From the NCBI GenBank assembly GCA_017527495.1, contig JAFXPY010000024.1, positions 1 to 64,000 on the forward strand: 64,000 bases of DNA, read 5' to 3'. Position 1 is the first letter of the stretch; every line of letters begins with the position of its first letter. The DNA comes from Paludibacteraceae bacterium (lineage in GTDB: Bacteria; Bacteroidota; Bacteroidia; Bacteroidales; Paludibacteraceae). The notes under the pieces were generated by a model. The model saw only the letters and a list, made by a program, of their open reading frames with translations. It ran no database searches and was not told the origin of the DNA. Of the stretch, positions 1 through 64,000 are shown in pieces. The position numbers and the translations under genes were made by a program.

Positions 1-243
1 GTAATATTCATTGTTGGAGTTGCACTTGATATGAACATCGAAAAGCGACTGAATAGTATCTTTCCAACGGTGAAAATTACTCTCAGGGATGTAATCCTGT
101 TTGTAGTCGTTCACGGACGAGTGCGCCCATTTCTCGTCTATCGCTGCGCGAGAGATAGGACCGCGTGCGATAGTGTTCAACAGCCAAATATAGCAGTTGA
201 AAAGATAAGCAGTTGATGATTTCAGTTTTTTCTTCGTTTCCAT
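1..243 (-). CDS. WYL-type transcriptional regulator, N-terminal part (cut by window edge)
   Basis: An ATG at 243 opens 81 codons that run off the left edge without a stop. The encoded N-terminus looks like the helix-turn-helix half of Bacteroidetes WYL regulators: an aromatic first helix (CYIWLLNTI, residues 17-25), then PISRAAIDEKW, then FHRWKDTIQSLFDVHIKC (from about residue 56), which corresponds to the recognition helix and wing of this family. The WYL sensor domain would lie outside the window. A promoter and a palindrome sit just upstream, as expected for a self-regulating repressor or activator. The family call rests only on the N-terminal pattern; the ligand and targets cannot be seen. 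Confidence 0.7.
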   Translation of the reverse strand, partial: METKKKLKSSTAYLFNCYIWLLNTIARGPISRAAIDEKWAHSSVNDYKQDYIPESNFHRWKDTIQSLFDVHIKCNSNNEYY

Positions 244-264
244 GTGCGTTAAATTTTTCGGCTG

Positions 265-336
265 CAAAATTACTGCTTAGCACTCTCACAAAGTGAGTGT
301 GTATGCAAAATTACTACATTTTTTTGACAGATGCAA
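265..336 (-). promoter_or_regulatory. Promoter and palindromic operator candidate for the WYL regulator
   Basis: On the minus strand a TTG (336-334) is followed after exactly 20 bp by TAATTTTG (313-306), the Bacteroidetes -33/-7 pattern. A second TAATTTTG lies at 272-265. Between the two -7 boxes is an inverted repeat at 281-301 (CACTCTCAC/GTGAGTGTG, eight of nine positions paired, AAA centre). This placement would suit an operator for the adjacent regulator; the operator role is inferred. Confidence 0.55.
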
Positions 337-352
337 GATGGAGAGGGATTTT

Positions 353-973
353 TCATAACAGACCTATTGTTTCAAACATCCGCCGATAAGCAGCCGTTTT
401 CTTTTCTAATGATAGTGGGTATGCCCGTGAGGAAGACGGCATCCGCCAGAAACGGATGGTTCTGCCGACAAAGTCAGTTTCGACATATTCGCCGACTTTC
501 GGAACAGCACAATGCAGTATCTCCGCTAATGTCTGCGCCGCTTTGCCGCCAGTGCAGCAGAGGTCGTGGCAGCATGGTAATCGCTGCAACAGAGCAGCGA
601 CATCGGTTTGCTCAACTATCTCCAAGTGTTCGTCAGCCGCATTGCCTTGCAAACGAATGACAGCCTGCGCCGTATCGAAGATAGCAATGCCTTTTTCCTG
701 ACAGAAAGCAACAATCTCCTCATAACGAAAACCGCTCTTTGCTCCTTGTTCTTTCAGCGCAGCGGTCTTTGCTCCTTGCTCCACAAAATGCTCCTTGTCG
801 CCAAAGAAAGCCAGCCCTATGATTCGCCACATGTCGTTTTGCGGATTAGGGTAGAAGAAATCCATACACCACCGCTCCTTTGGTGGCGGAAAGCTGCCCA
901 ACATCAGTATCTGCGCATTCTGCGGCAAAAACGGTTGCAAAGGATGCCGCTCTATGTTCGGATTATCATACAT
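353..973 (-). CDS. Uracil/hypoxanthine-DNA glycosylase family protein
   Basis: The 206-residue product carries the uracil-DNA-glycosylase fold signature near its start: MLGSFPPPKERW at about residues 24-35, followed by FFYPNPQNDMWRIIG. This combination is typical of the small TIGR04274-type DNA-deoxyinosine (hypoxanthine) glycosylases related to MUG. The expected role is excision of deaminated bases from DNA in the cytoplasm. Length is normal for the family. It reads from an ATG at 973, is separated by about 100 bp from the TIGR04076 gene, and shows no operon partner. Substrate (hypoxanthine or uracil) cannot be decided from sequence. Confidence 0.8.
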   Translation of the reverse strand: MYDNPNIERHPLQPFLPQNAQILMLGSFPPPKERWCMDFFYPNPQNDMWRIIGLAFFGDKEHFVEQGAKTAALKEQGAKSGFRYEEIVAFCQEKGIAIFDTAQAVIRLQGNAADEHLEIVEQTDVAALLQRLPCCHDLCCTGGKAAQTLAEILHCAVPKVGEYVETDFVGRTIRFWRMPSSSRAYPLSLEKKTAAYRRMFETIGLL

Positions 974-1009
974 AGATTATACTTTCAAACTATTGCAAAG
1001 GAAGTAAAT

Positions 1010-1083
1010 GATATACGCATTTATCGGTTATTCATGCATTGCTCCTACATAGATAACGATGATATACGCATTTATTGGTTATT
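1010..1083. repeat. Imperfect tandem duplication at the 3' end of the TIGR04076 gene
   Basis: The 23-bp block at 1010-1032 recurs at 1061-1083 with one mismatch, and the sequence that follows is also similar, giving a repeat unit of about 51 bp. The second copy contains the last codons and stop of the neighbouring minus-strand gene; the first copy would encode a diverged version of the same tail (ending MHE-stop instead of VQK-stop). It looks like an old local duplication. Confidence 0.6.
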
Positions 1084-1384
1084 TTTGCACTACTTCTATA
1101 TAGAAACTAAACGGACGGAAGCCGTCGTTGCAGCTAATCATTGCACTCATAGGGTTCTTCATCCAGCCATCGAAGAAATTACCTTCGCCTTTCGCTAATG
1201 CCTCCACGAACGGGCGCATCGATTCCCACGCCGACAAGCATAACCCCTCCGGACGTTTCCCGTCAATCGATACCCATTGTTGTCCCTGCCTCACGTCGCA
1301 AGTGTGCTCTATCGGGTTCTCATACTGCGCCACGAGGTCGTCATAAACCGTCTGCTGCACAGCCGTTATACGCACTTTATTCAT
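1079..1384 (-). CDS. TIGR04076 family protein
   Basis: This 101-residue protein matches the pattern of TIGR04076: an N-terminal KVRITAVQQTVYDDLVAQY strand-helix, a central GQQWVSIDGKRPEGLCLSAW segment with the conserved Pro-Glu-Gly-x-Cys, and a C-terminal MISCNDGFRPFSFYIE segment. The family is widespread in Bacteroidetes and Firmicutes and has no established function. Length is full. The 3' end sits inside a local duplication. Nothing nearby suggests a role. Confidence 0.7.
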   Translation of the reverse strand: MNKVRITAVQQTVYDDLVAQYENPIEHTCDVRQGQQWVSIDGKRPEGLCLSAWESMRPFVEALAKGEGNFFDGWMKNPMSAMISCNDGFRPFSFYIEVVQK

Positions 1385-1427
1385 TGGTTCAGAATATTTT
1401 ATAAATCGTTCAGTTGTTGGATATTAT

Positions 1428-1600
1428 ATTTAGTTAAGTTTCCAACATTAGATAATCAACGAATTATATTTATTGGTCATCTACGAATTATTCTAATTTA
1501 TCAAAAACTACGTTTTTCTTTTTTTTTCAAGTTGTCAAAAATTACCCTAAATTATCCAAAATGGTATTTTATCCTCTCTTATGTGGGAAACTTTAGTTAT
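1428..1600. repeat. Non-coding gap bounded by inverted copies of an AAGTTTCC(C/A)AC motif
   Basis: The 220-bp gap 1385-1604 has no convincing gene. TTAAGTTTCCAAC at about 1434-1446 and GTGGGAAACTTTAG at 1583-1596 are inverted, imperfect copies of one motif. The same motif recurs near 4227, 4448 and 4505, so the two gaps may share a small dispersed repeat. Confidence 0.4.
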
Positions 1601-1604
1601 GTAT

Positions 1605-1949
1605 TCATTCTTCCTCATCTTCATGAAGCAGGTATTCATATTCTGTCCCGATAAGGCTTTCTCGGTCATATTCTTTTCTATATTCCATGATATAGAAAGC
1701 TATTGTTTCAGGATAGATTTGCCAATAGGCTCTGCATACTTGCTTGTACAACTTCAGGATTCTTTCGTCATACGCGAAACTAAATAACCAATCAAGTGTC
1801 CAACCAACCTCGTTTGCAGTTGCTATTCTTGAGCATATATCATTCACCATTGGAGTATATGCAACAACTGCGTCTTCGCATAACCCCTTCAACCTTTCAG
1901 CCATTGCCGATATGTCTTGAAATAATTTTTCTTCAACGTCAATAGCCAA
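1605..1949 (-). CDS. Hypothetical protein, 114 aa
   Basis: I do not recognise this protein. It is soluble, acidic and predicted mainly helical, with an aromatic stretch (GWTLDWLFSFAYDERILKLYKQ, shown here only as a region near residues 49-70) and an acidic tail EDEEE. No signal peptide or membrane segment is visible. The first usable start is a TTG at 1949, because the preceding in-frame codon is a stop. A consensus promoter lies 42 bp upstream, which supports a real gene. It stands alone between gaps. Confidence 0.5.
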   Translation of the reverse strand: MAIDVEEKLFQDISAMAERLKGLCEDAVVAYTPMVNDICSRIATANEVGWTLDWLFSFAYDERILKLYKQVCRAYWQIYPETIAFYIMEYRKEYDRESLIGTEYEYLLHEDEEE

Positions 1950-1990
1950 TCATTTATATTCAATGTGAAATTTCAATAATTACCTGCACA

Positions 1991-2021
1991 CAAAGTTACT
2001 CATAAATATCTGATTATTCAA
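1991..2021 (-). promoter_or_regulatory. Promoter of the 114-aa hypothetical gene
   Basis: On the minus strand TTG (2021-2019), 20 bp, then TAACTTTG (1998-1991). This is the Bacteroidetes housekeeping pattern and predicts a short leader before the TTG start at 1949. Confidence 0.6.
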
Positions 2022-2053
2022 GTAAAATTAACTCCATTGGGGAATTTGGCTCA

Positions 2054-2977
2054 TTACCATTTCAGGCACTTGAGGGCTTTGGTGTAGAACTCTTGCTGCT
2101 CGGTGTGTGTAGCGGGAGTGGTATTTTGCAGTTGGCGGAGCAAGGTGTTGATTTGGCGGTTGTTGTGCTGACCGGCACGCTGACGTTGCGCTATCACTTG
2201 GTCTAATTCATATCGCGCATATTGCGGTCGCTTGTCGGCAAGCAACAGAGCAAGGCGCAGGCGGTCTTTCTGACGAAAAGCCTCGCTGCGCTGCAACTGC
2301 ACGGCTTTGACTGTCAAGGCAATCTGCTCAATCTTATCGTCCGAAAGTTCGGCTAACTCGCTGAAAATATACGCTTCTTTGCCATATCTTGCCAAACGAC
2401 GATAAATCTCAATAGCATGTTGCTTATCGTCTGTCTGAGCGAGCAGCAAAGCCTTTGCACGCTGCAGGTTACGATTGCGAGGGAGGTGTTGCAACGCTGT
2501 TTCAATGAAAGTCAGTACCTTTTTCTTCGTCTCATCGGAGTCCGAGCGCCGTGCTTCGTGAAAGAGCAAGGTGGCTATCTTCTGACCGCGAGCAGGCAGC
2601 GGATGACTGTTGCTCTCGCCTGCTTTCCAGTCATCATCGGTCAGGTTATCAGTGCCCCACCAATCCATAAACTGAGAGAAAGAGAAATCATCTATCTCGG
2701 TCTTTGCTAACTCAATAGCAAGATTTAGCAATGCCTGATGCGCCGAGCGATCTTTGTCGTCCAATGAAGGATAGAGGCGTTGCAGACTCGCCATGATGCG
2801 CGCAGCCTGTTGTGGTTCTTTGCGATCAAGGTGCAGTTTCGCCATATCCGCTCCGCACCAGAACATACAGATGGTGGTGTAATGCCCGTGGTGCACTTTG
2901 TACATAGGCACAATGGTTTGATAAGCCTCCTCCACCCTACCTTGCTTGCGCAATTCAAAAACTTCTTTTACAGTCAT
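2054..2977 (-). CDS. TPR-like helical repeat protein, 307 aa
   Basis: The protein begins MTVKEVFELRKQGRVEEAYQ, a typical tetratricopeptide helix pair, and continues with further amphipathic helix pairs, for example around residues 155-200 (FIETALQHLPRNRNLQRAKA and the following AIEIYRRLARYGKEAYIFSE). There is no signal peptide, so it should act in the cytoplasm, probably as a protein-binding scaffold. I recognise it as a Bacteroidetes protein type often annotated only as tetratricopeptide repeat protein; the partner is unknown. The gene is monocistronic with its own promoter. Confidence 0.6.
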   Translation of the reverse strand: MTVKEVFELRKQGRVEEAYQTIVPMYKVHHGHYTTICMFWCGADMAKLHLDRKEPQQAARIMASLQRLYPSLDDKDRSAHQALLNLAIELAKTEIDDFSFSQFMDWWGTDNLTDDDWKAGESNSHPLPARGQKIATLLFHEARRSDSDETKKKVLTFIETALQHLPRNRNLQRAKALLLAQTDDKQHAIEIYRRLARYGKEAYIFSELAELSDDKIEQIALTVKAVQLQRSEAFRQKDRLRLALLLADKRPQYARYELDQVIAQRQRAGQHNNRQINTLLRQLQNTTPATHTEQQEFYTKALKCLKW

Positions 2978-3003
2978 ATTGTATATGATTCAGATTAACA
3001 CCG

Positions 3004-3034
3004 CAAAGGTACTGCTTTTTTCGTTTTTTTGCAA
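3004..3034 (-). promoter_or_regulatory. Promoter of the TPR-like gene
   Basis: On the minus strand TTG (3034-3032), 20 bp, TACCTTTG (3011-3004), 26 bp before the ATG at 2977. It matches the Bacteroidetes consensus exactly. Confidence 0.65.
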
Positions 3035-3128
3035 GATAGATACAAAACTTTGCATTAGGTTTGGGATTCCGCTGACGGGTGATTTTTCGGTGTTTTTCGG
3101 GTGAGGAAGTAAAAAAAAGCTATAAAAC

Positions 3129-3185
3129 TTGTGTATATCAGATAGTAGTACTTTTGTCCAAAAATAAAGTAGTACTTTATATTTG
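3129..3185 (+). promoter_or_regulatory. Tandem promoter left over from a DUF4143-type ATPase gene
   Basis: Two near-identical blocks each begin AGTAGTACTTT and end TTGTCCAA. They contain the -7 boxes TACTTTTG (3149-3156) and TATATTTG (3178-3185), with TTG triplets 17-21 bp upstream of each. They point into the DUF4143 stub that starts about 16 bp later, so the promoter seems to have outlived its gene. Confidence 0.45.
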
Positions 3186-3200
3186 TCCAATTAAAAGATA

Positions 3201-3299
3201 ATAATTAGTGAATTTCTGAAAAAGCAATACAACCTCGGTTTGGAAAACAATCTGTTTTTCTATCGTGACAAAGGGCAACATGAAGTTGATATTGTACAA
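3201..3299 (+). pseudogene. C-terminal stub of an ATP-binding DUF4143-family protein
   Basis: An open frame reads EFLKKQYNLGLENNLFFYR and then DKGQHEVDIVQ. This is the signature before the nuclease-like C-terminal domain of the AAA/DUF4143 ATPases common in Bacteroidetes (pattern FYRDxxGxEVD). Only about 33 codons remain. The whole N-terminal ATPase part is missing, and the expected PIEVK continuation is lost where the sequence meets the end of the retropepsin-like gene. It is therefore a deletion remnant. Confidence 0.6.
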
Positions 3300-3329
3300 G
3301 GTTTGAACCTATTACCGCTTGTGCTTGTG

Positions 3330-3773
3330 TCATTCTTGAAATCCTTCTGCAGGCATTCGAAAGAAAAATTGCGTCTTATCCTCTTTAGTAGATACACAAA
3401 AATCACCTTCCGTAATTACATCCATGCCAATGAGAACATCATAGTCAAAATCGCCATTCGTTTCATCGCTCATTACTTGCAAATTTGCAATCTTGTAGCC
3501 GTTTTGGAAGCACAAATCTATCGTATAGGTATTGACTTCTACGATGCCGCCATAAGCAGAGACAGATACTTTTCCTGTCGGTTTCAAGCCTAAGACCTTG
3601 ACTATTTCAGAGGAGATAATGGTATTTGTTGCACCGGTATTCCAAGCGGCATTCTCAATATGACAATACTTGCGATTACCTTCTTTATCTTTTACGCCTT
3701 CGGGCATAACGACAAAGCAATCTGTTATGATTGCGTCTGCACGGAAGTCAAACGTCTTCGTCAAAATGCTCAT
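3330..3773 (-). CDS. Retropepsin-like protein with catalytic Asp replaced by Asn
   Basis: The 147-residue product resembles bacterial aspartic proteases of the retropepsin fold. The flap and second half (SAYGGIVEVNTYTIDLCF, then DVLIGMDVITEGDFCVS) match, and the active-site loop is AAWNTGATNTIIS at residues 42-54. Family members have D-T-G here; this one has N45-T-G, read directly from the sequence. Without that Asp normal proteolysis is not expected. I start at ATG 3773 because it overlaps the stop of the upstream 49-aa ORF by ATGA; a longer in-frame start at 3869 would give a low-complexity leader unlike the family. There is no signal peptide. Confidence 0.7.
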   Translation of the reverse strand: MSILTKTFDFRADAIITDCFVVMPEGVKDKEGNRKYCHIENAAWNTGATNTIISSEIVKVLGLKPTGKVSVSAYGGIVEVNTYTIDLCFQNGYKIANLQVMSDETNGDFDYDVLIGMDVITEGDFCVSTKEDKTQFFFRMPAEGFQE

Positions 3774-3919
3774 TGCGCCAGAACTTGTGCTTCGATTATA
3801 CGGGGTTGAAGAACTCGTGTGCTTACTGGGCGAAACGAGGTGACACGTGCTACATGGTTTGCAGGCCAAGGCTTAGCCTCGACTGTCAAAGTAATGTCTG
3901 GAAAACGAATATCTTTCAT
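3770..3919 (-). CDS. Small protein, 49 aa, translationally coupled to the retropepsin-like gene
   Basis: An ATG at 3919 opens a 49-codon frame that begins MKDIRFPDITLTVEAKPWP and ends IIEAQVLAQ. Its TGA overlaps the retropepsin ATG as ATGA, the coupling seen in many operons in this window. A TATCTTTG box (3947-3940) lies just upstream on the minus strand. I do not recognise the family. Its position suggests a partner, inhibitor or substrate of the retropepsin-like protein, but that is inference. Confidence 0.5.
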   Translation of the reverse strand: MKDIRFPDITLTVEAKPWPANHVARVTSFRPVSTRVLQPRIIEAQVLAQ

Positions 3920-4020
3920 AATCAATCTTATTTGGATGGCAAAGATACATTTTTTTATATATGCTAATATTTTTTAAATATTTCTTTTTATTTTTATGAC
4001 TTTCTGCGAGTTTTACCGAT

Positions 4021-4212
4021 TTATGCTGCGATCGCTGACTGAATATTGGAGTGCGTCTGCAACATATAGAAGAGCATGTCTCCTCCGCCGACGAACGGCT
4101 CAATGTAAGTAACGTTCTCCCATTGGTCAAAGTCAGCAGGAAGCAGAGCTTCGAGTCGGTCAATGAGTTGCGTTTTACCGCCCACCCATTTGACGAATGG
4201 TTTCGCTTTCAT
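4021..4212 (-). pseudogene. N-terminal stub of a Dam-type DNA adenine methyltransferase
   Basis: The 63-codon frame starts MKAKPFVKWVGGKTQLIDRL and includes YIEPFVGGGDMLFYML, the S-adenosylmethionine motif of the D12/Dam class. It stops abruptly after SNIQSAIAA, where intact enzymes continue into VINDIN and later the DPPY catalytic motif. Neither appears downstream in any frame. This is a truncated relic, probably from a lost restriction-modification or phage element. Confidence 0.75.
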
Positions 4213-4226
4213 TTTTATTTAATTAC

Positions 4227-4461
4227 TAAAGTTTCCCACTTGGATAAATGTTATCGCGTAGCGATTATCTTTTAATAGGATAGCGGATTTTATTTCTCCA
4301 TTGATTTCCCGTTAGGGAATTTCTATGGCGAAAAAAATGAATTTAAAAGATATTCCCTAACGGGAAATAACGATGATTATCAATATAAGTGCTATTAAAA
4401 GGAAACCCCTATGGGGTATAAACTTAATAAAAGTGCTACTGACCATTAGTGGGAAACTTTA
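4227..4461. repeat. Perfect 14-bp inverted repeat TAAAGTTTCCCACT / AGTGGGAAACTTTA
   Basis: TAAAGTTTCCCACT at 4227-4240 and its exact reverse complement at 4448-4461 enclose about 207 bp that hold five hairpin modules. Related copies are at 4503-4516 (AGTGGAAAACTTTA) and 1583-1596. No transposase is present. It could be the end sequence of a small non-autonomous element. Confidence 0.5.
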
Positions 4462-4812
4462 CTATATCTATTAAAATGAAACGGCTACGCCGTAATTTTA
4501 CTAAGTGGAAAACTTTAAGAATAAAAAATATAGTGGAGTATTTGTTGTTTTAACTTTTTTTTGTACTTTTGCATTTACAAAGAGAGATATCACCTGATTT
4601 GCTAAACTTGTTATGTATCACAAATAACTAATTTAAGTTTCGCACATGGTAAATACAGCATGATATATGATTACGGCAGTTATTTAACGCCTATCGCGTT
4701 AGCAATTTTCTTTTAATAGAATATTAAGGTTATTTAAATACTTATCTCCCGTAGGGATTTCCATTTAATTTCTTAAAATCAATAGCTTAAAAGAAATTCC
4801 CTAATGGGAAAA
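4253..4812. repeat. Array of eight short hairpin modules with co-varying stems
   Basis: The gene-free stretch 4213-4942 contains a repeated module of about 26 nt: a 13-nt leader close to CTATTAAAAGGAA, a 5-nt arm, a loop TAC, TAT, TAAC or TAAT, and the complementary arm. Hairpins are at 4253-4265 (minus), 4306-4319 (minus), 4353-4366 (plus), 4405-4417 (plus), 4481-4493 (plus), 4693-4706 (minus), 4746-4758 (minus, outer pair broken) and 4797-4810 (plus). Arms differ but stay paired: ATCGC/GCGAT, TTCCC/GGGAA, ACCCC/GGGGT, ACGGC/GCCGT, ATTGC/GCGAT. Four copies keep the leader at exactly 13 nt. A degenerate ninth copy may lie near 4855. Function unknown. Confidence 0.65.
4541..4571 (+). promoter_or_regulatory. 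Consensus promoter without a close gene
   Basis: TTTG (4541-4544), 19 bp, TACTTTTG (4564-4571) is a good Bacteroidetes promoter on the plus strand. The next plausible start codon is at 4943, so either the small membrane gene has a leader of about 365 nt containing three hairpin modules, or an untranslated RNA starts near 4578. Confidence 0.5.
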
Positions 4813-4942
4813 GATAAATGAGCAAATGGTAAATGAACAAATGATTTTATGATATTTCCTACGAGAAAAACATGGATTCATCTGACACTAATAATTTATT
4901 ACTCAAAGCAATATACGAAACGTTATTTACTAATTTTAACCT

Positions 4943-5131
4943 ATGAAATTTAAAACTATTATAGCTGAATTAGGTCTTAGTGCCTTTACGGCATATTTTG
5001 TTGTCTTATTTTATATGGATGACATAGACGTTGACGATCGCCTTTCGGTATTTGGCATTGTTACTTTGTCTGTTTTTGTGTTGCTTCTAATATTATATTT
5101 TATATATCAATATTATATTTTATATATCTGA
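4943..5131 (+). CDS. Small two-helix membrane protein, 62 aa
   Basis: The product has two hydrophobic segments (about residues 9-25 and 35-60) joined by an acidic turn MDDIDVDDR. This is a helical hairpin in the inner membrane with both ends likely on the same side. I recognise no family. It is followed after 5 bp by a winged-helix protein gene, and the two are probably one transcript. The ATG at 4943 follows an AT-rich leader, as is usual here. Confidence 0.5.
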   Translation: MKFKTIIAELGLSAFTAYFVVLFYMDDIDVDDRLSVFGIVTLSVFVLLLILYFIYQYYILYI

Positions 5132-5136
5132 AATTT

Positions 5137-5490
5137 TTGAGAGATGATGACTATAAGGAAGTAGATTATAACAAAATTATGGCTGAATTTAAGACGACTC
5201 CCAAATCAAAAAGCAAAGCCGAAACAGACACCAAACGAGAAAAAATGCCATTGTATTCAGACAAAGATCCTTTAGCGGAAGATATAGCACGGTGGATAGT
5301 AAAAAACAGGGATTTCAACAAAGAAAAAATACAACGCCAGTTTTACATCGGACCGCATCGATTAGAGAGAATATTCAAATACTTAGAAAGAATTGGAGTT
5401 CTAAGCAAGGAATATTACTTAAAAGAGCGGAAAATATTGATTAGGAACAATTGGGAATTAGAACAATTGTTAGAATCTCTATACATATAA
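5137..5490 (+). CDS. Small protein with FtsK-gamma-like winged helix
   Basis: After a charged, Lys/Thr-rich N-terminal linker (to about residue 45) comes DPLAEDIARWIVKNRDFNK and then IQRQFYIGPHRLERIFKYLE. The spacing and the IGxxRxxRI pattern resemble the gamma winged-helix domain of FtsK translocases, which reads DNA polarity sequences. No ATPase domain is present, so this would be a stand-alone DNA-binding module. The first start is TTG 5137; an internal ATG at 5179 (MAEFKTT) is a good alternative and would remove 14 residues. It probably shares a transcript with the membrane protein before it. Confidence 0.5.
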   Translation: MRDDDYKEVDYNKIMAEFKTTPKSKSKAETDTKREKMPLYSDKDPLAEDIARWIVKNRDFNKEKIQRQFYIGPHRLERIFKYLERIGVLSKEYYLKERKILIRNNWELEQLLESLYI

Positions 5491-5565
5491 TCATTTTTTA
5501 CTGACTTGAGAACGACAAAAAGGCTATTAGATGTGAAAATATGCCAACAAAAGTCAATAAAAGTA

Positions 5566-5595
5566 TTGTGTTTTGAATAAAAAGTAGTACCTTTG
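5566..5595 (+). promoter_or_regulatory. Promoter of the rsh gene
   Basis: TTG (5566-5568), 19 bp, TACCTTTG (5588-5595), 43 bp ahead of the ATG at 5639. The pattern fits the Bacteroidetes housekeeping consensus. Confidence 0.6.
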
Positions 5596-5638
5596 CAGAG
5601 TTAAATCTTCAACTATTAGACAACAAAATCAACGCACT

Positions 5639-7873
5639 ATGACAACACAGGAGGAATTAGAGCAACAAGTTATCCAACAAGAGTTTGAAGCTTTGTTGGA
5701 CGATTATCGTCACACTGCTCATCGGCAAAAAATCGACATTATAACTAAAGCTTTCAATTTTGCGAAACAGGCACATGCTGGTGTAAGACGCAGGTCGGGC
5801 GAACCATACATAATGCATCCATTGGCTGTGGCGCGTATTGTTGTTGGTGAGATAGGTTTGGGCTCAACTTCTATATGTGCTGCTTTGTTGCACGATGTGG
5901 TTGAAGACACAGACTACACAGTTGAAGACATAGAAAAACTTTTCACCCCCAAAATTGCGCAAATTGTTGACGGACTGACAAAGATATCAGGTGGTGTGTT
6001 TGGAGAAAAAGCCTCCGAGCAAGCCGAGAACTTCCGCAAGCTGCTTCTAACCATGTCGGAGGACATTCGGGTCATTCTCATCAAGATTGCCGACCGCCTT
6101 CACAACATGCGTACTCTTGGTTCTATGCCACCTGAAAAGCAATTCAAGATAGCCGGTGAGACACAATATATATACGCTCCTTTAGCTCATAGATTAGGAC
6201 TATTTCCCATCAAGACAGAGCTTGAAGACCTTAGTTTCAAATACGAACACCCCAACACATACGCTGAAATTGAAGCCAAACTCGCTGCCGACAAGGCTGC
6301 ACGACTTGAGTTCTACGAGGAGTTTGCCGCTCCTATAAAGAAAAAACTCACCTCTTTGGGCTATAAATTCACGATGAATGCACGAATTAAATCAGTGTAT
6401 TCAATATGGAAAAAGATGTCAACACGACAGATTCCTTTCGAGGAAGTGTATGATGTACTTGCTGCACGAATTATTTTCGAACCCAGCATGGACATGTCGG
6501 AAAAAGACCAGTGTTGGATGATTTATTCAGCAATAACAGAAATATATCACCCCCACCCTGAGCGTATTCGCGACTGGATATCAATGCCTAAATCAAATGG
6601 TTACGAAGCTCTCCACATCACAGTCATGGGTCCGGAAGGACAATGGGTAGAAGTGCAGATTCGCACCACTCGCATGCACGACATTGCAGAAAAAGGCTTG
6701 GCGGCACACTGGAAATACAAAACCGGCGAACAAGACGACTCTGAGCTTGACAAATGGCTCAAAACAATCAAAGACCTTCTGCAACATCCGGAGCCCAATG
6801 CCGTCGATTTTATGGACACATTCAAGCTCAACTTGTTTGCACAAGAGATATTCGTTTTCACACCCAAAGGCGACATCATCACCCTACCCCAAAACGCCAC
6901 AGCTCTCGACTTTGCCTTCCTGTTACACACAGAAATCGGACTTCACTGCTTAGGTGCAAAAGTCAACCACAAACTCGTACCACTCAACTATTTGCTCAAA
7001 GGAGGCGACCAAGTGGAAATCATCACCTCGAGAAAAACCAAGCCCCAACCGGAATGGCTCGACTATGTAACCACCGCCAAAGCACAGTCAAGACTGAAAG
7101 CCTTTTTCCGTCGCCAACGACACGACCAGGAAATCAAAGGAGAAGAAATGCTCAACAACGTATTGCAACAATACGGCTACACGACCAAACAAGATGCTGT
7201 CATTCATCGAATTGTAGTGTATTACCATCTACAACAACCCAAAGAGCTCTACCAGCAAATTGCACAAAAAAACATCAATCTTGACAATATTGAAGAAATC
7301 ATCAAACCAAAGCAAGAACGCAACTTCCTGTCGAGGATATTCAGTTTCGGAAACGGCAATAATTCACCCAAAGAAGAGCCGACAAACACATCTAAAACTT
7401 CAACTGCAGTCAATCCAAAAAGCAAAAAAATCATACTCACAGAGAGCAACTACGGCACAGAATATTGTCTTGCTCCATGCTGCACACCTATACCGGGAGA
7501 TGAAGTTTTAGGTTTTCGCGACGAAAACGGCATGATTGTCATCCACAAACAAAATTGCCCCGAAGCACTGAATATCAAAGCCAAACAAGGCAAACGCATC
7601 CTGAATGCTCAATGGGATATGCACAGACAAATGACATTTGCCGCCACAATCGAAATCAAAGGTATCGACCGTATCGGACTTGTCATACATATCTTGAATA
7701 TCGTATCCGAACAAAACAAAATCAACATTCAAGAAATGAAATTTGAAGCCGAAGAAGGTATCTTCAACGGCACACTCAAAGTGCTTATTCACGACACAGA
7801 ACAGCTGAAGACAATATGCGATGAATTAAAGAAAATTAAAGAAATCAAAGCAATCAACCGACTTAATGAATAG
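5639..7873 (+). CDS. rsh: Bifunctional (p)ppGpp synthetase/hydrolase (RelA/SpoT family)
   Basis: The 744-residue protein has the full long-RSH layout: an HD hydrolase domain with HDVVED at residues 85-90, the RelA/SpoT synthetase domain at roughly 235-350 (AHWKYK near its end), a TGS domain from about residue 400 (EIFVFTPKGDIITL), a conserved-cysteine zinc-finger-like segment (CLAPCCTPIPGD, about residue 610) and a C-terminal ACT domain (about 670-740). It should make and degrade the stringent-response alarmone at ribosomes. Both catalytic halves look intact, so the enzyme is probably bifunctional. It has its own promoter. A sigma-54 promoter for the next gene begins right after its stop. Confidence 0.95.
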   Translation: MTTQEELEQQVIQQEFEALLDDYRHTAHRQKIDIITKAFNFAKQAHAGVRRRSGEPYIMHPLAVARIVVGEIGLGSTSICAALLHDVVEDTDYTVEDIEKLFTPKIAQIVDGLTKISGGVFGEKASEQAENFRKLLLTMSEDIRVILIKIADRLHNMRTLGSMPPEKQFKIAGETQYIYAPLAHRLGLFPIKTELEDLSFKYEHPNTYAEIEAKLAADKAARLEFYEEFAAPIKKKLTSLGYKFTMNARIKSVYSIWKKMSTRQIPFEEVYDVLAARIIFEPSMDMSEKDQCWMIYSAITEIYHPHPERIRDWISMPKSNGYEALHITVMGPEGQWVEVQIRTTRMHDIAEKGLAAHWKYKTGEQDDSELDKWLKTIKDLLQHPEPNAVDFMDTFKLNLFAQEIFVFTPKGDIITLPQNATALDFAFLLHTEIGLHCLGAKVNHKLVPLNYLLKGGDQVEIITSRKTKPQPEWLDYVTTAKAQSRLKAFFRRQRHDQEIKGEEMLNNVLQQYGYTTKQDAVIHRIVVYYHLQQPKELYQQIAQKNINLDNIEEIIKPKQERNFLSRIFSFGNGNNSPKEEPTNTSKTSTAVNPKSKKIILTESNYGTEYCLAPCCTPIPGDEVLGFRDENGMIVIHKQNCPEALNIKAKQGKRILNAQWDMHRQMTFAATIEIKGIDRIGLVIHILNIVSEQNKINIQEMKFEAEEGIFNGTLKVLIHDTEQLKTICDELKKIKEIKAINRLNE

Positions 7874-7889
7874 TTGGCACACTTTTTGC
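7874..7889 (+). promoter_or_regulatory. Sigma-54 (RpoN) type -24/-12 promoter
   Basis: TTGGCAC then ACTTT then TTGC: the GG and GC dinucleotides are 10 bp apart and the element matches the RpoN consensus TGGCAC-N5-TTGC. It starts one base after the rsh stop and lies 52 bp upstream of the DUF1573 start, a natural distance. No activator-binding site could be assigned. Confidence 0.6.
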
Positions 7890-7940
7890 GGTGTTTTTTT
7901 AAACGGAAATTAATAAAAATTAAAATATCATAAAATAACA

Positions 7941-9029
7941 ATGAAAAAAATTATTTTATTTGCGCTTACACTCTTTAGTGTTTGCGCCATTGCACAAGAT
8001 GCAGTAATTACATTTGCTGAGACCGAACATGATTTTGGCAAAATACACGAAGAAGATGGTCGTGTAACTCATGTATTTGAATTCAAGAATGAGGGTATGG
8101 CTCCTCTAACTCTTACCAATGTTCGCGCATCATGCGGTTGCACCACTCCTGATTGGACAAAGACACCTATAGAGCCTGGACAAACCGGCGTAATTAAAGT
8201 AACCTACAATCCACAAGGTCGTCCGGGACGTTTCAACAAAACCGTAACAATCACATCTAACGCTAAAGAACCGACTGTCAGAATATATATCAAAGGTGAA
8301 GTAATACCAAAACAAGTAAAACCGGTTGACCAATACCCTATAAAAATGGGTAAGCTCAGTCTGAAATCAAAAGACGCTAAATTTGGAACTATCAAACGCA
8401 CCGAAAGTGTCGGAGCTCCCAAAGAAGTTGCCATTGAATATGCCAACCAAACCAATGAAGTTGTTACCGTGGCTGCTGAAACATCACAAAACAACGAAGG
8501 GCTTATAGGACTTGTTGTTACTTTGGCAGAATTACAACCAAGTCAAACAGGTCAACTCATCATCAGACTCAACCCTGCAAACTCTAATTTCTGGGGACCG
8601 GTTGCCACAAGAGTTTATCTGATTGTTAATGGACAAAAAGACGAGAACAACTTTATCGACGTAAAAGTTAATCTCGAAGAAGATTTCTCAGCTCTTACAG
8701 AAGACGAGCTCAAAAATGCTCCTATCCTTGAGAACCTCCCGGAGAGAATAGAACTTGGTACATTGAAAGCCAATTCTCAATTCTCTAAATCACTCAAAGT
8801 ACTGAAAAATGGCGGTAACAACCCATTGAAAGTTCGCCGCATCATCAACACCGGCAAAGACATCACCGTAAATGCCGGCAAAGGTGAAATCAAAGGAGGC
8901 AAAACAGGTCATATTGATGTAAAGATTAAGACACAAGAAGCAGGCGACTACGAACGCGAAATAACCATTCTGACCAACGACCCAAAACAACACAGCAAGA
9001 AAGTTATTATCGCTTGGACAATTAAGTAA
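7941..9029 (+). CDS. Exported DUF1573 protein
   Basis: The 362-residue protein has a signal peptide (hydrophobic core to CAIAQ, residues 3-19) and then an immunoglobulin-like DUF1573 domain with the hallmark HDFGKIHEEDG, a CGCTTPDW motif near residue 70 and GQTGVIKVTYNPQGRPG. A second, more diverged Ig-like domain fills residues about 135-240, and a third segment ends NDPKQHSKKV. It should act in the periplasm or at the cell surface; DUF1573 resembles HYDIN/ASPM-type adhesion or scaffold domains and has no proven role. It has a sigma-54 promoter and a strong terminator, so it is a single-gene unit. Confidence 0.85.
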   Translation: MKKIILFALTLFSVCAIAQDAVITFAETEHDFGKIHEEDGRVTHVFEFKNEGMAPLTLTNVRASCGCTTPDWTKTPIEPGQTGVIKVTYNPQGRPGRFNKTVTITSNAKEPTVRIYIKGEVIPKQVKPVDQYPIKMGKLSLKSKDAKFGTIKRTESVGAPKEVAIEYANQTNEVVTVAAETSQNNEGLIGLVVTLAELQPSQTGQLIIRLNPANSNFWGPVATRVYLIVNGQKDENNFIDVKVNLEEDFSALTEDELKNAPILENLPERIELGTLKANSQFSKSLKVLKNGGNNPLKVRRIINTGKDITVNAGKGEIKGGKTGHIDVKIKTQEAGDYEREITILTNDPKQHSKKVIIAWTIK

Positions 9030-9047
9030 TTATCTATCACACATAAT

Positions 9048-9095
9048 CTACCGTCGCGTGGCAACAAAAGTATTGCCATGGCGGTAGTTTTTTTT
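9048..9095 (+). terminator. Rho-independent terminator after the DUF1573 gene
   Basis: CTACCG and TGGCAA on the left pair with TTGCCA and CGGTAG on the right, separated by a small internal mismatch and an ACAAAAGTA loop, followed by eight or nine T residues. This is a textbook intrinsic terminator on the plus strand. Confidence 0.85.
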
Positions 9096-9120
9096 ATTAA
9101 CATCTACTTTTTTTCATGCC

Positions 9121-10212
9121 ATGACTCATCCTGAAAATGATCCCGCATACGAAGGACTAACGGTGAACGAGGGAGTTGAAAAACTGCCGAGTGTCAACCC
9201 ATATTTCAAGCCCAAAGCTCGACGCAAAATACTCAGTTCACAAGAATTTGTTGACGGCATCCTTGCCGGCGACATTTCCATTTTAGGGCAAGCGGTAACG
9301 CTCGTTGAAAGCAATCTGCCTTCCGACCAAAAGATAGCCCAAGAAGTGATCGAGAAATGCCTGCCCTATTCAGGCAAATCAATCCGCATCGGTATCACAG
9401 GTGTTCCGGGAGCCGGAAAATCAACATTCATAGAAGCTCTTGGCATGGACATCACGAATAATGGGCACAAACTTGCGGTTCTTGCCATCGACCCAAGCTC
9501 AGAACGCAGCAAAGGAAGTATATTGGGCGACAAAACACGTATGCAAGAACTCTCAAGCGCCAAAAATGCTTTCATAAGGCCTTCCCCTTCAGCAGGTAGT
9601 CTGGGAGGAGTAGCAAGAAAAACAAGAGAAACTATCGTACTATGCGAAGCTGCCGGATTCGACACTATATTCATTGAGACTGTTGGTGTAGGACAATCAG
9701 AAACAGCAGCGCAATCAATGGTTGACTTTTTCCTCCTTCTGCAAGTAACAGGAACAGGAGACGAACTACAGGGCATAAAACGAGGCATCATGGAAATGGC
9801 AGACGGCATAGCCATCAATAAAGCCGACGGCAACAATATAGAAAAAGCCAAAGTGGCAAAGCAACAATTCCAAAATGCGCTAATGCTTTTTCCGCCACAC
9901 CAATCCGGCTGGGTTCCACAAACACTCACCTGCTCGGCAACTGAAAAGACAGGAATCAACGAGGTCTGGAAAATGATGCAAGACTATGTTGCTTTCACCA
10001 AGAAAAATGGCTATTTCGACCAAAAACGCACTCAACAAGCCAAGTATTGGATGTACGAGACCATACATGAGCAATTACTTAACTCTTTCTATCAAAACAA
10101 AGAAATAGAAAGACGCCTTCCGCAATACGAGCATCTGGTGCTCAACAATGAGATAACAAGTTTTGTTGCTGCGCAACAACTTCTACAACAATATTTTAAC
10201 AACATAAAATAA
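9121..10212 (+). CDS. meaB: Methylmalonyl-CoA mutase-associated GTPase MeaB
   Basis: The 363-residue product belongs to the MeaB/ArgK G3E-type GTPases. It has the Walker A loop GITGVPGAGKST (about residues 90-101), LAIDPSS with the switch I region, the ETVGVGQSE switch II motif, and NKADG near residue 237 for guanine recognition. MeaB protects and reloads adenosylcobalamin in methylmalonyl-CoA mutase, part of the succinate-to-propionate route of Bacteroidales. The mutase subunits are not in this window. It is followed after 5 bp by a lipoprotein gene and then a thioesterase, probably one transcript. Confidence 0.92.
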   Translation: MTHPENDPAYEGLTVNEGVEKLPSVNPYFKPKARRKILSSQEFVDGILAGDISILGQAVTLVESNLPSDQKIAQEVIEKCLPYSGKSIRIGITGVPGAGKSTFIEALGMDITNNGHKLAVLAIDPSSERSKGSILGDKTRMQELSSAKNAFIRPSPSAGSLGGVARKTRETIVLCEAAGFDTIFIETVGVGQSETAAQSMVDFFLLLQVTGTGDELQGIKRGIMEMADGIAINKADGNNIEKAKVAKQQFQNALMLFPPHQSGWVPQTLTCSATEKTGINEVWKMMQDYVAFTKKNGYFDQKRTQQAKYWMYETIHEQLLNSFYQNKEIERRLPQYEHLVLNNEITSFVAAQQLLQQYFNNIK

Positions 10213-10217
10213 TAATT

Positions 10218-11045
10218 ATGAAAACAAAGCTTATTATTGCAAGTCTTGCTGTACTAACATTGGTAGGTACAAGCTGCAAAAAAGAAAAAGAAGAACCAAC
10301 AAACGGAAATCAAAACAATGGTTCTGCAACAGAATATGTCATGTATAGAGACGATGCCAAAGCAATAGAAGGCACATGGAAATCATCAGATGAGTTTGTG
10401 GCTCAGATTGTAGGCGACAGCGTAAAAGCAAGACATATCGGAACTTGCAAAATAACAAAAGATAATGATCTTGCATACATAACAGTCATTCCTCGCTACA
10501 ACTTTTTTGCCGAGCCGATAACAAATTTTGGTATCGACACCACAGCTTTGATTACTCAAATCAATCAGCGTCCATTCCCTATTTTCAGCAAACGAGATGA
10601 AAACAGAGCTTTGCTTGCTTTTATCAACAAAAACATTCTGCCAATAGAAGCCGACCTGTACTATTTTGAGAACAACAAACTCACCCTGACATGGTCGCTG
10701 ATTCCGCAAAACGACATCGTGCGCACAAATATGTCAGACTTCCTCAAAGAACGCTATGAGTATATGGAAACAACAACAGAGCAGACCATTTGGAGCGACG
10801 CAAGTGTTGACCGCTATATGGATGCATATAGTCTCAACGATGCTACAAAAATTGTTGGTTCACACACCATGGTGCTTGACGACTCTTTCAGCGAATTTAT
10901 GCAAGGCATCGGACAACCATTCGGCACCAATACTCTTCAAGGTCTGATATATCAAGAAGCTTCACTGACAAAATTTGACACTCTTTGGGTGCAAAGCTAT
11001 GTTGAATATCTGCAAAATATAGGTTCTCAATTTGGCGCACAATAA
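10218..11045 (+). CDS. Lipoprotein of unknown function
   Basis: The N-terminus is a lipoprotein signal (MKTKLIIASLAVLTLVGTSC, Cys at residue 20) followed by a charged, Asn-rich linker KKEKEEPTNGNQ. The mature part is a soluble domain that includes AIEGTWKSSDEF, a pattern seen in lipocalin-like Bacteroidetes lipoproteins, although the match is short. It should sit in the outer membrane or face the periplasm. It lies between meaB and an acyl-ACP thioesterase gene, with a 5-bp gap before and 16 bp after it; no functional link is evident. Confidence 0.7.
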   Translation: MKTKLIIASLAVLTLVGTSCKKEKEEPTNGNQNNGSATEYVMYRDDAKAIEGTWKSSDEFVAQIVGDSVKARHIGTCKITKDNDLAYITVIPRYNFFAEPITNFGIDTTALITQINQRPFPIFSKRDENRALLAFINKNILPIEADLYYFENNKLTLTWSLIPQNDIVRTNMSDFLKERYEYMETTTEQTIWSDASVDRYMDAYSLNDATKIVGSHTMVLDDSFSEFMQGIGQPFGTNTLQGLIYQEASLTKFDTLWVQSYVEYLQNIGSQFGAQ

Positions 11046-11061
11046 ATCAATTTATTCACTA

Positions 11062-11847
11062 ATGCAACATCAAAAATACAAAAAACGCTACAGCATAACG
11101 GCAGGCGACATGGATGTCAACTATCGCATCACACCAAAGGCTGTTCTGCTCTATTATCAAGACTGTTGGGCATGTTCAATGGGCAAGATACACCTTGCTG
11201 CGTTTGACATCGTGAAGCAAAACATGCTTTGGGTAATAACCGAATTTGTAAGTATATTCGACAACTATGATGCATTTTGGTCGGAAGAAATAGAGGTTAC
11301 CGTCTGGAACAGCGAGCTCACCCCGCTGAGACTTTACACGGAATTTGAAGTCAGAAAGACCAACGACAACACTCTCATTTCGCATGGCTACGCCTCATGG
11401 AGTTTACTCGAAAAAGATACTCACAAACTTGTGCCCACGTCAGCTATTGCAGACAAACTCACCATCATACCTGAATTGGTAACCGACGGACACAAAAAAC
11501 AACGATTCAAACAAGACGGCGAACTTTGTTCTACAATCAATCACAAAGTCAACCGCATAAATCTTGATTTCAATGGGCATGTCAACAACAGGACATATCT
11601 TGACATAGCAATGCAAACCCCGCCAAAAGAAATAATCAGCACTCAACAGGTCAATAAACTGCGCATACACTGGCTTCAGGAAACATTTATGGGCGAAACT
11701 CTGACGTGCAAACTATTAAAGACCGATGAAGATTGCTACCTCGCCACTATAAATAAAGACGATGGCACACAGGCAGCACAGATTTACTCCGAATGGTGCC
11801 TGCAAACATATAAAAAAGAAATCTCAACGGATATAGATAGAACATAA
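11062..11847 (+). CDS. Acyl-ACP thioesterase (FatA/FatB-like double hot-dog)
   Basis: The 261-residue protein matches bacterial acyl-ACP thioesterases. The first hot-dog starts YSITAGDMDVNYRITP; the second carries NRINLDFNGHVNNRTYLDIA, with the Asn-x-His catalytic arrangement of the plant FatA/FatB family. It should release free fatty acids from ACP in the cytoplasm. I start at ATG 11062; an upstream in-frame TTG at 11032 would overlap the lipoprotein gene and add ten atypical residues. It is upstream of the polyene cluster but separated from it by two minus-strand genes, so a role there is not supported. Confidence 0.85.
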   Translation: MQHQKYKKRYSITAGDMDVNYRITPKAVLLYYQDCWACSMGKIHLAAFDIVKQNMLWVITEFVSIFDNYDAFWSEEIEVTVWNSELTPLRLYTEFEVRKTNDNTLISHGYASWSLLEKDTHKLVPTSAIADKLTIIPELVTDGHKKQRFKQDGELCSTINHKVNRINLDFNGHVNNRTYLDIAMQTPPKEIISTQQVNKLRIHWLQETFMGETLTCKLLKTDEDCYLATINKDDGTQAAQIYSEWCLQTYKKEISTDIDRT

Positions 11848-11873
11848 AAAAGCAGCGTAAAGATGCTTTTTTT
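11845..11873. terminator. Bidirectional terminator-like hairpin
   Basis: AAAAAAGCA and TGCTTTTTT form an A/T-rich stem around GCGTAAAGA between two convergent genes (thioesterase ending 11847, NhaC ending 11881). T-runs are available on both strands. Confidence 0.55.
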
Positions 11874-11880
11874 ATGATAT

Positions 11881-13206
11881 CTAACTATATTTCTTGGGTA
11901 ATCGCAAAAGGATAGCTACAGAGGCAACAACGAGCAGAATCAAAGGATAATAGAGATTTTTGATTATTGAGAGCACACTCACTTCAGCCAAAGCAGATGC
12001 CATCAAGACATGCATACCATAGGGCAAAATACTTTGTATAGAACAAGAAAAAGTGTCCAAAATGCTTGCCACCTTGATTGGATTGAGATTATGTTTCTCA
12101 CAAATATTTTTGGCTATCTTGCCCGTTGTCAGAATAGCTATTGTATTGTTGGCAGTTGCAAAAGTTGCGGCACTGACCATTGCAGCAATGCTGAATTCAG
12201 CGCCACGTTTGCCTGACACGCGACTTGTTATTTTATTTACCAAAAAATCTATACCACCGTTGTAACGAACAATTTCGAGCATACCACCAGCCATCATCAT
12301 TACCAAAATCAACTCATTCATTCCTACCACACCTTCACTTATGGCACGCATCCAATCCAAAGCAGTGTAATTACCGATAATTATACCTATCACGCCGTTA
12401 AGCAAAATACCGAAAGTAAGAACCGTTACGACATTTATTCCTAAAGAGGCAAGCAGAATGGTAACAAAATAAGGAATCAGAGTAGTCCAATGAATTGTCT
12501 CGACTGCTTCGTGCGGCATCTCAACTCCAATGCCCATCACAATGTAGATTAGTGCTACAATGAATGCAGCAGGAGTGACGATTCTGATGTTAGCTCTAAA
12601 TTTATCTTTCATTTCACAGCCCAAAAGACTTGTTGCAGCTATTGTCGTATCGGAAATAAAACTCAGATTGTCGCCAAACGATCCTCCACCGACAACAATT
12701 GCTGCCATAAAAGCCAGATTATAATCCGTTTTTTCAGCCACACCTACAACAATAGGCACAAGTGCAACAATTGTTCCGATGTTGGTACCAATTGCCATGG
12801 AAATCAGGCAAGAAGCGATGAACAAGCCGACATAGAGCATCGGTCCGGACAGATATGCCGTTATAAGGTCGGTGACGGCATCAATAGAGCCTATACTTTT
12901 TGATGTACTTGCAAAAGCACCGGCGAGAACAACAACCCAAATCATCAGTAAAATGTTTTGGTCGCCTGCTCCGGAAGAAAACATCTCAAGTGTGTGAGTT
13001 GTTGTTTCGTGTCGATGCGTGATTATGAAAGCATAAACACATGCAAAGATAAACGCCACGCTGACAGGAACAGCATAAATATCACCTGCCACAACAGCTG
13101 AAATCAAATAAATTGTCATAAACACGAACAGAGGACTCAGAGCGAGCCAACCATTCATCTTAGAAGAGCTTTTTTTTCGATTGAAAAACTTAAAGTTTAA
13201 TGCCAT
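11881..13206 (-). CDS. nhaC: Na+/H+ antiporter, NhaC family
   Basis: The 441-residue polytopic membrane protein has about eleven hydrophobic segments. It carries the family signature GGGSFGDNLSFISDTTIAA near residue 175, plus TNIGTIVALVPI, typical of NhaC-type exchangers. It should exchange sodium for protons across the inner membrane. The N-terminus is basic (FNRKKSSSK), so it is probably cytoplasmic. The gene is separate from the phosphatase gene behind it by about 80 bp with a hairpin. Confidence 0.88.
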   Translation of the reverse strand: MALNFKFFNRKKSSSKMNGWLALSPLFVFMTIYLISAVVAGDIYAVPVSVAFIFACVYAFIITHRHETTTHTLEMFSSGAGDQNILLMIWVVVLAGAFASTSKSIGSIDAVTDLITAYLSGPMLYVGLFIASCLISMAIGTNIGTIVALVPIVVGVAEKTDYNLAFMAAIVVGGGSFGDNLSFISDTTIAATSLLGCEMKDKFRANIRIVTPAAFIVALIYIVMGIGVEMPHEAVETIHWTTLIPYFVTILLASLGINVVTVLTFGILLNGVIGIIIGNYTALDWMRAISEGVVGMNELILVMMMAGGMLEIVRYNGGIDFLVNKITSRVSGKRGAEFSIAAMVSAATFATANNTIAILTTGKIAKNICEKHNLNPIKVASILDTFSCSIQSILPYGMHVLMASALAEVSVLSIIKNLYYPLILLVVASVAILLRLPKKYS

Positions 13207-13238
13207 AAAAATCTTATTTGTACCTAATAACTTTTCTT

Positions 13239-13258
13239 ATCAACCACACTTGGTTGAT
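13239..13258 (-). terminator. Stem-loop between the phosphatase and nhaC genes
   Basis: ATCAACCA and TGGTTGAT form a perfect 8-bp stem with a CACT loop. It lies downstream of the phosphatase stop on the minus strand and could end that transcript, but it lacks a clear T-run (AAGAAAAG follows). Confidence 0.35.
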
Positions 13259-13288
13259 TATTGCATAACCCACTTAGGGTAATCATGA

Positions 13289-15034
13289 TTAACGCAATTC
13301 GCGTCCATGAAAGTCGTATTCTTTACCTTCAATTTCTATTATGTAACGCCCGTTGCGCAGCTGCTTTGTTGCACCGGAGGTCTGTTCAAGTATTGTATTG
13401 ATGTTTGTTGAAACATCTTCATTCAACTTTTTCTTCATGAGTTCAATCTGCTCCTCTGTGATGTACCCTCCATCGACAAAATGTTTTCTAACAGCCTGAT
13501 TAAAAGTTGGGTCTGAAGCAGGGTCAACGCCACAGGCACGACGTAAACAATAGCGAATACAATTACGATGTCGATATTCCTGAACTTTCAAATTACTTGT
13601 AGCCTCATAGTCGGCAGCAATTTGTTCCCACGAAGCTCCGCACATAGCGGCAATCATAGCGCAAAAAGCTCCTGTGCGATCGGAGCCTAAAGCACAATGT
13701 ATTTGAAATGGTGCAGGATGAGCATCGTCAATAATAAACTCCACAACTTCTTTAATCCATTGCCCGAAAATCTCACTGTCACTACGATACAATGCTGTAT
13801 TGAAATCAGGCGTTTTGCCATTTTGAGTGCCGACATAGAGCACATTGTTGTTTTTAATGATGTCTTGGTAGTAATCAGGGATTGTTATTGTGAAATGCTG
13901 ACCTCCACAAATATATTTTTTGCCTTCATTAGCCGTCAAATCACCCGACAAAGCAATGTCGCATTTCACTCCTACTTTGTCGGCAAGATAAGCCACGTAG
14001 TACAAACGGCGTTCTTCGGTGTCGAACTGCGGACGCGAAGGGTCGTAGGGGTGATAACTGCGGTAGAGATTTTTTGTTGCAGGAACGCAACGGAAATTAC
14101 TTATCGCTTTCTGCTGGTCTTCTTGAGTCAAATCAAAGTCCGACAAGGGTGCAATATACTGCGCCACTTTGCAACGCGCGTAAATCTCGTCTAAATCATC
14201 TCCCGGCAATGCTACCACCATATTCTCGCCATTGTTGATAAACACGAGCCTTGGGTCAATACCGCCTTCCCATGAAGAGTGGCTTCTGACTGTATAGTCC
14301 GACCCGTCTTGCTTGAACACACGGAAAAGGAACTCAGGCTGACCGCTGTTGCCGACACGCTCAATAGCCGAAAGAGGAAAAGTACGATAGAAGCAACCAT
14401 CATCGCTATAAGAATTCAAACGATAGTCTTCGTCCTCGCTATTCCATGCCGTTATAGAGCCATAGACATAGACACGTCTGATGTCGGAACGACTGATATT
14501 GAAACGCTTTGACGATGTTGAAAAAATAAAAGTTATCTCACCTTTATCAGCATCAATTTTGTAACAATTATTTTTCTCTGTTTCAGCAAAAGAAACGCCG
14601 GCAAAATTCTCGCCTAAATAAGTCAATTTGATTATGCAGCCGTTGCTTGCAGATTGAGGAGTAAAAAGAAAGCCTTGTCCTGCCGACGATTTCAGACCGC
14701 TTGTGTAAGCTGCAGTATAGTGAGTTGCATTTTTCAAATTGTCAGGTCCCCACTCTCCTTTGTTCCACACCGACGAGCCGCCTATTATGGCCATGTACTC
14801 AGCATCGCCCCAACCTGATTGAGGAAGAGCACAATAATAGCGGTCGTTGTCGGTTGCCATCATTTCATACACACCGGAATATGTTGATTTACCGATAATC
14901 AGCATTATACTGTTATCTTTCCACTGAGTTTGAGAGTTGTCGAAATAGATATAACCACCGGAAAAAGACCATTCAGCTGCCATTACAGACAAAACAGCAA
15001 AAACAGAAATCAAAAAGAGAAATAAGCGTTTCAT
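13289..15034 (-). CDS. Secreted tyrosine/dual-specificity phosphatase with N-terminal carbohydrate-binding-like domains
   Basis: I start at the ATG at 15034 (MKRLFLFLISVFAVLSVMAA is a clean signal peptide). Two beta-rich segments follow: one beginning GGYIYFDNSQTQW, which resembles CBM25/26 starch-binding modules, and one near residues 180-250 (RRVYVYGSITAWN) resembling a CBM48 E-set. The catalytic domain carries HCALGSDRTGA near residue 450, the CX5R phosphatase signature of the Y_phosphatase3 group with its conserved DRTG. The tail GRYIIEIEGKEYDFHGREL resembles C-terminal extensions of surface proteins in Prevotella-like bacteria. The carbohydrate-binding assignment is tentative. Confidence 0.7.
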   Translation of the reverse strand: MKRLFLFLISVFAVLSVMAAEWSFSGGYIYFDNSQTQWKDNSIMLIIGKSTYSGVYEMMATDNDRYYCALPQSGWGDAEYMAIIGGSSVWNKGEWGPDNLKNATHYTAAYTSGLKSSAGQGFLFTPQSASNGCIIKLTYLGENFAGVSFAETEKNNCYKIDADKGEITFIFSTSSKRFNISRSDIRRVYVYGSITAWNSEDEDYRLNSYSDDGCFYRTFPLSAIERVGNSGQPEFLFRVFKQDGSDYTVRSHSSWEGGIDPRLVFINNGENMVVALPGDDLDEIYARCKVAQYIAPLSDFDLTQEDQQKAISNFRCVPATKNLYRSYHPYDPSRPQFDTEERRLYYVAYLADKVGVKCDIALSGDLTANEGKKYICGGQHFTITIPDYYQDIIKNNNVLYVGTQNGKTPDFNTALYRSDSEIFGQWIKEVVEFIIDDAHPAPFQIHCALGSDRTGAFCAMIAAMCGASWEQIAADYEATSNLKVQEYRHRNCIRYCLRRACGVDPASDPTFNQAVRKHFVDGGYITEEQIELMKKKLNEDVSTNINTILEQTSGATKQLRNGRYIIEIEGKEYDFHGRELR

Positions 15035-15059
15035 AACCACTTGATTTAAAAAAGATTTG

Positions 15060-15067
15060 CAAAGTTA
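15060..15067 (-). promoter_or_regulatory. -7 element of the phosphatase gene
   Basis: TAACTTTG on the minus strand, 26 bp before the ATG at 15034. A TTG at 15092-15090 lies 22 bp further up, slightly longer than the usual spacing. Confidence 0.45.
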
Positions 15068-15107
15068 CAAATAATTGTTTGGAAAATAGCAAAATTTGGC
15101 AAAAAAA

Positions 15108-15139
15108 TTTGCTATTTTTGCTAAAAAACATTAATTTTG
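15108..15139 (+). promoter_or_regulatory. Likely promoter of the aryl-polyene operon
   Basis: TTTG (15108-15111), 20 bp, TAATTTTG (15132-15139). The leader is about 115 nt. The surrounding 15041-15200 is very AT-rich with repeated TTTGC/GCAAA words, including an inverted TAGCAAA...TTTGCTA pair at about 15087-15114 that overlaps the -33 box and may bind a regulator. Confidence 0.5.
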
Positions 15140-15260
15140 CAAATATTTTCGCAAAAGGCAAAATATGCCTTTCTTTTGTTATGTAAAAGAATTGCTATTT
15201 TGCTGATATACAAAAATTAATTGACCGAAATCGCTCTGTAAAAAAACTAAAAAGGAGTTT

Positions 15261-16358
15261 ATGCAACTTTTTGAACCGCTCAAGCAACAATTTTCGAAAG
15301 ACAACTATCGGGCATCGGAGGCTCAAAGCCTTGCCTATCTGATAGCATTTGGTCCCTCTGTTTTTCAGACAGCTCGCCTTATGCTCAAATATGGCATTTT
15401 CCGGATGTTGGAGGAAAGCGAAAACGGACTGACACAACACGAGATAGCCATGCATACAGGTCTTTCTGAATACGCTGCAAAGTGTTTGCTTGAATCGTCA
15501 CTCACAACAGGAACCGTTTTAATCAACCTCGACAACAATTGCTACACACTCTCAAAAGTAGGCTGGTTCCTGCTCAACGACCAAATGCTTCGTGTTGACA
15601 TCGACTTCAACCATGACGTCAATTACCAAGGCTGGTTCGACCTTGACAAATCGCTTGAAAACGGTCGTCCTGAAGGTCTTAAACATTTTGGAAATTGGCC
15701 AACAATATATGAAGGCCTTTCACAACTTCCACCACAGGTGCAAAACAGTTGGTTTGCTTTCGACCATTTCTATTCCGACAATAGTTTCGACGATGCTCTG
15801 AAAATAATATTTTCAGGCGATGCCAAAACACTTCTTGATGTTGGCGGAAACACCGGACGATTTGCACTGCGAGTTGTTGAGTATAATAAAGACGCACATA
15901 TTACCATTTGCGACTTACCGCAACAACTTGACATGATGCGCAAGAACATTGCAGGACATGATGGGGCAGAACGAATCAGCGGATACGGAATGAACCTGCT
16001 TGACCACGAGCAACAATTCCCTACCAAACGACACTACGACATTATTTGGATGAGTCAGTTTCTTGATTGTTTTTCAGAATTACAAATAGTCGATATTCTC
16101 GAAAGGGCTGCAAAAATCATGGACAAAGACTCACGCTTGTTCATCATGGAAACACTTTGGGATCGGCAGAAATACCCCACAGCCGCTTTCGCTCTCACTC
16201 AGACAAGTCTTTACTTTACCGCTCTTGCCAATGGCAACAGCAAAATGTACAACACAGATGATATGACCCGACTAATCCGACAAGCCAACCTACAAATTGA
16301 GACTATACACGACAATATAGGACGCGGGGGACACTCAATAATAGTTTGCAAAAAATAA
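15261..16358 (+). CDS. SAM-dependent O-methyltransferase with N-terminal winged helix
   Basis: First gene of the pigment operon. The start is set by a rare Shine-Dalgarno sequence (AAAGGAG at 15251-15257). The 365-residue protein has an N-terminal dimerisation/winged-helix part (ENGLTQHEIAMHTGLSEYAA, about residues 54-73) and a Rossmann methyltransferase domain with motif I LLDVGGNTGRFAL near residue 193. This layout is that of the methyltransferase_2 family (CrtF/TcmN-type). In aryl-polyene pathways such enzymes methylate the aromatic head group; the exact site cannot be read. It is followed by the ammonia-lyase gene after 3 bp. Confidence 0.8.
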   Translation: MQLFEPLKQQFSKDNYRASEAQSLAYLIAFGPSVFQTARLMLKYGIFRMLEESENGLTQHEIAMHTGLSEYAAKCLLESSLTTGTVLINLDNNCYTLSKVGWFLLNDQMLRVDIDFNHDVNYQGWFDLDKSLENGRPEGLKHFGNWPTIYEGLSQLPPQVQNSWFAFDHFYSDNSFDDALKIIFSGDAKTLLDVGGNTGRFALRVVEYNKDAHITICDLPQQLDMMRKNIAGHDGAERISGYGMNLLDHEQQFPTKRHYDIIWMSQFLDCFSELQIVDILERAAKIMDKDSRLFIMETLWDRQKYPTAAFALTQTSLYFTALANGNSKMYNTDDMTRLIRQANLQIETIHDNIGRGGHSIIVCKK

Positions 16359-16361
16359 GTT

Positions 16362-17900
16362 ATGTATATTACACTTGACGACATACAAGGAATAGTCTTT
16401 GCCAATAAAAAAATAGACATTGACAACACCACGATGCAAGAAGTGGAAAAATCCTACAATTTCTTGCATGATTTTGCTGCAGACAAAATTATTTACGGCA
16501 TCAACACCGGCTTTGGTCCGATGGCTCAATGGCGTGTTGACGATGATGATTTGCGCGAATTACAATACAATATCATCCGAAGCCACAGCACCGGTGCCGG
16601 CGAGCCTCTGTCCGACACTGACGTTAAAGCGGCAATGATAGCCCGCCTTGGTTCGTTCATTCAAGCCCGCTCCGGCATACATCCATCATTAGTTACATTG
16701 CTCAAAGAATTTATCAACCGCAACATCATACCTTTCATTCCTTGCCATGGCTCCGTCGGTGCAAGCGGCGACTTGGTTCAACTCGCACACATCGCCCTAT
16801 GCCTCATCGGTGAAGGTAGAGTGCACTATCAGCATGAATGGCGCTGTACTGCAGATGTTCTCAAAGAATGTGGATTGCAACCCGCAAAAATCTATATCCG
16901 CGAAGGACTCAGTGTTACCAACGGAACATCTGTCATGACAGGCATTGGTGCAATCAACTGTCTGCATGCCGAAAACTTACTCAAATGGGCCGTACTCACA
17001 TCAGTTTGGATGAACGAGATTGCAGAATCGTACGACGACCTTATGTCAGAACCTCTCAATAAAGCGCGACGACACAGCGGGCAGCAACAAATAGCACAAC
17101 AGATGAGAGAAATAGCATATAACAGCCACAGACTACGCAAACGCGAACATTCTCTCTACGAATATAAACACACCGAAAAGATATTCCAACATAAGATACA
17201 AGCCTACTACTCACTACGCTGCACACCGCAAATATTCGGACCGATTCTAGAAACCATACAAACTTCAAAAAACATCATCGAACAAGAACTTAACGCTGCA
17301 AGCGACAATCCTATTGTTGACCACACAACACAAAATGTCTATCATGGCGGCAATTTTCACGGCGACTATATCTCTCTTGAACAAGACAAACTCAAGATTG
17401 CTCTCACGCGCTTGACGATGACTGCCGAAAGACAACTCAACTATCTATTCCACAATCGCATCAACGACGATATTCTGCCTCCATTTTTGAATAAAGGCAC
17501 TCTCGGTCTGAACTACGGAATGCAGGCTTGCCAATTCACCGCCACCTCAACCACGGCGGAATGTCAAACCCTCTCCATGCCAAACTATGTGCACAGCATA
17601 CCCAACAACAACGACAATCAAGACATCGTCAGCATGGGGACCAATTCGGCACTGCTCTGTCGCCAAGTGATTGACAACAGCTACCAAGTTATGGCAATAC
17701 TGCTCATTGCACTCGCGCAAGCAACAGATTGCCTTGCTGACAACACCTACAACAACAAACCCAATATTCCACTTTCCGACTACTGTAGCACGACGCAGCA
17801 TACCTACCGACAAATACGCGAAATCATTGATTGCCGTGTTGACGACCAACCTTTTTACCAACAAATTGAACAAGTCATTTCTCTAATCAAAAAATTATGA
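16362..17900 (+). CDS. tal: Tyrosine ammonia-lyase (HAL/PAL family)
   Basis: The 512-residue enzyme has the MIO-forming tripeptide A134-S135-G136 within GSVGASGDLVQLAHIAL, the YGINTGFGPMA loop carrying the catalytic Tyr, and QFTATSTTAE in the C-terminal half. The substrate loop LQYNIIRSHSTGAGEPLS and the stretch YVHSIPNNNDNQDIVSMGTN closely resemble, from memory, the tyrosine ammonia-lyase of Flavobacterium flexirubin loci. It should deaminate L-tyrosine to trans-4-coumarate, the aromatic starter for the polyene. Histidine as substrate is less likely because no hut genes are near. It overlaps fabG by ATGA. Confidence 0.82.
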   Translation: MYITLDDIQGIVFANKKIDIDNTTMQEVEKSYNFLHDFAADKIIYGINTGFGPMAQWRVDDDDLRELQYNIIRSHSTGAGEPLSDTDVKAAMIARLGSFIQARSGIHPSLVTLLKEFINRNIIPFIPCHGSVGASGDLVQLAHIALCLIGEGRVHYQHEWRCTADVLKECGLQPAKIYIREGLSVTNGTSVMTGIGAINCLHAENLLKWAVLTSVWMNEIAESYDDLMSEPLNKARRHSGQQQIAQQMREIAYNSHRLRKREHSLYEYKHTEKIFQHKIQAYYSLRCTPQIFGPILETIQTSKNIIEQELNAASDNPIVDHTTQNVYHGGNFHGDYISLEQDKLKIALTRLTMTAERQLNYLFHNRINDDILPPFLNKGTLGLNYGMQACQFTATSTTAECQTLSMPNYVHSIPNNNDNQDIVSMGTNSALLCRQVIDNSYQVMAILLIALAQATDCLADNTYNNKPNIPLSDYCSTTQHTYRQIREIIDCRVDDQPFYQQIEQVISLIKKL

Positions 17901-18619
17901 AATACGCACTCGTAACCGGAGCTTCACGCGGAATTGGACGAGCCATTGCACTGCAACTTGCCCAACGCGACCTTGCTATTATAGTACACTACAATAGCAA
18001 TCTTGATGCTGCACAAGAAGTATATAACGCAATAACCAACAACGGCGGCAAAGCCGAATTGATGCAATTCAATCTTGCAGACGAACAAGCTATTCGCAAC
18101 ACTATATCTGCATGGCAAAACAATCACAAAGACGACTATATTGATGTGCTTGTGAATAATGCAGGCCTTTGCGATGACGCCCTTTTAGTTTTCATGGAAT
18201 CAGAGCAGTGGCACCGCGTTGTTGACACTACACTGACCGGTTTTTTTACTCTCTCGCAAATACTCGTACAACCGATGTTGCTCCATCGACATGGTAGAAT
18301 AGTCAACATGGCGTCTATATCAGGTATTTACGGCACTGCCGGTCAATTTAATTATTCGGCAGCCAAAGCGGCTATCATAGGTGCTACCAAGGCATTGGCA
18401 AAAGAAGTGGCGAAACGCAAAGTAACCGTCAATGCTGTTGCGCCGGGTTTTATCACCACCGACATGACGGCACAACTTGACGAAAAGGCACTTGCAAAGA
18501 CTATACCTGCCGAACGATTCGGCAAGCCGGAAGAGGTAGCTGCGTTGGTTGATTTCCTTGTTTCGGAACAAGCCGGCTACATAACAGGTGAAGTAATCAA
18601 AGTTGCAGGAGGACTATAA
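17897..18619 (+). CDS. fabG: 3-oxoacyl-ACP reductase, FabG family
   Basis: This short-chain dehydrogenase (240 aa) has the cofactor loop TGASRGIGRAIA (residues 7-18), NNAG in the core, and the catalytic Tyr153-x3-Lys157 in YSAAK. It ends with ITGEVIKVAGG, as in FabG. Within this operon it should reduce each 3-keto intermediate of the growing aryl-polyenoyl-ACP with NADPH. The start ATG overlaps the ammonia-lyase stop by four bases. Cells need another fabG for ordinary fatty acids, so this is likely the pathway-specific copy. Confidence 0.88.
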   Translation: MKYALVTGASRGIGRAIALQLAQRDLAIIVHYNSNLDAAQEVYNAITNNGGKAELMQFNLADEQAIRNTISAWQNNHKDDYIDVLVNNAGLCDDALLVFMESEQWHRVVDTTLTGFFTLSQILVQPMLLHRHGRIVNMASISGIYGTAGQFNYSAAKAAIIGATKALAKEVAKRKVTVNAVAPGFITTDMTAQLDEKALAKTIPAERFGKPEEVAALVDFLVSEQAGYITGEVIKVAGGL

Positions 18620-18620
18620 C

Positions 18621-19835
18621 ATGCGCAGAGTTGTTGTAACAGGGATAGGAATATGGTCGAGCATCGGCACCAACTGCAACGAAGTTGTTGACTCTCTCAA
18701 AGCCGGTCGCAGCGGTATCGGAATAGACACCGAGCGCATCGACTTTGGCTATCGCTCGCCACTAACCGGCATTCTCAAACGCCCTGAGCTAAAAAAGGTA
18801 CTTGACCGACACACACGCGCCATGCTGCCTGAAGAGGGAGAATATGCTTATATGGCTGCAAGTGAAGCCTTCCAAATGGCAAACATCAACAACGAGTACC
18901 TATTGCAAAACGAGGTGGGAATCATCTTCGGTAACGACTCAACAGGCAAAAGCACAGCCGATGTCATTCATAGGATGGACGAGCTTCACGACACTACACT
19001 ACTTGGTATGGGTTCGTTGTTTCAAACGATGAATTCAACAGTCAACATGAATCTCAGCACTATATTCCACTTGCGTGGAATCAATTTCACAATCAGTGCT
19101 GCATGTTCAAGCGGTTCACACTCGATAGGTATTGGTACAATGCTCATTCAACAGGGTCTGCAAGATATTGTTCTTTGTGGTGGCGCCCAAGAGGTCAACA
19201 AAACAGCTATGGCAGCATTCGACGGCATAGGAACATTCTCTATACGCACCGACAATCCGGAACAAGCCTCTCGCCCTTTCGATGCCGATCGCGACGGACT
19301 TATACCAAGCGGAGGCGCAGCTGCTCTCGTTCTTGAAGACTATGAACACGCCGTTCATAGAGGTGCCACTATTCTTGCCGAGATTGTCGGTTATGGCTTT
19401 TCATCCAATGGCGGCGCAATATCACAACCAAGCGCACAAGGCTCTATTGTGGCTATGCAACGCGCTCTCAACCAAGCACATTTGCGACCTTCCGACATTG
19501 ATTACGTCAATGCTCATGCCACATCGACGCCACAAGGCGACAGAGCCGAAGCCCAAGCTTTATTCCAACTATTCGGCAGTCACACACCAATAAGCTCAAC
19601 CAAATCAATGACCGGACACGAATGTTGGATGTCAGGAGCAAGCGAAGCCGTATATTCAATTTTGATGATGAACAATTCTTTCATCGCTCCTAACATAAAT
19701 TTTACAACACCCGACGAAGATTCAAAAAAAATCAACATCATTACCCGCACTACCGACAAACAACTCAACTACATACTCTCAAACTCTTTCGGATTCGGCG
19801 GAACAAACAGTGCTTTGGTAATCAAAAAATGTTAA
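18621..19835 (+). CDS. 3-oxoacyl-ACP synthase, FabF type (plain KS)
   Basis: The 404-residue ketosynthase starts MRRVVVTGIGIWSSIG one base after the fabG stop. The Cys162 nucleophile is in AACSSGSH, and the two His residues are in NAHATSTPQGD and KSMTGHECWMSG, so the Cys-His-His triad is complete. It should condense an acyl group with malonyl-ACP in the cytoplasm. It is the only one of the three ketosynthases here without an extra domain and may handle priming or early rounds, comparable to ApeR/ApeO-type enzymes of aryl-polyene loci; the exact step is inferred. Confidence 0.85.
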   Translation: MRRVVVTGIGIWSSIGTNCNEVVDSLKAGRSGIGIDTERIDFGYRSPLTGILKRPELKKVLDRHTRAMLPEEGEYAYMAASEAFQMANINNEYLLQNEVGIIFGNDSTGKSTADVIHRMDELHDTTLLGMGSLFQTMNSTVNMNLSTIFHLRGINFTISAACSSGSHSIGIGTMLIQQGLQDIVLCGGAQEVNKTAMAAFDGIGTFSIRTDNPEQASRPFDADRDGLIPSGGAAALVLEDYEHAVHRGATILAEIVGYGFSSNGGAISQPSAQGSIVAMQRALNQAHLRPSDIDYVNAHATSTPQGDRAEAQALFQLFGSHTPISSTKSMTGHECWMSGASEAVYSILMMNNSFIAPNINFTTPDEDSKKINIITRTTDKQLNYILSNSFGFGGTNSALVIKKC

Positions 19836-19871
19836 ATCAACGGCTTATATGCCGAAAAAAATATAACAAAC

Positions 19872-20114
19872 ATGAACAGAACTACTATTGAAGAGAAAGT
19901 AACCAACTTCCTTGTTGAAGACCTCGAAATTGAAAAAGAGCTCATCAAACCTGATGCTCTACTCAAGGACGACCTCGGCATTGATAGTTTAGACTTTGTT
20001 GACATAATAGTTATAGTCAATCGTGAATTCGGGTTCAAACCTATTCCACAAGAAATGACAGAGGTGAAAACACTGAGCGATTTTTGCGACTATATCGAAA
20101 AAAAAATAAATTGA
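19872..20114 (+). CDS. Acyl carrier protein (first of the polyene operon)
   Basis: An 80-residue four-helix carrier protein with the phosphopantetheine attachment motif GIDSLDFVDI (Ser39). It should hold the growing aryl polyene or malonyl extender. A second, diverged ACP is encoded 3 kb downstream. No phosphopantetheinyl transferase is in the window, so activation must come from elsewhere. Confidence 0.9.
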   Translation: MNRTTIEEKVTNFLVEDLEIEKELIKPDALLKDDLGIDSLDFVDIIVIVNREFGFKPIPQEMTEVKTLSDFCDYIEKKIN

Positions 20115-20992
20115 GCCAAGAGAATACAACATCAAGACAATGGACAGGCAAGACCGATGGCTTGCCATGGATGCTGACAAGTTTGATTTGGTTGTTGCGA
20201 TGGATACCACTGCAAGTGGTCTATTTTGTTGTGGATATTGTTGTTGTGTTTTATCTTTTTTGTCGTCCATCGGCCACGAAAGCACAATATAGTTTTTTTC
20301 GACTACATATCAAACAGAATTGTCTCAAAGCCTCATGGTCTGTGTATTTAAATATGCGACAATTCGGCAAAGTTATTGTTGACAAATTTGCTGTCTTTGC
20401 CGGCAAACAATTCAACATTGAAATTAACAACCGCGAATGGCTCGAACAATGCTACGACAGCTCTCTGCCGCTTGTTATGCTAAGCGCACACATTGGTAGT
20501 TTCGAACTTGCAGGAGCTTTTCTCAAACCGCGCAACAAACAAATGTATGTCTTGATGTACGGAGGAGAAAAAGAGGTGATTATGCAAAACAGAATCAAAC
20601 AACTCACTCCCAACAATATTCACATCATCTCTGCACAGAGCAACAGCAATTATCTCTTTGACATCAATAATGCACTGATGCAAGGCAATATCTTTGCCAT
20701 GCTTGCCGACCGCAACTTAGGAAGCAATCGCACCATAACAACCAACATTCTGGGACAAGCAAAGCTACCTCTCGGACCATTCAAAACTGCAACTCTACGC
20801 GAAGCAAACCGCTGCGCTGTATTCGTAACGAAATGTTCAACACACAACTATAAGATTTACCTCACACCTCTTACAGCTGATCAACCCAATGAACTTGCCC
20901 AAGAATATGCCCACCGCTTGACTGAAATTATTATCCAATACCCCAATCAGTGGTTCAACTACTACGACTTTTGGAACACAAGCCAACAATGA
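20111..20992 (+). CDS. LpxL/HtrB-like lipid A-type acyltransferase
   Basis: The 293-residue protein has an N-terminal hydrophobic anchor (about residues 18-48) and the lysophospholipid-acyltransferase motif H-x4-E in LSAHIGSFELAG, followed by DRNLGSNR and FGPFK-like sequence LPLGPFKTATL, as in LpxL/LpxM acyltransferases. In aryl-polyene loci such enzymes acylate the carrier lipid that anchors the pigment. The likely start is TTG 20111, which overlaps the ACP stop as TTGA; an ATG further in (about 20171) would remove the first part of the anchor. Confidence 0.75.
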   Translation: MSQENTTSRQWTGKTDGLPWMLTSLIWLLRWIPLQVVYFVVDIVVVFYLFCRPSATKAQYSFFRLHIKQNCLKASWSVYLNMRQFGKVIVDKFAVFAGKQFNIEINNREWLEQCYDSSLPLVMLSAHIGSFELAGAFLKPRNKQMYVLMYGGEKEVIMQNRIKQLTPNNIHIISAQSNSNYLFDINNALMQGNIFAMLADRNLGSNRTITTNILGQAKLPLGPFKTATLREANRCAVFVTKCSTHNYKIYLTPLTADQPNELAQEYAHRLTEIIIQYPNQWFNYYDFWNTSQQ

Positions 20993-21402
20993 ACAACTAT
21001 CCTGACATAAAACAACTCATTCCGCAGCAGCCACCATTCGTTATGGTTGGCAAAGTGGTTGACGCAACCATAATGTCTTGCACTACATGCCTCACAATAG
21101 AAGCCGACAATGTACTTGTTGAAGACGGACGATTAAGTGCCGCTGGACTATTGGAAAATGTGGCGCAGTCATGTGCTACATGGCAAAGCATCAAGCAGCT
21201 TCAAACAGAAGAGCGACCTCGCGTCGGTGTGATTGGTTCAATCAGAAATTGTAGTATCTTGCAATTGCCGCAAGTTGGAGAAACGATCACCACATATATC
21301 ACCACCGTGGCAGACACCGGAAACATGCAAGTTATCCACGCTCAAACAAAACTAAACGACCAAATCATAGTTGAAACAGATATGACGATTGCTTTAAATT
21401 GA
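20989..21402 (+). CDS. Hot-dog protein with catalytic Glu but no His (ApeP-like dehydratase subunit)
   Basis: A 137-residue hot-dog protein beginning MNNYPDIKQLIPQQPPFVMV. The central helix GLLENVAQ keeps the Glu (E56) that aligns with the active-site Glu/Asp of FabZ/FabA-type dehydratases. The upstream stretch EADNVLVEDGRLSAAG has no His where dehydratases carry one. Alone it should be a poor dehydratase. The other hot-dog protein of the operon (26473-26811) has the reverse pattern, which suggests the two form one shared active site. It overlaps the acyltransferase stop by ATGA. Confidence 0.7.
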   Translation: MNNYPDIKQLIPQQPPFVMVGKVVDATIMSCTTCLTIEADNVLVEDGRLSAAGLLENVAQSCATWQSIKQLQTEERPRVGVIGSIRNCSILQLPQVGETITTYITTVADTGNMQVIHAQTKLNDQIIVETDMTIALN

Positions 21403-22994
21403 TGTACATAATTGCCTCACATATCATCACCCCATTAGGCGACGGAACGGCAACCAACTACCAAGCCATCGTCAGTGGAAAAACAGCACTGCAGCTTCAC
21501 CAATCAGAAGGAGTGGCAGAGCCATTCTATGCCTCACTTTTTGAACAAACAACGTCAGCAATAGGGCGCAATAGATTTGAATCTCTGTGTATTCAGTGTG
21601 CCGCAAAAGCGTTGCAAAACACCCCAATCAACCCCGCCAACAATCGCACCGTTTTCATCCTCTCCACCACAAAGGGTAATATCGAAGCACTCGCCAATAC
21701 TCACGACATAAATGAAATAAGCCCCGCACATAGTGCGGAAAGAATTGCAAAACATTTCAACAACCACAACACACCTATCGTCGTAAGCAATGCCTGCACA
21801 TCGGGTGTATGTGCTCAAATAGTAGCAATGCGATTGCTCAGAAACGGAATCTACGACCATGCTGTCGTCATCGGAGCCGACATGCAGTCGGATTTCATCA
21901 TCAGTGGATTTCAATGTCTCAAAGCGCTATCCGACCAAAGATGCCAACCCTACGATGCCAACCGCAAAGGTCTAAATCTTGGCGAAGCTGTTGCATGTAT
22001 AGTCATGAGCAACCAACCGACGGCCGACAATAACACACACATTCTTGCCGGAAGTATAGCCAACGATGCCAATCATATCTCAGGTCCGTCACGCACTGCC
22101 GAAGGGTCATTGCAAGTGTTAAGCGACATATTACAATCAATCGATAAAAACCAAATTGCAGTAGTCAATGCCCACGGCACCTCAACAATTTATAACGATG
22201 AGATGGAATCCATAGCAATGCAAAGAAGCGGACTTACAGACATTACAATCAATAGTCTGAAAAGCATCTATGGACACACAATGGGAGCCGCAGGACTCCT
22301 TGAAACAATACTTACCGACTACGCCTTGCGACAAGGAATAGTGTTTCCAACTTATAAATTCAACACACTCGGTGTGAGCAATCCAATCAAAGTATCAAAC
22401 CAAATCAGCTATACCGACAAACGACATTTCATCAAGCTCTTGTCCGGCTTTGGCGGTGTCAATGCCGCTATTGCATGTAGTATTGATGCCAAACTCGAAC
22501 AAAACAAAACGGAAACACCAAAATACAAAACTATAGTTCAAATCAGCCTAAATTCAGACAATGACAATCCCGACGAGATATACAAAACACAAATCGGCAA
22601 TTATCCCAAATTTCTGAAGATGGACAAAATGTGCAAATTAGGATTCATCGCTGCCGAACTTATCTGCCGAGAGCATCAACTTGAATCTGACTGCGCTGTT
22701 ATAATATTCAGCCGCTCAGGCTCATTGCTCAACGATATTCACTACCAACAATCAATGAGCGACTATCCAAGTCCTGCATTGTTTGTCTATACACTGCCCA
22801 ATATTGTAACCGGCGAGATAGCCATCCGCCACCAACTGCATGCCGAGACATCGGCTTATCTTTTGCCTTACAAAGACAACAATACAATTGAAAATATTGT
22901 CTACTCGTCAAATCATAAACAAATACTTTACGGATGGCTTGAGGCAACTGAAAATATGTTTGAAGCCGAAATGAAATTGATTAAAAAATTGTAA
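21402..22994 (+). CDS. Ketosynthase with truncated KS-like C-terminal domain
   Basis: Residues 1 to about 370 form a FabF-like ketosynthase with Cys132 in SNACTSGVC and His residues in NAHGTSTIYND and KSIYGHTMGAAG, so it looks catalytically competent though shorter than usual at its N-terminal half. Residues about 380-530 hold a second domain with PSPALFVYTLPNIVTGEIAI, which resembles the N-terminal half of chain-length-factor proteins (PF13723 type) without a Cys. The ATG at 21402 shares a base with the preceding TGA. It probably works with the other KS proteins in polyene elongation. Confidence 0.75.
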   Translation: MYIIASHIITPLGDGTATNYQAIVSGKTALQLHQSEGVAEPFYASLFEQTTSAIGRNRFESLCIQCAAKALQNTPINPANNRTVFILSTTKGNIEALANTHDINEISPAHSAERIAKHFNNHNTPIVVSNACTSGVCAQIVAMRLLRNGIYDHAVVIGADMQSDFIISGFQCLKALSDQRCQPYDANRKGLNLGEAVACIVMSNQPTADNNTHILAGSIANDANHISGPSRTAEGSLQVLSDILQSIDKNQIAVVNAHGTSTIYNDEMESIAMQRSGLTDITINSLKSIYGHTMGAAGLLETILTDYALRQGIVFPTYKFNTLGVSNPIKVSNQISYTDKRHFIKLLSGFGGVNAAIACSIDAKLEQNKTETPKYKTIVQISLNSDNDNPDEIYKTQIGNYPKFLKMDKMCKLGFIAAELICREHQLESDCAVIIFSRSGSLLNDIHYQQSMSDYPSPALFVYTLPNIVTGEIAIRHQLHAETSAYLLPYKDNNTIENIVYSSNHKQILYGWLEATENMFEAEMKLIKKL

Positions 22995-22999
22995 TATAT

Positions 23000-23254
23000 A
23001 TGGAACTAAAAGAACAGATCAAGCAACAAGTTATTGACGCACTCAATCTTGATGTTGCTATTGAAGATTTTGACGACAACAAACCGCTTTTCGGAGAAGA
23101 AGGTTTAGGCCTCGACTCTATAGATGTACTCGAACTTATCGTACTTCTTGAGCGCAACTACGGCATAAAAATTTCCGATCCAAAAGAGGGGAAACAAGTG
23201 TTCACCAACATAAGCACGATGACAGATTACATAGAGAAAAATCGAAAGAAATAA
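23000..23254 (+). CDS. Acyl carrier protein (second of the polyene operon)
   Basis: An 84-residue carrier protein with GLGLDSIDVLELIVLLE (Ser40 attachment site). Compared with the first ACP it has a longer acidic loop before the Ser (FGEEGLGLDS). E. coli aryl-polyene loci also encode two ACPs with different partners; the same split is likely here. It sits 5 bp after one KS gene and 2 bp before the KS-CLF fusion. Confidence 0.9.
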   Translation: MELKEQIKQQVIDALNLDVAIEDFDDNKPLFGEEGLGLDSIDVLELIVLLERNYGIKISDPKEGKQVFTNISTMTDYIEKNRKK

Positions 23255-23256
23255 CA

Positions 23257-25464
23257 ATGTCAAATGTAGTTGTTAGCGGTATGGGCATTGTCTCTGCTAT
23301 TGGCAACAACAAGCAGGAAGTGCTGGCAAGTCTGATTGCTCACCAATCAGGCATTGCGCCTATCGTGTTTCTCCCGACAAAGCACAAGCAGTACCCTGTG
23401 GGGGAGGTCAAACTCAGCAACAAACAACTTACCTCAAGATTGGGTATGAGAGAACCCATTTCACGAACCGCTATGCTTGGTATGCTGGCTTTTGATGAAG
23501 CTGTCAGACAAGCAAACCTAAACAAACAAGACTTCAGACGCTCTGCTTTCATTTCCGGAACTTGCGTTGGAGGTATGGATTTGACCGAACAAAATCTAAA
23601 CGACTACCTCAACAATACAAAAAGTAATCTCATCAAACAACATGCTTGCGGCGAACACACGCATGCTATAGCTCAAAGATATGGAGATTTTGCTTACATT
23701 ACAACACTCTCAACGGCATGTAGTACTGCTCTAAATGCTATCATTCAAGGCATAGAAATGATAGAAAGCGGATTCGTTGATTTTGCCATAGTAGGCAGTG
23801 CAGAGTGTCTGACACGATATCACTTCAACGGCTTTCGCACACTGCATATTTTAGACGAAAAGCCTTGTCGCCCATTTGACGCAACACGACAAGGTATCAA
23901 TCTGGGGGAAGGCGCAGCCTATCTCATACTCGAATCCGAAACCTCTGCATTAAGTAGAGGTATTGAACCAATAGCTCGTATTATTGGATATGGTAACGCT
24001 TGCGATGCTTTTCACCAAACAGCCTCGTCAGAAAATGGTGAAGGAGCCTACCTTGCCATGAAGAAAGCCCTCAACGAAGCACGACTTCAACCGCAACAAA
24101 TCAACTATCTCAACGCACACGGAACAGGCACACCTAACAACGACCAATCGGAAAGCATAGCCATAAGACGCATATTTGGCAACGACTACCCACCGGTGAG
24201 TTCAACAAAAGCCTTTACCGGGCACACAACGGCAGCTTCCGGAGCTATAGAAAGCGTGATATGTTTGCTTGCCATGCAAAACAATTTTATTCCTGTCAAT
24301 CTCAACTGGCAGGAGCCAATGCCAGAAAATGCCATAACACCATACGCAAAACAAGAAGCCCAACAGCAAGAACTAAATTACGTGATGTGCAATGCCTTCG
24401 GTTTTGGAGGCAATGACTCGTCAATTATTTTCAGCAAAAAAAACTCTAAAGCTACTCAAACAAATAGCGAAGCTTACGCCTACATAAAATCCTGCACACA
24501 AATATCGGCACAACAACCGCTTTCTGAACTTTGGATGGAACAACCTATTTTGAGAGACCAACAAATATTACCGACGATAGAACCACAATACTCCGACTTT
24601 ATTTCCCCAAATCAAGCACGACGAATGACACCAATACTCAAACGCGCTCTCACAACGGCCATAAAATGTATGCGAGATGCCAACATAGAAAAGCCCGATG
24701 CCATAATTGCCGGAACAGGTCTTGGCTGCATTGCAAGCACCGAGAATTTTTTGAAACAAATACAAAACAACGATGAAGAAATGCTCTCTCCAACTCCTTT
24801 CATGCAATCAACCCACAACACAATTAGTTCACTTCTTGCCATACACACTCAAAACCATGCCTACAACAACACATTCTCACACTTGGACAACTCATTTGAA
24901 GCATGCTTTGCTGACATGATTTGCAAAATCAGCAAAGCAGACAACAAAATAAATAATGTGCTCATCGGAGCATACGACGAACTCACACCTCTGGTCAGTC
25001 AGCTACTCACACAAGCCGACTATTTTGGAAAAGACGCAGCAGCCAAAGGGGCGGAAACAGCAGTGTCAATGCTCATAACGACACAACCCACACAATGTAA
25101 AATAACGGACTTTGTTCTGCCCGAAAAGGCAGAAAATGGCTATAAATATCTTGACCATATACTTGAAGACGGCGACTGTCTATTGCTTGGAGTTAATGGC
25201 GACACAACTTACGACCAACTTTACAAACCACTCATTGACTTCTATTATGATGTTCCGCTCTTGCACTATAAACATTTGTTTGGCGAATCGCTTTCTTCGT
25301 CTGCAATGGGCGTTTATGTGGCTGCTCAATGTATTTTGCACAATCATATTCCTGAATGTCTGCACTATAAAGTAAATAAACAACCAAAAACAAAAGGCAT
25401 AATTTTTGTCAACTACACAAAGAAAAATCAATTGTCAGCCATAAGGTTGCAAAAAAACGACTAA
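23257..25464 (+). CDS. Ketosynthase-chain length factor fusion
   Basis: The 735-residue protein contains a complete KS in residues 1 to about 395 (Cys155 in LSTACSTAL, His in NAHGTGTPNND and KAFTGHTTAASG). A second KS-like domain follows: PNQARRMTPILKRAL, then AIIAGTGLGC, then SPTPFMQSTHNTISSLLAI. This matches the Ketoacyl-synt_2 (PF13723) pattern of chain length factors, and where a KS would have its Cys there is none. In E. coli the polyene KS and CLF are separate partner proteins; here they are one chain. It should carry out repeated elongation and set polyene length. Confidence 0.8.
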   Translation: MSNVVVSGMGIVSAIGNNKQEVLASLIAHQSGIAPIVFLPTKHKQYPVGEVKLSNKQLTSRLGMREPISRTAMLGMLAFDEAVRQANLNKQDFRRSAFISGTCVGGMDLTEQNLNDYLNNTKSNLIKQHACGEHTHAIAQRYGDFAYITTLSTACSTALNAIIQGIEMIESGFVDFAIVGSAECLTRYHFNGFRTLHILDEKPCRPFDATRQGINLGEGAAYLILESETSALSRGIEPIARIIGYGNACDAFHQTASSENGEGAYLAMKKALNEARLQPQQINYLNAHGTGTPNNDQSESIAIRRIFGNDYPPVSSTKAFTGHTTAASGAIESVICLLAMQNNFIPVNLNWQEPMPENAITPYAKQEAQQQELNYVMCNAFGFGGNDSSIIFSKKNSKATQTNSEAYAYIKSCTQISAQQPLSELWMEQPILRDQQILPTIEPQYSDFISPNQARRMTPILKRALTTAIKCMRDANIEKPDAIIAGTGLGCIASTENFLKQIQNNDEEMLSPTPFMQSTHNTISSLLAIHTQNHAYNNTFSHLDNSFEACFADMICKISKADNKINNVLIGAYDELTPLVSQLLTQADYFGKDAAAKGAETAVSMLITTQPTQCKITDFVLPEKAENGYKYLDHILEDGDCLLLGVNGDTTYDQLYKPLIDFYYDVPLLHYKHLFGESLSSSAMGVYVAAQCILHNHIPECLHYKVNKQPKTKGIIFVNYTKKNQLSAIRLQKND

Positions 25465-25468
25465 CACT

Positions 25469-25822
25469 ATGCTACCTCTCATCGTTCTTGCCATACTGCA
25501 AAGTCTGCTACTCTGTTCAGGACAGGTCCTGCTCAAATACGCTCTCACGGCAATGGGCAAATTTGCATGGTCGAAAGACTTTTTCCTGAGCCAACTGACC
25601 AATTGGTGTTGGTTAGGCTGTGGAATATGCTTTCTCGCCGCCGGTCTGCTCTGGATGTATATCGTCAAGAAATTTCCGTTCAGCATGGCCTACCCTATGG
25701 TAAGTCTGAGCTATGTGTTTGGAATGATTGCGGCAATAGTGTTTTTCAAAGAACAAGTGGCATGGACACAATGGCTCGGCGTATTACTAATCATGACAGG
25801 CTGCTTCCTTATTGCAAAATGA
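25469..25822 (+). CDS. Small multidrug-resistance/EamA-like membrane protein
   Basis: A 117-residue protein with four hydrophobic helices, GQVLLKYAL in the first, a W-rich turn and FPFSMAYPMVSLSYVFG in the third, as in SMR-fold or ArnE/ArnF-type flippase subunits. Such proteins move lipid-linked sugars or small hydrophobic molecules across the inner membrane. Its place between the KS-CLF and LolA-like genes suggests it handles the pigment lipid or its sugar carrier. The start ATG is 4 bp after the previous stop. Confidence 0.75.
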   Translation: MLPLIVLAILQSLLLCSGQVLLKYALTAMGKFAWSKDFFLSQLTNWCWLGCGICFLAAGLLWMYIVKKFPFSMAYPMVSLSYVFGMIAAIVFFKEQVAWTQWLGVLLIMTGCFLIAK

Positions 25823-25836
25823 AAAAATAGTATAAG

Positions 25837-25913
25837 AATTCAGAATACTCGGAATAATTCAGAACACTCGGAAAATTCAGAACACTCAGAATACTCAGAA
25901 CGCTCAGAACAAC
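25837..25913. repeat. CAGAAYRCTC minisatellite inside the polyene operon
   Basis: A 77-bp array of CAGAATACTC / CAGAACACTC / AGAACGCTC words separated by GGAATAATT or GGAAAATT fills most of the only real gap (91 bp) between consecutive operon genes. It contains no start codon until the LolA ATG at 25914. Confidence 0.65.
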
Positions 25914-26468
25914 ATGAAATTAAAAATTACCATACTCATCATTTTTTGCGCGACAACACATCTTTTTGCTCTTGACGTTCAAACTTTGCACGGACAATTC
26001 ACACAAATACGCCAACAAGCTATGTTTGACCAACCTCAGCAAAGCAAAGGCGTGTTCTATTTCGTTGCACCTGACAAGATGCGCTGGGAATACACGGAGC
26101 CATCATCGTTCGGTCTGATAGCCAACAAACAAGACATCACACTCTTGCAAAACGGACAAAAAAAACAAGGAAATAGCCAACATGCCGTACAAGCTATGGT
26201 CAGCATGATAATGCAATGTATTGCAGGACAATTCACCAACAATACGCAATTCGACGTTGCAACCGAACAACAAACCGACCAAACCATAATCACTCTCACA
26301 CCAAAGAAACAAAATAGGCGTCTGACATTCACGAAAATGCAAATCACACTCGACCAAACCGGCATACTCGCAAAAGAAGTTATCCTATGGGAAAAAACAG
26401 GAGACTGCACCACCATACAATTCACCAACCTACAAGTAAATCAACCTATCGACAATACACTATTCTAA
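25914..26468 (+). CDS. LolA-like outer-membrane lipoprotein carrier
   Basis: A 184-residue protein with a signal peptide (to about residue 19) and a LolA-fold domain: LHGQFTQIRQQAMF, SKGVFYFVAPDKMRWEYTEP and TFTKMQITLDQTGI. LolA shuttles lipids through the periplasm. LolA-like genes are regular members of aryl-polyene clusters, where they are thought to carry the pigment-lipid to the outer membrane. This copy is therefore probably dedicated; the housekeeping LolA would be elsewhere. Confidence 0.82.
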   Translation: MKLKITILIIFCATTHLFALDVQTLHGQFTQIRQQAMFDQPQQSKGVFYFVAPDKMRWEYTEPSSFGLIANKQDITLLQNGQKKQGNSQHAVQAMVSMIMQCIAGQFTNNTQFDVATEQQTDQTIITLTPKKQNRRLTFTKMQITLDQTGILAKEVILWEKTGDCTTIQFTNLQVNQPIDNTLF

Positions 26469-26472
26469 AGAT

Positions 26473-26811
26473 ATGAACACGCTCTACAACATACAATCGA
26501 TTACACAAGCAGGAAACACCTACACAGCAGAAGTTGTGTTCAACCCTGAACATATTATTTACAAAGCTCATTTTCCCAATCGGCCTATCACGCCGGGGGT
26601 TATCCTCCTACAAATCTGTCATCACTGCGCAGAACATATTTTGCGACAAAAAATAGAAATTAAAACAATAAAAATGATTAAATTCACCAACTACATCATA
26701 CCACAAACCAATAAAATATTTTCATTTCAGATACAAATCTCAGACAACACAATCAAAACAACCATCGACGACGAACAAACACAATATGCTAAACTACAGT
26801 TCTCCATATAA
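26473..26811 (+). CDS. Hot-dog protein with catalytic His but Gln for Glu (ApeI-like dehydratase subunit)
   Basis: A 112-residue hot-dog protein with the FabZ-type motif KAHFPNRPITPGVILLQ. The His (H33) is present, but the residue 14 positions on, which is Glu in FabZ, is Gln47. It lies 4 bp after the LolA-like gene and overlaps the next gene by 26 bp. Together with the His-less hot-dog protein at 20989 it could form a heterodimer with one complete His/Glu site, dehydrating 3-hydroxyacyl-ACP intermediates. On its own, activity is doubtful. Confidence 0.75.
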   Translation: MNTLYNIQSITQAGNTYTAEVVFNPEHIIYKAHFPNRPITPGVILLQICHHCAEHILRQKIEIKTIKMIKFTNYIIPQTNKIFSFQIQISDNTIKTTIDDEQTQYAKLQFSI

Positions 26812-29680
26812 ATTTATCGACTCAGACCTATGCTGTGTGATTCCAACATACAATAATGCCACAACAATTGTTGATGTTGTGAAACGCTGTCTGCGACAAA
26901 CTCAGCATGTGATAGTCGTCAATGATGGTTCAACCGACAACACACTTGCACTCCTTCACCCTTTTCTCAAACGCATAGAGCTTGTAACATACGAACAAAA
27001 CATTGGTAAAGGTGGTGCTTTGAAAGCAGGTTTTTTGCGTGCAAAAGAATTAGGCTATCGCTACGCTCTCACTCTCGACGCCGACGGACAACACTACCCG
27101 GAAGACATACCACTCTTAATTGAAAAAGTCAGGTACAAGCCTGATGCAATAATCATTGGAGAACGCCCAACACGCGGGCAGACCCGTTCAAGCCGTTTTG
27201 CTAACCAATTTTCAAATTTCTGGTTTTGCGTGCAAACAGCCACACATCTCAATGACACACAAACGGGAATGAGGATTTACCCGCTCCATCGACTACCCAA
27301 TCTCAACCTCCTTACAGCCCGCTACGAGTCAGAACTCGAACTGCTCGTATGGTCGGCATGGAGAGGAACACAAATCATTCCTGTGCCGATTCGCGTCTAT
27401 TACCCACCCCAAGAACAACGCGTGTCGCATTTCAAACCGGCAAAAGACTTCACACGCATAAGTGTTTTCAATACCATAATGTGTTTCGGAGCATTGCTCT
27501 ATGGCTACCCAAGAATGTTGCTCACGAGTCTGTTCCGTCACGAATGGCCCTACTATCCGCTCACTGCATTCAAATGGTTGCTATTCGTAATTGAAGTCAT
27601 TTTTTTATTGCTCCCATTTTCATTCTTTTATTTCCTTATACACGGAAAAAACAAAAAATCGTTAGAGAGATATCATCGCTATTTTCAGCGCATAGCTCTT
27701 CATCCTATCACCATACCATGGCATACTAAAGTTGAAATACACAACGACTTCAAAGAGACGTTCAGCAAACCTGCCATTGTTATATGTAATCATGCATCAC
27801 TCGTTGACGTCTTTGCCCTACTCTCACTGACACCTAAAATCGTAATACTTGCAAAAGCCGGCTATGCCAAGCACCCTATTATTGGTCCTATTCTGCACTA
27901 TGCCAATTTCTATCCCGTTTCTGAAGGATATGAAACTATCACACACAAACTCAAAGAAAAAGTTGAACAAGGCTTTTCAATAGCAATATTTCCCGAAGGA
28001 ACACGCACAACAGACGGCAACATCAGACGTTTCCATCGCGGAGCCTTCTATCTTGCCGAACAATTTGGACTCGACATCATTCCGTGCTATGTTGAAAATT
28101 CGTTCCAGCTCTGGCCTAAAAAATGCAATTTTCCCAAAAAAGGAACAATACATCTTGATGTCCTACCACGAATTAAACCACACGACACCTCATTTGGAAT
28201 CGGCTATCGCAAACGTGCCAAGGGTTTTGAACGCTACTATAAAGAGCTCCACGAGCAAAAGCCATCCGTACATATCATTGGCGGCGGTATAGGAGGCTTA
28301 TTCACCGGTGCATTGCTTTCTAAAAACGGTTACCGCGTATGCATAATAGAAAAAAATGCTATCGTCGGCGGTGGGTTGCAGTCTTTCCGGCGCGATGGAG
28401 TAAGCTTCAACACCGGCATGCACCTTTTCGGCGGTATGGAACCCGACGGAACACTACGCCGAATACTCAATTACATCGGCATAACAGACCAACTGAAAAT
28501 AGTGCCAACAGACCCACAAGCACAAGACCTTGTTTTTGTCGGCAACAAAACCTACAAAATGCCTAAAGGCAAACAGGCAACAATAGAATATCTCTCACAA
28601 CATTTCCCTGCTGAACATGACGGAATAAAAACTTATTTTGACGACCTCTACACCATAGCAGAATCCTACGATCTTTTCCGCCTCCGACACACTCAGGAGC
28701 ACCCCGAAGCACAAGAGTTGCTCAACCTCACTGCACAACAACTTATCACTCGACATATCACCGACCCTACTCTCTACAAACTGCTATGCTATCACGACAT
28801 ACTCATTGGCAAACGACCTAACGAAACAAATGCCGGCATGCACGCAATGATTGAACTGCACTATCTCGAAGGAGAAGTAAGAATGGTAGGCGGCAGCCAA
28901 CAAATGGCAGATGCTCTCGTTGCTATGATTAAACAACATGGCGGAGTTGTACTCAACAACAGCGAAGTAACTAAAATCAATACACAACACAAACATATTG
29001 TCTCAATAGAGACTAAAAATGGTCTATGCCTGCCGACTGAAAAAGTTGTAAGTGCCATTGCTCCACGGTATTTAACCTCTATTTGCAATGAACAAGTGTT
29101 CCGCAACTTCACGCAAAAGCGTGTTCAGGAGCCTTTATTTGGCGACACAGGCTGCATCGTGTTTATCAAACTCAAACCGCAAACATTCCCTTACATTCCA
29201 AGCTCCATTTTCCTGCCCAACCCAACCAATGACGACAAACAACCATCTCACTGGCTCGTCTCCACAACACCACAAGGCAACCAATGTGCACAGACAATAG
29301 AAATTCTTATACCGGGCTTTTTCAGCGAATTTGAGCAATGGGCAGATACCCTAACGGGACACAGACCAACAGAATACTATGACGCGAAAGAAAAAATGGC
29401 ACAAAAAGCAATTGACTATGTAGCCACCTTTTTTCCTCAACTCAAAGTATCTATCGACAAAATATACACCAGCAGTCCGCTCACTGTCAGAGACTATTAC
29501 AACACACCCAATGGGAATATTTTCGGGCAACAAGGACTCTACACTCCTATCATCACCAATCTTGATAACCTCTACACAACCGGTCAAGCTTGTATATACC
29601 ACGGCATGTGCGGCGTTCCACTGACTGCCATACTCACAACTCAAACAATTTTAGGAAAGGAAATCATTGATGAAATGTAG
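26786..29680 (+). CDS. GT2 glycosyltransferase - acyltransferase - FAD oxidoreductase triple fusion
   Basis: The 964-residue protein joins three enzymes. Residues about 14-240 are a GT2 glycosyltransferase (VVNDGSTDN, DADGQHY). A hydrophobic stretch (about 260-295) leads to a PlsC-type acyltransferase with N335-H336 in NHASLVD (H-x4-D) and FPEGTRT near residue 405. From about residue 495 a phytoene-desaturase-like FAD domain begins with IIGGGIGGLFTG (Gly499-501) and VGGGLQSF. It should glycosylate and acylate the anchor on the cytoplasmic side of the inner membrane; the FAD part may oxidise or isomerise the polyene. The first two activities are known as fusions in polyene loci. Confidence 0.75.
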   Translation: MLNYSSPYKFIDSDLCCVIPTYNNATTIVDVVKRCLRQTQHVIVVNDGSTDNTLALLHPFLKRIELVTYEQNIGKGGALKAGFLRAKELGYRYALTLDADGQHYPEDIPLLIEKVRYKPDAIIIGERPTRGQTRSSRFANQFSNFWFCVQTATHLNDTQTGMRIYPLHRLPNLNLLTARYESELELLVWSAWRGTQIIPVPIRVYYPPQEQRVSHFKPAKDFTRISVFNTIMCFGALLYGYPRMLLTSLFRHEWPYYPLTAFKWLLFVIEVIFLLLPFSFFYFLIHGKNKKSLERYHRYFQRIALHPITIPWHTKVEIHNDFKETFSKPAIVICNHASLVDVFALLSLTPKIVILAKAGYAKHPIIGPILHYANFYPVSEGYETITHKLKEKVEQGFSIAIFPEGTRTTDGNIRRFHRGAFYLAEQFGLDIIPCYVENSFQLWPKKCNFPKKGTIHLDVLPRIKPHDTSFGIGYRKRAKGFERYYKELHEQKPSVHIIGGGIGGLFTGALLSKNGYRVCIIEKNAIVGGGLQSFRRDGVSFNTGMHLFGGMEPDGTLRRILNYIGITDQLKIVPTDPQAQDLVFVGNKTYKMPKGKQATIEYLSQHFPAEHDGIKTYFDDLYTIAESYDLFRLRHTQEHPEAQELLNLTAQQLITRHITDPTLYKLLCYHDILIGKRPNETNAGMHAMIELHYLEGEVRMVGGSQQMADALVAMIKQHGGVVLNNSEVTKINTQHKHIVSIETKNGLCLPTEKVVSAIAPRYLTSICNEQVFRNFTQKRVQEPLFGDTGCIVFIKLKPQTFPYIPSSIFLPNPTNDDKQPSHWLVSTTPQGNQCAQTIEILIPGFFSEFEQWADTLTGHRPTEYYDAKEKMAQKAIDYVATFFPQLKVSIDKIYTSSPLTVRDYYNTPNGNIFGQQGLYTPIITNLDNLYTTGQACIYHGMCGVPLTAILTTQTILGKEIIDEM

Positions 29681-30536
29681 GATTATCATATTTTTTCTCT
29701 TGTTCGCTTTAGTCATAAAAGCACAACAAACCATACAGCTCTACGACGATTCACTGCAACAAGTCAAACTCACAATATATCTGCCACAGCAATGCAACAA
29801 CCATCCGACTCCTGCAATAGCCGTTTTCCCTGGTGGAAGTTACTGCTGGCTCGACCACAACAAAGAGGGACATAAAGTGGCTCAATGGCTTCAACAGCAA
29901 GGCATAGCTGCTTTTATGCTCGAATATAGAGTTGTAACGATAGCCAAATTCTCCACCGGAGCACGAGTGTTCACAGGCGAAGCCATGTACCCACAAATGC
30001 TCAACGATGCAAAAGCAACAATCAATCATATACGCCAAAATGCAAAACAATACAATGTCAACCCCGAACAAATCGGTACAATAGGTTTTTCCGCCGGCGG
30101 ACACCTCAGCCTGATGCTTGGAGAGAAATGTAGCAACGACAGCCTCTACCACCCCAACTTTACAGCAGCGATATACCCTGTTGTTACTTTCACCGACAAA
30201 CGCCACACCCACCACCGCACACGCCGTGCCGCATTGGGCATCTACAATCAATACAACAAAAAACTGCAACAACCCCTCTCACTCGAACTCAATGTGCCAC
30301 CGACAATGCCGCCCACTTTCCTGCTCTGCTGCCGCGACGACCGCACTGTAGATTACGAAAATACAATTCTTATGGACAACGCTCTGACCGAAAAAAACAT
30401 TCCCCACCTAACAACAATCTACAACTATGGCGACCACGGTTTTGGTGCAGAACCTCAAAAATTCACACCTGAAACAGCACAATGGCAACAAACTTTTATC
30501 AACTGGCTAAAAACAATCATTAAATATGAATACTAA
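29670..30536 (+). CDS. Secreted alpha/beta-hydrolase (esterase-like)
   Basis: The 288-residue protein has a signal peptide (MKCRIIIFFLLFALVIKA) and an alpha/beta-hydrolase fold: oxyanion motif FPGGSYCWLDH, nucleophile elbow GFSAGGH, Asp in CRDDRTVDY and His in GDHGF. It resembles acetyl-xylan-esterase-like BD-FAE enzymes. A periplasmic esterase inside the polyene operon might trim or transfer an acyl group on the pigment lipid. The start is ATG 29670, overlapping the preceding gene by 11 bp. Confidence 0.78.
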   Translation: MKCRIIIFFLLFALVIKAQQTIQLYDDSLQQVKLTIYLPQQCNNHPTPAIAVFPGGSYCWLDHNKEGHKVAQWLQQQGIAAFMLEYRVVTIAKFSTGARVFTGEAMYPQMLNDAKATINHIRQNAKQYNVNPEQIGTIGFSAGGHLSLMLGEKCSNDSLYHPNFTAAIYPVVTFTDKRHTHHRTRRAALGIYNQYNKKLQQPLSLELNVPPTMPPTFLLCCRDDRTVDYENTILMDNALTEKNIPHLTTIYNYGDHGFGAEPQKFTPETAQWQQTFINWLKTIIKYEY

Positions 30537-31833
30537 CGATATTGAATATCAAACACCGCAACAACAAAAACTCTACCAAGAGCAATTGCTCCGTAAAGCA
30601 ATCAATTATCTTGCCGAACACTCGCCCTACTATCAACGAATGTTTCGCGACAACAATATTGACCCTGCAAGCATCGAAACGATAGAAGATCTGCAGCGTC
30701 TGCCTTTCACAGAAAAAAAAGACCTGCAACTCTATAACGACGATTTTCTGTGTTGCCCGAAAGAAGATATCGTCGATTATGTAACCACTTCAGGCACACT
30801 TGGCGACCCTGTAACATTCGGTTGCACCGAAAACGACCTGCAACGACTTGCCTATAACGAAGAAAAATCATTTGCCTGCGCAGGACTGAAAAAGGGAAAT
30901 ATTGTGCAACTCATGACCACCATTGACAAGCGTTTTATGGCCGGTCTTGCATATTTTTTAGGTATCAGAAAATTAGGTGCAAGTATCATACGCGTCGGAA
31001 ACGGAGTACCGGAATTGCAATGGGACACCATCAATCGCCTGCACCCCGACACTGTCATGTGTGTGCCTTCTTTTATCCTTCGACTGATTGAGTACGCAGA
31101 ACAAAATAATATCGACTATCGCGCAAGTTCAATACAACGCATCATTGGTATTGGCGAAGGTATGCGCAATCAAGATTTCTCTCTCAATCTGCTCGGACAG
31201 CGTATTCACGAGAAATGGCCTGAGGTTCAACTCTTTGCCACCTATTCATCCACAGAGATGAGTGCTACTTTTTCCGAATGTCCTTTCGGGCAAGGCGGAC
31301 ACGTTCATCCAGAACTGATTATTGTTGAGATTATCGGCGACGACAATCGACCTGTTCCGGATGGACAAGCAGGTGAAATTGTTGTTACGACACTTGGTGT
31401 TGAAGGCATGCCGCTTCTGCGCTTTCGCACCGGCGACATAGCAGCCAAACGAACCGAACAATGCAAATGCGGCAGATGGTCGTACCGACTCACACCGCTC
31501 ATCGGCAGAAAAAACAACATGATAAAACTTAAAGGAACAACAATCTACCCTCCGGCAATTAATGATGTACTCAACAATATACCACAAATAGCCAATTATT
31601 ACATCACTGTGCGCGATTCGGAAGCAGGAACAGACGAAGTTGAAGTAACGGTGGCACTCCGAGTCGGAGTTGATAACGGCAATATCGTCAAAGAGTTGCA
31701 AGACCATTTTCGCGCAAAACTGCGTGTTGCACCACTCATCAAGATTGACACACCGGAAAATGTGATGAAAATAACCAACCCACAAAATAGCAGAAAACCA
31801 ATCAAGTTTATTGACCTACGAGCAACAAAATAA
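30526..31833 (+). CDS. AMP-forming acyl ligase, PaaK-like
   Basis: The 435-residue protein resembles phenylacetate-CoA ligases: the N-terminal QLLRKAINYLAEHSPYY, the adenylation P-loop TTSGTLGDPV near residue 88, YSSTEMSATFSECP, and RTGDIAA near residue 305. It should activate the 4-coumarate made by the ammonia-lyase as an acyl-adenylate and load it on CoA or directly on an ACP. No CoA- or ACP-specific feature can be told apart by eye. Its start overlaps the esterase gene by 11 bp. Confidence 0.8.
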   Translation: MNTNDIEYQTPQQQKLYQEQLLRKAINYLAEHSPYYQRMFRDNNIDPASIETIEDLQRLPFTEKKDLQLYNDDFLCCPKEDIVDYVTTSGTLGDPVTFGCTENDLQRLAYNEEKSFACAGLKKGNIVQLMTTIDKRFMAGLAYFLGIRKLGASIIRVGNGVPELQWDTINRLHPDTVMCVPSFILRLIEYAEQNNIDYRASSIQRIIGIGEGMRNQDFSLNLLGQRIHEKWPEVQLFATYSSTEMSATFSECPFGQGGHVHPELIIVEIIGDDNRPVPDGQAGEIVVTTLGVEGMPLLRFRTGDIAAKRTEQCKCGRWSYRLTPLIGRKNNMIKLKGTTIYPPAINDVLNNIPQIANYYITVRDSEAGTDEVEVTVALRVGVDNGNIVKELQDHFRAKLRVAPLIKIDTPENVMKITNPQNSRKPIKFIDLRATK

Positions 31834-34073
31834 TGAAAAAAATAGTTGTTGCAACATATCTATTTCTCAGCCGGCACAAATGTCTTTACTGGTGCATAAT
31901 GATTATTATGTCTGTGCTACTTGCTGTTGGTGCTACTCGGCTTCATTATAGTGAAGACATTGCTTCTTTTATGCCATTCAATGAGCAACAACAAAAACAA
32001 TTTGCCATCTATCAAGAACAGGCTCAGGCTCAAACAATTACACTACTTTTCGATTCACCCGACGAAGAAAGGACAATAGATGCAATAGACACATTTGCAT
32101 CACTTTTTCACCAGAATGCCGAGGTTTTGTCTCACCATATTCAAGTCAGAACAACAATCAACCCTGCACTTATTGCCCATCAGATTGATTCTGCTGCCCA
32201 ACTCATTCCTTTTCTGCTCACTTCTGCCGACTATGCACACATTGATTCAGCCCTTACAACCGGCAATATCAAACAACAACTTCAGCTCAACCGCACCAAG
32301 TTGCTAATGCCTCAAAGCGGTCTTTTGCAACCAATCATTTCTACCGATCCACTGAACCTTTTCGGTTCTTATCTGCGTCCGCCACAACAGGCAGGTGGAG
32401 CATTCGACCTTATTGACGGCTACATTTTTTCTGCCGACCACAGCCGTGCAATAGCCTTTATCGATTCGCCTTTTGGAAGCAGTGAGACGGGACAAAATGC
32501 CAAACTTGCTAACGCAATTGATCAAACAATCCACAACCTTAACGCACAATTTCCGGACGTAAATATCCATGCAATTGGAGCACCTATGGTGTCGGTCAGT
32601 AACGCCAAAAGAATCAAACTCGACAGCATCATAACGATTTCTATTGCTTTGATTTTGATTTCTTTTCTTTTGTTCTATTCAGTAAAGCGCAAAAGAGACA
32701 TACTCTACATGCTTCTGACCATAGCCTTCGGTATGTTGTTTGCGCTCGGAACGATGAGCCTAATCACCAACGAAATCTCAATCATTGTGCTTGGTATTAG
32801 TTCCGTGATTGTAGGTATAGCAGTCAATTATCCATTGCACCTGATTGTTCACCGCGACTTGCGCCCAGATATGGTCACAACACTAAAAGAAGTCATCTCA
32901 CCTCTTGTTGTAGGCAACATCACCACAGTAGGTGCTTTTTTGTGTCTGGTTCCCCTTCAAGCCAAAGCCCTACACGACCTCGGCTTGTTCAGTGCTCTAA
33001 TGCTTGTTGGAACAATACTTTTCACCATCTTTTTTCTGCCGCAATTAGTGGAACGACAACAACTTGACACGGCAACAGAACGACACACTGATTGGATAGA
33101 TCATTTGGCTGAATTGCAACCACACAAAAGCAAAATGCTGACAACAATAGTAATTGTTCTGACTATAGTACTTGCTTTTTTTGCACCAAATCTCTCGTTC
33201 GATTCCAACCTGAACAACATCAATTACATGACCGACCAACAGCGCAATGATGTGAATTATTTTCTCAACATTGCAGGCAAAAAAAACACACAAACAGTAT
33301 ATATCGTCAGAGAAATCAGTGATAGCAGAAATTATTTAGACCAATGGAATATATTTTGGACTAACCATAGCACACAACTTGATTCTTTACGCCTTATAGC
33401 AGCTGACATTGGTTTCAAAGCAGATGCATTCACGCCGTTTTTTGATTTGATAAACTACAAGAACGATAATGTTCCGACACAAATTAATCAACAGATTGAA
33501 GTAGGAAAAGACCACCTGCAAGCAGAGAAAACACGTATTCAAAGCCTCTATCCCGATGCTGAGATTTTCGACATTCAAACGCTCAATTCGCAACTGACCA
33601 ACACGCTGAGCGACAACTTCGACTATATCGGACTCGTTTGTTCTCTCATTGTGTTTATATTCTTGTGTATCAATCTGCGTAGTGTATGGTTAGGTCTGAT
33701 TGCATTCACACCAATGCTTGTTGCATGGGTATGGATTTTAGGAATAATGTATTTGCTTGACATCCAATTCAACATAGTCAATATCATACTTGCCACCTTT
33801 ATTTTCGGGCAAGGCGACGACTACACTATTTTCATCACAGAAGGGTTGATTCATGAACATCAAACAGGGCAACCCATACTTGCAGCCTACAAACGAAGTA
33901 TCATACTCTCAGCACTCATAATGTTTGCCGGCATCGGCGTACTCGTTGTTGCTCAGCACCCCGCAATGCGTTCGCTCGGAATAGTAACAATTCTCGGTAT
34001 GATATGTGTGGTGCTGATGGCTTATATCATTCCGCCACTACTCTACAAAATCTACATCAAAATAAAGAAATAA
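31833..34073 (+). CDS. MMPL/RND-family exporter
   Basis: A 746-residue inner-membrane protein with one N-terminal helix, a large periplasmic domain (about 45-255), five helices, a second periplasmic domain (about 455-590) and five more helices, the half-repeat RND/MMPL layout. GQGDDYTIFITEG in the second membrane block holds the acidic residues of the proton relay region. MMPL exporters are standard in aryl-polyene and xanthomonadin loci. It should move the pigment or pigment-lipid out of the inner membrane to the LolA-like carrier. It is the last gene of the operon; no clear terminator follows in 34074-34236. Confidence 0.85.
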   Translation: MKKIVVATYLFLSRHKCLYWCIMIIMSVLLAVGATRLHYSEDIASFMPFNEQQQKQFAIYQEQAQAQTITLLFDSPDEERTIDAIDTFASLFHQNAEVLSHHIQVRTTINPALIAHQIDSAAQLIPFLLTSADYAHIDSALTTGNIKQQLQLNRTKLLMPQSGLLQPIISTDPLNLFGSYLRPPQQAGGAFDLIDGYIFSADHSRAIAFIDSPFGSSETGQNAKLANAIDQTIHNLNAQFPDVNIHAIGAPMVSVSNAKRIKLDSIITISIALILISFLLFYSVKRKRDILYMLLTIAFGMLFALGTMSLITNEISIIVLGISSVIVGIAVNYPLHLIVHRDLRPDMVTTLKEVISPLVVGNITTVGAFLCLVPLQAKALHDLGLFSALMLVGTILFTIFFLPQLVERQQLDTATERHTDWIDHLAELQPHKSKMLTTIVIVLTIVLAFFAPNLSFDSNLNNINYMTDQQRNDVNYFLNIAGKKNTQTVYIVREISDSRNYLDQWNIFWTNHSTQLDSLRLIAADIGFKADAFTPFFDLINYKNDNVPTQINQQIEVGKDHLQAEKTRIQSLYPDAEIFDIQTLNSQLTNTLSDNFDYIGLVCSLIVFIFLCINLRSVWLGLIAFTPMLVAWVWILGIMYLLDIQFNIVNIILATFIFGQGDDYTIFITEGLIHEHQTGQPILAAYKRSIILSALIMFAGIGVLVVAQHPAMRSLGIVTILGMICVVLMAYIIPPLLYKIYIKIKK

Positions 34074-34236
34074 GCAATACCAAATTAGGTCATCAGAAAT
34101 AGGATAATCATACTGAAAAGCTCAGAAAAAACAAATGTGTCATACTTGCGATAATTGCTACACACAAAGTTATCAATCTGCATTTTATTCTACCTTTTTC
34201 CGCTAAATAATAAACATCTTTTAGCAAATTATATCA

Positions 34237-34244
34237 TACCTTTG
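34237..34244 (+). promoter_or_regulatory. -7 element of the pectate lyase gene
   Basis: TACCTTTG lies 31 bp before the ATG at 34276. No TTG is present at the usual distance upstream (CATCTTTTAG instead), which might mark a regulated promoter. Confidence 0.45.
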
Positions 34245-34275
34245 CAAAAAAATAATTTAGTTTGTTTCAAAAGGT

Positions 34276-36495
34276 ATGAAAAAAAATCTTCTTATTGCAA
34301 TGGCATGCCTTTCTGCTGTTGGTGTGCATGCCGATCTGACCGAAGACTTCAATAGTCTTTCTTCAGGTTCATGGACAACAGAGACCGAAGTTGACCTGCC
34401 TTCCGGCACATGGATATTTGGCGACGGCGCGCAGCGCAATAGCTCGAATAGTGTTGTTTCAATCAAATTCAACTCCGCAGGTGCCTACATGATTACACCA
34501 CGACTTGACAGCATTGCCAAAGTGGAGTTCAAATACCGTTCCGGCGGAAGTTCTAAAAAAGTTGAAGTGGCCTATCAAGTTGGCAACAATGATTGGCAAG
34601 TAATCGACACACTGAGTATTCCTTCTTCAACAAGTGCTTTTTCAAGTTATTCTCATGTTTTGCCGACAGACTCAGCGCTCGCTGTTCGCGTTCGCATTAA
34701 AGGCATAACCAACAATGCTTATATTGACGATGTTACGCTCAGACAGCCAACCCAGAGCCAGGGTGGCACTGTTGTTATACCGGAAGAGCCCGACCCTGAT
34801 TTCACCCGCCCAACCTACACCGCAACTCATGCCACCTATTATATCTCTCCTGAGGGTAGCGACGCCACCGGTGACGGCTCGTTTGAAAAACCATGGTATA
34901 ATCTTGGTAAGGCAGTGTCAGTGGCACAGGCAGGTGATGTAATCTATTGTCGTGGCGGTCGCTATCTGATGTCGTGGCGTGGGACTGACAACAAACTCAC
35001 TGTGCGTCTCACACAATCCGGAACGGCAGAAGCACCTATCGTCATCTCTGCCTATGAAAATGAAGCACCTATATTCGATTTTGAACAACAACTGCTCGAC
35101 TGCAACCGCAACAAAGGCAATGTGGGCGACCGCGGTATGCTCATCACAGGCAATTATTGGATATTGTTCGGACTACACATCATGCATGCAGCCGACAATG
35201 GCATCAAACTCGAAGGCTCACACAACCGCATAGAGCGTTGTGAGTTTTCATATAACCTCGACACCGGATTGCAACTCGGTTTTGGTCATAAATTTGCCGA
35301 CTCGGGCTTTGGCATAAGCAATAATGATGGTTCGTACTGCGCTTATAACGATATTGTCGATTGCGATTCACACCACAACTGCGATTTTGATTCCAACTAT
35401 GGTTCTGACGCCGATGGTTTTGCCTGCAAGATGCACAATGGTATAGGCAACCGTTTCATTCGCTGCCGCGCATGGCGCAACTCCGACGACGCTTGGGATT
35501 TGTTTGAGACAGATTTTGATGTTGTTCTTGCCGAGTGCTGGGCGTGGGAATCTGGCAATGCTGCAGACCACTTGTGGGTAAAAGATTATTTTGATGGTTC
35601 TGCAAGTTTTTCAGGCAACGGCAATGGTATCAAGCTCGGCGGCAATGGTACAGGCGGAAGCAGTAAAGGTGTGCATTATGCCTACCGCTGCATTGCATTT
35701 GGTTGCGACATTTCAAGCTCTGTAAAAGGATTCGACTGCAATAGTCATAAAGACGGACATGTACTCGTCGGCTGTTTGGCATTCGACAATTCCTACGATT
35801 ATATGTTTGAATCCGGCGGCTCTGACGCTAAGACATACTACTACAATAATGTATGTTTTGGCAGACAAGAGATATCAGTAGGTACAGACGACTATAATGC
35901 CTTGGGCACCTCGATAGCCAAACTTGCATGGACCAACCATCTTGTAACTGATTTTTCTCGCTCCGACTATGTGTCTTTAGACGAAGCCGACGCTATGGCC
36001 CCACGCCGTGGCGATGGGTCAATGCCTACACGCTTTGCACGCCTCAAAGCTGAATCTAATCTCGTTGATGCCGGTTGCGATGTTCCTGCATCTGTTATGC
36101 CTAATTTGGCACAACTTGAGGCTGATTTTCCGTTCCTCGTATCGCCGGTGTATGGTGCAGCACGCGACCTCGGACCATACGAATTGCATGTGGCAGACTC
36201 CGTCCAAACAGCAGTGCAACAAATCATCACACCCGAAAGCAATGGCGCACTTGCCGTTATGCTTGGCAACACACAGGCAGAACGTATAGTTCGTTTTTCT
36301 GTACCGACAGACTGCTCTGCAGAAATAACAATTTATGATATCTCCGGCAGGATGGTCAATAATATAGTGCTTTCGCACCTCACAAACGGAGTGGAATACT
36401 ATCAACCGGTCAGCACCAATGGTATGAGCGGCATGTATATTGTTCGTCTTAATGCCGGCACATTCACAGCAACAGAAAAATTTATAATCCAATAA
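34276..36495 (+). CDS. Secreted PL9 pectate lyase with type IX secretion sorting domain
   Basis: The 739-residue protein has a signal peptide (to VGVHA, residue 19), a beta-sandwich N-terminal domain (about 20-160), and a right-handed parallel beta-helix (about 190-600) with features of polysaccharide lyase family 9: YYISPEGSDATGDGSFEKPW, RGGRYLM, NRIERCEFSYNLDTGLQLG and GSDADGFACKMHNGIGN (D378 onward, containing the conserved acidic pocket and Lys). RAWRNSDDAWDLFE follows. The last 80 residues (ITIYDISGRMV to GMYIVRLNAG) form a T9SS type-A sorting domain. It should cleave pectin at the cell surface. Confidence 0.85.
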   Translation: MKKNLLIAMACLSAVGVHADLTEDFNSLSSGSWTTETEVDLPSGTWIFGDGAQRNSSNSVVSIKFNSAGAYMITPRLDSIAKVEFKYRSGGSSKKVEVAYQVGNNDWQVIDTLSIPSSTSAFSSYSHVLPTDSALAVRVRIKGITNNAYIDDVTLRQPTQSQGGTVVIPEEPDPDFTRPTYTATHATYYISPEGSDATGDGSFEKPWYNLGKAVSVAQAGDVIYCRGGRYLMSWRGTDNKLTVRLTQSGTAEAPIVISAYENEAPIFDFEQQLLDCNRNKGNVGDRGMLITGNYWILFGLHIMHAADNGIKLEGSHNRIERCEFSYNLDTGLQLGFGHKFADSGFGISNNDGSYCAYNDIVDCDSHHNCDFDSNYGSDADGFACKMHNGIGNRFIRCRAWRNSDDAWDLFETDFDVVLAECWAWESGNAADHLWVKDYFDGSASFSGNGNGIKLGGNGTGGSSKGVHYAYRCIAFGCDISSSVKGFDCNSHKDGHVLVGCLAFDNSYDYMFESGGSDAKTYYYNNVCFGRQEISVGTDDYNALGTSIAKLAWTNHLVTDFSRSDYVSLDEADAMAPRRGDGSMPTRFARLKAESNLVDAGCDVPASVMPNLAQLEADFPFLVSPVYGAARDLGPYELHVADSVQTAVQQIITPESNGALAVMLGNTQAERIVRFSVPTDCSAEITIYDISGRMVNNIVLSHLTNGVEYYQPVSTNGMSGMYIVRLNAGTFTATEKFIIQ

Positions 36496-36541
36496 ACTTT
36501 ATTTTGCCTACATAATAAGTAAACTTTCTTTTCATAATCAG

Positions 36542-36592
36542 CAATCGCATTTAGCTCATCTTTTATGACTAAATGCGATTGTTACATTTTTT
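36542..36592 (+). terminator. Terminator of the pectate lyase gene
   Basis: CAATCGCATTTAG and CTAAATGCGATTG pair over 13 bp with further pairing inside (CTCAT/ATGA with a bulge), followed by TTACATTTTTT. This is a good intrinsic terminator on the plus strand. Confidence 0.75.
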
Positions 36593-36670
36593 CAATAATC
36601 GTCAGAGGACATAACGAAAAAATCTTCAGATGGAATAAAATTATCAACAGAATTAAAGTTTAGTGATATA

Positions 36671-36714
36671 TATCAACTATAAGAGGCTGCGTGTGTAGCC
36701 TCTTATAGTTGATA
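36671..36714 (-). terminator. Perfect 18-bp stem-loop downstream of pnp
   Basis: TATCAACTATAAGAGGCT and AGCCTCTTATAGTTGATA are exact reverse complements around an 8-nt loop GCGTGTGT. It is 13 bp past the pnp stop on the minus strand. There is no T-run, so it may be an mRNA 3'-end stabiliser or processing site instead of a classical terminator. Confidence 0.6.
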
Positions 36715-36726
36715 TGTGAAATAAAA

Positions 36727-38952
36727 TTATTTTTTCAGTCGTGCTCCTTCTGACTCATTGTCGCGACGACGATGTTCAGGACGTGGACGGCGCTCGCCAC
36801 GCTCAGGACGCGGACGACGCTCCGGCTCTACATAGTCAGCAGGTTTGTCTTTCAACACACGGGCTGAGAGTTTATACTTACCGGTTTTCTCGTCTATCTC
36901 AATCAACTGGACGCGTATATGGTCGCCTTCTTTGATTCCTGTCTCGTCCATTGTCTCATAACGTTTCCAGTCAATCTCCGAGATATGAAGTAATCCTTCT
37001 TTGCCCGGCATGATTTCAACGAAACAGCCGTATGGCATGATAGACTTAACCGTTGCGTCATAAATCTCATTAACTTCAGGAATGGCAACGATGGCTTTGA
37101 TTTTTGCAATAGCAGCATCGATACTTGCCTTGTCGGCTGAAGCTATTTCAACCAATCCACCATCTTCAACTTCATCGATAGATATTGTTGTATTGGTGTC
37201 GGCCTGTATGCCTTGTATGATTTTTCCGCCCGGGCCTATCACAGCACCTATCATATCTTTCGGTATGAGCATGGTCAAGATGCGTGGTGCATGAGGTTTA
37301 AGATCTGGACGTGGAGCAGGTATAGTCTCGAGTATCTTGCCAAGGATATGTTCGCGACCGGCTTTTGCTTGTGCAAGAGCGTTTTGCAGAATTTCATAGC
37401 TCAAACCGTCAACCTTGATATCCATCTGTGTGGCTGTGATGCCGCGCTCTGTTCCTGTCACTTTGAAGTCCATATCGCCGAGGTGGTCTTCATCGCCGAG
37501 TATATCAGAAAGGATAGCGTAGTTGGTACCTTTATTTTCTGAGATAAGTCCCATTGCTATACCTGCCACAGGGCGCTTCATCTGCACACCGGCATCCATC
37601 AATGCCAATGTTCCGGCACATACTGTTGCCATTGAGCTTGAACCATTTGATTCCAATATATCACTTACTACGCGTACGCAGTATGGATAATCTTCAGGAA
37701 TCATGTTTTTCAATGCACGGCAAGCGAGGTTACCATGTCCTATTTCACGACGACCTACACCGCGTTGTGCTTTGGCTTCACCTGTTGAGAATGGCGGGAA
37801 GTTATAGTGAAGTATAAATCTTTCTGAACCTTGAATGAGAGCCTCGTCAACGAGTTTCTCGTCGCGTTTTGTTCCGAGAGTTACGGTTGAGAGCGATTGT
37901 GTCTCACCGCGTGTGAATATTGCACTACCGTGAGGGCCAGGCAGATAGCCTACCTCGCACCATATCGGGCGTATCTCTGTTGTCTTACGGCCGTCAAGTC
38001 GTTTGCCTTCGTCAAGAACGGCACGACGCATAGCTTCTTTCTCTACATCGTGATAGTAGCGATCGATAAGCGGTCCTTTGGTCTCGAGTTCTTCCTCTGT
38101 GAATTGTGCTTTATATTCGTCGCATACAGCTTGAAAATTAGCTTCGCGACTATGTTTGTCGGTGTTGGCTGAAGTGGCAAGAGCGTAAGCCTTAGCGTAT
38201 GTTTTGTCGTGAACATCTTTGCGCAAATCCTCGTCATTTTCCTCGTGACAGTATTCACGTTTTTGTGTCTTGCCTGCAGCTTCCATCAATTCGATTTGAG
38301 CCTGACATTGTGGTTTGATAGCTTCATGAGCGGCTTTGATTGCTTCGAGCATCTCGTCTTCCGAAACTTCTTTCATCTCGCCTTCAACCATCATGATATT
38401 GTCGAGAGTAGCAGCCACAACAAGTTCGATGTCAGCGCGTTCGCATTGTTCAAATGTCGGGTTGATAACCATTTGTCCGTCAACACGTGCCACACGAACT
38501 TCTGAGATAGGACCTTCGAATGGAATATCACTGACAGCAAGAGCAGCAGAAGCGGCAAGGCCTGCAATGCTTTCTGGCATGTCTATACCATCAGCACTAT
38601 AGAGAGTAACATTAACGAAAGTTTCAGCATGATAGTTGCTTGGGAAAAGCGGTCGAAGAGCGCGGTCGATAAGTCGAGCGATAAGAATTTCGTAGTCGTC
38701 AGCGCGTCCTTCACGGCGTGTAAAACCTCCCGGGAAACGGCCGTTTGAGGCAAACTTTTCTTTGTATTCAACAGTGAGGGGCATGAAGTCTGTGCCCGGA
38801 ACAGCCTCTTTGGCTGAGCATACAGTGGCAAGAATCATTGTCTTGCCGAGTGTTACCATTACAGCTCCATCGGCTTGTTTTGCAAGTTTGCCGGTTTCGA
38901 GGGTAATAGTGCGTCCATCAGGCAGTGTGATGGTCTTTGTAATTACATTCAT
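36727..38952 (-). CDS. pnp: Polyribonucleotide nucleotidyltransferase (PNPase)
   Basis: The 741-residue protein has two RNase PH-like domains ([17 protein letters not shown] near residue 70 and [18 protein letters not shown] near 350), then KH ([17 protein letters not shown], about residue 572) and S1 ([19 protein letters not shown], about 650) RNA-binding domains. The tail is rich in Arg/Pro/Glu repeats ([14 protein letters not shown]). It degrades mRNA from the 3' end with phosphate. It is preceded by a consensus promoter and followed by a long stem-loop. Confidence 0.97.
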
Positions 38953-38986
38953 CTTGTTTTAACTATTTATAACCTAAAAAATCGTG

Positions 38987-39018
38987 CAAAATTACTATTT
39001 TTTTTGCACATTTCCAAA
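38987..39018 (-). promoter_or_regulatory. Promoter of pnp
   Basis: On the minus strand TTTG (39018-39015), 20 bp, TAATTTTG (38994-38987), 35 bp before the pnp ATG. A short inverted repeat (CACATTT/AAATGTG, 39007-39026) overlaps the -33 element. Confidence 0.65.
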
Positions 39019-39042
39019 TAAATGTGAAAAAAGTTGTCATAA

Positions 39043-39097
39043 GAAGTGAGAAGCAAGATGTGAGAAGCAAGAAGTGAGAAGCAAGATGTGAGAATGT
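39043..39097. repeat. 14-bp tandem repeat (GAWGTGAGAAGCAA)
   Basis: Nearly four copies of a 14-mer, alternating GAAGTGAGAAGCAA and GATGTGAGAAGCAA, lie between the divergent pnp and der promoters. The reverse complement of a related 14-mer forms an array at 55372-55445. Confidence 0.75.
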
Positions 39098-39112
39098 TAT
39101 TTTTTAACACGA

Positions 39113-39144
39113 TTTGATTTATATTGTTTTTTTTTGTAATTTTG
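39113..39144 (+). promoter_or_regulatory. Promoter of der
   Basis: TTTG (39113-39116), 20 bp, TAATTTTG (39137-39144). The leader to the ATG at 39232 is about 80 nt. Confidence 0.6.
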
Positions 39145-39231
39145 CATTTTGATTTGTAGGTTAAAGCGATGGCTTTAACATAAATTATTCCGAACACATA
39201 ATAATTGATTAACTAAACTATTGTAAATAAG

Positions 39232-40548
39232 ATGAGTAGCAATATCGTGGCAATAGTGGGGCGTCCCAATGTTGGGAAATCGACCCTTTTCAATCGCTTG
39301 ACAAAGACACGTCGGGCGATAGTTAATGAACAAGCCGGCACTACACGCGACCGTCAATACGGCAAAGCTGAATGGGCAGGGCATGAATTTTCAGTTATCG
39401 ACACCGGCGGCTGGGTGGTCAATTCTGACGATATATTTGAAGACGAGATATGCCGACAAGTTAATCTCGCTATCGAAGAAGCCGATGTAATTCTTTTCGT
39501 CGTTTCCGTACAAGAAGGTATAACCAATCTTGATGAAGATGTGGCCCAAATCTTGCGTCAGGCAAAGAAGCCGGTCATCCTCGCTGTAAATAAAGTTGAT
39601 ACTTTCGATCAGCAATATGGCTCGTCGGAATTCTATGCTTTAGGCCTTGGAGAACCTTTTATTCTTTCTGCCGTCAACGGCTTAGGCACAGGCGAACTGC
39701 TTGACAAAATTGTTGCTCTTTTCGACCCTAACAAAAAAGACGAGGACACCGAAGACCTTCCGCGTTTCGCTATCGTTGGTCGTCCAAACGCAGGCAAATC
39801 AAGTCTCTTGAATGCACTGATAGGCGAAGGGCGCACAATAGTTACCGACATAGCCGGAACGACGCGCGACTCCATATACACCCGCTACAATAAATATGGT
39901 AAAGATTTCTTCCTTGTCGATACTGCCGGAATCAGAAAAAAAGCCAAAGTGAATGAAGACTTGGAATACTATTCTGTTGTCCGCTCAATACGCAGTATTG
40001 AAAACGCCGATGTCTGTCTGTTGATGATTGATGCCACACGCGGTATTGAAGCCCAAGACATGAATATTTTTCAAGTCATACAGAAAAACAAGAAAGGTTT
40101 GGTTGTGTGTGTCAACAAATGGGACTTGGTGGAAGACAAGTCGCAGCAAGCCGTGAAGGCCTTTGAACAAGCCATACGCCAGCGTTTTGCTCCGTTTGCC
40201 GATTTCCCTATAATATTCATCTCCGCTCTTACCAAACAACGTATCTACAAAGTGCTTGAAGTGGCAATGCAAGTGTATGACAACAAACAGCGCAAGATAC
40301 CGACAGCAAGGCTCAACGAGGAGTTATTGCCGCTTATGGCAGCCTACCCTCCTCCTGCAATCAAAGGAAAATACATCAAAATCAAATACGTTACTCAACT
40401 GCCAAACACGCAAATCCCTACTTTTGTTTTCTTTGCTAATCTGCCACAGTATGTCAAAGAGCCATATCGCCGATTCTTGGAAAATAAGATAAGAGAGAAA
40501 TGGGAACTGACAGGAACACCTATCAACTTGTTTATCAGACCGAAGTAA
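39232..40548 (+). CDS. der: Ribosome biogenesis GTPase Der (EngA)
   Basis: The 438-residue protein has two tandem GTPase domains, with G1 loops GRPNVGKST (residues 10-18) and GRPNAGKSS (about 182-190), DTGG and DTAG G3 motifs, NKVD and NKWD G4 motifs, and a C-terminal KH-like domain ending LFIRPK. This is the unique double-GTPase layout of Der, needed for 50S subunit assembly. Length is standard. The queuosine genes follow after 109 bp. Confidence 0.97.
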
Positions 40549-40585
40549 GGGAAAAGTGAAGGGTGAAAAGTAAAAAGTGAAAGGA
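40549..40585. repeat. GTGAAAA-type short tandem repeat between der and queD
   Basis: GAAAAGTGAAGGGTGAAAAG and the following AAAAAGTGAAAGG are degenerate copies of GTGAAAA. The same heptamer forms an exact array at 40984-41004. I found no preQ1 riboswitch fold in this leader. Confidence 0.5.
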
Positions 40586-40657
40586 GTCGGTATAACGAAA
40601 TAACGATATATCGAATATATAAGTAAATCGTAAATAATAAAATAAGTAAATATCATC

Positions 40658-40987
40658 ATGTATTACGTTCAGAAACGGATGGAGATTTCGGCTTGCCACC
40701 AGCTCACACTGAGTTATGAGAGCAAATGCGAGGCTTTGCACGGACATAATTGGATTATTGTGGTATATTGCAAATCGGAAACTCTCAATAGAGATGGTAT
40801 GGTTGAAGATTTCACAATCATCAAACGCAAGATACATGGTTATCTTGACCATACTAACCTAAATGAAAAACTGCCATTCAACCCCACAGCAGAAAACATT
40901 GCTCGCTGGTGCGTCGAACAAATACCGACAGCCTACAAATGCTCTGTGCAAGAATCGGAAGGCAATGTGGCAGTGTATGAAAAGTGA
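40658..40987 (+). CDS. queD: 6-carboxy-5,6,7,8-tetrahydropterin synthase QueD
   Basis: The 109-residue protein has the zinc-binding His in SACHQL and in LHGHNW, the catalytic MVEDF and LDHTNLN, and VQESEGNVAVYE at the end, as in QueD of the PTPS fold. It converts dihydroneopterin triphosphate to 6-carboxytetrahydropterin, the first dedicated step to queuosine. It heads a queD-queF-queC-queE block. The last codons run into the GTGAAAA repeat. Confidence 0.93.
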   Translation: MYYVQKRMEISACHQLTLSYESKCEALHGHNWIIVVYCKSETLNRDGMVEDFTIIKRKIHGYLDHTNLNEKLPFNPTAENIARWCVEQIPTAYKCSVQESEGNVAVYEK

Positions 40988-41004
40988 AAAGTGAAAAGTG
41001 AAAA
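40984..41004. repeat. Exact GTGAAAA triplicate at the queD/queF junction
   Basis: Three exact GTGAAAA heptamers run across the queD stop codon up to the queF start at 41006. Each offers an in-frame or out-of-frame GTG, so copy-number change could alter the spacing or start of queF. Confidence 0.7.
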
Positions 41005-41005
41005 T

Positions 41006-41470
41006 ATGAGAACAGAAGAAGAACTGAAAGGTATTAGCCATTTGGGCAATCAACACACTCAATACAGAAACACCTACAACCCTGAGGTGTTGGAGACTTT
41101 TGTAAATAAATTTCCGGAATCAGATTATTTAGTAACTCTTGATTGTCCAGAATTTACAACTCTTTGTCCGAAAACGGGTCAACCGGATTTCGGACATATC
41201 ATAATTCGCTATATTCCCAACGATCGTCTTGTGGAAAGCAAGAGTTTGAAACTCTATCTTTTCAGTTTTCGCGAGAATGGCGATTTCCACGAAGATGTTA
41301 CAAACATTATATGTCGCGATTTAGTCCGACTTATGCAACCTCGCTACCTTGAAGTGCAAGGTCTGTTCAATCCACGCGGGGGTATATCCATCCTACCCTT
41401 TGCCAACTATGCCGATGAGGCACATAAAGATTTTGCCGACGCCCGAAAATTAGCCGTTTTGCAACGATGA
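41006..41470 (+). CDS. queF: NADPH-dependent preQ0 reductase QueF
   Basis: The 154-residue protein is the short, unimodular QueF type. The catalytic Cys lies in [17 protein letters not shown], the substrate-binding [12 protein letters not shown] follows, and the DFHEDV motif holds the active-site Asp and His. It reduces preQ0 to preQ1. I prefer ATG 41006 to an in-frame GTG at 40991, because the latter is part of the repeat. It overlaps queC by 4 bp. Confidence 0.93.
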
Positions 41471-42120
41471 AAGATTGTCTTTTGATATATTCAGGTGGCT
41501 TAGACTCGACCACGATGCTTTATGAGTATAAAGACCGTATCGCTTTGGCATTGAGTTTCAACTATGGTTCCAATCATAACGAAAAAGAGCTTCAATTTGC
41601 AAAAGAGAATTGTGAGCGATTAGGTATTGAGTGGCTTTGCATCAATCTGACTTTTATGCACGACCATTTTCGCAGCAGCTTGCTTGAAGGTTCGGACGCC
41701 ATTCCCGAAGGTCACTACAACGCCGACAATATGAAATCTACCGTAGTGCCTTTTCGCAATGGAATTATGCTCTCCGTTGCATGCGGATTGGCTGAAAGCA
41801 GAGAACTGAGATATGTGATGATTGCCAACCATGGTGGCGACCATAATATCTATCCTGATTGCAGGCCGGAGTTTATCACTGCCATATCGGAAGCAATGCA
41901 AAAAGGCACCGACACACAAATTGAGATTTTTGCGCCTTACACAAACATATCTAAAGCTGACATTGTGCGCCATGGGGCAGAAATAGGCGTTGATTACAGT
42001 CACACATGGTCGTGCTACAAAGGCGGCAAAAAACATTGCGGAAAATGCGGCACCTGCATTGAACGACATGAGGCTTTTGAACTTGCAGGAATAAAAGACC
42101 CGACAGAATACGAAAACTAA
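41467..42120 (+). CDS. queC: 7-cyano-7-deazaguanine synthase QueC
   Basis: The 217-residue ATP-pyrophosphatase has the PP-loop YSGGLDSTT (residues 7-15) and a C-terminal zinc site from [15 protein letters not shown]. It turns 7-carboxy-7-deazaguanine into preQ0 using ammonia and ATP. The start overlaps queF by ATGA; queE follows after 5 bp. Confidence 0.95.
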
Positions 42121-42125
42121 ACAAA

Positions 42126-42728
42126 ATGCAAAAACAATACCCTATAAACGACATATTTTACAGTTTGCAAGGCGAAGGCTACCACACCGGATTGCCTTCA
42201 GCTTTCATTAGATTCAGCGGTTGCAATTTGAAGTGCCAATTTTGCGATACCGACCACAACCTGAAACAAATGCTTACCGCTCAAGAGATTATCAATCAAG
42301 TTAGACAATACGATTGCGAATGGTTAGTGCTCACAGGAGGCGAGCCATCACTGTGGATTGACGAAGAATTGCTTGCAGAGCTGCACAAGTACTTCAAGAT
42401 AGCCATAGAGACAAACGGAACACGACAGTTGTCGGAACAAATCGATTGGATAACAGTGTCGCCCAAACAACATCTCTTTCCACAAGCAAAAGTTGTGGTC
42501 AGACATTGCAACGAGTTGAAAATGATTTGGCAAGAAGGCATTGAGCCAAATGAAATAATGCAAACATACTACAAAGACATACAATGCGACCACCTTCTGC
42601 TACAACCTTGCGACACCGGCAACAAAGAAAAGAATGCACAACTCATCAAAGAAACGATAAATTATTGCTTACAGCATAAACACTGGCGCATGTCAGTCCA
42701 ACTTCATAAAATACTGAATATCAAATGA
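42126..42728 (+). CDS. queE: 7-carboxy-7-deazaguanine synthase QueE
   Basis: The 200-residue radical-SAM protein has the FYSLQGEGYHTG N-terminus, the iron-sulfur cluster motif CNLKCQFCDTDH (C-x3-C-x2-C), and LTGGEPSLW. It rearranges 6-carboxytetrahydropterin to the 7-deazaguanine ring. Its stop overlaps the start of a polysaccharide-deacetylase-like gene by ATGA. Confidence 0.95.
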   Translation: MQKQYPINDIFYSLQGEGYHTGLPSAFIRFSGCNLKCQFCDTDHNLKQMLTAQEIINQVRQYDCEWLVLTGGEPSLWIDEELLAELHKYFKIAIETNGTRQLSEQIDWITVSPKQHLFPQAKVVVRHCNELKMIWQEGIEPNEIMQTYYKDIQCDHLLLQPCDTGNKEKNAQLIKETINYCLQHKHWRMSVQLHKILNIK

Positions 42729-43507
42729 GAGATTTTACGCTTGAAACATATAAATTGCTGCTTGAGACATTGAAGCAAAACGACTACACAGCAATGACAA
42801 TGCAAGAATACGCAGCCGTTCAGCCACTAACGGGCAAAGTTGTTGTCTTGCGTCATGATGTTGATCTGCATGCAGAGCGCTCTCTTCAAACAGCAAAAAT
42901 CGAGTACGAATTAGGTCTGAAAGCAACATATTATTTTCGCATAGTGCCACAAAGCAATCAACCCGAAATAATTAAACAAATCGTACAATTAGGTCACGAG
43001 ATTGGCTATCACTATGAAGACATGAGTATATGCAAAGGCGATACAGAAAAAGCAATAAAGCATTTTGAAAAACAGCTTGCCTATTTCCGCCAATTCTATG
43101 ATGTCAAGACAATAAGTATGCATGGCGTGCCTGCATCAAAATACGACGGGAAAGACCTCTGGAAAACCTACGACTATAAAAAATACGGAATTATCTGCGA
43201 ACCATATTTTGATATTGACTATTCAAAAACATTCTATCTTACCGACACGGGCAGACGATGGGATGGCTGGAAAGTATCGGTAAGAGATAAAATACTTGGA
43301 TTCCAAGACCAATGGCAACAACAGGGATTTGTTTATCACTCAACGCTTGATGTTATTGAAGCGATTAAAACAGATCGGCTACCTCACCCGCTAATCATAA
43401 CATCTCATCCACAACGCTGGGTAAGTGATTTTTTGCCGTGGACAAAAGAATTGATTGTCCAAAACATAAAAAATATTGTAAAGAGAATTATCGTCAGAAA
43501 GAAATAG
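42725..43507 (+). CDS. Polysaccharide-deacetylase-like protein
   Basis: The 260-residue protein has the NodB-type metal motif VVLRHDVDLHAERS (HDVD near residues 41-44), GHEIGYHYEDMS as the His-rich second motif, and ISMHGVPASKY later. It lacks a signal peptide, as in the cytoplasmic deacetylase-like proteins of surface-glycan loci. Its start overlaps queE by four bases, so it is translationally tied to the queuosine genes, yet it faces the glycan locus that begins 15 bp beyond its stop. Probably a sugar N-deacetylase; substrate unknown. Confidence 0.75.
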   Translation: MRDFTLETYKLLLETLKQNDYTAMTMQEYAAVQPLTGKVVVLRHDVDLHAERSLQTAKIEYELGLKATYYFRIVPQSNQPEIIKQIVQLGHEIGYHYEDMSICKGDTEKAIKHFEKQLAYFRQFYDVKTISMHGVPASKYDGKDLWKTYDYKKYGIICEPYFDIDYSKTFYLTDTGRRWDGWKVSVRDKILGFQDQWQQQGFVYHSTLDVIEAIKTDRLPHPLIITSHPQRWVSDFLPWTKELIVQNIKNIVKRIIVRKK

Positions 43508-43521
43508 AGGCAAAACCACCA

Positions 43522-44523
43522 TTAGAGTTTTTGCATTAATCGAATTCCTATTTTGCCAAGTGCGTAACGCAACGGAGAGTTGACAACAAGGAAGCGACCA
43601 TATTCTACGCATTGTCCGCCAAAACGAGCCTTAAATTCTCTTACGCCGTATGGCTGTTCAGGCGTTCCTGCCCCCATAAAATCAAACCATGGTATGCCAT
43701 TATCACGAGCCCAACAGATTGCTTTATAAGTAGCGAAGACCTCAGGGTGAACTCCGCTTATTGCTCTATCACGACAACCATACCAACTATAAAGTGTTGA
43801 ATTTCTCAACTCAACACACAATTCTCCACCGACAACCTTACCATTTTGCAGTGCCACGAAAAAACGTGCATCATCTTGACATACAAGTCGTTCAAAAAAA
43901 TGTTGGCTAAACACCGGAAGGTGCAGATGGCGTTTGTACAAAATACTGAGCAGTGTATAGAAATCAGATATTGTCTGATTGAAATTTTCGTCTCGCGGCG
44001 TTACTATTTTTATTTCCAAACCATTACGGATTGATTGTCGGATATTATGATGCCGATCATAATACATATCACTTTCTATTGTTGCCGTTGGCTGAATGTA
44101 ATTATAATGCGGCACATACTGAAAATCACACTGCTGAAACACATGTTTCCATTTTGAATAATCACAAAAATTGCGTGTTTCGATATATATCGCTTTGCGC
44201 CTTAATCTATTTGCAACAACATTCAACAATTCAGTCAGCTCATTGTCAGTGATGTTGCTATCTAACAATGGGCCACCATTGATTACGGCACGCGAAGTAA
44301 AAAATCTGCCAAATTTTGTTTTCCCATTGCCTACAACATATCCGACGCACACTCCTTTCAACCTGTCATCAGTAGCAACACCATAACAAAAAGGAATCAA
44401 CTCATCCTGCACTTCACACAAAAACTTGTATGCTTGCGGTGTTTGAAACCATGAAGCAGTGGGAGAACAGTCTATAAGTCTCTCCCACTGCTGCTGATCA
44501 ATATGCTGATATTCAACAATCAC
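43522..44523 (-). CDS. FemAB/GNAT-type acyl or aminoacyl transferase of the glycan locus
   Basis: The 333-residue protein has two GNAT-like halves. The second contains VVGGELCVELRNSTLYSWYG and IPWFDFMGAGTPEQPYGV, then REFKARFGG, characteristic of FemAB-like proteins found in polysaccharide clusters. It may attach an amino acid or acyl group to an amino sugar. It is the last gene of the minus-strand glycan operon, starting one base into the stop of the dehydrogenase gene, and converges with the deacetylase gene. Confidence 0.7.
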   Translation of the reverse strand: MIVEYQHIDQQQWERLIDCSPTASWFQTPQAYKFLCEVQDELIPFCYGVATDDRLKGVCVGYVVGNGKTKFGRFFTSRAVINGGPLLDSNITDNELTELLNVVANRLRRKAIYIETRNFCDYSKWKHVFQQCDFQYVPHYNYIQPTATIESDMYYDRHHNIRQSIRNGLEIKIVTPRDENFNQTISDFYTLLSILYKRHLHLPVFSQHFFERLVCQDDARFFVALQNGKVVGGELCVELRNSTLYSWYGCRDRAISGVHPEVFATYKAICWARDNGIPWFDFMGAGTPEQPYGVREFKARFGGQCVEYGRFLVVNSPLRYALGKIGIRLMQKL

Positions 44524-45500
44524 TATCTTCTCTCGTCCCAGCCAAACGGGTGTTTTGCAAGTGGCATTTTAGCCAATGGATGGTAGTCGCCTTTCAGTCC
44601 GATTGGAGTTGAATTGCGTATTTCGCTTACCATTTCGATGCATGGACGAGCCTCACTGATACGGAAGCCACGACCTTCAAGTATCTCTTGATAACTCTTA
44701 GTGTGCAACTCTGTAAAGCCCTGACTAAATTCAAACTCATCGCCGTCTATATTGAGTGTTCGATATGTTCGTTTCTCGCCCTCGACAGCATTAGGAGGCA
44801 AACACTGAGCATTGATGCTCAAGAAATAGCGCACACGCGCTTTCTCCAAGTCAAGATAACCCGCAACACGGTCGAAGCTCATAACATGAACAATGTTTTG
44901 ACGCACCGGTCCGAAAATCCATTGCAACATATCATAGAAATGCACACCTATATTGGTTGCTATACCGCCACTCTTGTGAACATCACCTTTCCATGAGGTA
45001 TAGTACCAATTTCCTCGCGATGTTATATAAGTCAGATCAACATTATACACTTTGTCTTTAGGCCCTTTGTCAACCTTTTCTTTCAGAGCAACGATAGAAT
45101 CATGCAAGCGAAGTTGAAGAATAGTGTATGCTTGATGACCCGTCTCTTTTTCTAATTCAACAAGGTTGTCGATATTATAAGGATTAAGGACAAGAGGTTT
45201 TTCACAAATGACATTACAACCGAGGCGCAGTCCATAACGTATAAACGCATCATGGGTGTAATTAGGAGTACATATTGAGACCCAACTCAAAGGATTATCT
45301 GTACGCATTTGTTTTGAACAAAAGCGGTCGAATTGTTCATTTTCCGTATAGAACGAGCAGTCTGGAAAACTGCTGTCAAGACGACCTACGCTATCGAATT
45401 TGTCGTATGCAACGAGCAGGTTGTTGCCAGTATCTTTGATGGCTTTAATGTGTCGTGGTGCTATATATCCTGCAGCACCGATTAATGCAAAATTACTCAT
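44523..45500 (-). CDS. wlbA: UDP-GlcNAc-uronate 3-dehydrogenase (WlbA/WbpB family)
   Basis: The 325-residue Gfo/Idh/MocA oxidoreductase starts FALIGAAGYIAPRHIKAIKD, carries CEKPLVL near residue 103 with the catalytic Lys, and DLTYITSRGNWYYTSWKGD with ATNIGVHFYDML. These stretches match, from memory, the WlbA proteins of Bordetella very closely. The enzyme oxidises C3 of UDP-N-acetylglucosaminuronate on the route to 2,3-diacetamido uronic acids. The matching 2-epimerase gene lies directly upstream; the aminotransferase and N-acetyltransferase of the route are not in the window. Confidence 0.85.
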   Translation of the reverse strand: MSNFALIGAAGYIAPRHIKAIKDTGNNLLVAYDKFDSVGRLDSSFPDCSFYTENEQFDRFCSKQMRTDNPLSWVSICTPNYTHDAFIRYGLRLGCNVICEKPLVLNPYNIDNLVELEKETGHQAYTILQLRLHDSIVALKEKVDKGPKDKVYNVDLTYITSRGNWYYTSWKGDVHKSGGIATNIGVHFYDMLQWIFGPVRQNIVHVMSFDRVAGYLDLEKARVRYFLSINAQCLPPNAVEGEKRTYRTLNIDGDEFEFSQGFTELHTKSYQEILEGRGFRISEARPCIEMVSEIRNSTPIGLKGDYHPLAKMPLAKHPFGWDERR

Positions 45501-45501
45501 T

Positions 45502-46653
45502 TTATGATAGATAATTAATTATTTCATTCACTATTTTTTCTGCAGCGTGTCCATCGCCAAAAAATGGTTTGAACTCAACTTGTCTATTCACTATTTCACT
45601 ATACGATTTTAGAATAGACTCACATTCAGGCTTTGCCAATACAGCAGCACCCGATTCAACAATCTCCACCCACTCCGTCTGCTCACGAACAATAACACTC
45701 GGTGTTTGATAGAAATATGCTTCTTTCTGCACCCCGCCGGAATCAGTTATCACAAGCTTTGCGTATTTTTCAAGCATGATGATGTCGAAAAACGATGCCG
45801 GCTCTATGATTTTGATATATGCTGAATTGTACAACTCATTGCGGACATCAGCAGGTAACTGACATTCAATCATTTTACGAGTGCGAGGGTGGACAGGAAA
45901 GACAATAGGTGTTTTTTCTGTTGCCGCTATTGACAATAAAGCTTTAAGTATTTCGCGCAGATTATTTTCATTGTCGGTGTTGCTTGGGCGGTGTATTGTG
46001 GCAAGAATAAAATTTTCACGCTCTAAATCTAATTCATGAAATATCATGCTGTCTTGCTCGGCTATTTGTGCAAAGTACATGCTATTGTCGTACATCACGT
46101 CCCCGCTTAGCACTGCACGGCGTTGATAATAATTTTTGAACACGGCCGGTGAATCAGTCAGCCCTTCATGCTTGAGATTATCCATCGCTGTTTGTGTCGG
46201 GGCAAATAGCAAAGATGATAGGTGGTCGCTTACAATACGATTTTGTTCTTCCGGCATATCCATATCATAAGAGCGCAATCCGGCTTCAACATGAGCAACA
46301 GGTATGTTCAGTTTTGATGCAGCAAGAGTCCCGGCGAGAGTTGAATTGGTGTCGCCATAGACAATAACCATGTCAAATTGATTTTCTTGCAACACCTTTT
46401 CAATACCTTCCATCATCAGTCCGGTCTGCAATGCATGACGTGTCGCTATATGGTCAAGCTGAAAATCAGGTTTGGGGATACCTAATTGTTCGAAAAACAC
46501 AGCCGACATATTATTGTCGTAGTGCTGACCGGTATGAAGAATATATTCTTCCACCTGCTCAGAAAAATGATCGTCAATAGCCCTTGATATGGCCGCGGCT
46601 TTAATAATCTGCGGACGGGCACCCACTATTGTAAGTATTTTCAATTTAGACAT
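45502..46653 (-). CDS. wbpI: WbpI-like UDP-2,3-diacetamido-glucuronate 2-epimerase
   Basis: A 383-residue member of the non-hydrolysing UDP-GlcNAc 2-epimerase family (VGARPQIIKAAAISRA, HTGQHYDNNMS, VYGDTNSTLAG, HVEAGLRS, TDSGGVQKEAYF). The region REQTEWVEIVESGA, in place of the RDTTERPE of ordinary WecB, is typical of the WbpI/WlbD group that epimerises UDP-2,3-diacetamido-glucuronate to the manno form. The neighbour wlbA supports that reading. One base separates its stop from the wlbA start. Confidence 0.72.
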   Translation of the reverse strand: MSKLKILTIVGARPQIIKAAAISRAIDDHFSEQVEEYILHTGQHYDNNMSAVFFEQLGIPKPDFQLDHIATRHALQTGLMMEGIEKVLQENQFDMVIVYGDTNSTLAGTLAASKLNIPVAHVEAGLRSYDMDMPEEQNRIVSDHLSSLLFAPTQTAMDNLKHEGLTDSPAVFKNYYQRRAVLSGDVMYDNSMYFAQIAEQDSMIFHELDLERENFILATIHRPSNTDNENNLREILKALLSIAATEKTPIVFPVHPRTRKMIECQLPADVRNELYNSAYIKIIEPASFFDIIMLEKYAKLVITDSGGVQKEAYFYQTPSVIVREQTEWVEIVESGAAVLAKPECESILKSYSEIVNRQVEFKPFFGDGHAAEKIVNEIINYLS

Positions 46654-46666
46654 TTCCTGATTACAT

Positions 46667-46744
46667 TATATTGATAAAGCAATTTACTCAAAAGTTCAGT
46701 GCAATTTGCTCACAAGCCAAATTTAAAAGCTTTTATATCAATAC
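46667..46744. other. Imperfect long-range inverted repeat between glycan genes
   Basis: TATATTGATAAAGC (46667-46680) and GCTTTTATATCAATAC (46729-46744) pair with a small bulge across 48 nt. It sits in the 100-bp gap between a DUF354 gene and the WbpI-like gene and could be a processing or attenuating structure. Confidence 0.3.
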
Positions 46745-46753
46745 ATTACAATT

Positions 46754-47803
46754 TCACTTCAAATACGATTTAATTACACTGACAAAGTATTTTGTTACGT
46801 CTATTTTATCTTTAAGCATAACCTGTCGGCGTTGTTGGTATTCATCTTTTAAGTTGTCGGTTTGCAACATTTGATTTATAGTAGCAAAAAGTTGTTCCGG
46901 TTGGTCGGTTGTAACACCTTCCGCAAGGTGATATTTTTGTTCCACTTCATTGAGCACACCAATTTTTCCAACAAAGTCGTTAAATCTGACAGCCGGTGTT
47001 CCGAGCATGGCAGCCTCCATTGTCATCGACTGACTATCTGCAATTAGAATAGTTGCAAAAGCCAGTAAATGATGAATATCTTTGGGTTCGATATTCAATC
47101 TATATTGTTCAAATTGCTTTTGCAATGGTCGCTCTGATGAGATATACACATTGCCGTAAGGGGTCAGAGTATCTACAAGACGTTGTGCAATTTGATCGTT
47201 GATACCTTTTATTCCACCATCATGGTGAGCATTAAGTCGAGCAAAACGCAAAAGAAAATATGGTTTGTCAAGTTTAATATATTTTTCTACAATAGACCTT
47301 TTGGGGGTAAAATAATCAGGATGAAGATACGCTAACTTCATATACCCCTCATATCCTATTTTCTTTTTATTCCATTTGCCTAAATCACACACATTAGGTG
47401 AAAATATTTTTGTCGCAAACGGGTAAGTTACTCGCGCCAAATTCTGTATTACGGCAACATCATCTTCCCCAAAAATCAAGCATGGAATATCAAGCAACCA
47501 TCCTGCTTGAGCCACAGAAGCGTCAGGACCGACTAAAATGTCCGGACAAAATACGCGACATTGTTTTACTACTCTACCGACCCTTTCAAAGGTGGCTATT
47601 GCGAGACTAAAGATATTGCTTTTATGTTTATTTGGCTGTATGTTGATATATTCTAATCCATCATCGCTAACAAGGTCCTCTAACATATCTTTTGTTTTTA
47701 TCAATATGCAGACCTCATGACCATCATTTATCAATTGCCTAATTGCATTTTTAGCAAAATGATATTGAGCCGGATGACCAAAATAGAATAATATTTTTTT
47801 CAT
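46754..47803 (-). CDS. DUF354 family protein (glycosyltransferase-like), first copy
   Basis: A 349-residue GT-B-like protein of the DUF354 family: FYFGHPAQYHFAKNAIRQL at the start, FCPDILVGPDASVAQAG in the N-terminal lobe, and ILIADSQSMTMEAAMLGTPA as the donor-binding C-terminal motif. DUF354 proteins resemble UDP-GlcNAc 2-epimerases and MurG-like transferases and occur in surface-glycan loci; the reaction is not established. A second, distantly related copy is at 49257. Confidence 0.75.
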   Translation of the reverse strand: MKKILFYFGHPAQYHFAKNAIRQLINDGHEVCILIKTKDMLEDLVSDDGLEYINIQPNKHKSNIFSLAIATFERVGRVVKQCRVFCPDILVGPDASVAQAGWLLDIPCLIFGEDDVAVIQNLARVTYPFATKIFSPNVCDLGKWNKKKIGYEGYMKLAYLHPDYFTPKRSIVEKYIKLDKPYFLLRFARLNAHHDGGIKGINDQIAQRLVDTLTPYGNVYISSERPLQKQFEQYRLNIEPKDIHHLLAFATILIADSQSMTMEAAMLGTPAVRFNDFVGKIGVLNEVEQKYHLAEGVTTDQPEQLFATINQMLQTDNLKDEYQQRRQVMLKDKIDVTKYFVSVIKSYLK

Positions 47804-47813
47804 CTCAACTTTT

Positions 47814-48899
47814 CTATTTCTTTAATAATATATCAATTATTCTTTCTGCTGTGTGTCCGTCCCACAATGGTGGAATTGCACCTTTTTTCCATTTGCCTGC
47901 ATATAAAGTTTGCAAAGCCGGCTTGATGTTTTTTGGATTAGTTCCTATCAATTCGTTAGTACCTATTGTGCATGTTTCAGGGCGCTCGGTGTTATCACGC
48001 AAAGTAATGCACGGCACTCCCATCACTGTTGTTTCCTCAGTTATACCGCCTGAATCTGTAACCACAGCTCGTGCATGTTCAACCAAATAGTTAAATTCCA
48101 AATAACCCATCGGCTCAACTATATGCAGATTAGGAGCACTTATTCCCAAATCGGTAAAAATACGCGCTGTACGCGGATGAATTGGAAATATGATTGGTTC
48201 GCCTTCAACATTGCTTATTATCTCATTCATCAAGTATTTCAGTTTACTTGCTTCGTCAACATTGGCAGGGCGATGGAGTGTCAAGACAATATATTTTTGC
48301 GGTTGCAAATTCAATGAATCAAATAGTTCTGTTTTGCGAAAACGATTGCGATTTTGCATGAGAGTGTCAATCATCACATTACCAACAAAATGAATCTTGC
48401 TTTCCTCAACACCTGCATTGCGCAAGTTTTGATTTGCCACTTCTGAAGTTGTGAAATAGAAATCAGCCAAGCAATCTGTCACCATACGATTTATTTCCTC
48501 AGGCATGGTCAGGTCCCACGAGCGAATACCTGCTTCAACATGCGTTACTTGTGTATTAAGTTTTTTTGCCACAATAGAGCATGCCATTGTTGAAGTTACA
48601 TCGCCAACAACAAGTACAAGGTCCGTAGGGTTAGCTACAAGATATTTCTCAAAAGCAACCATAATGGCGGCTGTTTGCTCGGCTTGTGTTCCACCTCCGG
48701 CACCAAGGTTGATGTCGGGTGCGGGGATACCCAATTCCTCAAAAAAAGTGTCCGACATATTTTTGTCGTAATGCTGACCCGTATGCACAAGGCTGTAATG
48801 TATATTTTTGCCTTGCGCTTCAGCATGTTTGATGGCTTTTATTATCGGTGCCACTTTCATAAAGTTCGGTCTCGCCCCGGCTATAAGTGTTATATGCAT
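47814..48899 (-). CDS. Non-hydrolysing UDP-GlcNAc 2-epimerase, second paralogue
   Basis: The 361-residue enzyme carries the family motifs IAGARPNFMKVAPI, HTGQHYDKNMSDTFFEELGI, VVGDVTSTMA, HVEAGIRSWD and TDSGGITEETTVMGVP, with the ordinary RDNTERPET segment. It should interconvert UDP-GlcNAc and UDP-ManNAc or a derivative. It is followed after 10 bp by the DUF354 gene. A 357-bp repeat-filled gap lies upstream, so it may start a second transcript within the locus. Confidence 0.82.
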   Translation of the reverse strand: MHITLIAGARPNFMKVAPIIKAIKHAEAQGKNIHYSLVHTGQHYDKNMSDTFFEELGIPAPDINLGAGGGTQAEQTAAIMVAFEKYLVANPTDLVLVVGDVTSTMACSIVAKKLNTQVTHVEAGIRSWDLTMPEEINRMVTDCLADFYFTTSEVANQNLRNAGVEESKIHFVGNVMIDTLMQNRNRFRKTELFDSLNLQPQKYIVLTLHRPANVDEASKLKYLMNEIISNVEGEPIIFPIHPRTARIFTDLGISAPNLHIVEPMGYLEFNYLVEHARAVVTDSGGITEETTVMGVPCITLRDNTERPETCTIGTNELIGTNPKNIKPALQTLYAGKWKKGAIPPLWDGHTAERIIDILLKK

Positions 48900-49021
48900 T
48901 ACTTCTTATATTTTTTAAATTATACAATGCTACAAATCTTTATATAAATCGTCCATCAAAACTTCTGACTGCACAATACCACTATGCGCATTTTGTTTTA
49001 CGCCAAAGGACGTTATCATCA

Positions 49022-49255
49022 CTTTAGACACTATTGAGACAATTTCAAGTGTGTCTAAATTTCACTTTTTTACCCACTTTTAGACACAATTTAGACAATT
49101 TCAGTTGTGCCTAAATCTCACTTTTTACCTACTTTTAGACATGATTGAGACAATTTCGGTTATGTCTAAATCTCACTTTTTTTACCCACTTTTAGATACA
49201 ATTGAGACAATTTCGGCTATGTCTAAACCTCACTTTTCCACCCGCTTTTAGACGA
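49022..49255. repeat. Four tandem units of about 56 bp, each with an internal inverted repeat
   Basis: The gene-free gap 48900-49256 holds four units of 55-57 bp starting near 49023, 49079, 49134 and 49191, plus a partial fifth at 49247. Each unit reads roughly TTTAGACACAATTGAGACAA, then TTTCGGTTGTGTCTAAA, then TCTCACTTTTTTACCCAC. TTTAGACA and TGTCTAAA within a unit are inverted repeats, so every unit can form a hairpin. Point differences between units often keep the pairing. No open frame of interest crosses it. Confidence 0.8.
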
Positions 49256-49256
49256 C

Positions 49257-50267
49257 TTATTCTATTTCTTTCAGTATATTATCAAAGATTTGCAAAACCT
49301 CGTCCAAAACTTTTTTGCTTCGCTCTTGAGATACAGAGGCACGATAGGTGTTTTTTTCTCTCACATATTGAGCAATTTCTTTGGGGTTGCGCGACTTAAA
49401 TTCAATTCCCATTCTTTGCATTTCTTCATCTACAGACAGAAATACTTCACTTGGAAAAAAGCTCACCGCCGGACGACCTAACAAAGCAGCCTCACGAGCG
49501 AATGTGCCGGCACCGGTGAGCATTGCACTTGTGAAGTAGCAAACATCCAAGCCTCTTAAAGGACCATCAGGATACCACACATTATCGTAACCCTTTGCCA
49601 TTTGCTTTTCCTCCTCATATCGTGGAAGGAACAAGATATTATAATCTTTGAGTTCTTCAAAAAGCTGAGGAACTATTGTTTTGCTATCCTTGGGGACATA
49701 CGATGCCTTCAAATTCTCGGGACGAATGGTTATAAATCTTTCAAAAGGCAACTGCTTGAGAAAATTCTTGTCCGGCACATAATCGGCAATATATATATCT
49801 TCTTTAAAGCCGTTAAATGTCTTGATTTGGGAGTCTTTGATATGATATTTTTTCTGAATTTGCTGATACTTGAAATAGTACGGAAAAATAAAATAATCAC
49901 CAAAAGCAAAAGAGAAAAACTTGAATGATATATCATTGTCGCTAAACACTATAGACTTTTTGCCTCTCAATGCAGCAATCATTGAAGTGTAATTTCCACC
50001 TAAAGAGAAAGCAACATCAAACTTTGGTAGTTTGAACAACAAACTCCACATTCTTGAGAAAAGTCCTATGGCTTTTTTCAATCTGCTTTTGCCTTTATGA
50101 TCGCCATACACAAGTGGTTCTATTCCATTTTGGCGCAACAGAGGCAAGGTTTCTGAAAAATCACGAGCAGTAAATATCAAATCATGTCCATTTTTTTGCA
50201 AATGCTTGATTATCGGCATCAAGACATTAACATGTGGTGTGTTGGTTATGTCAATCCAAATTTTCAT
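49257..50267 (-). CDS. DUF354 family protein (glycosyltransferase-like), second copy
   Basis: The 336-residue protein starts MKIWIDITNTPHVNVLMPII, the classic DUF354 opening, and has FDVAFSLGGNYTSMIAALRG and FTSAMLTGAGTFAREAALLGRP, the last being the GT-B donor-site motif. Function in the family is unproven; a sugar transfer or epimerase-like role in glycan assembly is likely. It directly abuts the acyltransferase gene (start 50267, neighbour stop 50268). Confidence 0.78.
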   Translation of the reverse strand: MKIWIDITNTPHVNVLMPIIKHLQKNGHDLIFTARDFSETLPLLRQNGIEPLVYGDHKGKSRLKKAIGLFSRMWSLLFKLPKFDVAFSLGGNYTSMIAALRGKKSIVFSDNDISFKFFSFAFGDYFIFPYYFKYQQIQKKYHIKDSQIKTFNGFKEDIYIADYVPDKNFLKQLPFERFITIRPENLKASYVPKDSKTIVPQLFEELKDYNILFLPRYEEEKQMAKGYDNVWYPDGPLRGLDVCYFTSAMLTGAGTFAREAALLGRPAVSFFPSEVFLSVDEEMQRMGIEFKSRNPKEIAQYVREKNTYRASVSQERSKKVLDEVLQIFDNILKEIE

Positions 50268-50765
50268 TTATTCTTGATTTTCTTTAGGTTCAAATGTTTT
50301 AATCACCTTGGCAGGAGCACCAACCGCAACGCAATATGGTGGAATATCACGCGTAACAACCGATCCTGCGCCTATTATTGCTCCTTCACCTATAGTAACT
50401 CCAGGCATAATAATACTTCCTATACCAATGTGAGCGCCATCTTTAATAACCACAGGCCCCTCTTTGAAAGGACAATGCATGGCATACATACCCGGCTTAT
50501 AATTGGTCAGATCTCGTTGATGGCACAAAATCATTACGCCTGATGTTATGGCAACCCCTTTACCTATTGTTATCAACTCCGGATTGCGTTCGTCAAGCAT
50601 CACACCTCGTGCAATATGACTCTGTTTCCCAACTTTTACTCCACGCAATTTATGTACAAACACTGTAACTTGATACGGAAATGTGAACATCGACAATATG
50701 GACAGCGCATGAGTCCAAATGCCTTTCAGCACAGACCATATACTTCTATGGCTTACTATTGACAT
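50268..50765 (-). CDS. Left-handed beta-helix O-acyltransferase, first
   Basis: The 165-residue hexapeptide-repeat protein has several [LIV]-G-x4 turns ([45 protein letters not shown]), as in WbbJ/NodL/CysE-like acetyltransferases. It should acetylate a sugar of the glycan with acetyl-CoA. It follows its paralogue after 1 bp. Acceptor unknown. Confidence 0.8.
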
Positions 50766-50766
50766 A

Positions 50767-51297
50767 CTATTTATTTTTTACAAATTTTTCTATATTTACC
50801 AAATGAACATCTGCCTTTTGCTGCAACAGATGGTATGCAGGTACATTCTTTTCCACCACACAGCCTGCTGAAACAAATGCATATTTGCCAATGTTCACAC
50901 CGGGCAAGATTGTACAACGAACAGAAACCATCGCTAACTCACTTATCACAACCGGACGAATTTCGGCAACAAAAAGATTCTTGAAACGCGGATCGGGATT
51001 GAAATGTGTCAAAATCATCGTACCTGCATTAATATTCACATTGTCTTCAATATAAATATATTCAGGTGCGAAATTATCCAGTACACAATACATTCCGATA
51101 TATACATTTTCACCAATATTCACCCCACGCCAGCGGTGAAGTTTTACACGCCAACGATTTATCGGACAACGATACGCCATAAAAGCAAGTATTGTATTGA
51201 ATACCTTACGGACTTTCTCTCCTAACGTTCGCTTGGGAAAACCATACGGGATTTGTTTTGGTTCGCTAACGACCCATTTGTCTTTATATCTATTCAT
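50767..51297 (-). CDS. Left-handed beta-helix O-acyltransferase, second
   Basis: A 176-residue hexapeptide acyltransferase: [35 protein letters not shown] and [21 protein letters not shown]. The His in MILTHFN would be the catalytic base by analogy with the family. Sequence differs enough from the adjacent copy to suggest a different acceptor. It sits 2 bp after the ACP gene, so it might take its acyl group from that ACP instead of CoA; this is inference. Confidence 0.78.
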
Positions 51298-51299
51298 AT

Positions 51300-51515
51300 T
51301 TATTGTTTGGTTTTAAGTATTCTAATTATATCATTATATGACTTCATTTCGCCTATCTCTTCAGGCTCAAGAGATATATTGAATTCCATTTCAAGTTCTA
51401 CAACAATATTGAGCTGATTAATTGAATTCCATTTTGCACAATTAGCCTGCGAACATGTTTCATCAACTTGCACTCCTAACACGCTTGATAATATTTCTAA
51501 AATTTTCTTCTCCAT
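51300..51515 (-). CDS. Acyl carrier protein of the glycan locus (partner of FkbH)
   Basis: A 71-residue carrier protein starting MEKKILEILSSVLG, with the attachment Ser in KWNSINQLNIVVELE (Asn in place of the usual Asp before Ser). This W-(N/D)-S-(I/L) variant is typical of discrete ACPs beside FkbH proteins. An in-frame ATG four codons earlier (51527) is possible. It is the next gene after fkbH-like, separated by about 55 bp. Confidence 0.8.
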   Translation of the reverse strand: MEKKILEILSSVLGVQVDETCSQANCAKWNSINQLNIVVELEMEFNISLEPEEIGEMKSYNDIIRILKTKQ

Positions 51516-51570
51516 ATCAATATACATTATCTACAATCATATTTTTTGTATTGCAAATCGCAGCAAAGCA

Positions 51571-53133
51571 CTAATTAATTGAGTATATATCAGAAATTTC
51601 CAATTGCATTTTTTTTGCGTTTCGGTAATATTTTATACCATCCTTTGTTTCATACAATTCCATTCCTACACTTTCGTAGAAATTCTCAACTTGTTTGTTT
51701 TTTTCAGTAGGGACATAAACTGCCGTTATATTCTCACTTTCCTGCAACTGATTCATTACATAACAGAAAAAGGCTTTCTCTATTCCCTTTCCCAAAATAC
51801 GGCACGACAACAACATTGTGTCTATTTCATAATTTGGCTTAATGATCATACAACCGGTTATTCCACTATCGCCAAATTTGTCTGCCACCGCTAAGGTATA
51901 TATATACCAACCTTGAGCAATAAATTGTTTTATATCACTTTCAGAGAATCTATGCGTCGTAAGATTGAACTGATTGGTTTTTTGAGTCATCTGAGCAATG
52001 CGAGACACAGAATATTCGTTTGCTCTCTCAATCGTCAAATGGAAGTTTAGACTTCTCAAATAATCTCCGAAATCTTTAAATTTCGTTAGCTCTTGCTGTC
52101 TTACTACATTGTCTTTATATTGTTTCGTCTTCAAAAGATCCTCATCGGTGAGTTGATAAACGCTGAAATATTTTTCAATAATTTGTCGTCCAAAATCAGG
52201 AATAAGATATGCATACTGAGGAAAATCAGGCACTTCCACTTGTGGTAATTGTTGTTTAACCCATTCTCTCTCGGTAGGATTATCATCAACAAAAACCATG
52301 CTCTCAAGTCCGATATTCAAATCTTTTGCTAATTGCTTGATGTTTGAAACTTTGTCATTCCAATTTATTCTCCATGCAACAAAATGTTCCTTGCGTAATA
52401 CGAGATTAGGATTTTTCTCAAACAATTGCATGATTTCTTGTTCATCATTTTTTGAACATATCACAAGCATAACACCTTTTTTGCTCAATTCAAGCAACAT
52501 CTCTTGCCAAAGATGGAAAACATTTCCGGGGTAATCACCACTGCAAACAATACCTTCCATACCATCTTCCTCAACAATACCGCTCCATATTGTATTGTCC
52601 AAATCAAGCACAAGACATTTCTTGCGTTGTAGATCTATCTGACTTATTTTTCTTTCAAACCAAATTTGAAAATCTTTAGCTAATTTAGGGTTATATGGTA
52701 CTTGATAAGCGAAAAAGTATTTCCAGTCAATAAGTTGTTCAATCGAATATGATGTTGAAAATTCTGCGATATCTATAATCTTTAGATTTTTGTTTGTTCC
52801 ACATTTGTCATATAAAAAGTCATTATAGTGGTTTATGGCTTTTGATAATCTATCGTCGGCTTCTACATATTTTAGACACCAACGATTTTCTATTGTAAAA
52901 GCGATTAATAGTTTTGATTCAGAAATACGATTAAGTACATAATCAAGATTTTTTTCATATTGCTCAATCATTTGAGCGACACGACAAGCATTTGCTTCTA
53001 TTGGTAACTGATAGCACCAGACATAACGCATTGCCTCTTGCGGTATAACAGAGATATCATTATACCCTGAAAAGGAATAATCATGAGAAAAAAAACTCTC
53101 TATCGTATTATTTCTGAATACATACACTTGCAT
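51571..53133 (-). CDS. FkbH-like HAD-IIIC protein with GNAT domain
   Basis: The 520-residue protein has an N-terminal helical part, a HAD domain with the nucleophile motif LVLDLDNTIWSGI (about residue 178) and FVDDNPTEREWV, and a C-terminal GNAT-like domain (about 360-510). This is the FkbH layout; FkbH enzymes dephosphorylate 1,3-bisphosphoglycerate and load a glyceryl unit on an ACP. I start at ATG 53133, which overlaps the KAS III stop as TAATG. With KAS III and two ACPs it forms a compact acyl-building set inside the glycan operon. Confidence 0.82.
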   Translation of the reverse strand: MQVYVFRNNTIESFFSHDYSFSGYNDISVIPQEAMRYVWCYQLPIEANACRVAQMIEQYEKNLDYVLNRISESKLLIAFTIENRWCLKYVEADDRLSKAINHYNDFLYDKCGTNKNLKIIDIAEFSTSYSIEQLIDWKYFFAYQVPYNPKLAKDFQIWFERKISQIDLQRKKCLVLDLDNTIWSGIVEEDGMEGIVCSGDYPGNVFHLWQEMLLELSKKGVMLVICSKNDEQEIMQLFEKNPNLVLRKEHFVAWRINWNDKVSNIKQLAKDLNIGLESMVFVDDNPTEREWVKQQLPQVEVPDFPQYAYLIPDFGRQIIEKYFSVYQLTDEDLLKTKQYKDNVVRQQELTKFKDFGDYLRSLNFHLTIERANEYSVSRIAQMTQKTNQFNLTTHRFSESDIKQFIAQGWYIYTLAVADKFGDSGITGCMIIKPNYEIDTMLLSCRILGKGIEKAFFCYVMNQLQESENITAVYVPTEKNKQVENFYESVGMELYETKDGIKYYRNAKKMQLEISDIYSIN

Positions 53134-54191
53134 TATTCGCACTCTTGAAGTTTTGAAATATTTGTATTTGTCAGGTCAAGCAACACACTACCCCACGAAA
53201 GACCGGCTCCGAAACCTGAAAGTATAGTATTTTTTCTTGGGGTATATTTTCCATCATTCAGTTCAGTTACAATAGTGAGCGGTATTGAAGCAGAACTCGT
53301 ATTGCCATAATATTTGATGCTATATGGTGTTTTGTCTTTTGAAAGTTTTAGTTTTTTTGAGAAAAAATCTGTCATCATACGATTAGCTTGGTGATAGATG
53401 ATTAAATCAATATCATCAATAGTCATCTGCGTCTCGCTCAGCAGTTTTTTTATGCTCATAGGTTCAACACGCATTCCAAAATTGAAAACCTCCATACCAT
53501 CCATACGAAACTGCTCATCACTCCGCATACTTCCATCGTCAAAAAAATGGGCTTTATGTGTTTGTTCTGATGTCTGATTGCGGCATCCGCCTGCAGGAAT
53601 CATCATTACTTCTGCGCCACTACCATCAGAATGAAGCATAAAGGTACTTTGGCCAAAATTACCTTTGGTTATTAGCGAGGCTGTGCCAGCATCCCCAAAA
53701 AGCGGAGTACTCACTTTATCGTGCACGGAAACAATTTTAGACATTGTTTCACCAACCAACAGCAAAACATTATTTATTGTTGGCAATGACGCAAAAGAAT
53801 AAGCCACAGACAATCCATAAACATATCCTGAACAGGCAAGATTAATGTCGAAAGCCATTGTGTCTTTGCTTAAATTCAAGCGATGCTGCAGAATAGGAGC
53901 TGTAGACGGTTGACGATAGTCGGAAGTCTGGCTTACAAAAATCAAAACATCAATATCTTCTGCCAATAGATTATTGTCCATCATTAATTGTTTTGCTGCA
54001 TAATAGCATAAATCAGATGCACATACACCATCAGAAGCTATTCTACGTTGCTCAATGCCAATACTATTTATTACTCTCTCTAAATCATCTTCCGGTATTA
54101 GATAAGATAAATCTCTATTGTAAGCAATCGTTTGCGGCACACAAGCACAGACTGCTTTTATTCCTATGTCGTTGAATTTAAGTAGAGCCAT
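53133..54191 (-). CDS. 3-oxoacyl-ACP synthase III (FabH-like)
   Basis: The 352-residue KAS III has the nucleophile in NLACSGYVYGL, His in IYHQANRMMTDFF and Asn in YGNTSSASIPL: a complete Cys-His-Asn triad. FabH-like enzymes condense an acyl-CoA or acyl-ACP with malonyl-ACP, or act as acyltransferases. Its place between two ACP genes and FkbH argues for making a special acyl group for the glycan, not for fatty-acid initiation. Confidence 0.85.
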   Translation of the reverse strand: MALLKFNDIGIKAVCACVPQTIAYNRDLSYLIPEDDLERVINSIGIEQRRIASDGVCASDLCYYAAKQLMMDNNLLAEDIDVLIFVSQTSDYRQPSTAPILQHRLNLSKDTMAFDINLACSGYVYGLSVAYSFASLPTINNVLLLVGETMSKIVSVHDKVSTPLFGDAGTASLITKGNFGQSTFMLHSDGSGAEVMMIPAGGCRNQTSEQTHKAHFFDDGSMRSDEQFRMDGMEVFNFGMRVEPMSIKKLLSETQMTIDDIDLIIYHQANRMMTDFFSKKLKLSKDKTPYSIKYYGNTSSASIPLTIVTELNDGKYTPRKNTILSGFGAGLSWGSVLLDLTNTNISKLQECE

Positions 54192-54196
54192 TCCTA

Positions 54197-54424
54197 TTAT
54201 TTACTCAAAACCAAGTTGTAAAGTTCTTCTACGGTATTTACTTCACGAAATTCTTGTGCAGAAATAATTACATCCATTTCGTCACTAATCATAGCCATTA
54301 TATAAAGTGCCATCAATGACGACCACTCCTCCAAATCTCTATACTTTGTAGAAGGAGTAATCTTCTTTGGATCAGTGTCGGTAAATTGTTCTGCAAATTT
54401 TTCTGTAAATTCTTCTAAAGTCAT
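54197..54424 (-). CDS. Second acyl carrier protein of the glycan locus
   Basis: A 75-residue, acidic carrier-like protein with the attachment Ser in EEWSSLMALYIMAMISDE; the residue before it is Ser instead of Asp, so the identity of the modified Ser is less certain. It lies 5 bp before the KAS III start and is the likely substrate of that enzyme. Confidence 0.72.
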   Translation of the reverse strand: MTLEEFTEKFAEQFTDTDPKKITPSTKYRDLEEWSSLMALYIMAMISDEMDVIISAQEFREVNTVEELYNLVLSK

Positions 54425-54432
54425 AGTTGTGT

Positions 54433-55359
54433 TTATATTATTGTTTTGTAAATATCAATTAACTTCTTAGCAATCTGGCTGTTGTCTAATTGCAGTTGTT
54501 CGATTCTTTTTCTGCCTTCTGTTCTGCCGTTAAATTGCAAAGCTTTTTCAATGGTTGTGGCAACCTCTTGAGGATTAAATGAACAAATATAATGCCCTGC
54601 AACCTCACCAAGCAGGTGTTTGATATCTGCCACATCAGTGGCCATTATAGGGCAATTACATGCCATTGCTTCTTTTAGAGCTTGGGGCGAGCCTTCGCTC
54701 TTTGTTGGCAAAGCAAATAAATCACAAGCACACATTGCAAGTGTAACCTGTTGGCGATTCATATTCCGCATTTCCAAAACTTCAATATCATCTCTACCGG
54801 TCAACTCAATAGCTTTCTGCAATAATGGATAGTTTTTTCTCAAATTAGAAAATGCTCCACCAAATAAGATATATTTTTTGTCAGGATTGAAATTGAGTTG
54901 CTTTCGGGCCTCTGATTGTGGAGTCAATACGATTTCACTCAAATTCACGCCACATGGCATTATGGTGTAATTGTCAGCTTTGAAAATCGACTTGTCTCTG
55001 ATATGCTGTGCGACATAAATCACATGATTAGCACGACGCGAGAACCACGAACAAAGCAAATTGACATACCAACTGAGCGTCTCACCATTGTGGAAAGTAG
55101 TAACCACCGGTACTTCTTTTTGCAAGACAGCTGTTATGCCACTTAATCCATAGTGAGCATGTATCACATCAGGCTTAAATGAATGAATCTTATCTATGAG
55201 TCCTTTTGTGTTGAAATATGCACGCAAGCCATTGCCCTCAATAAGATAATAATCAATCTCAACTCCGCACTTTTCAAGTGCCTCTGCCTGCTCACGGACA
55301 AAAGGCGTAATTCCACCGATAAAATTACTCTTATGTTTTGCAACTATCAGTACTTTCAT
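54433..55359 (-). CDS. GT4 glycosyltransferase, first
   Basis: The 308-residue GT-B protein has KSNFIGGITPFVREQAEALE at the N-terminus, DVIHAHYGLSGI, and the donor-site motif KSEGSPQALKEAMACNCPI with the E-x7-E pattern of family GT4. It should transfer a nucleotide-sugar residue to the lipid-linked repeat unit on the cytoplasmic side. It is 8 bp upstream of the ACP gene; a tandem-repeat gap lies before it. Confidence 0.85.
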   Translation of the reverse strand: MKVLIVAKHKSNFIGGITPFVREQAEALEKCGVEIDYYLIEGNGLRAYFNTKGLIDKIHSFKPDVIHAHYGLSGITAVLQKEVPVVTTFHNGETLSWYVNLLCSWFSRRANHVIYVAQHIRDKSIFKADNYTIMPCGVNLSEIVLTPQSEARKQLNFNPDKKYILFGGAFSNLRKNYPLLQKAIELTGRDDIEVLEMRNMNRQQVTLAMCACDLFALPTKSEGSPQALKEAMACNCPIMATDVADIKHLLGEVAGHYICSFNPQEVATTIEKALQFNGRTEGRKRIEQLQLDNSQIAKKLIDIYKTII

Positions 55360-55371
55360 AATCTAACTTCT

Positions 55372-55445
55372 CACTCCTTATTTCTCACTTCTAACATCTT
55401 ACTTCTAACATCTCACTTCTAACAGCGTCAGCGGTCTAACTTCTA
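55372..55445. repeat. 14-bp tandem repeat (related to the 39-kb array)
   Basis: Read on the minus strand, units TTAGAAGTGAGATG, TTAGAAGTAAGATG, TTAGAAGTGAGAAA and TAAGGAGTGAGAAG follow one another. The core AGAAGTGAGA is shared with the 39043-39097 array. It occupies the gap between the polymerase-like and GT4 genes. Confidence 0.7.
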
Positions 55446-56915
55446 AATAAGACCTTGCCCAGACAATTTAAATATATTCCAACCTAAACAAATCAGCACT
55501 TCAACAAGCAACACGGCATCAAACCAATTTTTCCTTCCTGTCTGTAACACTCGTTCCATACCGTATGCAGCAAACATCATTTCTAATGGTATTGCCGGAA
55601 AGTGGAAGCGGCCTGAGTGTCCGAAAGCGCTCAGTGCTAAAGCCGCCAAATAGCCTACTAACGATGCAATGATATATACATGCCGTCGCCATTCTCCGAC
55701 AAAAATATTTTCTTTGTTGTATGGTTTGAGCATTGCAAACATTATGAAAATCACGAAAAACGACATAAGGTTTTTTTCATAATACCCCGGCGCCATCATC
55801 ATCTGCATTTCTTGTCCTTGACGAGTATAGAGCATTGTGGGGAATGGGATGGTGAAAATCAGAGGTGCGAACACTGCTGCACCTGCGTATTTGGCATATT
55901 TATTTCCGTGCTCACGCCTTGTGCGCCACTCCATATTATTTTGCTGATAGTCAGAATTTGTTGCTTTTTGCTCCAAGCCTTGTAATTCATCACCCAAAAA
56001 GCCTGTCATCAAGACAACTATAAAACCTAATATCATCACTATACCAATAACACGTCTTTGAGTTCCGATAACGCGTTGAGACGACATCAACAGCGCTACC
56101 GCCAACGACAATACTTCTACAGCCAAAAGGGTTGTTCGCAGAAAACCCATTATTACCATAAATATTCCCGGTCTAATCCATGTTTTCCATGTCCATTTTT
56201 GATCTGACAAAAAGATGCTATCGGTATAATATATCGCCATTACCATCACAAATACCATCTCGGTTTCTTTCATCATTGAGCCACACCACCAAATCATATT
56301 GGTCTGCAACATACAAAATATACCTGTCAAACGAGCAACTCCTTCACTAAAATGATTTCGGGCAATACGCGTCATGTATAGGCAAGTCAATGCTCCAAAT
56401 AGTGCTTTGAGCAGTAATGCCGGTATGATTGGGTGTATATCGCGAGTTAGAATTTTGACTATAAGCAAATAAATTATGTAACCCATGTCGGAATATTCGA
56501 TTTTCCACTCAAGATATTTGGCATATACCATTTCCGGCGTGTAACCGTATGTAAACATAAAATTGTACGACACCTGCGATGTCTCTGTATAGAATCCTAT
56601 GTCTGCCACATCACTCTCGTGAAAAGTTCCATAGTGTATCCAGTTGAAATTATATATAAATATCACATACGCCAATCTAATCACTAAGGCTATCCAAAAC
56701 AAACGATTGTCAAATTTGCGACTTGAAAAATTAGACCATGCACGAGTAAAATAATAAGTTCCATAGAAGAATAACAATAGCCCGACAAAATCAAAAATAA
56801 GTAGCCAAAATGGTAATGCCAAGTTGAGCATTGATACTGACAACAATGCCATAATTACCATGTAAACCACTATGGATTTCGAGGTATATTCAGCCGGAAA
56901 TAAAAATTTATTCAT
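55443..56915 (-). CDS. Polytopic membrane protein, candidate glycan polymerase or GT-C transferase
   Basis: The 490-residue protein has about ten to twelve hydrophobic segments, with a long periplasmic loop after the second or third (HYGTFHESDVADIGFYTETS) that holds acidic residues as in GT-C enzymes. SGRFHFPAIPLEMMFAAYG near the C-terminus resembles GT39/Wzy-like proteins. The locus otherwise lacks a polymerase, so this is the best candidate for Wzy, but a GT-C sugar transferase is possible. It overlaps the upstream GT4 gene by 8 bp. Confidence 0.6.
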   Translation of the reverse strand: MNKFLFPAEYTSKSIVVYMVIMALLSVSMLNLALPFWLLIFDFVGLLLFFYGTYYFTRAWSNFSSRKFDNRLFWIALVIRLAYVIFIYNFNWIHYGTFHESDVADIGFYTETSQVSYNFMFTYGYTPEMVYAKYLEWKIEYSDMGYIIYLLIVKILTRDIHPIIPALLLKALFGALTCLYMTRIARNHFSEGVARLTGIFCMLQTNMIWWCGSMMKETEMVFVMVMAIYYTDSIFLSDQKWTWKTWIRPGIFMVIMGFLRTTLLAVEVLSLAVALLMSSQRVIGTQRRVIGIVMILGFIVVLMTGFLGDELQGLEQKATNSDYQQNNMEWRTRREHGNKYAKYAGAAVFAPLIFTIPFPTMLYTRQGQEMQMMMAPGYYEKNLMSFFVIFIMFAMLKPYNKENIFVGEWRRHVYIIASLVGYLAALALSAFGHSGRFHFPAIPLEMMFAAYGMERVLQTGRKNWFDAVLLVEVLICLGWNIFKLSGQGLI

Positions 56916-58014
56916 CGTACTGCTCTTTTAAATTTTCCACATGCCTCTCTATTGAATATTTTTGCCTTATCTGTTTTGAGATTTCATCCATTTGCTTTTT
57001 TAATTCACTGAGTCTATCAATAAATAGTTCTAAATAATGAGTACATTGTTCATGATTTTGTGCATCAAAAAGCGTAGCCCACTCGCCATCATTTGTTACC
57101 TCTCTTATCGCTTCTATATCAGATGCCATAACAGGTACTTTCGACACAAGAGCTTCAACAATTCCGATTCCAAAGGAATCCCATTGTGTAGCAAACACGA
57201 AGCCATCAATATGTTGCAATATTGCAGGCACATCATCTCGTCCGCCTACAAATGTAATATATCTGTCTAACCCTTTAGTACGACAATAGTTGTTGCAATC
57301 ATCATACACTTGAGGCTCGGAGTGCGTTTTTCGTCCTACAAAATATAAGTGAAAATTTTTCCTCCCTTTTGCTACTAAATCAGCAACACACTCACTGAGC
57401 ATTTTCTGGCATCGCGTACCTGTAAAATTGGCAACCATAGCCAAACGCAAAACTTTGGGGTCTTTTCCAATCAAAAAATCCGGTTCGGCATATTTGCAAT
57501 CAAACTTACTCAAATCAATCCCATTATAAACAACAACCGACTTTTTCGACAAATGTTTCATCTTGTAGTTATCTATGAACCATTGCCGCTGAGAATTCGA
57601 CACAAAAATCACTTTGTCTGCCAACGCCATCGAAAGTTTGACTATTGCTCTTAAATATTTATCTTCATCAGATATGTAACTATGTATAGTTTCTATAACT
57701 CTAATGTTTGTCCCTATTGTTGCTATTTTTGCAAATACGCAATCAGCAAATTGCTGTGCATGCACAACTTTAACCTCTTGCTCTTTGAGCAATCTGCGCA
57801 AGCAAAGAAGATAAGTTATGATATGCTTTTTCTTGTATGGTAAACAAAAAATCTGCTTGTTTGTTGCATAATAATCATCCTTCAAATCTCCGCCACTGCG
57901 ATGAATAACTATAGCCTCAAAGGGTAAATTCTGCTTCAAGACATCAAGGACAAGTGTTTCTGTTCCACCTCGATTTAATCCTCCTAAAAGATATGCTACT
58001 TTCAAATGCTCCAT
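56908..58014 (-). CDS. GT4 glycosyltransferase, second
   Basis: A 368-residue GT-B enzyme with AYLLGGLNRGGTETLVLDVL at the start, VVYNGIDLSKFD, TFVGGRDDVPAIL and QWDSFGIGIVEALVSKVPV (the E-x7-E-type donor site). These are GT4 family marks. It probably adds an inner sugar of the repeat unit. It starts 12 bp downstream of the GT32 gene's stop. Confidence 0.85.
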   Translation of the reverse strand: MEHLKVAYLLGGLNRGGTETLVLDVLKQNLPFEAIVIHRSGGDLKDDYYATNKQIFCLPYKKKHIITYLLCLRRLLKEQEVKVVHAQQFADCVFAKIATIGTNIRVIETIHSYISDEDKYLRAIVKLSMALADKVIFVSNSQRQWFIDNYKMKHLSKKSVVVYNGIDLSKFDCKYAEPDFLIGKDPKVLRLAMVANFTGTRCQKMLSECVADLVAKGRKNFHLYFVGRKTHSEPQVYDDCNNYCRTKGLDRYITFVGGRDDVPAILQHIDGFVFATQWDSFGIGIVEALVSKVPVMASDIEAIREVTNDGEWATLFDAQNHEQCTHYLELFIDRLSELKKQMDEISKQIRQKYSIERHVENLKEQYDE

Positions 58015-58026
58015 TCTTACTTCTCA

Positions 58027-58740
58027 TTACTTACCCAACAATTTACTTATTGTTTTGTTTCTCAACAGGAGACGTGCCAGCGAAATTTTAAATTTCTGCC
58101 ACATTGTGTAATGCTTCCACGAGCCAGCAAAATGGTGTATACAATATGTGTTATCAGTCAACTTCAATTCTCTTGTTTGAGTGAGTGGACAGAAATATTC
58201 AACAGGAAAAATATGCATATCATTCTTATACACTCGATACTGTCCATCATTAACAAATCCGTTGGCTGCCATTATGTCTCTAATGGTGTTGGTGTTTGGA
58301 GTCATGTCAAGCGTACCATCGGGATTTTTGAAATGCTTGCCGTCATAGTAGGCAAGTTGCTCTTTCACCCACACTCCACCGGCTGCCGATGCCATCAAAC
58401 CCGTTACCGGGTAAAGGTTTTTACCTGATTCATAACCAGTGAATGCAGGTAAGTGCAAGAGGTCGTCAAGCGGCTTGAGTATCTCAACATCCGTGTCCAT
58501 ATACACACCCCCAAACTTGTCTAATGCCCATAGTCTGATATAATCAGTAATAAAAGCATATTTTCGCGCCTCGTATGCCTCTTTGACATACGGAACAGAA
58601 TTGACATCAAAAGTGTCTTCATTCCACAAACGAAGCTCATAATCGGGTAAAAACTTGTGCCAGCTCTCAATACATTTGAGTGCTAACTCCGGCATCTGTC
58701 CGCGACCAAACCAACAATAATGTATTATCTTAGGTATCAT
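58027..58740 (-). CDS. GT32-type glycosyltransferase (OCH1/capsular sugar transferase)
   Basis: The 237-residue protein has IPKIIHYCWFGRGQMPELAL at the N-terminus and the DXD motif in FGGVYMDTDVEIL, as in the Gly_transf_sug family of GT32, with FITDYIRLWALDKFG before it. It transfers a hexose in surface-glycan assembly. ATG 58740 overlaps the nitroreductase stop by one base (TGATG); an in-frame GTG one codon earlier is less likely. Confidence 0.88.
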   Translation of the reverse strand: MIPKIIHYCWFGRGQMPELALKCIESWHKFLPDYELRLWNEDTFDVNSVPYVKEAYEARKYAFITDYIRLWALDKFGGVYMDTDVEILKPLDDLLHLPAFTGYESGKNLYPVTGLMASAAGGVWVKEQLAYYDGKHFKNPDGTLDMTPNTNTIRDIMAANGFVNDGQYRVYKNDMHIFPVEYFCPLTQTRELKLTDNTYCIHHFAGSWKHYTMWQKFKISLARLLLRNKTISKLLGK

Positions 58741-59726
58741 CACTCTACTACTTTTACTGATTCTTCTAATGCATTTCTATTTGATTGCACATACTTAAAT
58801 CTCTCGTTCGGATAGCCCGCTGAGATAAGTAATACGACTTCCTCATTGTCGCCTATGCCAAGCCATTGTCTGAGTTTTTTGTCGTTTTCTTTTCGTTCGT
58901 TCCATACCAACGGACATGCTCCAATCTGCCTGTCATGCAAGGCATAAAGCAAATTCATTGCATACATGCCGCCAGACTTGAAAGACTCGCATATCTCTTG
59001 ATACGAAAACACCTCAACGCGTGTTGTAATCACCAACATTGCATTGGCTCTGTCTGCAAAACCACGTCCACCACCCTGCAGATTGGCGATCTTGCGTATC
59101 AAATCTTTGTTTTTTACAATATACACTTTGTTCGGCTGACGATTACAACCGGTAGGTGTTGTGCGAGCCACATCAGCACAATGCAACAATTCTTCTATAG
59201 GTATCTCTCTCTCTGAATAATCTCTAACAGAGTGACGCGACCGAGCAAATTTTTCAAAATCTATATCTCGCTGAAAGAACTCACTACATGTTGTTTCCGG
59301 CTGGTTATGAGGCTCGAAATCAACACCCGCCAATGCTTTATCTATCGCCTCGCGCAGTTCTGTATCTAATTTATAACCCGCCTCATCATGAATGCGTCGA
59401 TAAGAATCAACAGCCTGCAATGCACTTTGATACTGAACATTTTTTGTATCGAACCCCAACTCACGATACTTCACTATATCGCCACAAACCAATAACACAC
59501 GATCGCGAGTATGTCCAAGTTCAAAATTTGGCATGGCAAGTCCTTTTTCTATCACATGATAGTTGGAGATAAACATTGCCAAGAAACGCTCTTGCGAAGC
59601 ATAATAATCATAGTTGCCATTACGGACAAAACGGACATAATGACGCCACATATTGACAAAGCCGTAAAATAGTGTTTTTATTTTGCGACGAATCTGTATG
59701 CCTCTATCATTCTTTGTCTGTTTCAT
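58740..59726 (-). CDS. Nitroreductase-family flavoprotein of the glycan locus
   Basis: The 328-residue protein has an N-terminal helical extension (to about residue 150) and a nitroreductase domain: RSRHSVRDYSEREIPIEELL, ARTTPTGCNRQP and IGACPLVWNER. Such flavoproteins occur beside polysaccharide pyruvyl transferases in several glycan loci, where their redox role is unknown. ATG 59726 overlaps the pyruvyl-transferase stop by ATGA, which supports it over the longer start at 59747. Confidence 0.8.
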   Translation of the reverse strand: MKQTKNDRGIQIRRKIKTLFYGFVNMWRHYVRFVRNGNYDYYASQERFLAMFISNYHVIEKGLAMPNFELGHTRDRVLLVCGDIVKYRELGFDTKNVQYQSALQAVDSYRRIHDEAGYKLDTELREAIDKALAGVDFEPHNQPETTCSEFFQRDIDFEKFARSRHSVRDYSEREIPIEELLHCADVARTTPTGCNRQPNKVYIVKNKDLIRKIANLQGGGRGFADRANAMLVITTRVEVFSYQEICESFKSGGMYAMNLLYALHDRQIGACPLVWNERKENDKKLRQWLGIGDNEEVVLLISAGYPNERFKYVQSNRNALEESVKVVE

Positions 59727-60829
59727 TCTAATGCTTTTTTTAGCCAATCTAAGGAGCGTTGTCGATAGCGTTCAAGCAACGAGCCACCACTAAGATTTAT
59801 TATGTCTTTGCTTGCAAAGACATAATCGCTATATAGCGATTGCAAATTTTCAGCCCCATAACATTGCGTCAGCAAATTCTCTACTCTCACGTTATTTTGC
59901 ACACGCCCGCCTTTTGTTGCCTGACAAACAATAAATTCTTTGCCGTAAATAATGGACAAAGCAAGTCCGTGAAAACTATTTGTACAAACCACATTCGCAT
60001 GGTGTATTAAATACAGCCATTGCTGTGGCGTCATAACCTGACAATTGGAATCAGCCCACGACTTAGCATTTGTGCTAATGTTAAGTATAGGCAAATGGCG
60101 TTCTGCTTTTAGCTGCAGAGCCTTTTGCTTAATCAGTTCATCACCCACCAAATCAAACACCAAGATATATTCTTTAGGACATCTGCATTTTTGCTCCATT
60201 CGCTCATAATCTGATGCGGTAAGTAGTAGCGTCGGGTCGCAGACATCAGTTGTAGTAACACCTGATATATTCTCAACCTCACCAACAAAAAGCGGCTCAC
60301 GCAACGAAATAGTCTTAAACGTTCTGCTCTCTGCTGCGAATACTTCTGTTTCTAATGCTCTCTTGTCACCGCCCAGAGACGCTGCGTATGCAATGCGTTT
60401 TGTTGTTTCCGGCGCAAAATCAAGCATATAAGAATTCAAGAAATCACCCACTGTTGCTTTGCACCATACTGTGTCGGACCCAACAATATAAAAATCAAAA
60501 TTTGGCGCATTATCAACAATCCATTCATGCGATTCGGTGTGCTGAGTCGGGTCGAGTTGCTCATCTACAAAGCGATTGAAATTACGAAAATTGAGTATTT
60601 TCTTTGCCGATGCCAATAGATTTTTACGAATAAAATCAGTGTATTTGTAATGACCAAAAGGGTTATAGTCAATCACATGGACTTCAAAACCCAATCGTTC
60701 ACAGATAGTTTTGAGAGCCCATGTCTGCCATACCGCACCATAATTCAAAGCGCGGTGCAGAGTCATTATCCCTATTGTTCTTTTTTTTTCGGTCAAATCT
60801 GCTTCAATTTGTTTATTATTCTCTCGCAA
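59723..60829 (-). CDS. Polysaccharide pyruvyl transferase family protein
   Basis: The 368-residue protein matches the PS_pyruv_trans family: TIGIMTLHRALNYGAVWQTW near the start, YIVGSDTVWCK, LSLREPLFVGEVE and CTNSFHGLALSIIYGKEF. It should transfer pyruvate from PEP to a sugar as a ketal. The ATG at 60829 lies inside wecB; a TTG at 60796 that overlaps the wecB TGA (TTGA) is an attractive alternative start and would fit the family length better. Confidence 0.85.
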   Translation of the reverse strand: MRENNKQIEADLTEKKRTIGIMTLHRALNYGAVWQTWALKTICERLGFEVHVIDYNPFGHYKYTDFIRKNLLASAKKILNFRNFNRFVDEQLDPTQHTESHEWIVDNAPNFDFYIVGSDTVWCKATVGDFLNSYMLDFAPETTKRIAYAASLGGDKRALETEVFAAESRTFKTISLREPLFVGEVENISGVTTTDVCDPTLLLTASDYERMEQKCRCPKEYILVFDLVGDELIKQKALQLKAERHLPILNISTNAKSWADSNCQVMTPQQWLYLIHHANVVCTNSFHGLALSIIYGKEFIVCQATKGGRVQNNVRVENLLTQCYGAENLQSLYSDYVFASKDIINLSGGSLLERYRQRSLDWLKKALE

Positions 60830-61944
60830 GCCTTGCCATCACCATACGGATTGACAGCCTCGCTCATTGTTTTATACACTTCTTTATTTTCAAACAACTC
60901 AATCAAAGAGTTTTCAATGACTTGTTGATTAGTGCCTACTAATTTTACCGTTCCTGCCTCCAACGCCTCCGGACGCTCAGTAGTGTCGCGCATAACAAGC
61001 ACGGGCTTACCCAAGCCGGGCGCCTCCTCTTGTACTCCACCGGAATCAGTCAGTATCAAATACGACTGCTGCATCATATATACAAAAGGCAGATACTGAA
61101 GCGGTTCTATCAGAAAGATATTTCCATTTCCGGCATTTGCCAAAATATCCAACACAGGCTTGCGCACATTAGGATTCAAATGCATCGGATATACAAAATC
61201 AACATCAGGATAGCGCAGTGACACATTTTTTATAGCATGACAGATATTCAAAAAACCTTCTCCAAAATTCTCACGACGATGTCCTGTGATAAGCACCATG
61301 CGACGACCTTCTGTCTGCAGACGTTGTGTGTCATAGCCATTTTGCAAAATTTCAGCGCACACTTCTGTTTGAAGTTTTTCATCCTCTCTCAATCGCTTTG
61401 TTACCATCTGCAAGGCGTCAATAACCGTATTACCCGTAACAACGATATGCTCCGGATTGACATTTTCTTTAAGCAGATTTTCTCTTGCCAAAGGCGTCGG
61501 AGCAAAATCCCATGTTGCAATACGACCGGTCAGCTGACGATTGATTTCCTCCGGCCACGGACTATAGATATTGTTTGTTCGCAGACCGGCTTCAACATGG
61601 CCTACAGGAATCTGCTTATAGAAAGCAGCCAATGCAGCAGCAATAGAAGTTGTGGTGTCGCCATGAACCAAGACAATATCAGGCTTAACCTCTGTCAGTA
61701 CATCACGCATACCTAAAAGGATACGGCTCGTAATGTCGAACAAATCTTGATTAGGTTTCATGATGTCAAGATTATAGTCCGGCACGATATCGAATAATTG
61801 CAATACCTGCTGAAGCATCTCACGATGCTGCCCCGTGACGCAAACCACAGTTCTGAATTCGCTTTGCAACTGAAGTTTCTTAACCAATGGAGCCATCTTG
61901 ATTGCCTCAGGACGAGTGCCAAAAACAACTAATATCGTCTGCAT
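60793..61944 (-). CDS. wecB: UDP-N-acetylglucosamine 2-epimerase WecB
   Basis: The 383-residue enzyme is the classic non-hydrolysing type: VFGTRPEAIKMAPLV, VTGQHREMLQQVLQLF, VHGDTTTSIAAALA, HVEAGLRTNNIYSPWPEE, TGHRRENFG and RDTTERPEALEAGT. It makes UDP-ManNAc from UDP-GlcNAc in the cytoplasm. It is the first gene of the minus-strand glycan operon, 36 bp downstream of a consensus promoter, and the closest of the three paralogues here to E. coli WecB. Confidence 0.93.
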   Translation of the reverse strand: MQTILVVFGTRPEAIKMAPLVKKLQLQSEFRTVVCVTGQHREMLQQVLQLFDIVPDYNLDIMKPNQDLFDITSRILLGMRDVLTEVKPDIVLVHGDTTTSIAAALAAFYKQIPVGHVEAGLRTNNIYSPWPEEINRQLTGRIATWDFAPTPLARENLLKENVNPEHIVVTGNTVIDALQMVTKRLREDEKLQTEVCAEILQNGYDTQRLQTEGRRMVLITGHRRENFGEGFLNICHAIKNVSLRYPDVDFVYPMHLNPNVRKPVLDILANAGNGNIFLIEPLQYLPFVYMMQQSYLILTDSGGVQEEAPGLGKPVLVMRDTTERPEALEAGTVKLVGTNQQVIENSLIELFENKEVYKTMSEAVNPYGDGKACERIINKLKQI

Positions 61945-61979
61945 TTTTCAGGATTAAAATATATTTTATTTCTAACCTA

Positions 61980-62011
61980 CAAAATTAATTGTTTTTTCTT
62001 TTATACACAAA
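61980..62011 (-). promoter_or_regulatory. Promoter of the surface-glycan operon
   Basis: On the minus strand TTTG (62011-62008), 20 bp, TAATTTTG (61987-61980), 36 bp before the wecB ATG. There are no invertible-promoter repeats of the Bacteroides capsule type flanking it that I can see. Confidence 0.65.
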
Positions 62012-62083
62012 TTTTAACCAATTTTTATACTAAAATAGACGCGAACGAGACAAATTTATACAACGAATTAAATCAAATACAAT

Positions 62084-62180
62084 AACTCGTCAAATTTTAG
62101 AATACGAATTTGACGAATTGAAGCGAATACAAAAACTCGTCAAATTTTAGAATACGAATTTGACGAATTGAAGCGAATTA
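62084..62180. repeat. 50-bp tandem repeat with internal inverted repeat
   Basis: Two copies with a period of 50 bp (62084 and 62134) read AACTCGTCAAATTTTAGAAT, then ACGAATTTGACGAATTGAAG, then CGAATA. CGTCAAATT and AATTTGACG within each unit are inverted repeats. A degenerate piece (CAACGAATTAAATC) precedes them. The array lies just upstream of the glycan-operon promoter. Confidence 0.75.
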
Positions 62181-62240
62181 TTGTACAGGGCAAATGAGCT
62201 TATTATTGTGCAAGTCAAATAAAATTAATGGATGCGTAAT

Positions 62241-63083
62241 TTATCCCAATCGCTTGTCGAACTCGAAGTAGTTGCGGTCGGGGCCTGTAGGACCACAATA
62301 GACAGCAAATTCTATTTCTTTGAAGTAGTGCAAAAATTCAGGCAGTATGTTTTTATACGCTTTTGCCACAACTGCCGGGTCATTACGAAATGCGCCGCAA
62401 CCAAAAGCTCCTAAAATCAACACATCAACGCCATGCTGCGCAGCCACACTGATTATTTTTCTTCCACGCTTCTCATGAATAGCCTGTAATTCTTCTGGTG
62501 ATACAATTTGGCGTTTCCCCTCTCCGAAATTATAGCGATTAGACGGATGCTCACGAAGGTTGGGAGCAGCACATGTGATTATGTCAAGTTTGTAAGGTTG
62601 CTCAAGCATCTGATAGTTATCGTCTTTGAGCACGACAACATCAGGTGTGTAGATTATGTCATCATTATGCAACGAGTTATGAGCATTTATGTGAGGAGTA
62701 TAGAATTTAGCCTCCATTTCGTCAGTACTGAGGCATTGGAAAAGCGTTGAAACACGGCATAACGATTCTTCTTGCGCTCTTGAGCCACTCTCAACTCCCC
62801 CTCCGGGTGTTGTGGCTGAAGCAAAATTCAGCACCCCCACTTTGTCGGTTCCGCGTGCATACTCTATAGCCGCTTCAAAACTTCTATTACGCGTTATATG
62901 CACTTTTGCCGGTTGGTCGAATCGTGGAATCGGCAATTCTATCGTCTGATCTTCAGGTATGAATTGCTGAATTGCACAACTCGCTTTAACTGCAGCAGAT
63001 AGCAGTTCGCTTTGTTTAATTTTCTCGCATGTGTCTTCAAAGACATCAATAAGATAGTCTCTTGTTAATTCAAAATGATCCAT
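62241..63083 (-). CDS. TIGR02452 family protein (microbial PARG-like macrodomain)
   Basis: The 280-residue protein carries VLNFASATTPGGGVESGSRA then QEESLCR near residue 92: the GGG-x6-QEE catalytic loop of poly(ADP-ribose) glycohydrolases. GAFGCGAFRNDP later forms the second ligand loop of the macrodomain. TIGR02452 proteins remove ADP-ribose from proteins or handle ADP-ribose derivatives in the cytoplasm. It is 8 bp downstream of aat and probably co-transcribed with clpA and aat. Confidence 0.88.
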   Translation of the reverse strand: MDHFELTRDYLIDVFEDTCEKIKQSELLSAAVKASCAIQQFIPEDQTIELPIPRFDQPAKVHITRNRSFEAAIEYARGTDKVGVLNFASATTPGGGVESGSRAQEESLCRVSTLFQCLSTDEMEAKFYTPHINAHNSLHNDDIIYTPDVVVLKDDNYQMLEQPYKLDIITCAAPNLREHPSNRYNFGEGKRQIVSPEELQAIHEKRGRKIISVAAQHGVDVLILGAFGCGAFRNDPAVVAKAYKNILPEFLHYFKEIEFAVYCGPTGPDRNYFEFDKRLG

Positions 63084-63091
63084 AGTTAGTG

Positions 63092-63742
63092 TTATTTTAA
63101 GTTGTTTATATATTCCATATATTCATCGTAGGAAATATATCTGCCTCCCATAGATTTGAGGTGCGGTGTTTCCAATTGGCAATCTATTATTCCCCCGCTG
63201 CCCTGCATTGATTGCGCAAGAGTTATTAGTGCTAATTTTGAGGCATTGGGAACTAAAGAGAACATACTTTCTCCAATAATATTTTTGCCTATAACAATTC
63301 CGTACAAGCCACCGACTAACTGTTCTTTATCCCAGACCTCGACACTCAATGCATATTGTAGCCGATACATTCTTGTATATGCTTCGATGATTCGTTCTCC
63401 GAGCCATGCTCCCTCTTGTTGATCGCGTCCTTGCGCTTTTCCACAGTTGCGCATAACTTGTTCAAAAGCTTCATTACAACTTACTCTATAGCGTTTTTGA
63501 TGCATCAATTGCTTCATTGAATGGCTGATATGTATCTCTTCGGGAAAGATAACAAATCTCTCGTGCGGGCAGTACCACACGGGCTCAGGCATTGTCATGT
63601 CATACCAAGGAAAGATACCATAATGATAAGCCAACTCAAGCCATTCGGGTGTTAAGTCGCCACCGATAGCCAACAAACCATCTTCTTCTGCCAAACGCGG
63701 GTCTGGAAAGCCTACTATTGATTTGTCTAATGAAAAAACCAT
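63092..63742 (-). CDS. aat: Leucyl/phenylalanyl-tRNA-protein transferase
   Basis: The 216-residue protein has FPDPRLAEEDGLLAIGGDLTPEW at the N-terminus (given as a region), HYGIFPWY, WYCPHERFVIFP, GESMFS and GGRYISYDEY, all marks of Aat. It adds Leu or Phe to proteins with N-terminal Arg or Lys, sending them to the Clp protease. Its ATG overlaps the clpA stop as TAATG, which fits that shared N-end-rule role. Confidence 0.95.
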   Translation of the reverse strand: MVFSLDKSIVGFPDPRLAEEDGLLAIGGDLTPEWLELAYHYGIFPWYDMTMPEPVWYCPHERFVIFPEEIHISHSMKQLMHQKRYRVSCNEAFEQVMRNCGKAQGRDQQEGAWLGERIIEAYTRMYRLQYALSVEVWDKEQLVGGLYGIVIGKNIIGESMFSLVPNASKLALITLAQSMQGSGGIIDCQLETPHLKSMGGRYISYDEYMEYINNLK

Positions 63743-64000
63743 TATTCAACTTCTAATTGTTCGTTTTTGAGAATAAGTCTCGCCTTTCCTCCATTTTTAA
63801 GTTTTCCGAAAAGTATGTTTTTAATCAGTGGCGTGTAGGCATATTGTCGGATGACACGATCCATTTCTCTTGCTCCGTACTGAACCGAGAAACCTTTATC
63901 GAACAAGAATTTATTTGCCTCTGCCGACAGCTGCAGTTCTACATTTTTGGCTTTCAGTCGCTCGTTGAGCAGATTGATTTTCTTGTTGAGTATGAGTTGT
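63742..64000 (-). CDS. clpA: ATP-dependent Clp protease ATP-binding subunit ClpA, C-terminal end (cut by window edge)
   Basis: Reading from the right edge down to a TAA at 63744-63742, 85 codons encode the C-terminal D2 small domain of a Clp/Hsp100 ATPase. NKFLFDKGFSVQYGAREMDR includes the sensor-2 G-A-R motif and is followed by VIRQYAYTPLIKNILFGKL. The sequence pattern and the adjacent aat gene favour ClpA over ClpB or ClpC. The rest of the gene is outside the window. Confidence 0.82.
   Translation of the reverse strand, partial: QLILNKKINLLNERLKAKNVELQLSAEANKFLFDKGFSVQYGAREMDRVIRQYAYTPLIKNILFGKLKNGGKARLILKNEQLEVE

Follow-up and report, generated by a model that had tools for sequence, protein, structure and literature searches.

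Short hairpins behind a fixed A-rich leader, clustered in a 560-bp non-coding stretch of Paludibacteraceae DNA, are best read as REP-like sites, i.e., single-stranded DNA hairpins that a small transposase of the Y1/HUH type (TnpA_Y1 subclass 1.2) recognizes; we put the probability of this reading at about 0.7. It rests on a set of observations made in the window (the 64,000-nucleotide stretch analyzed), its genome, and relatives: hairpins with the same leader and loop border a Y1 gene in another genus of the family (locus L199), a sister module borders the Y1 gene of the window's own genome, the copies are dispersed in both orientations, and their stems vary yet remain paired. The 560-bp stretch is itself built from mobile elements, and a classical cut-and-paste transposase probably also spread the modules because many copies reside in MITE-like elements that end in terminal inverted repeats and in some cases have target-site duplications.

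Hairpin modules and their covariation

A covariance model (R1), built only from TAC-loop copies of the window's genome, detects seven modules with E<0.02 between 4250 and 4813, and an eighth scores more weakly; with the latter counted, there are four per strand, as the sequence-only reading had proposed, and the stems, the loops, and a G-T pair at 4693-4706 are as it described them. The modules are intergenic within the window, and those with an AAAAG leader are the commonest kind there. The features are as follows:

4227-4461, complete MITE-like element (type AB), 235 bp, with terminal inverted repeats and two outward-reading module arms
4250-4279, minus strand, module: leader CTATTAAAAGATA, stem ATCGC/GCGAT, loop TAC (R1 43.3 bits, E=6e-6)
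4303-4324, minus strand, inner module: degenerate leader CCATAGAAA, stem TTCCC/GGGAA, loop TAAC (R1 14.1 bits, E=1.3, weak); a 95% inverted match to 4348-4368
4339-4369, plus strand, module: leader aatTTAAAAGATA, stem TTCCC/GGGAA, loop TAAC (R1 33.1 bits)
4391-4420, plus strand, module: leader CTATTAAAAGGAA, stem ACCCC/GGGGT, loop TAT (R1 42.8 bits)
4467-4517, plus strand, right-end fragment of a second MITE (type F): a module, then the terminal repeat AAGTGGAAAACTTTA at 4503-4517
4467-4496, plus strand, type F module: CTATTAAAATGAA followed by ACGGC TAC GCCGT (R1 36 bits)
4633 to ~4894, third element (type E), ends partly decayed
4633-4647, plus strand, terminal-repeat-like TTAAGTTTCGCACAT at the left of the type E element; it also accompanies E copies elsewhere
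4690-4720, minus strand, module: leader CTATTAAAAGAAA, stem ATTGC/GCGAT with one G-U, loop TAAC (R1 30.8 bits)
4743-4772, minus strand, degenerate module: leader aaaTTAAATGGAA, stem ATCCC/GGGAG (four of five pairs), loop TAC (R1 25 bits, E=0.013)
4783-4813, plus strand, module: leader agcTTAAAAGAAA, stem TTCCC/GGGAA, loop TAAT (R1 32.3 bits)
4845-4869, plus strand, possible decayed fourth module of element E (a ninth copy): 68% identity to 4343-4367, below the model threshold
4882-4894, plus strand, CTGACACTAATAA, resembling the right end of a second terminal-repeat family (ATCGGACACCAATAA)

The loop is TAC, TAAC, TAT, or TAAT, nearly always one of the first two, and the stem spans 5 bp in AAAAG-type modules and up to 7 bp in type F. 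The distance from leader to stem, already thought to be fixed, is indeed nearly invariant: among the 184 modules in the genome stretches fetched around copies, 180 have a stem that starts 10 nt past the first T of TTAAAA. Across the genome (2.47 Mb), a generalized leader-stem-loop pattern (CTATTAANANNNANNNNCTA) is matched 262 times, in both orientations and in inverted or tandem clusters, against once for the reversed control; many contigs (e.g., C12, C28, C31, C54, and C56 of G000) end inside elements, and copy numbers are thus lower bounds. The same leader with other stems is found 23 times in G065 and 20 times in UBA1217, a Bacteroidales metagenome assembly (controls, 0-1). A pattern search of 358 family genomes matches three, including G713 with a single match, and a scan at the level of the order gives at least two UBA1217 loci. 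The expectation of a dispersed family with further copies in this genome and its relatives was therefore sound.

Is the stem conserved as a sequence or as a structure? When modules are picked by leader and loop alone, with the stem ignored, 102 of 151 distinct modules have all five Watson-Crick pairs, as compared to 27 on average, and never more than 41, with partners shuffled; a positional control on 34 copies, chosen for having stems, agrees. Every one of the five stem positions shows more than one kind of Watson-Crick pair, and four of the five do so often. Behind the same leader, the stems are ATCGC, ACCCC, TTCCC, ATCCC, ACTCC, and ACGGC in the window's genome; in G065 they are GCCCC, and in UBA1217 mostly ACCAC. 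Since the copies of an element family are related to one another, the independent stem changes are fewer than these counts suggest; still, covariation exceeds chance, as had been predicted, and the stem is conserved as a structure with a sequence that is free to vary.

MITE-like elements that carry the modules

The type AB element opens with the terminal repeat TAAAGTTTCCCACTT at 4227-4241 and closes with its inverse at 4447-4461; many copies share a consensus of ~229-235 bp. Complete F elements are present in L138-L140. These elements have terminal inverted repeats, are short, and lack a transposase gene, as MITEs do. Each arm has two modules, ~52 nt apart, whose leaders point to the element center, and elements share this layout whether their ends are the inverted repeat TAAAGTTTCCCAC or the unrelated TTGGTGTCCGATAAAA. 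In the second terminal-repeat family, several elements (L090, L091, L114, L179, L183) are flanked by 9-bp target-site duplications (e.g., GTTTCGTAT in L091 and ATTACAAAA in L114). The window's type AB element has a 5-bp duplication, TACTA, at its ends, which was rejected as proof of a target-site duplication because the ends are AT-rich. Among the terminal-repeat places listed, which are not exhaustive, no autonomous partner IS with the same ends was found. MITE transposition may account for much of the copy number.

Tandem arrays of type F modules, with a ~54-60-nt period, form minisatellites inside a MITE (L151:150-700) and beside a Y1 gene (L228:120-540). In G065, contig C10 carries a ~198-nt tandem repeat with modules in both orientations (L135:4390-4963), at a contig end, beside a gene whose large product is repetitive. 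In the window, the MITE adjoins on its left a truncated D12 adenine DNA methyltransferase fragment of 63 codons (4021-4212, minus strand; PF02086, E=1.2e-8), and at 5137-5490 on the plus strand a small protein has an FtsK gamma domain (PF09397) standing alone, separate from FtsK.

Y1 transposase genes beside the hairpins

Locus L199, in genome G065, encodes an intact 153-aa Y1 transposase (PF01797, 104 bits) with DHIH and YIQNQEIHH motifs. Both sides of this gene are lined with modules, CTATTAAGAGAAA followed by GCCCC TA(A)C GGGGC, ~54 nt apart and in both orientations, which R1 recognizes at up to 32 bits. With its HUH motif, Y---Q--HH, and length of ~150 aa, the L199 protein belongs to subclass 1.2. 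The Y1 protein scores 77.7 bits against NF033573 and below the cut-off against NF047646, and its PDB relatives include the IS608 transposase. The Y--Q--HH motif is present in 37 of 42 Y1 entries, L199 included (this one gene was entered twice).

The window's own genome has a Y1 gene too. Searching with the L199 protein yields two pieces in consistent orientations, one at C25:3-116 with 38 N-terminal residues and one at C47:45400-45567 with 56 C-terminal residues; they would constitute one gene split by a contig gap. The C-terminal piece reads Y--N--HH, with N replacing Q. Adjoining both pieces are tandem hairpins of a sister module (CTATTAATATGCA with ACCGC/ACGGC; L227/L228), which match the type F MITE interior at ~77-86%; the window piece at 4467-4517 is of this same type. 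Only the sister module adjoins the Y1 gene in this genome, and the AAAAG-leader modules are found without an adjacent Y1 gene.

The same pairing recurs in G094, of genus g14, where the hairpins around the Y1 gene L204 match the interior of TTGGTGTCCG-bounded MITEs, which have the other of the two terminal repeats, when compared with L183 and L184 from the same genome and L185 from a congener (74-84% in L184 matches). The hairpins of these TTGGTGTCCG-ended MITEs (L183, L184, L185) are quite different from the window's modules. Resident Y1 hairpins are thus paired with MITEs in two cases, and G094 is an independent replicate. More broadly, short hairpins near 35 Y1 genes of relatives number 183, against 20 expected from shuffles, and regions at least 700 bp from Y1 genes have few. 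The two Y1 genes of UBA1217 are adjoined by other hairpins; at L003, L004, and L207, which lack Y--Q--HH, hairpins are not clearly enriched, and at the Y1 loci L212, L215, and L223 none were found.

Two long Y1-like proteins of the window's genome were considered as partners and rejected, since the TATTAAAA leader is absent within ~1.5 kb of either. These proteins (L015:733-1791, minus strand, 352 aa; L016:1372-2499, plus strand, 375 aa) have weak Y1_Tnp matches and DHVH/DHFH motifs, with no hairpins seen nearby, and are possibly domesticated HUH proteins.

Mechanism, alternatives, and known systems

Could the modules instead be tandem, inward-facing intrinsic terminators? Read inward, the AAAAG-type module is a hairpin followed by TTTTCTTTTAATAG, repeated twice on each side, an array that would shield the element or insulate neighboring genes; nine terminator-like sites lie in 3900-5200 vs. 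0.5 in shuffles, and the two-in, two-out arrangement places the hairpin and T-tract correctly on both sides. However, the combination of a G+C-rich stem and a T-run, which AAAAG-type modules have on the opposite strand, is absent from type F, where modules with the TTAATATGCA leader maintain the same spacing, stem, and loop but have no T-tract. Together with stems of just 5 bp and a conserved far-end CTA and TAC loop that a terminator does not need, this makes termination an unlikely function. Quite improbable, too, is that the hairpins are plain MITE sequence, in which case slippage would have duplicated passive repeats inside two DDE-type families and a Y1 enzyme would play no part. The terminal repeats, the 9-bp duplications of several elements, and the existence of tandem arrays, as in the Porphyromonas gingivalis BrickBuilt MITE (PMC4596501), would fit; yet passive repeats are hard to reconcile with stems that vary and stay paired, with a module that is shared by elements of two kinds, unrelated in their terminal repeats, and also lies next to Y1 genes of two genera, or with another genus where one of these terminal repeats surrounds the Y1-linked hairpins of its own genome.

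The sequence-only reading had taken the G-T pair at 4693-4706 as a hint of selection on RNA from the leader strand, i.e., a small RNA or an mRNA-stabilizing hairpin, and the whole 235-nt element does fold well as RNA from either strand (z -7.5 and -9.1), although inverted repeats would be expected to do so. This hint is not borne out: among 23 modules with a single mismatch of the G-U/C-A type, the leader strand is the G-U-tolerant one in 12 and the opposite strand in 11, so that RNA from neither strand is favored; modules run half each way, in both orientations within each element; and Rfam has no match above the gathering threshold, with only microRNA matches far below it. An RNA element is thus highly improbable, and the conservation of structure with no strand bias fits single-stranded DNA. 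Tyrosine-recombinase and CRISPR readings were dropped on inspection, as the spacers are themselves repeated and the modules invert.

How would a REP-like site work? With IS608, ISDra2, and TnpA_REP as models for the bind-and-cut mechanism (PMC8266576), the hairpin would fold when its strand becomes single, e.g., on the lagging-strand template, and the Y1 enzyme would bind the folded strand at its stem and at the conserved T-A-(A)-C loop. The leader would supply a guide and the cleavage position, the conserved C-T-A at its start being comparable to the C|T cut of TnpA_REP, and hairpin pairs would then be excised, inserted, or strand-transferred. Cleavage or movement by the Y1 enzyme is what we infer from this analogy. 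C-T-A (as CTAW) occurs upstream of stems 58 times vs. 21 expected, at 19 of 28 loci, a modest enrichment that is no more than suggestive, since tandem copies are counted. Weighing against the REP reading are this modest signal, the AAAAG-leader modules without a neighboring Y1 gene in the window's genome, the contig gap and the Y--N--HH piece of that genome's Y1 gene, the other hairpins at UBA1217, the missing GTAG/GTGG foot, the Y1 loci that lack hairpins, and the share of copies that MITE transposition may explain.

REP/TnpA_REP/RAYT systems (REPtrons, BIMEs, REPINs) likewise comprise numerous short hairpins between genes, solitary or paired in inverted orientation, that border a Y1/HUH gene; their published cut is C|T, which compares with the C-T-A starting the window leader, and Marinomonas REPMb has a 5-bp stem, as do window modules (PMC6006769, PMC8266576, PMC3116915). 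As in those systems, copies flank a Y1 gene of the same genome, at L199 with the same leader and at L227/L228 with the sister module, and the window family is numerous (262 copies) and clustered. The differences are that (i) window modules lack a GTAG/GTGG foot 0-2 nt 5' of the stem, where the leader has AGAAA, TGCA, and the like; (ii) their stem follows a 13-nt A-rich leader; (iii) the protein linked to them carries the Y--Q--HH motif, that of subclass 1.2, and is nearer to IS200 transposases; and (iv) AAAAG-type stems, at 5 bp, fall short of the 7-20 bp rule of the 2018 search, although shorter REPs exist, such as REPMb.

The linked proteins resemble subclass 1.2 in length (~150 aa), DH[IV]H and Y---Q--HH motifs, and Bacteroidota origin (PMC6006769). 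The 2018 survey lists this subclass as having no REPs and generally no terminal IS200 hairpins (PMC6006769), whereas hairpin arrays flank most genes examined here; that search required GTAG/GTGG and stems of at least 7 bp (PMC6006769) and would therefore miss these hairpins. Subclass 2.6, with its "atypical secondary structures," shares the phylum, hairpins by the gene, and copies elsewhere (PMC6006769), but has a different Y motif (YIH[QN]NP), its structures being compared by description rather than by sequence. The BrickBuilt and PgRS elements of P. gingivalis are also MITEs from Bacteroidales, with tandem repeats inside and inverted repeats at the ends (PMC4596501); unlike window elements, they have 23- or 41-nt repeats with no leader-hairpin and no linked Y1 gene. 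The sequence-only reading, which knew of no described element with this layout, missed that the modules lie inside MITE-like elements and follow the layout of REP-like repeats by Y1 genes. This REP/Y1 layout is already known; hairpins bordering subclass 1.2 Y1 genes are new within the open-access literature searched.

It is about an even bet that subclass 1.2 Y1 proteins are in general REP-type enzymes with hairpins of their own (short stem, T-A-C loop, C-T-A leader) which, in several Bacteroidales, form the bodies of classical MITEs, with one repeat spread by HUH and DDE enzymes at once. The modules provide a candidate substrate for a Y1 transposase group that previously had none, and activity can be tested directly with oligonucleotides. 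Since stems differ among genomes while leader and loop are kept, the family is a natural experiment on what HUH enzymes read, and it suggests that the elements of one transposition system can carry the repeats of another.
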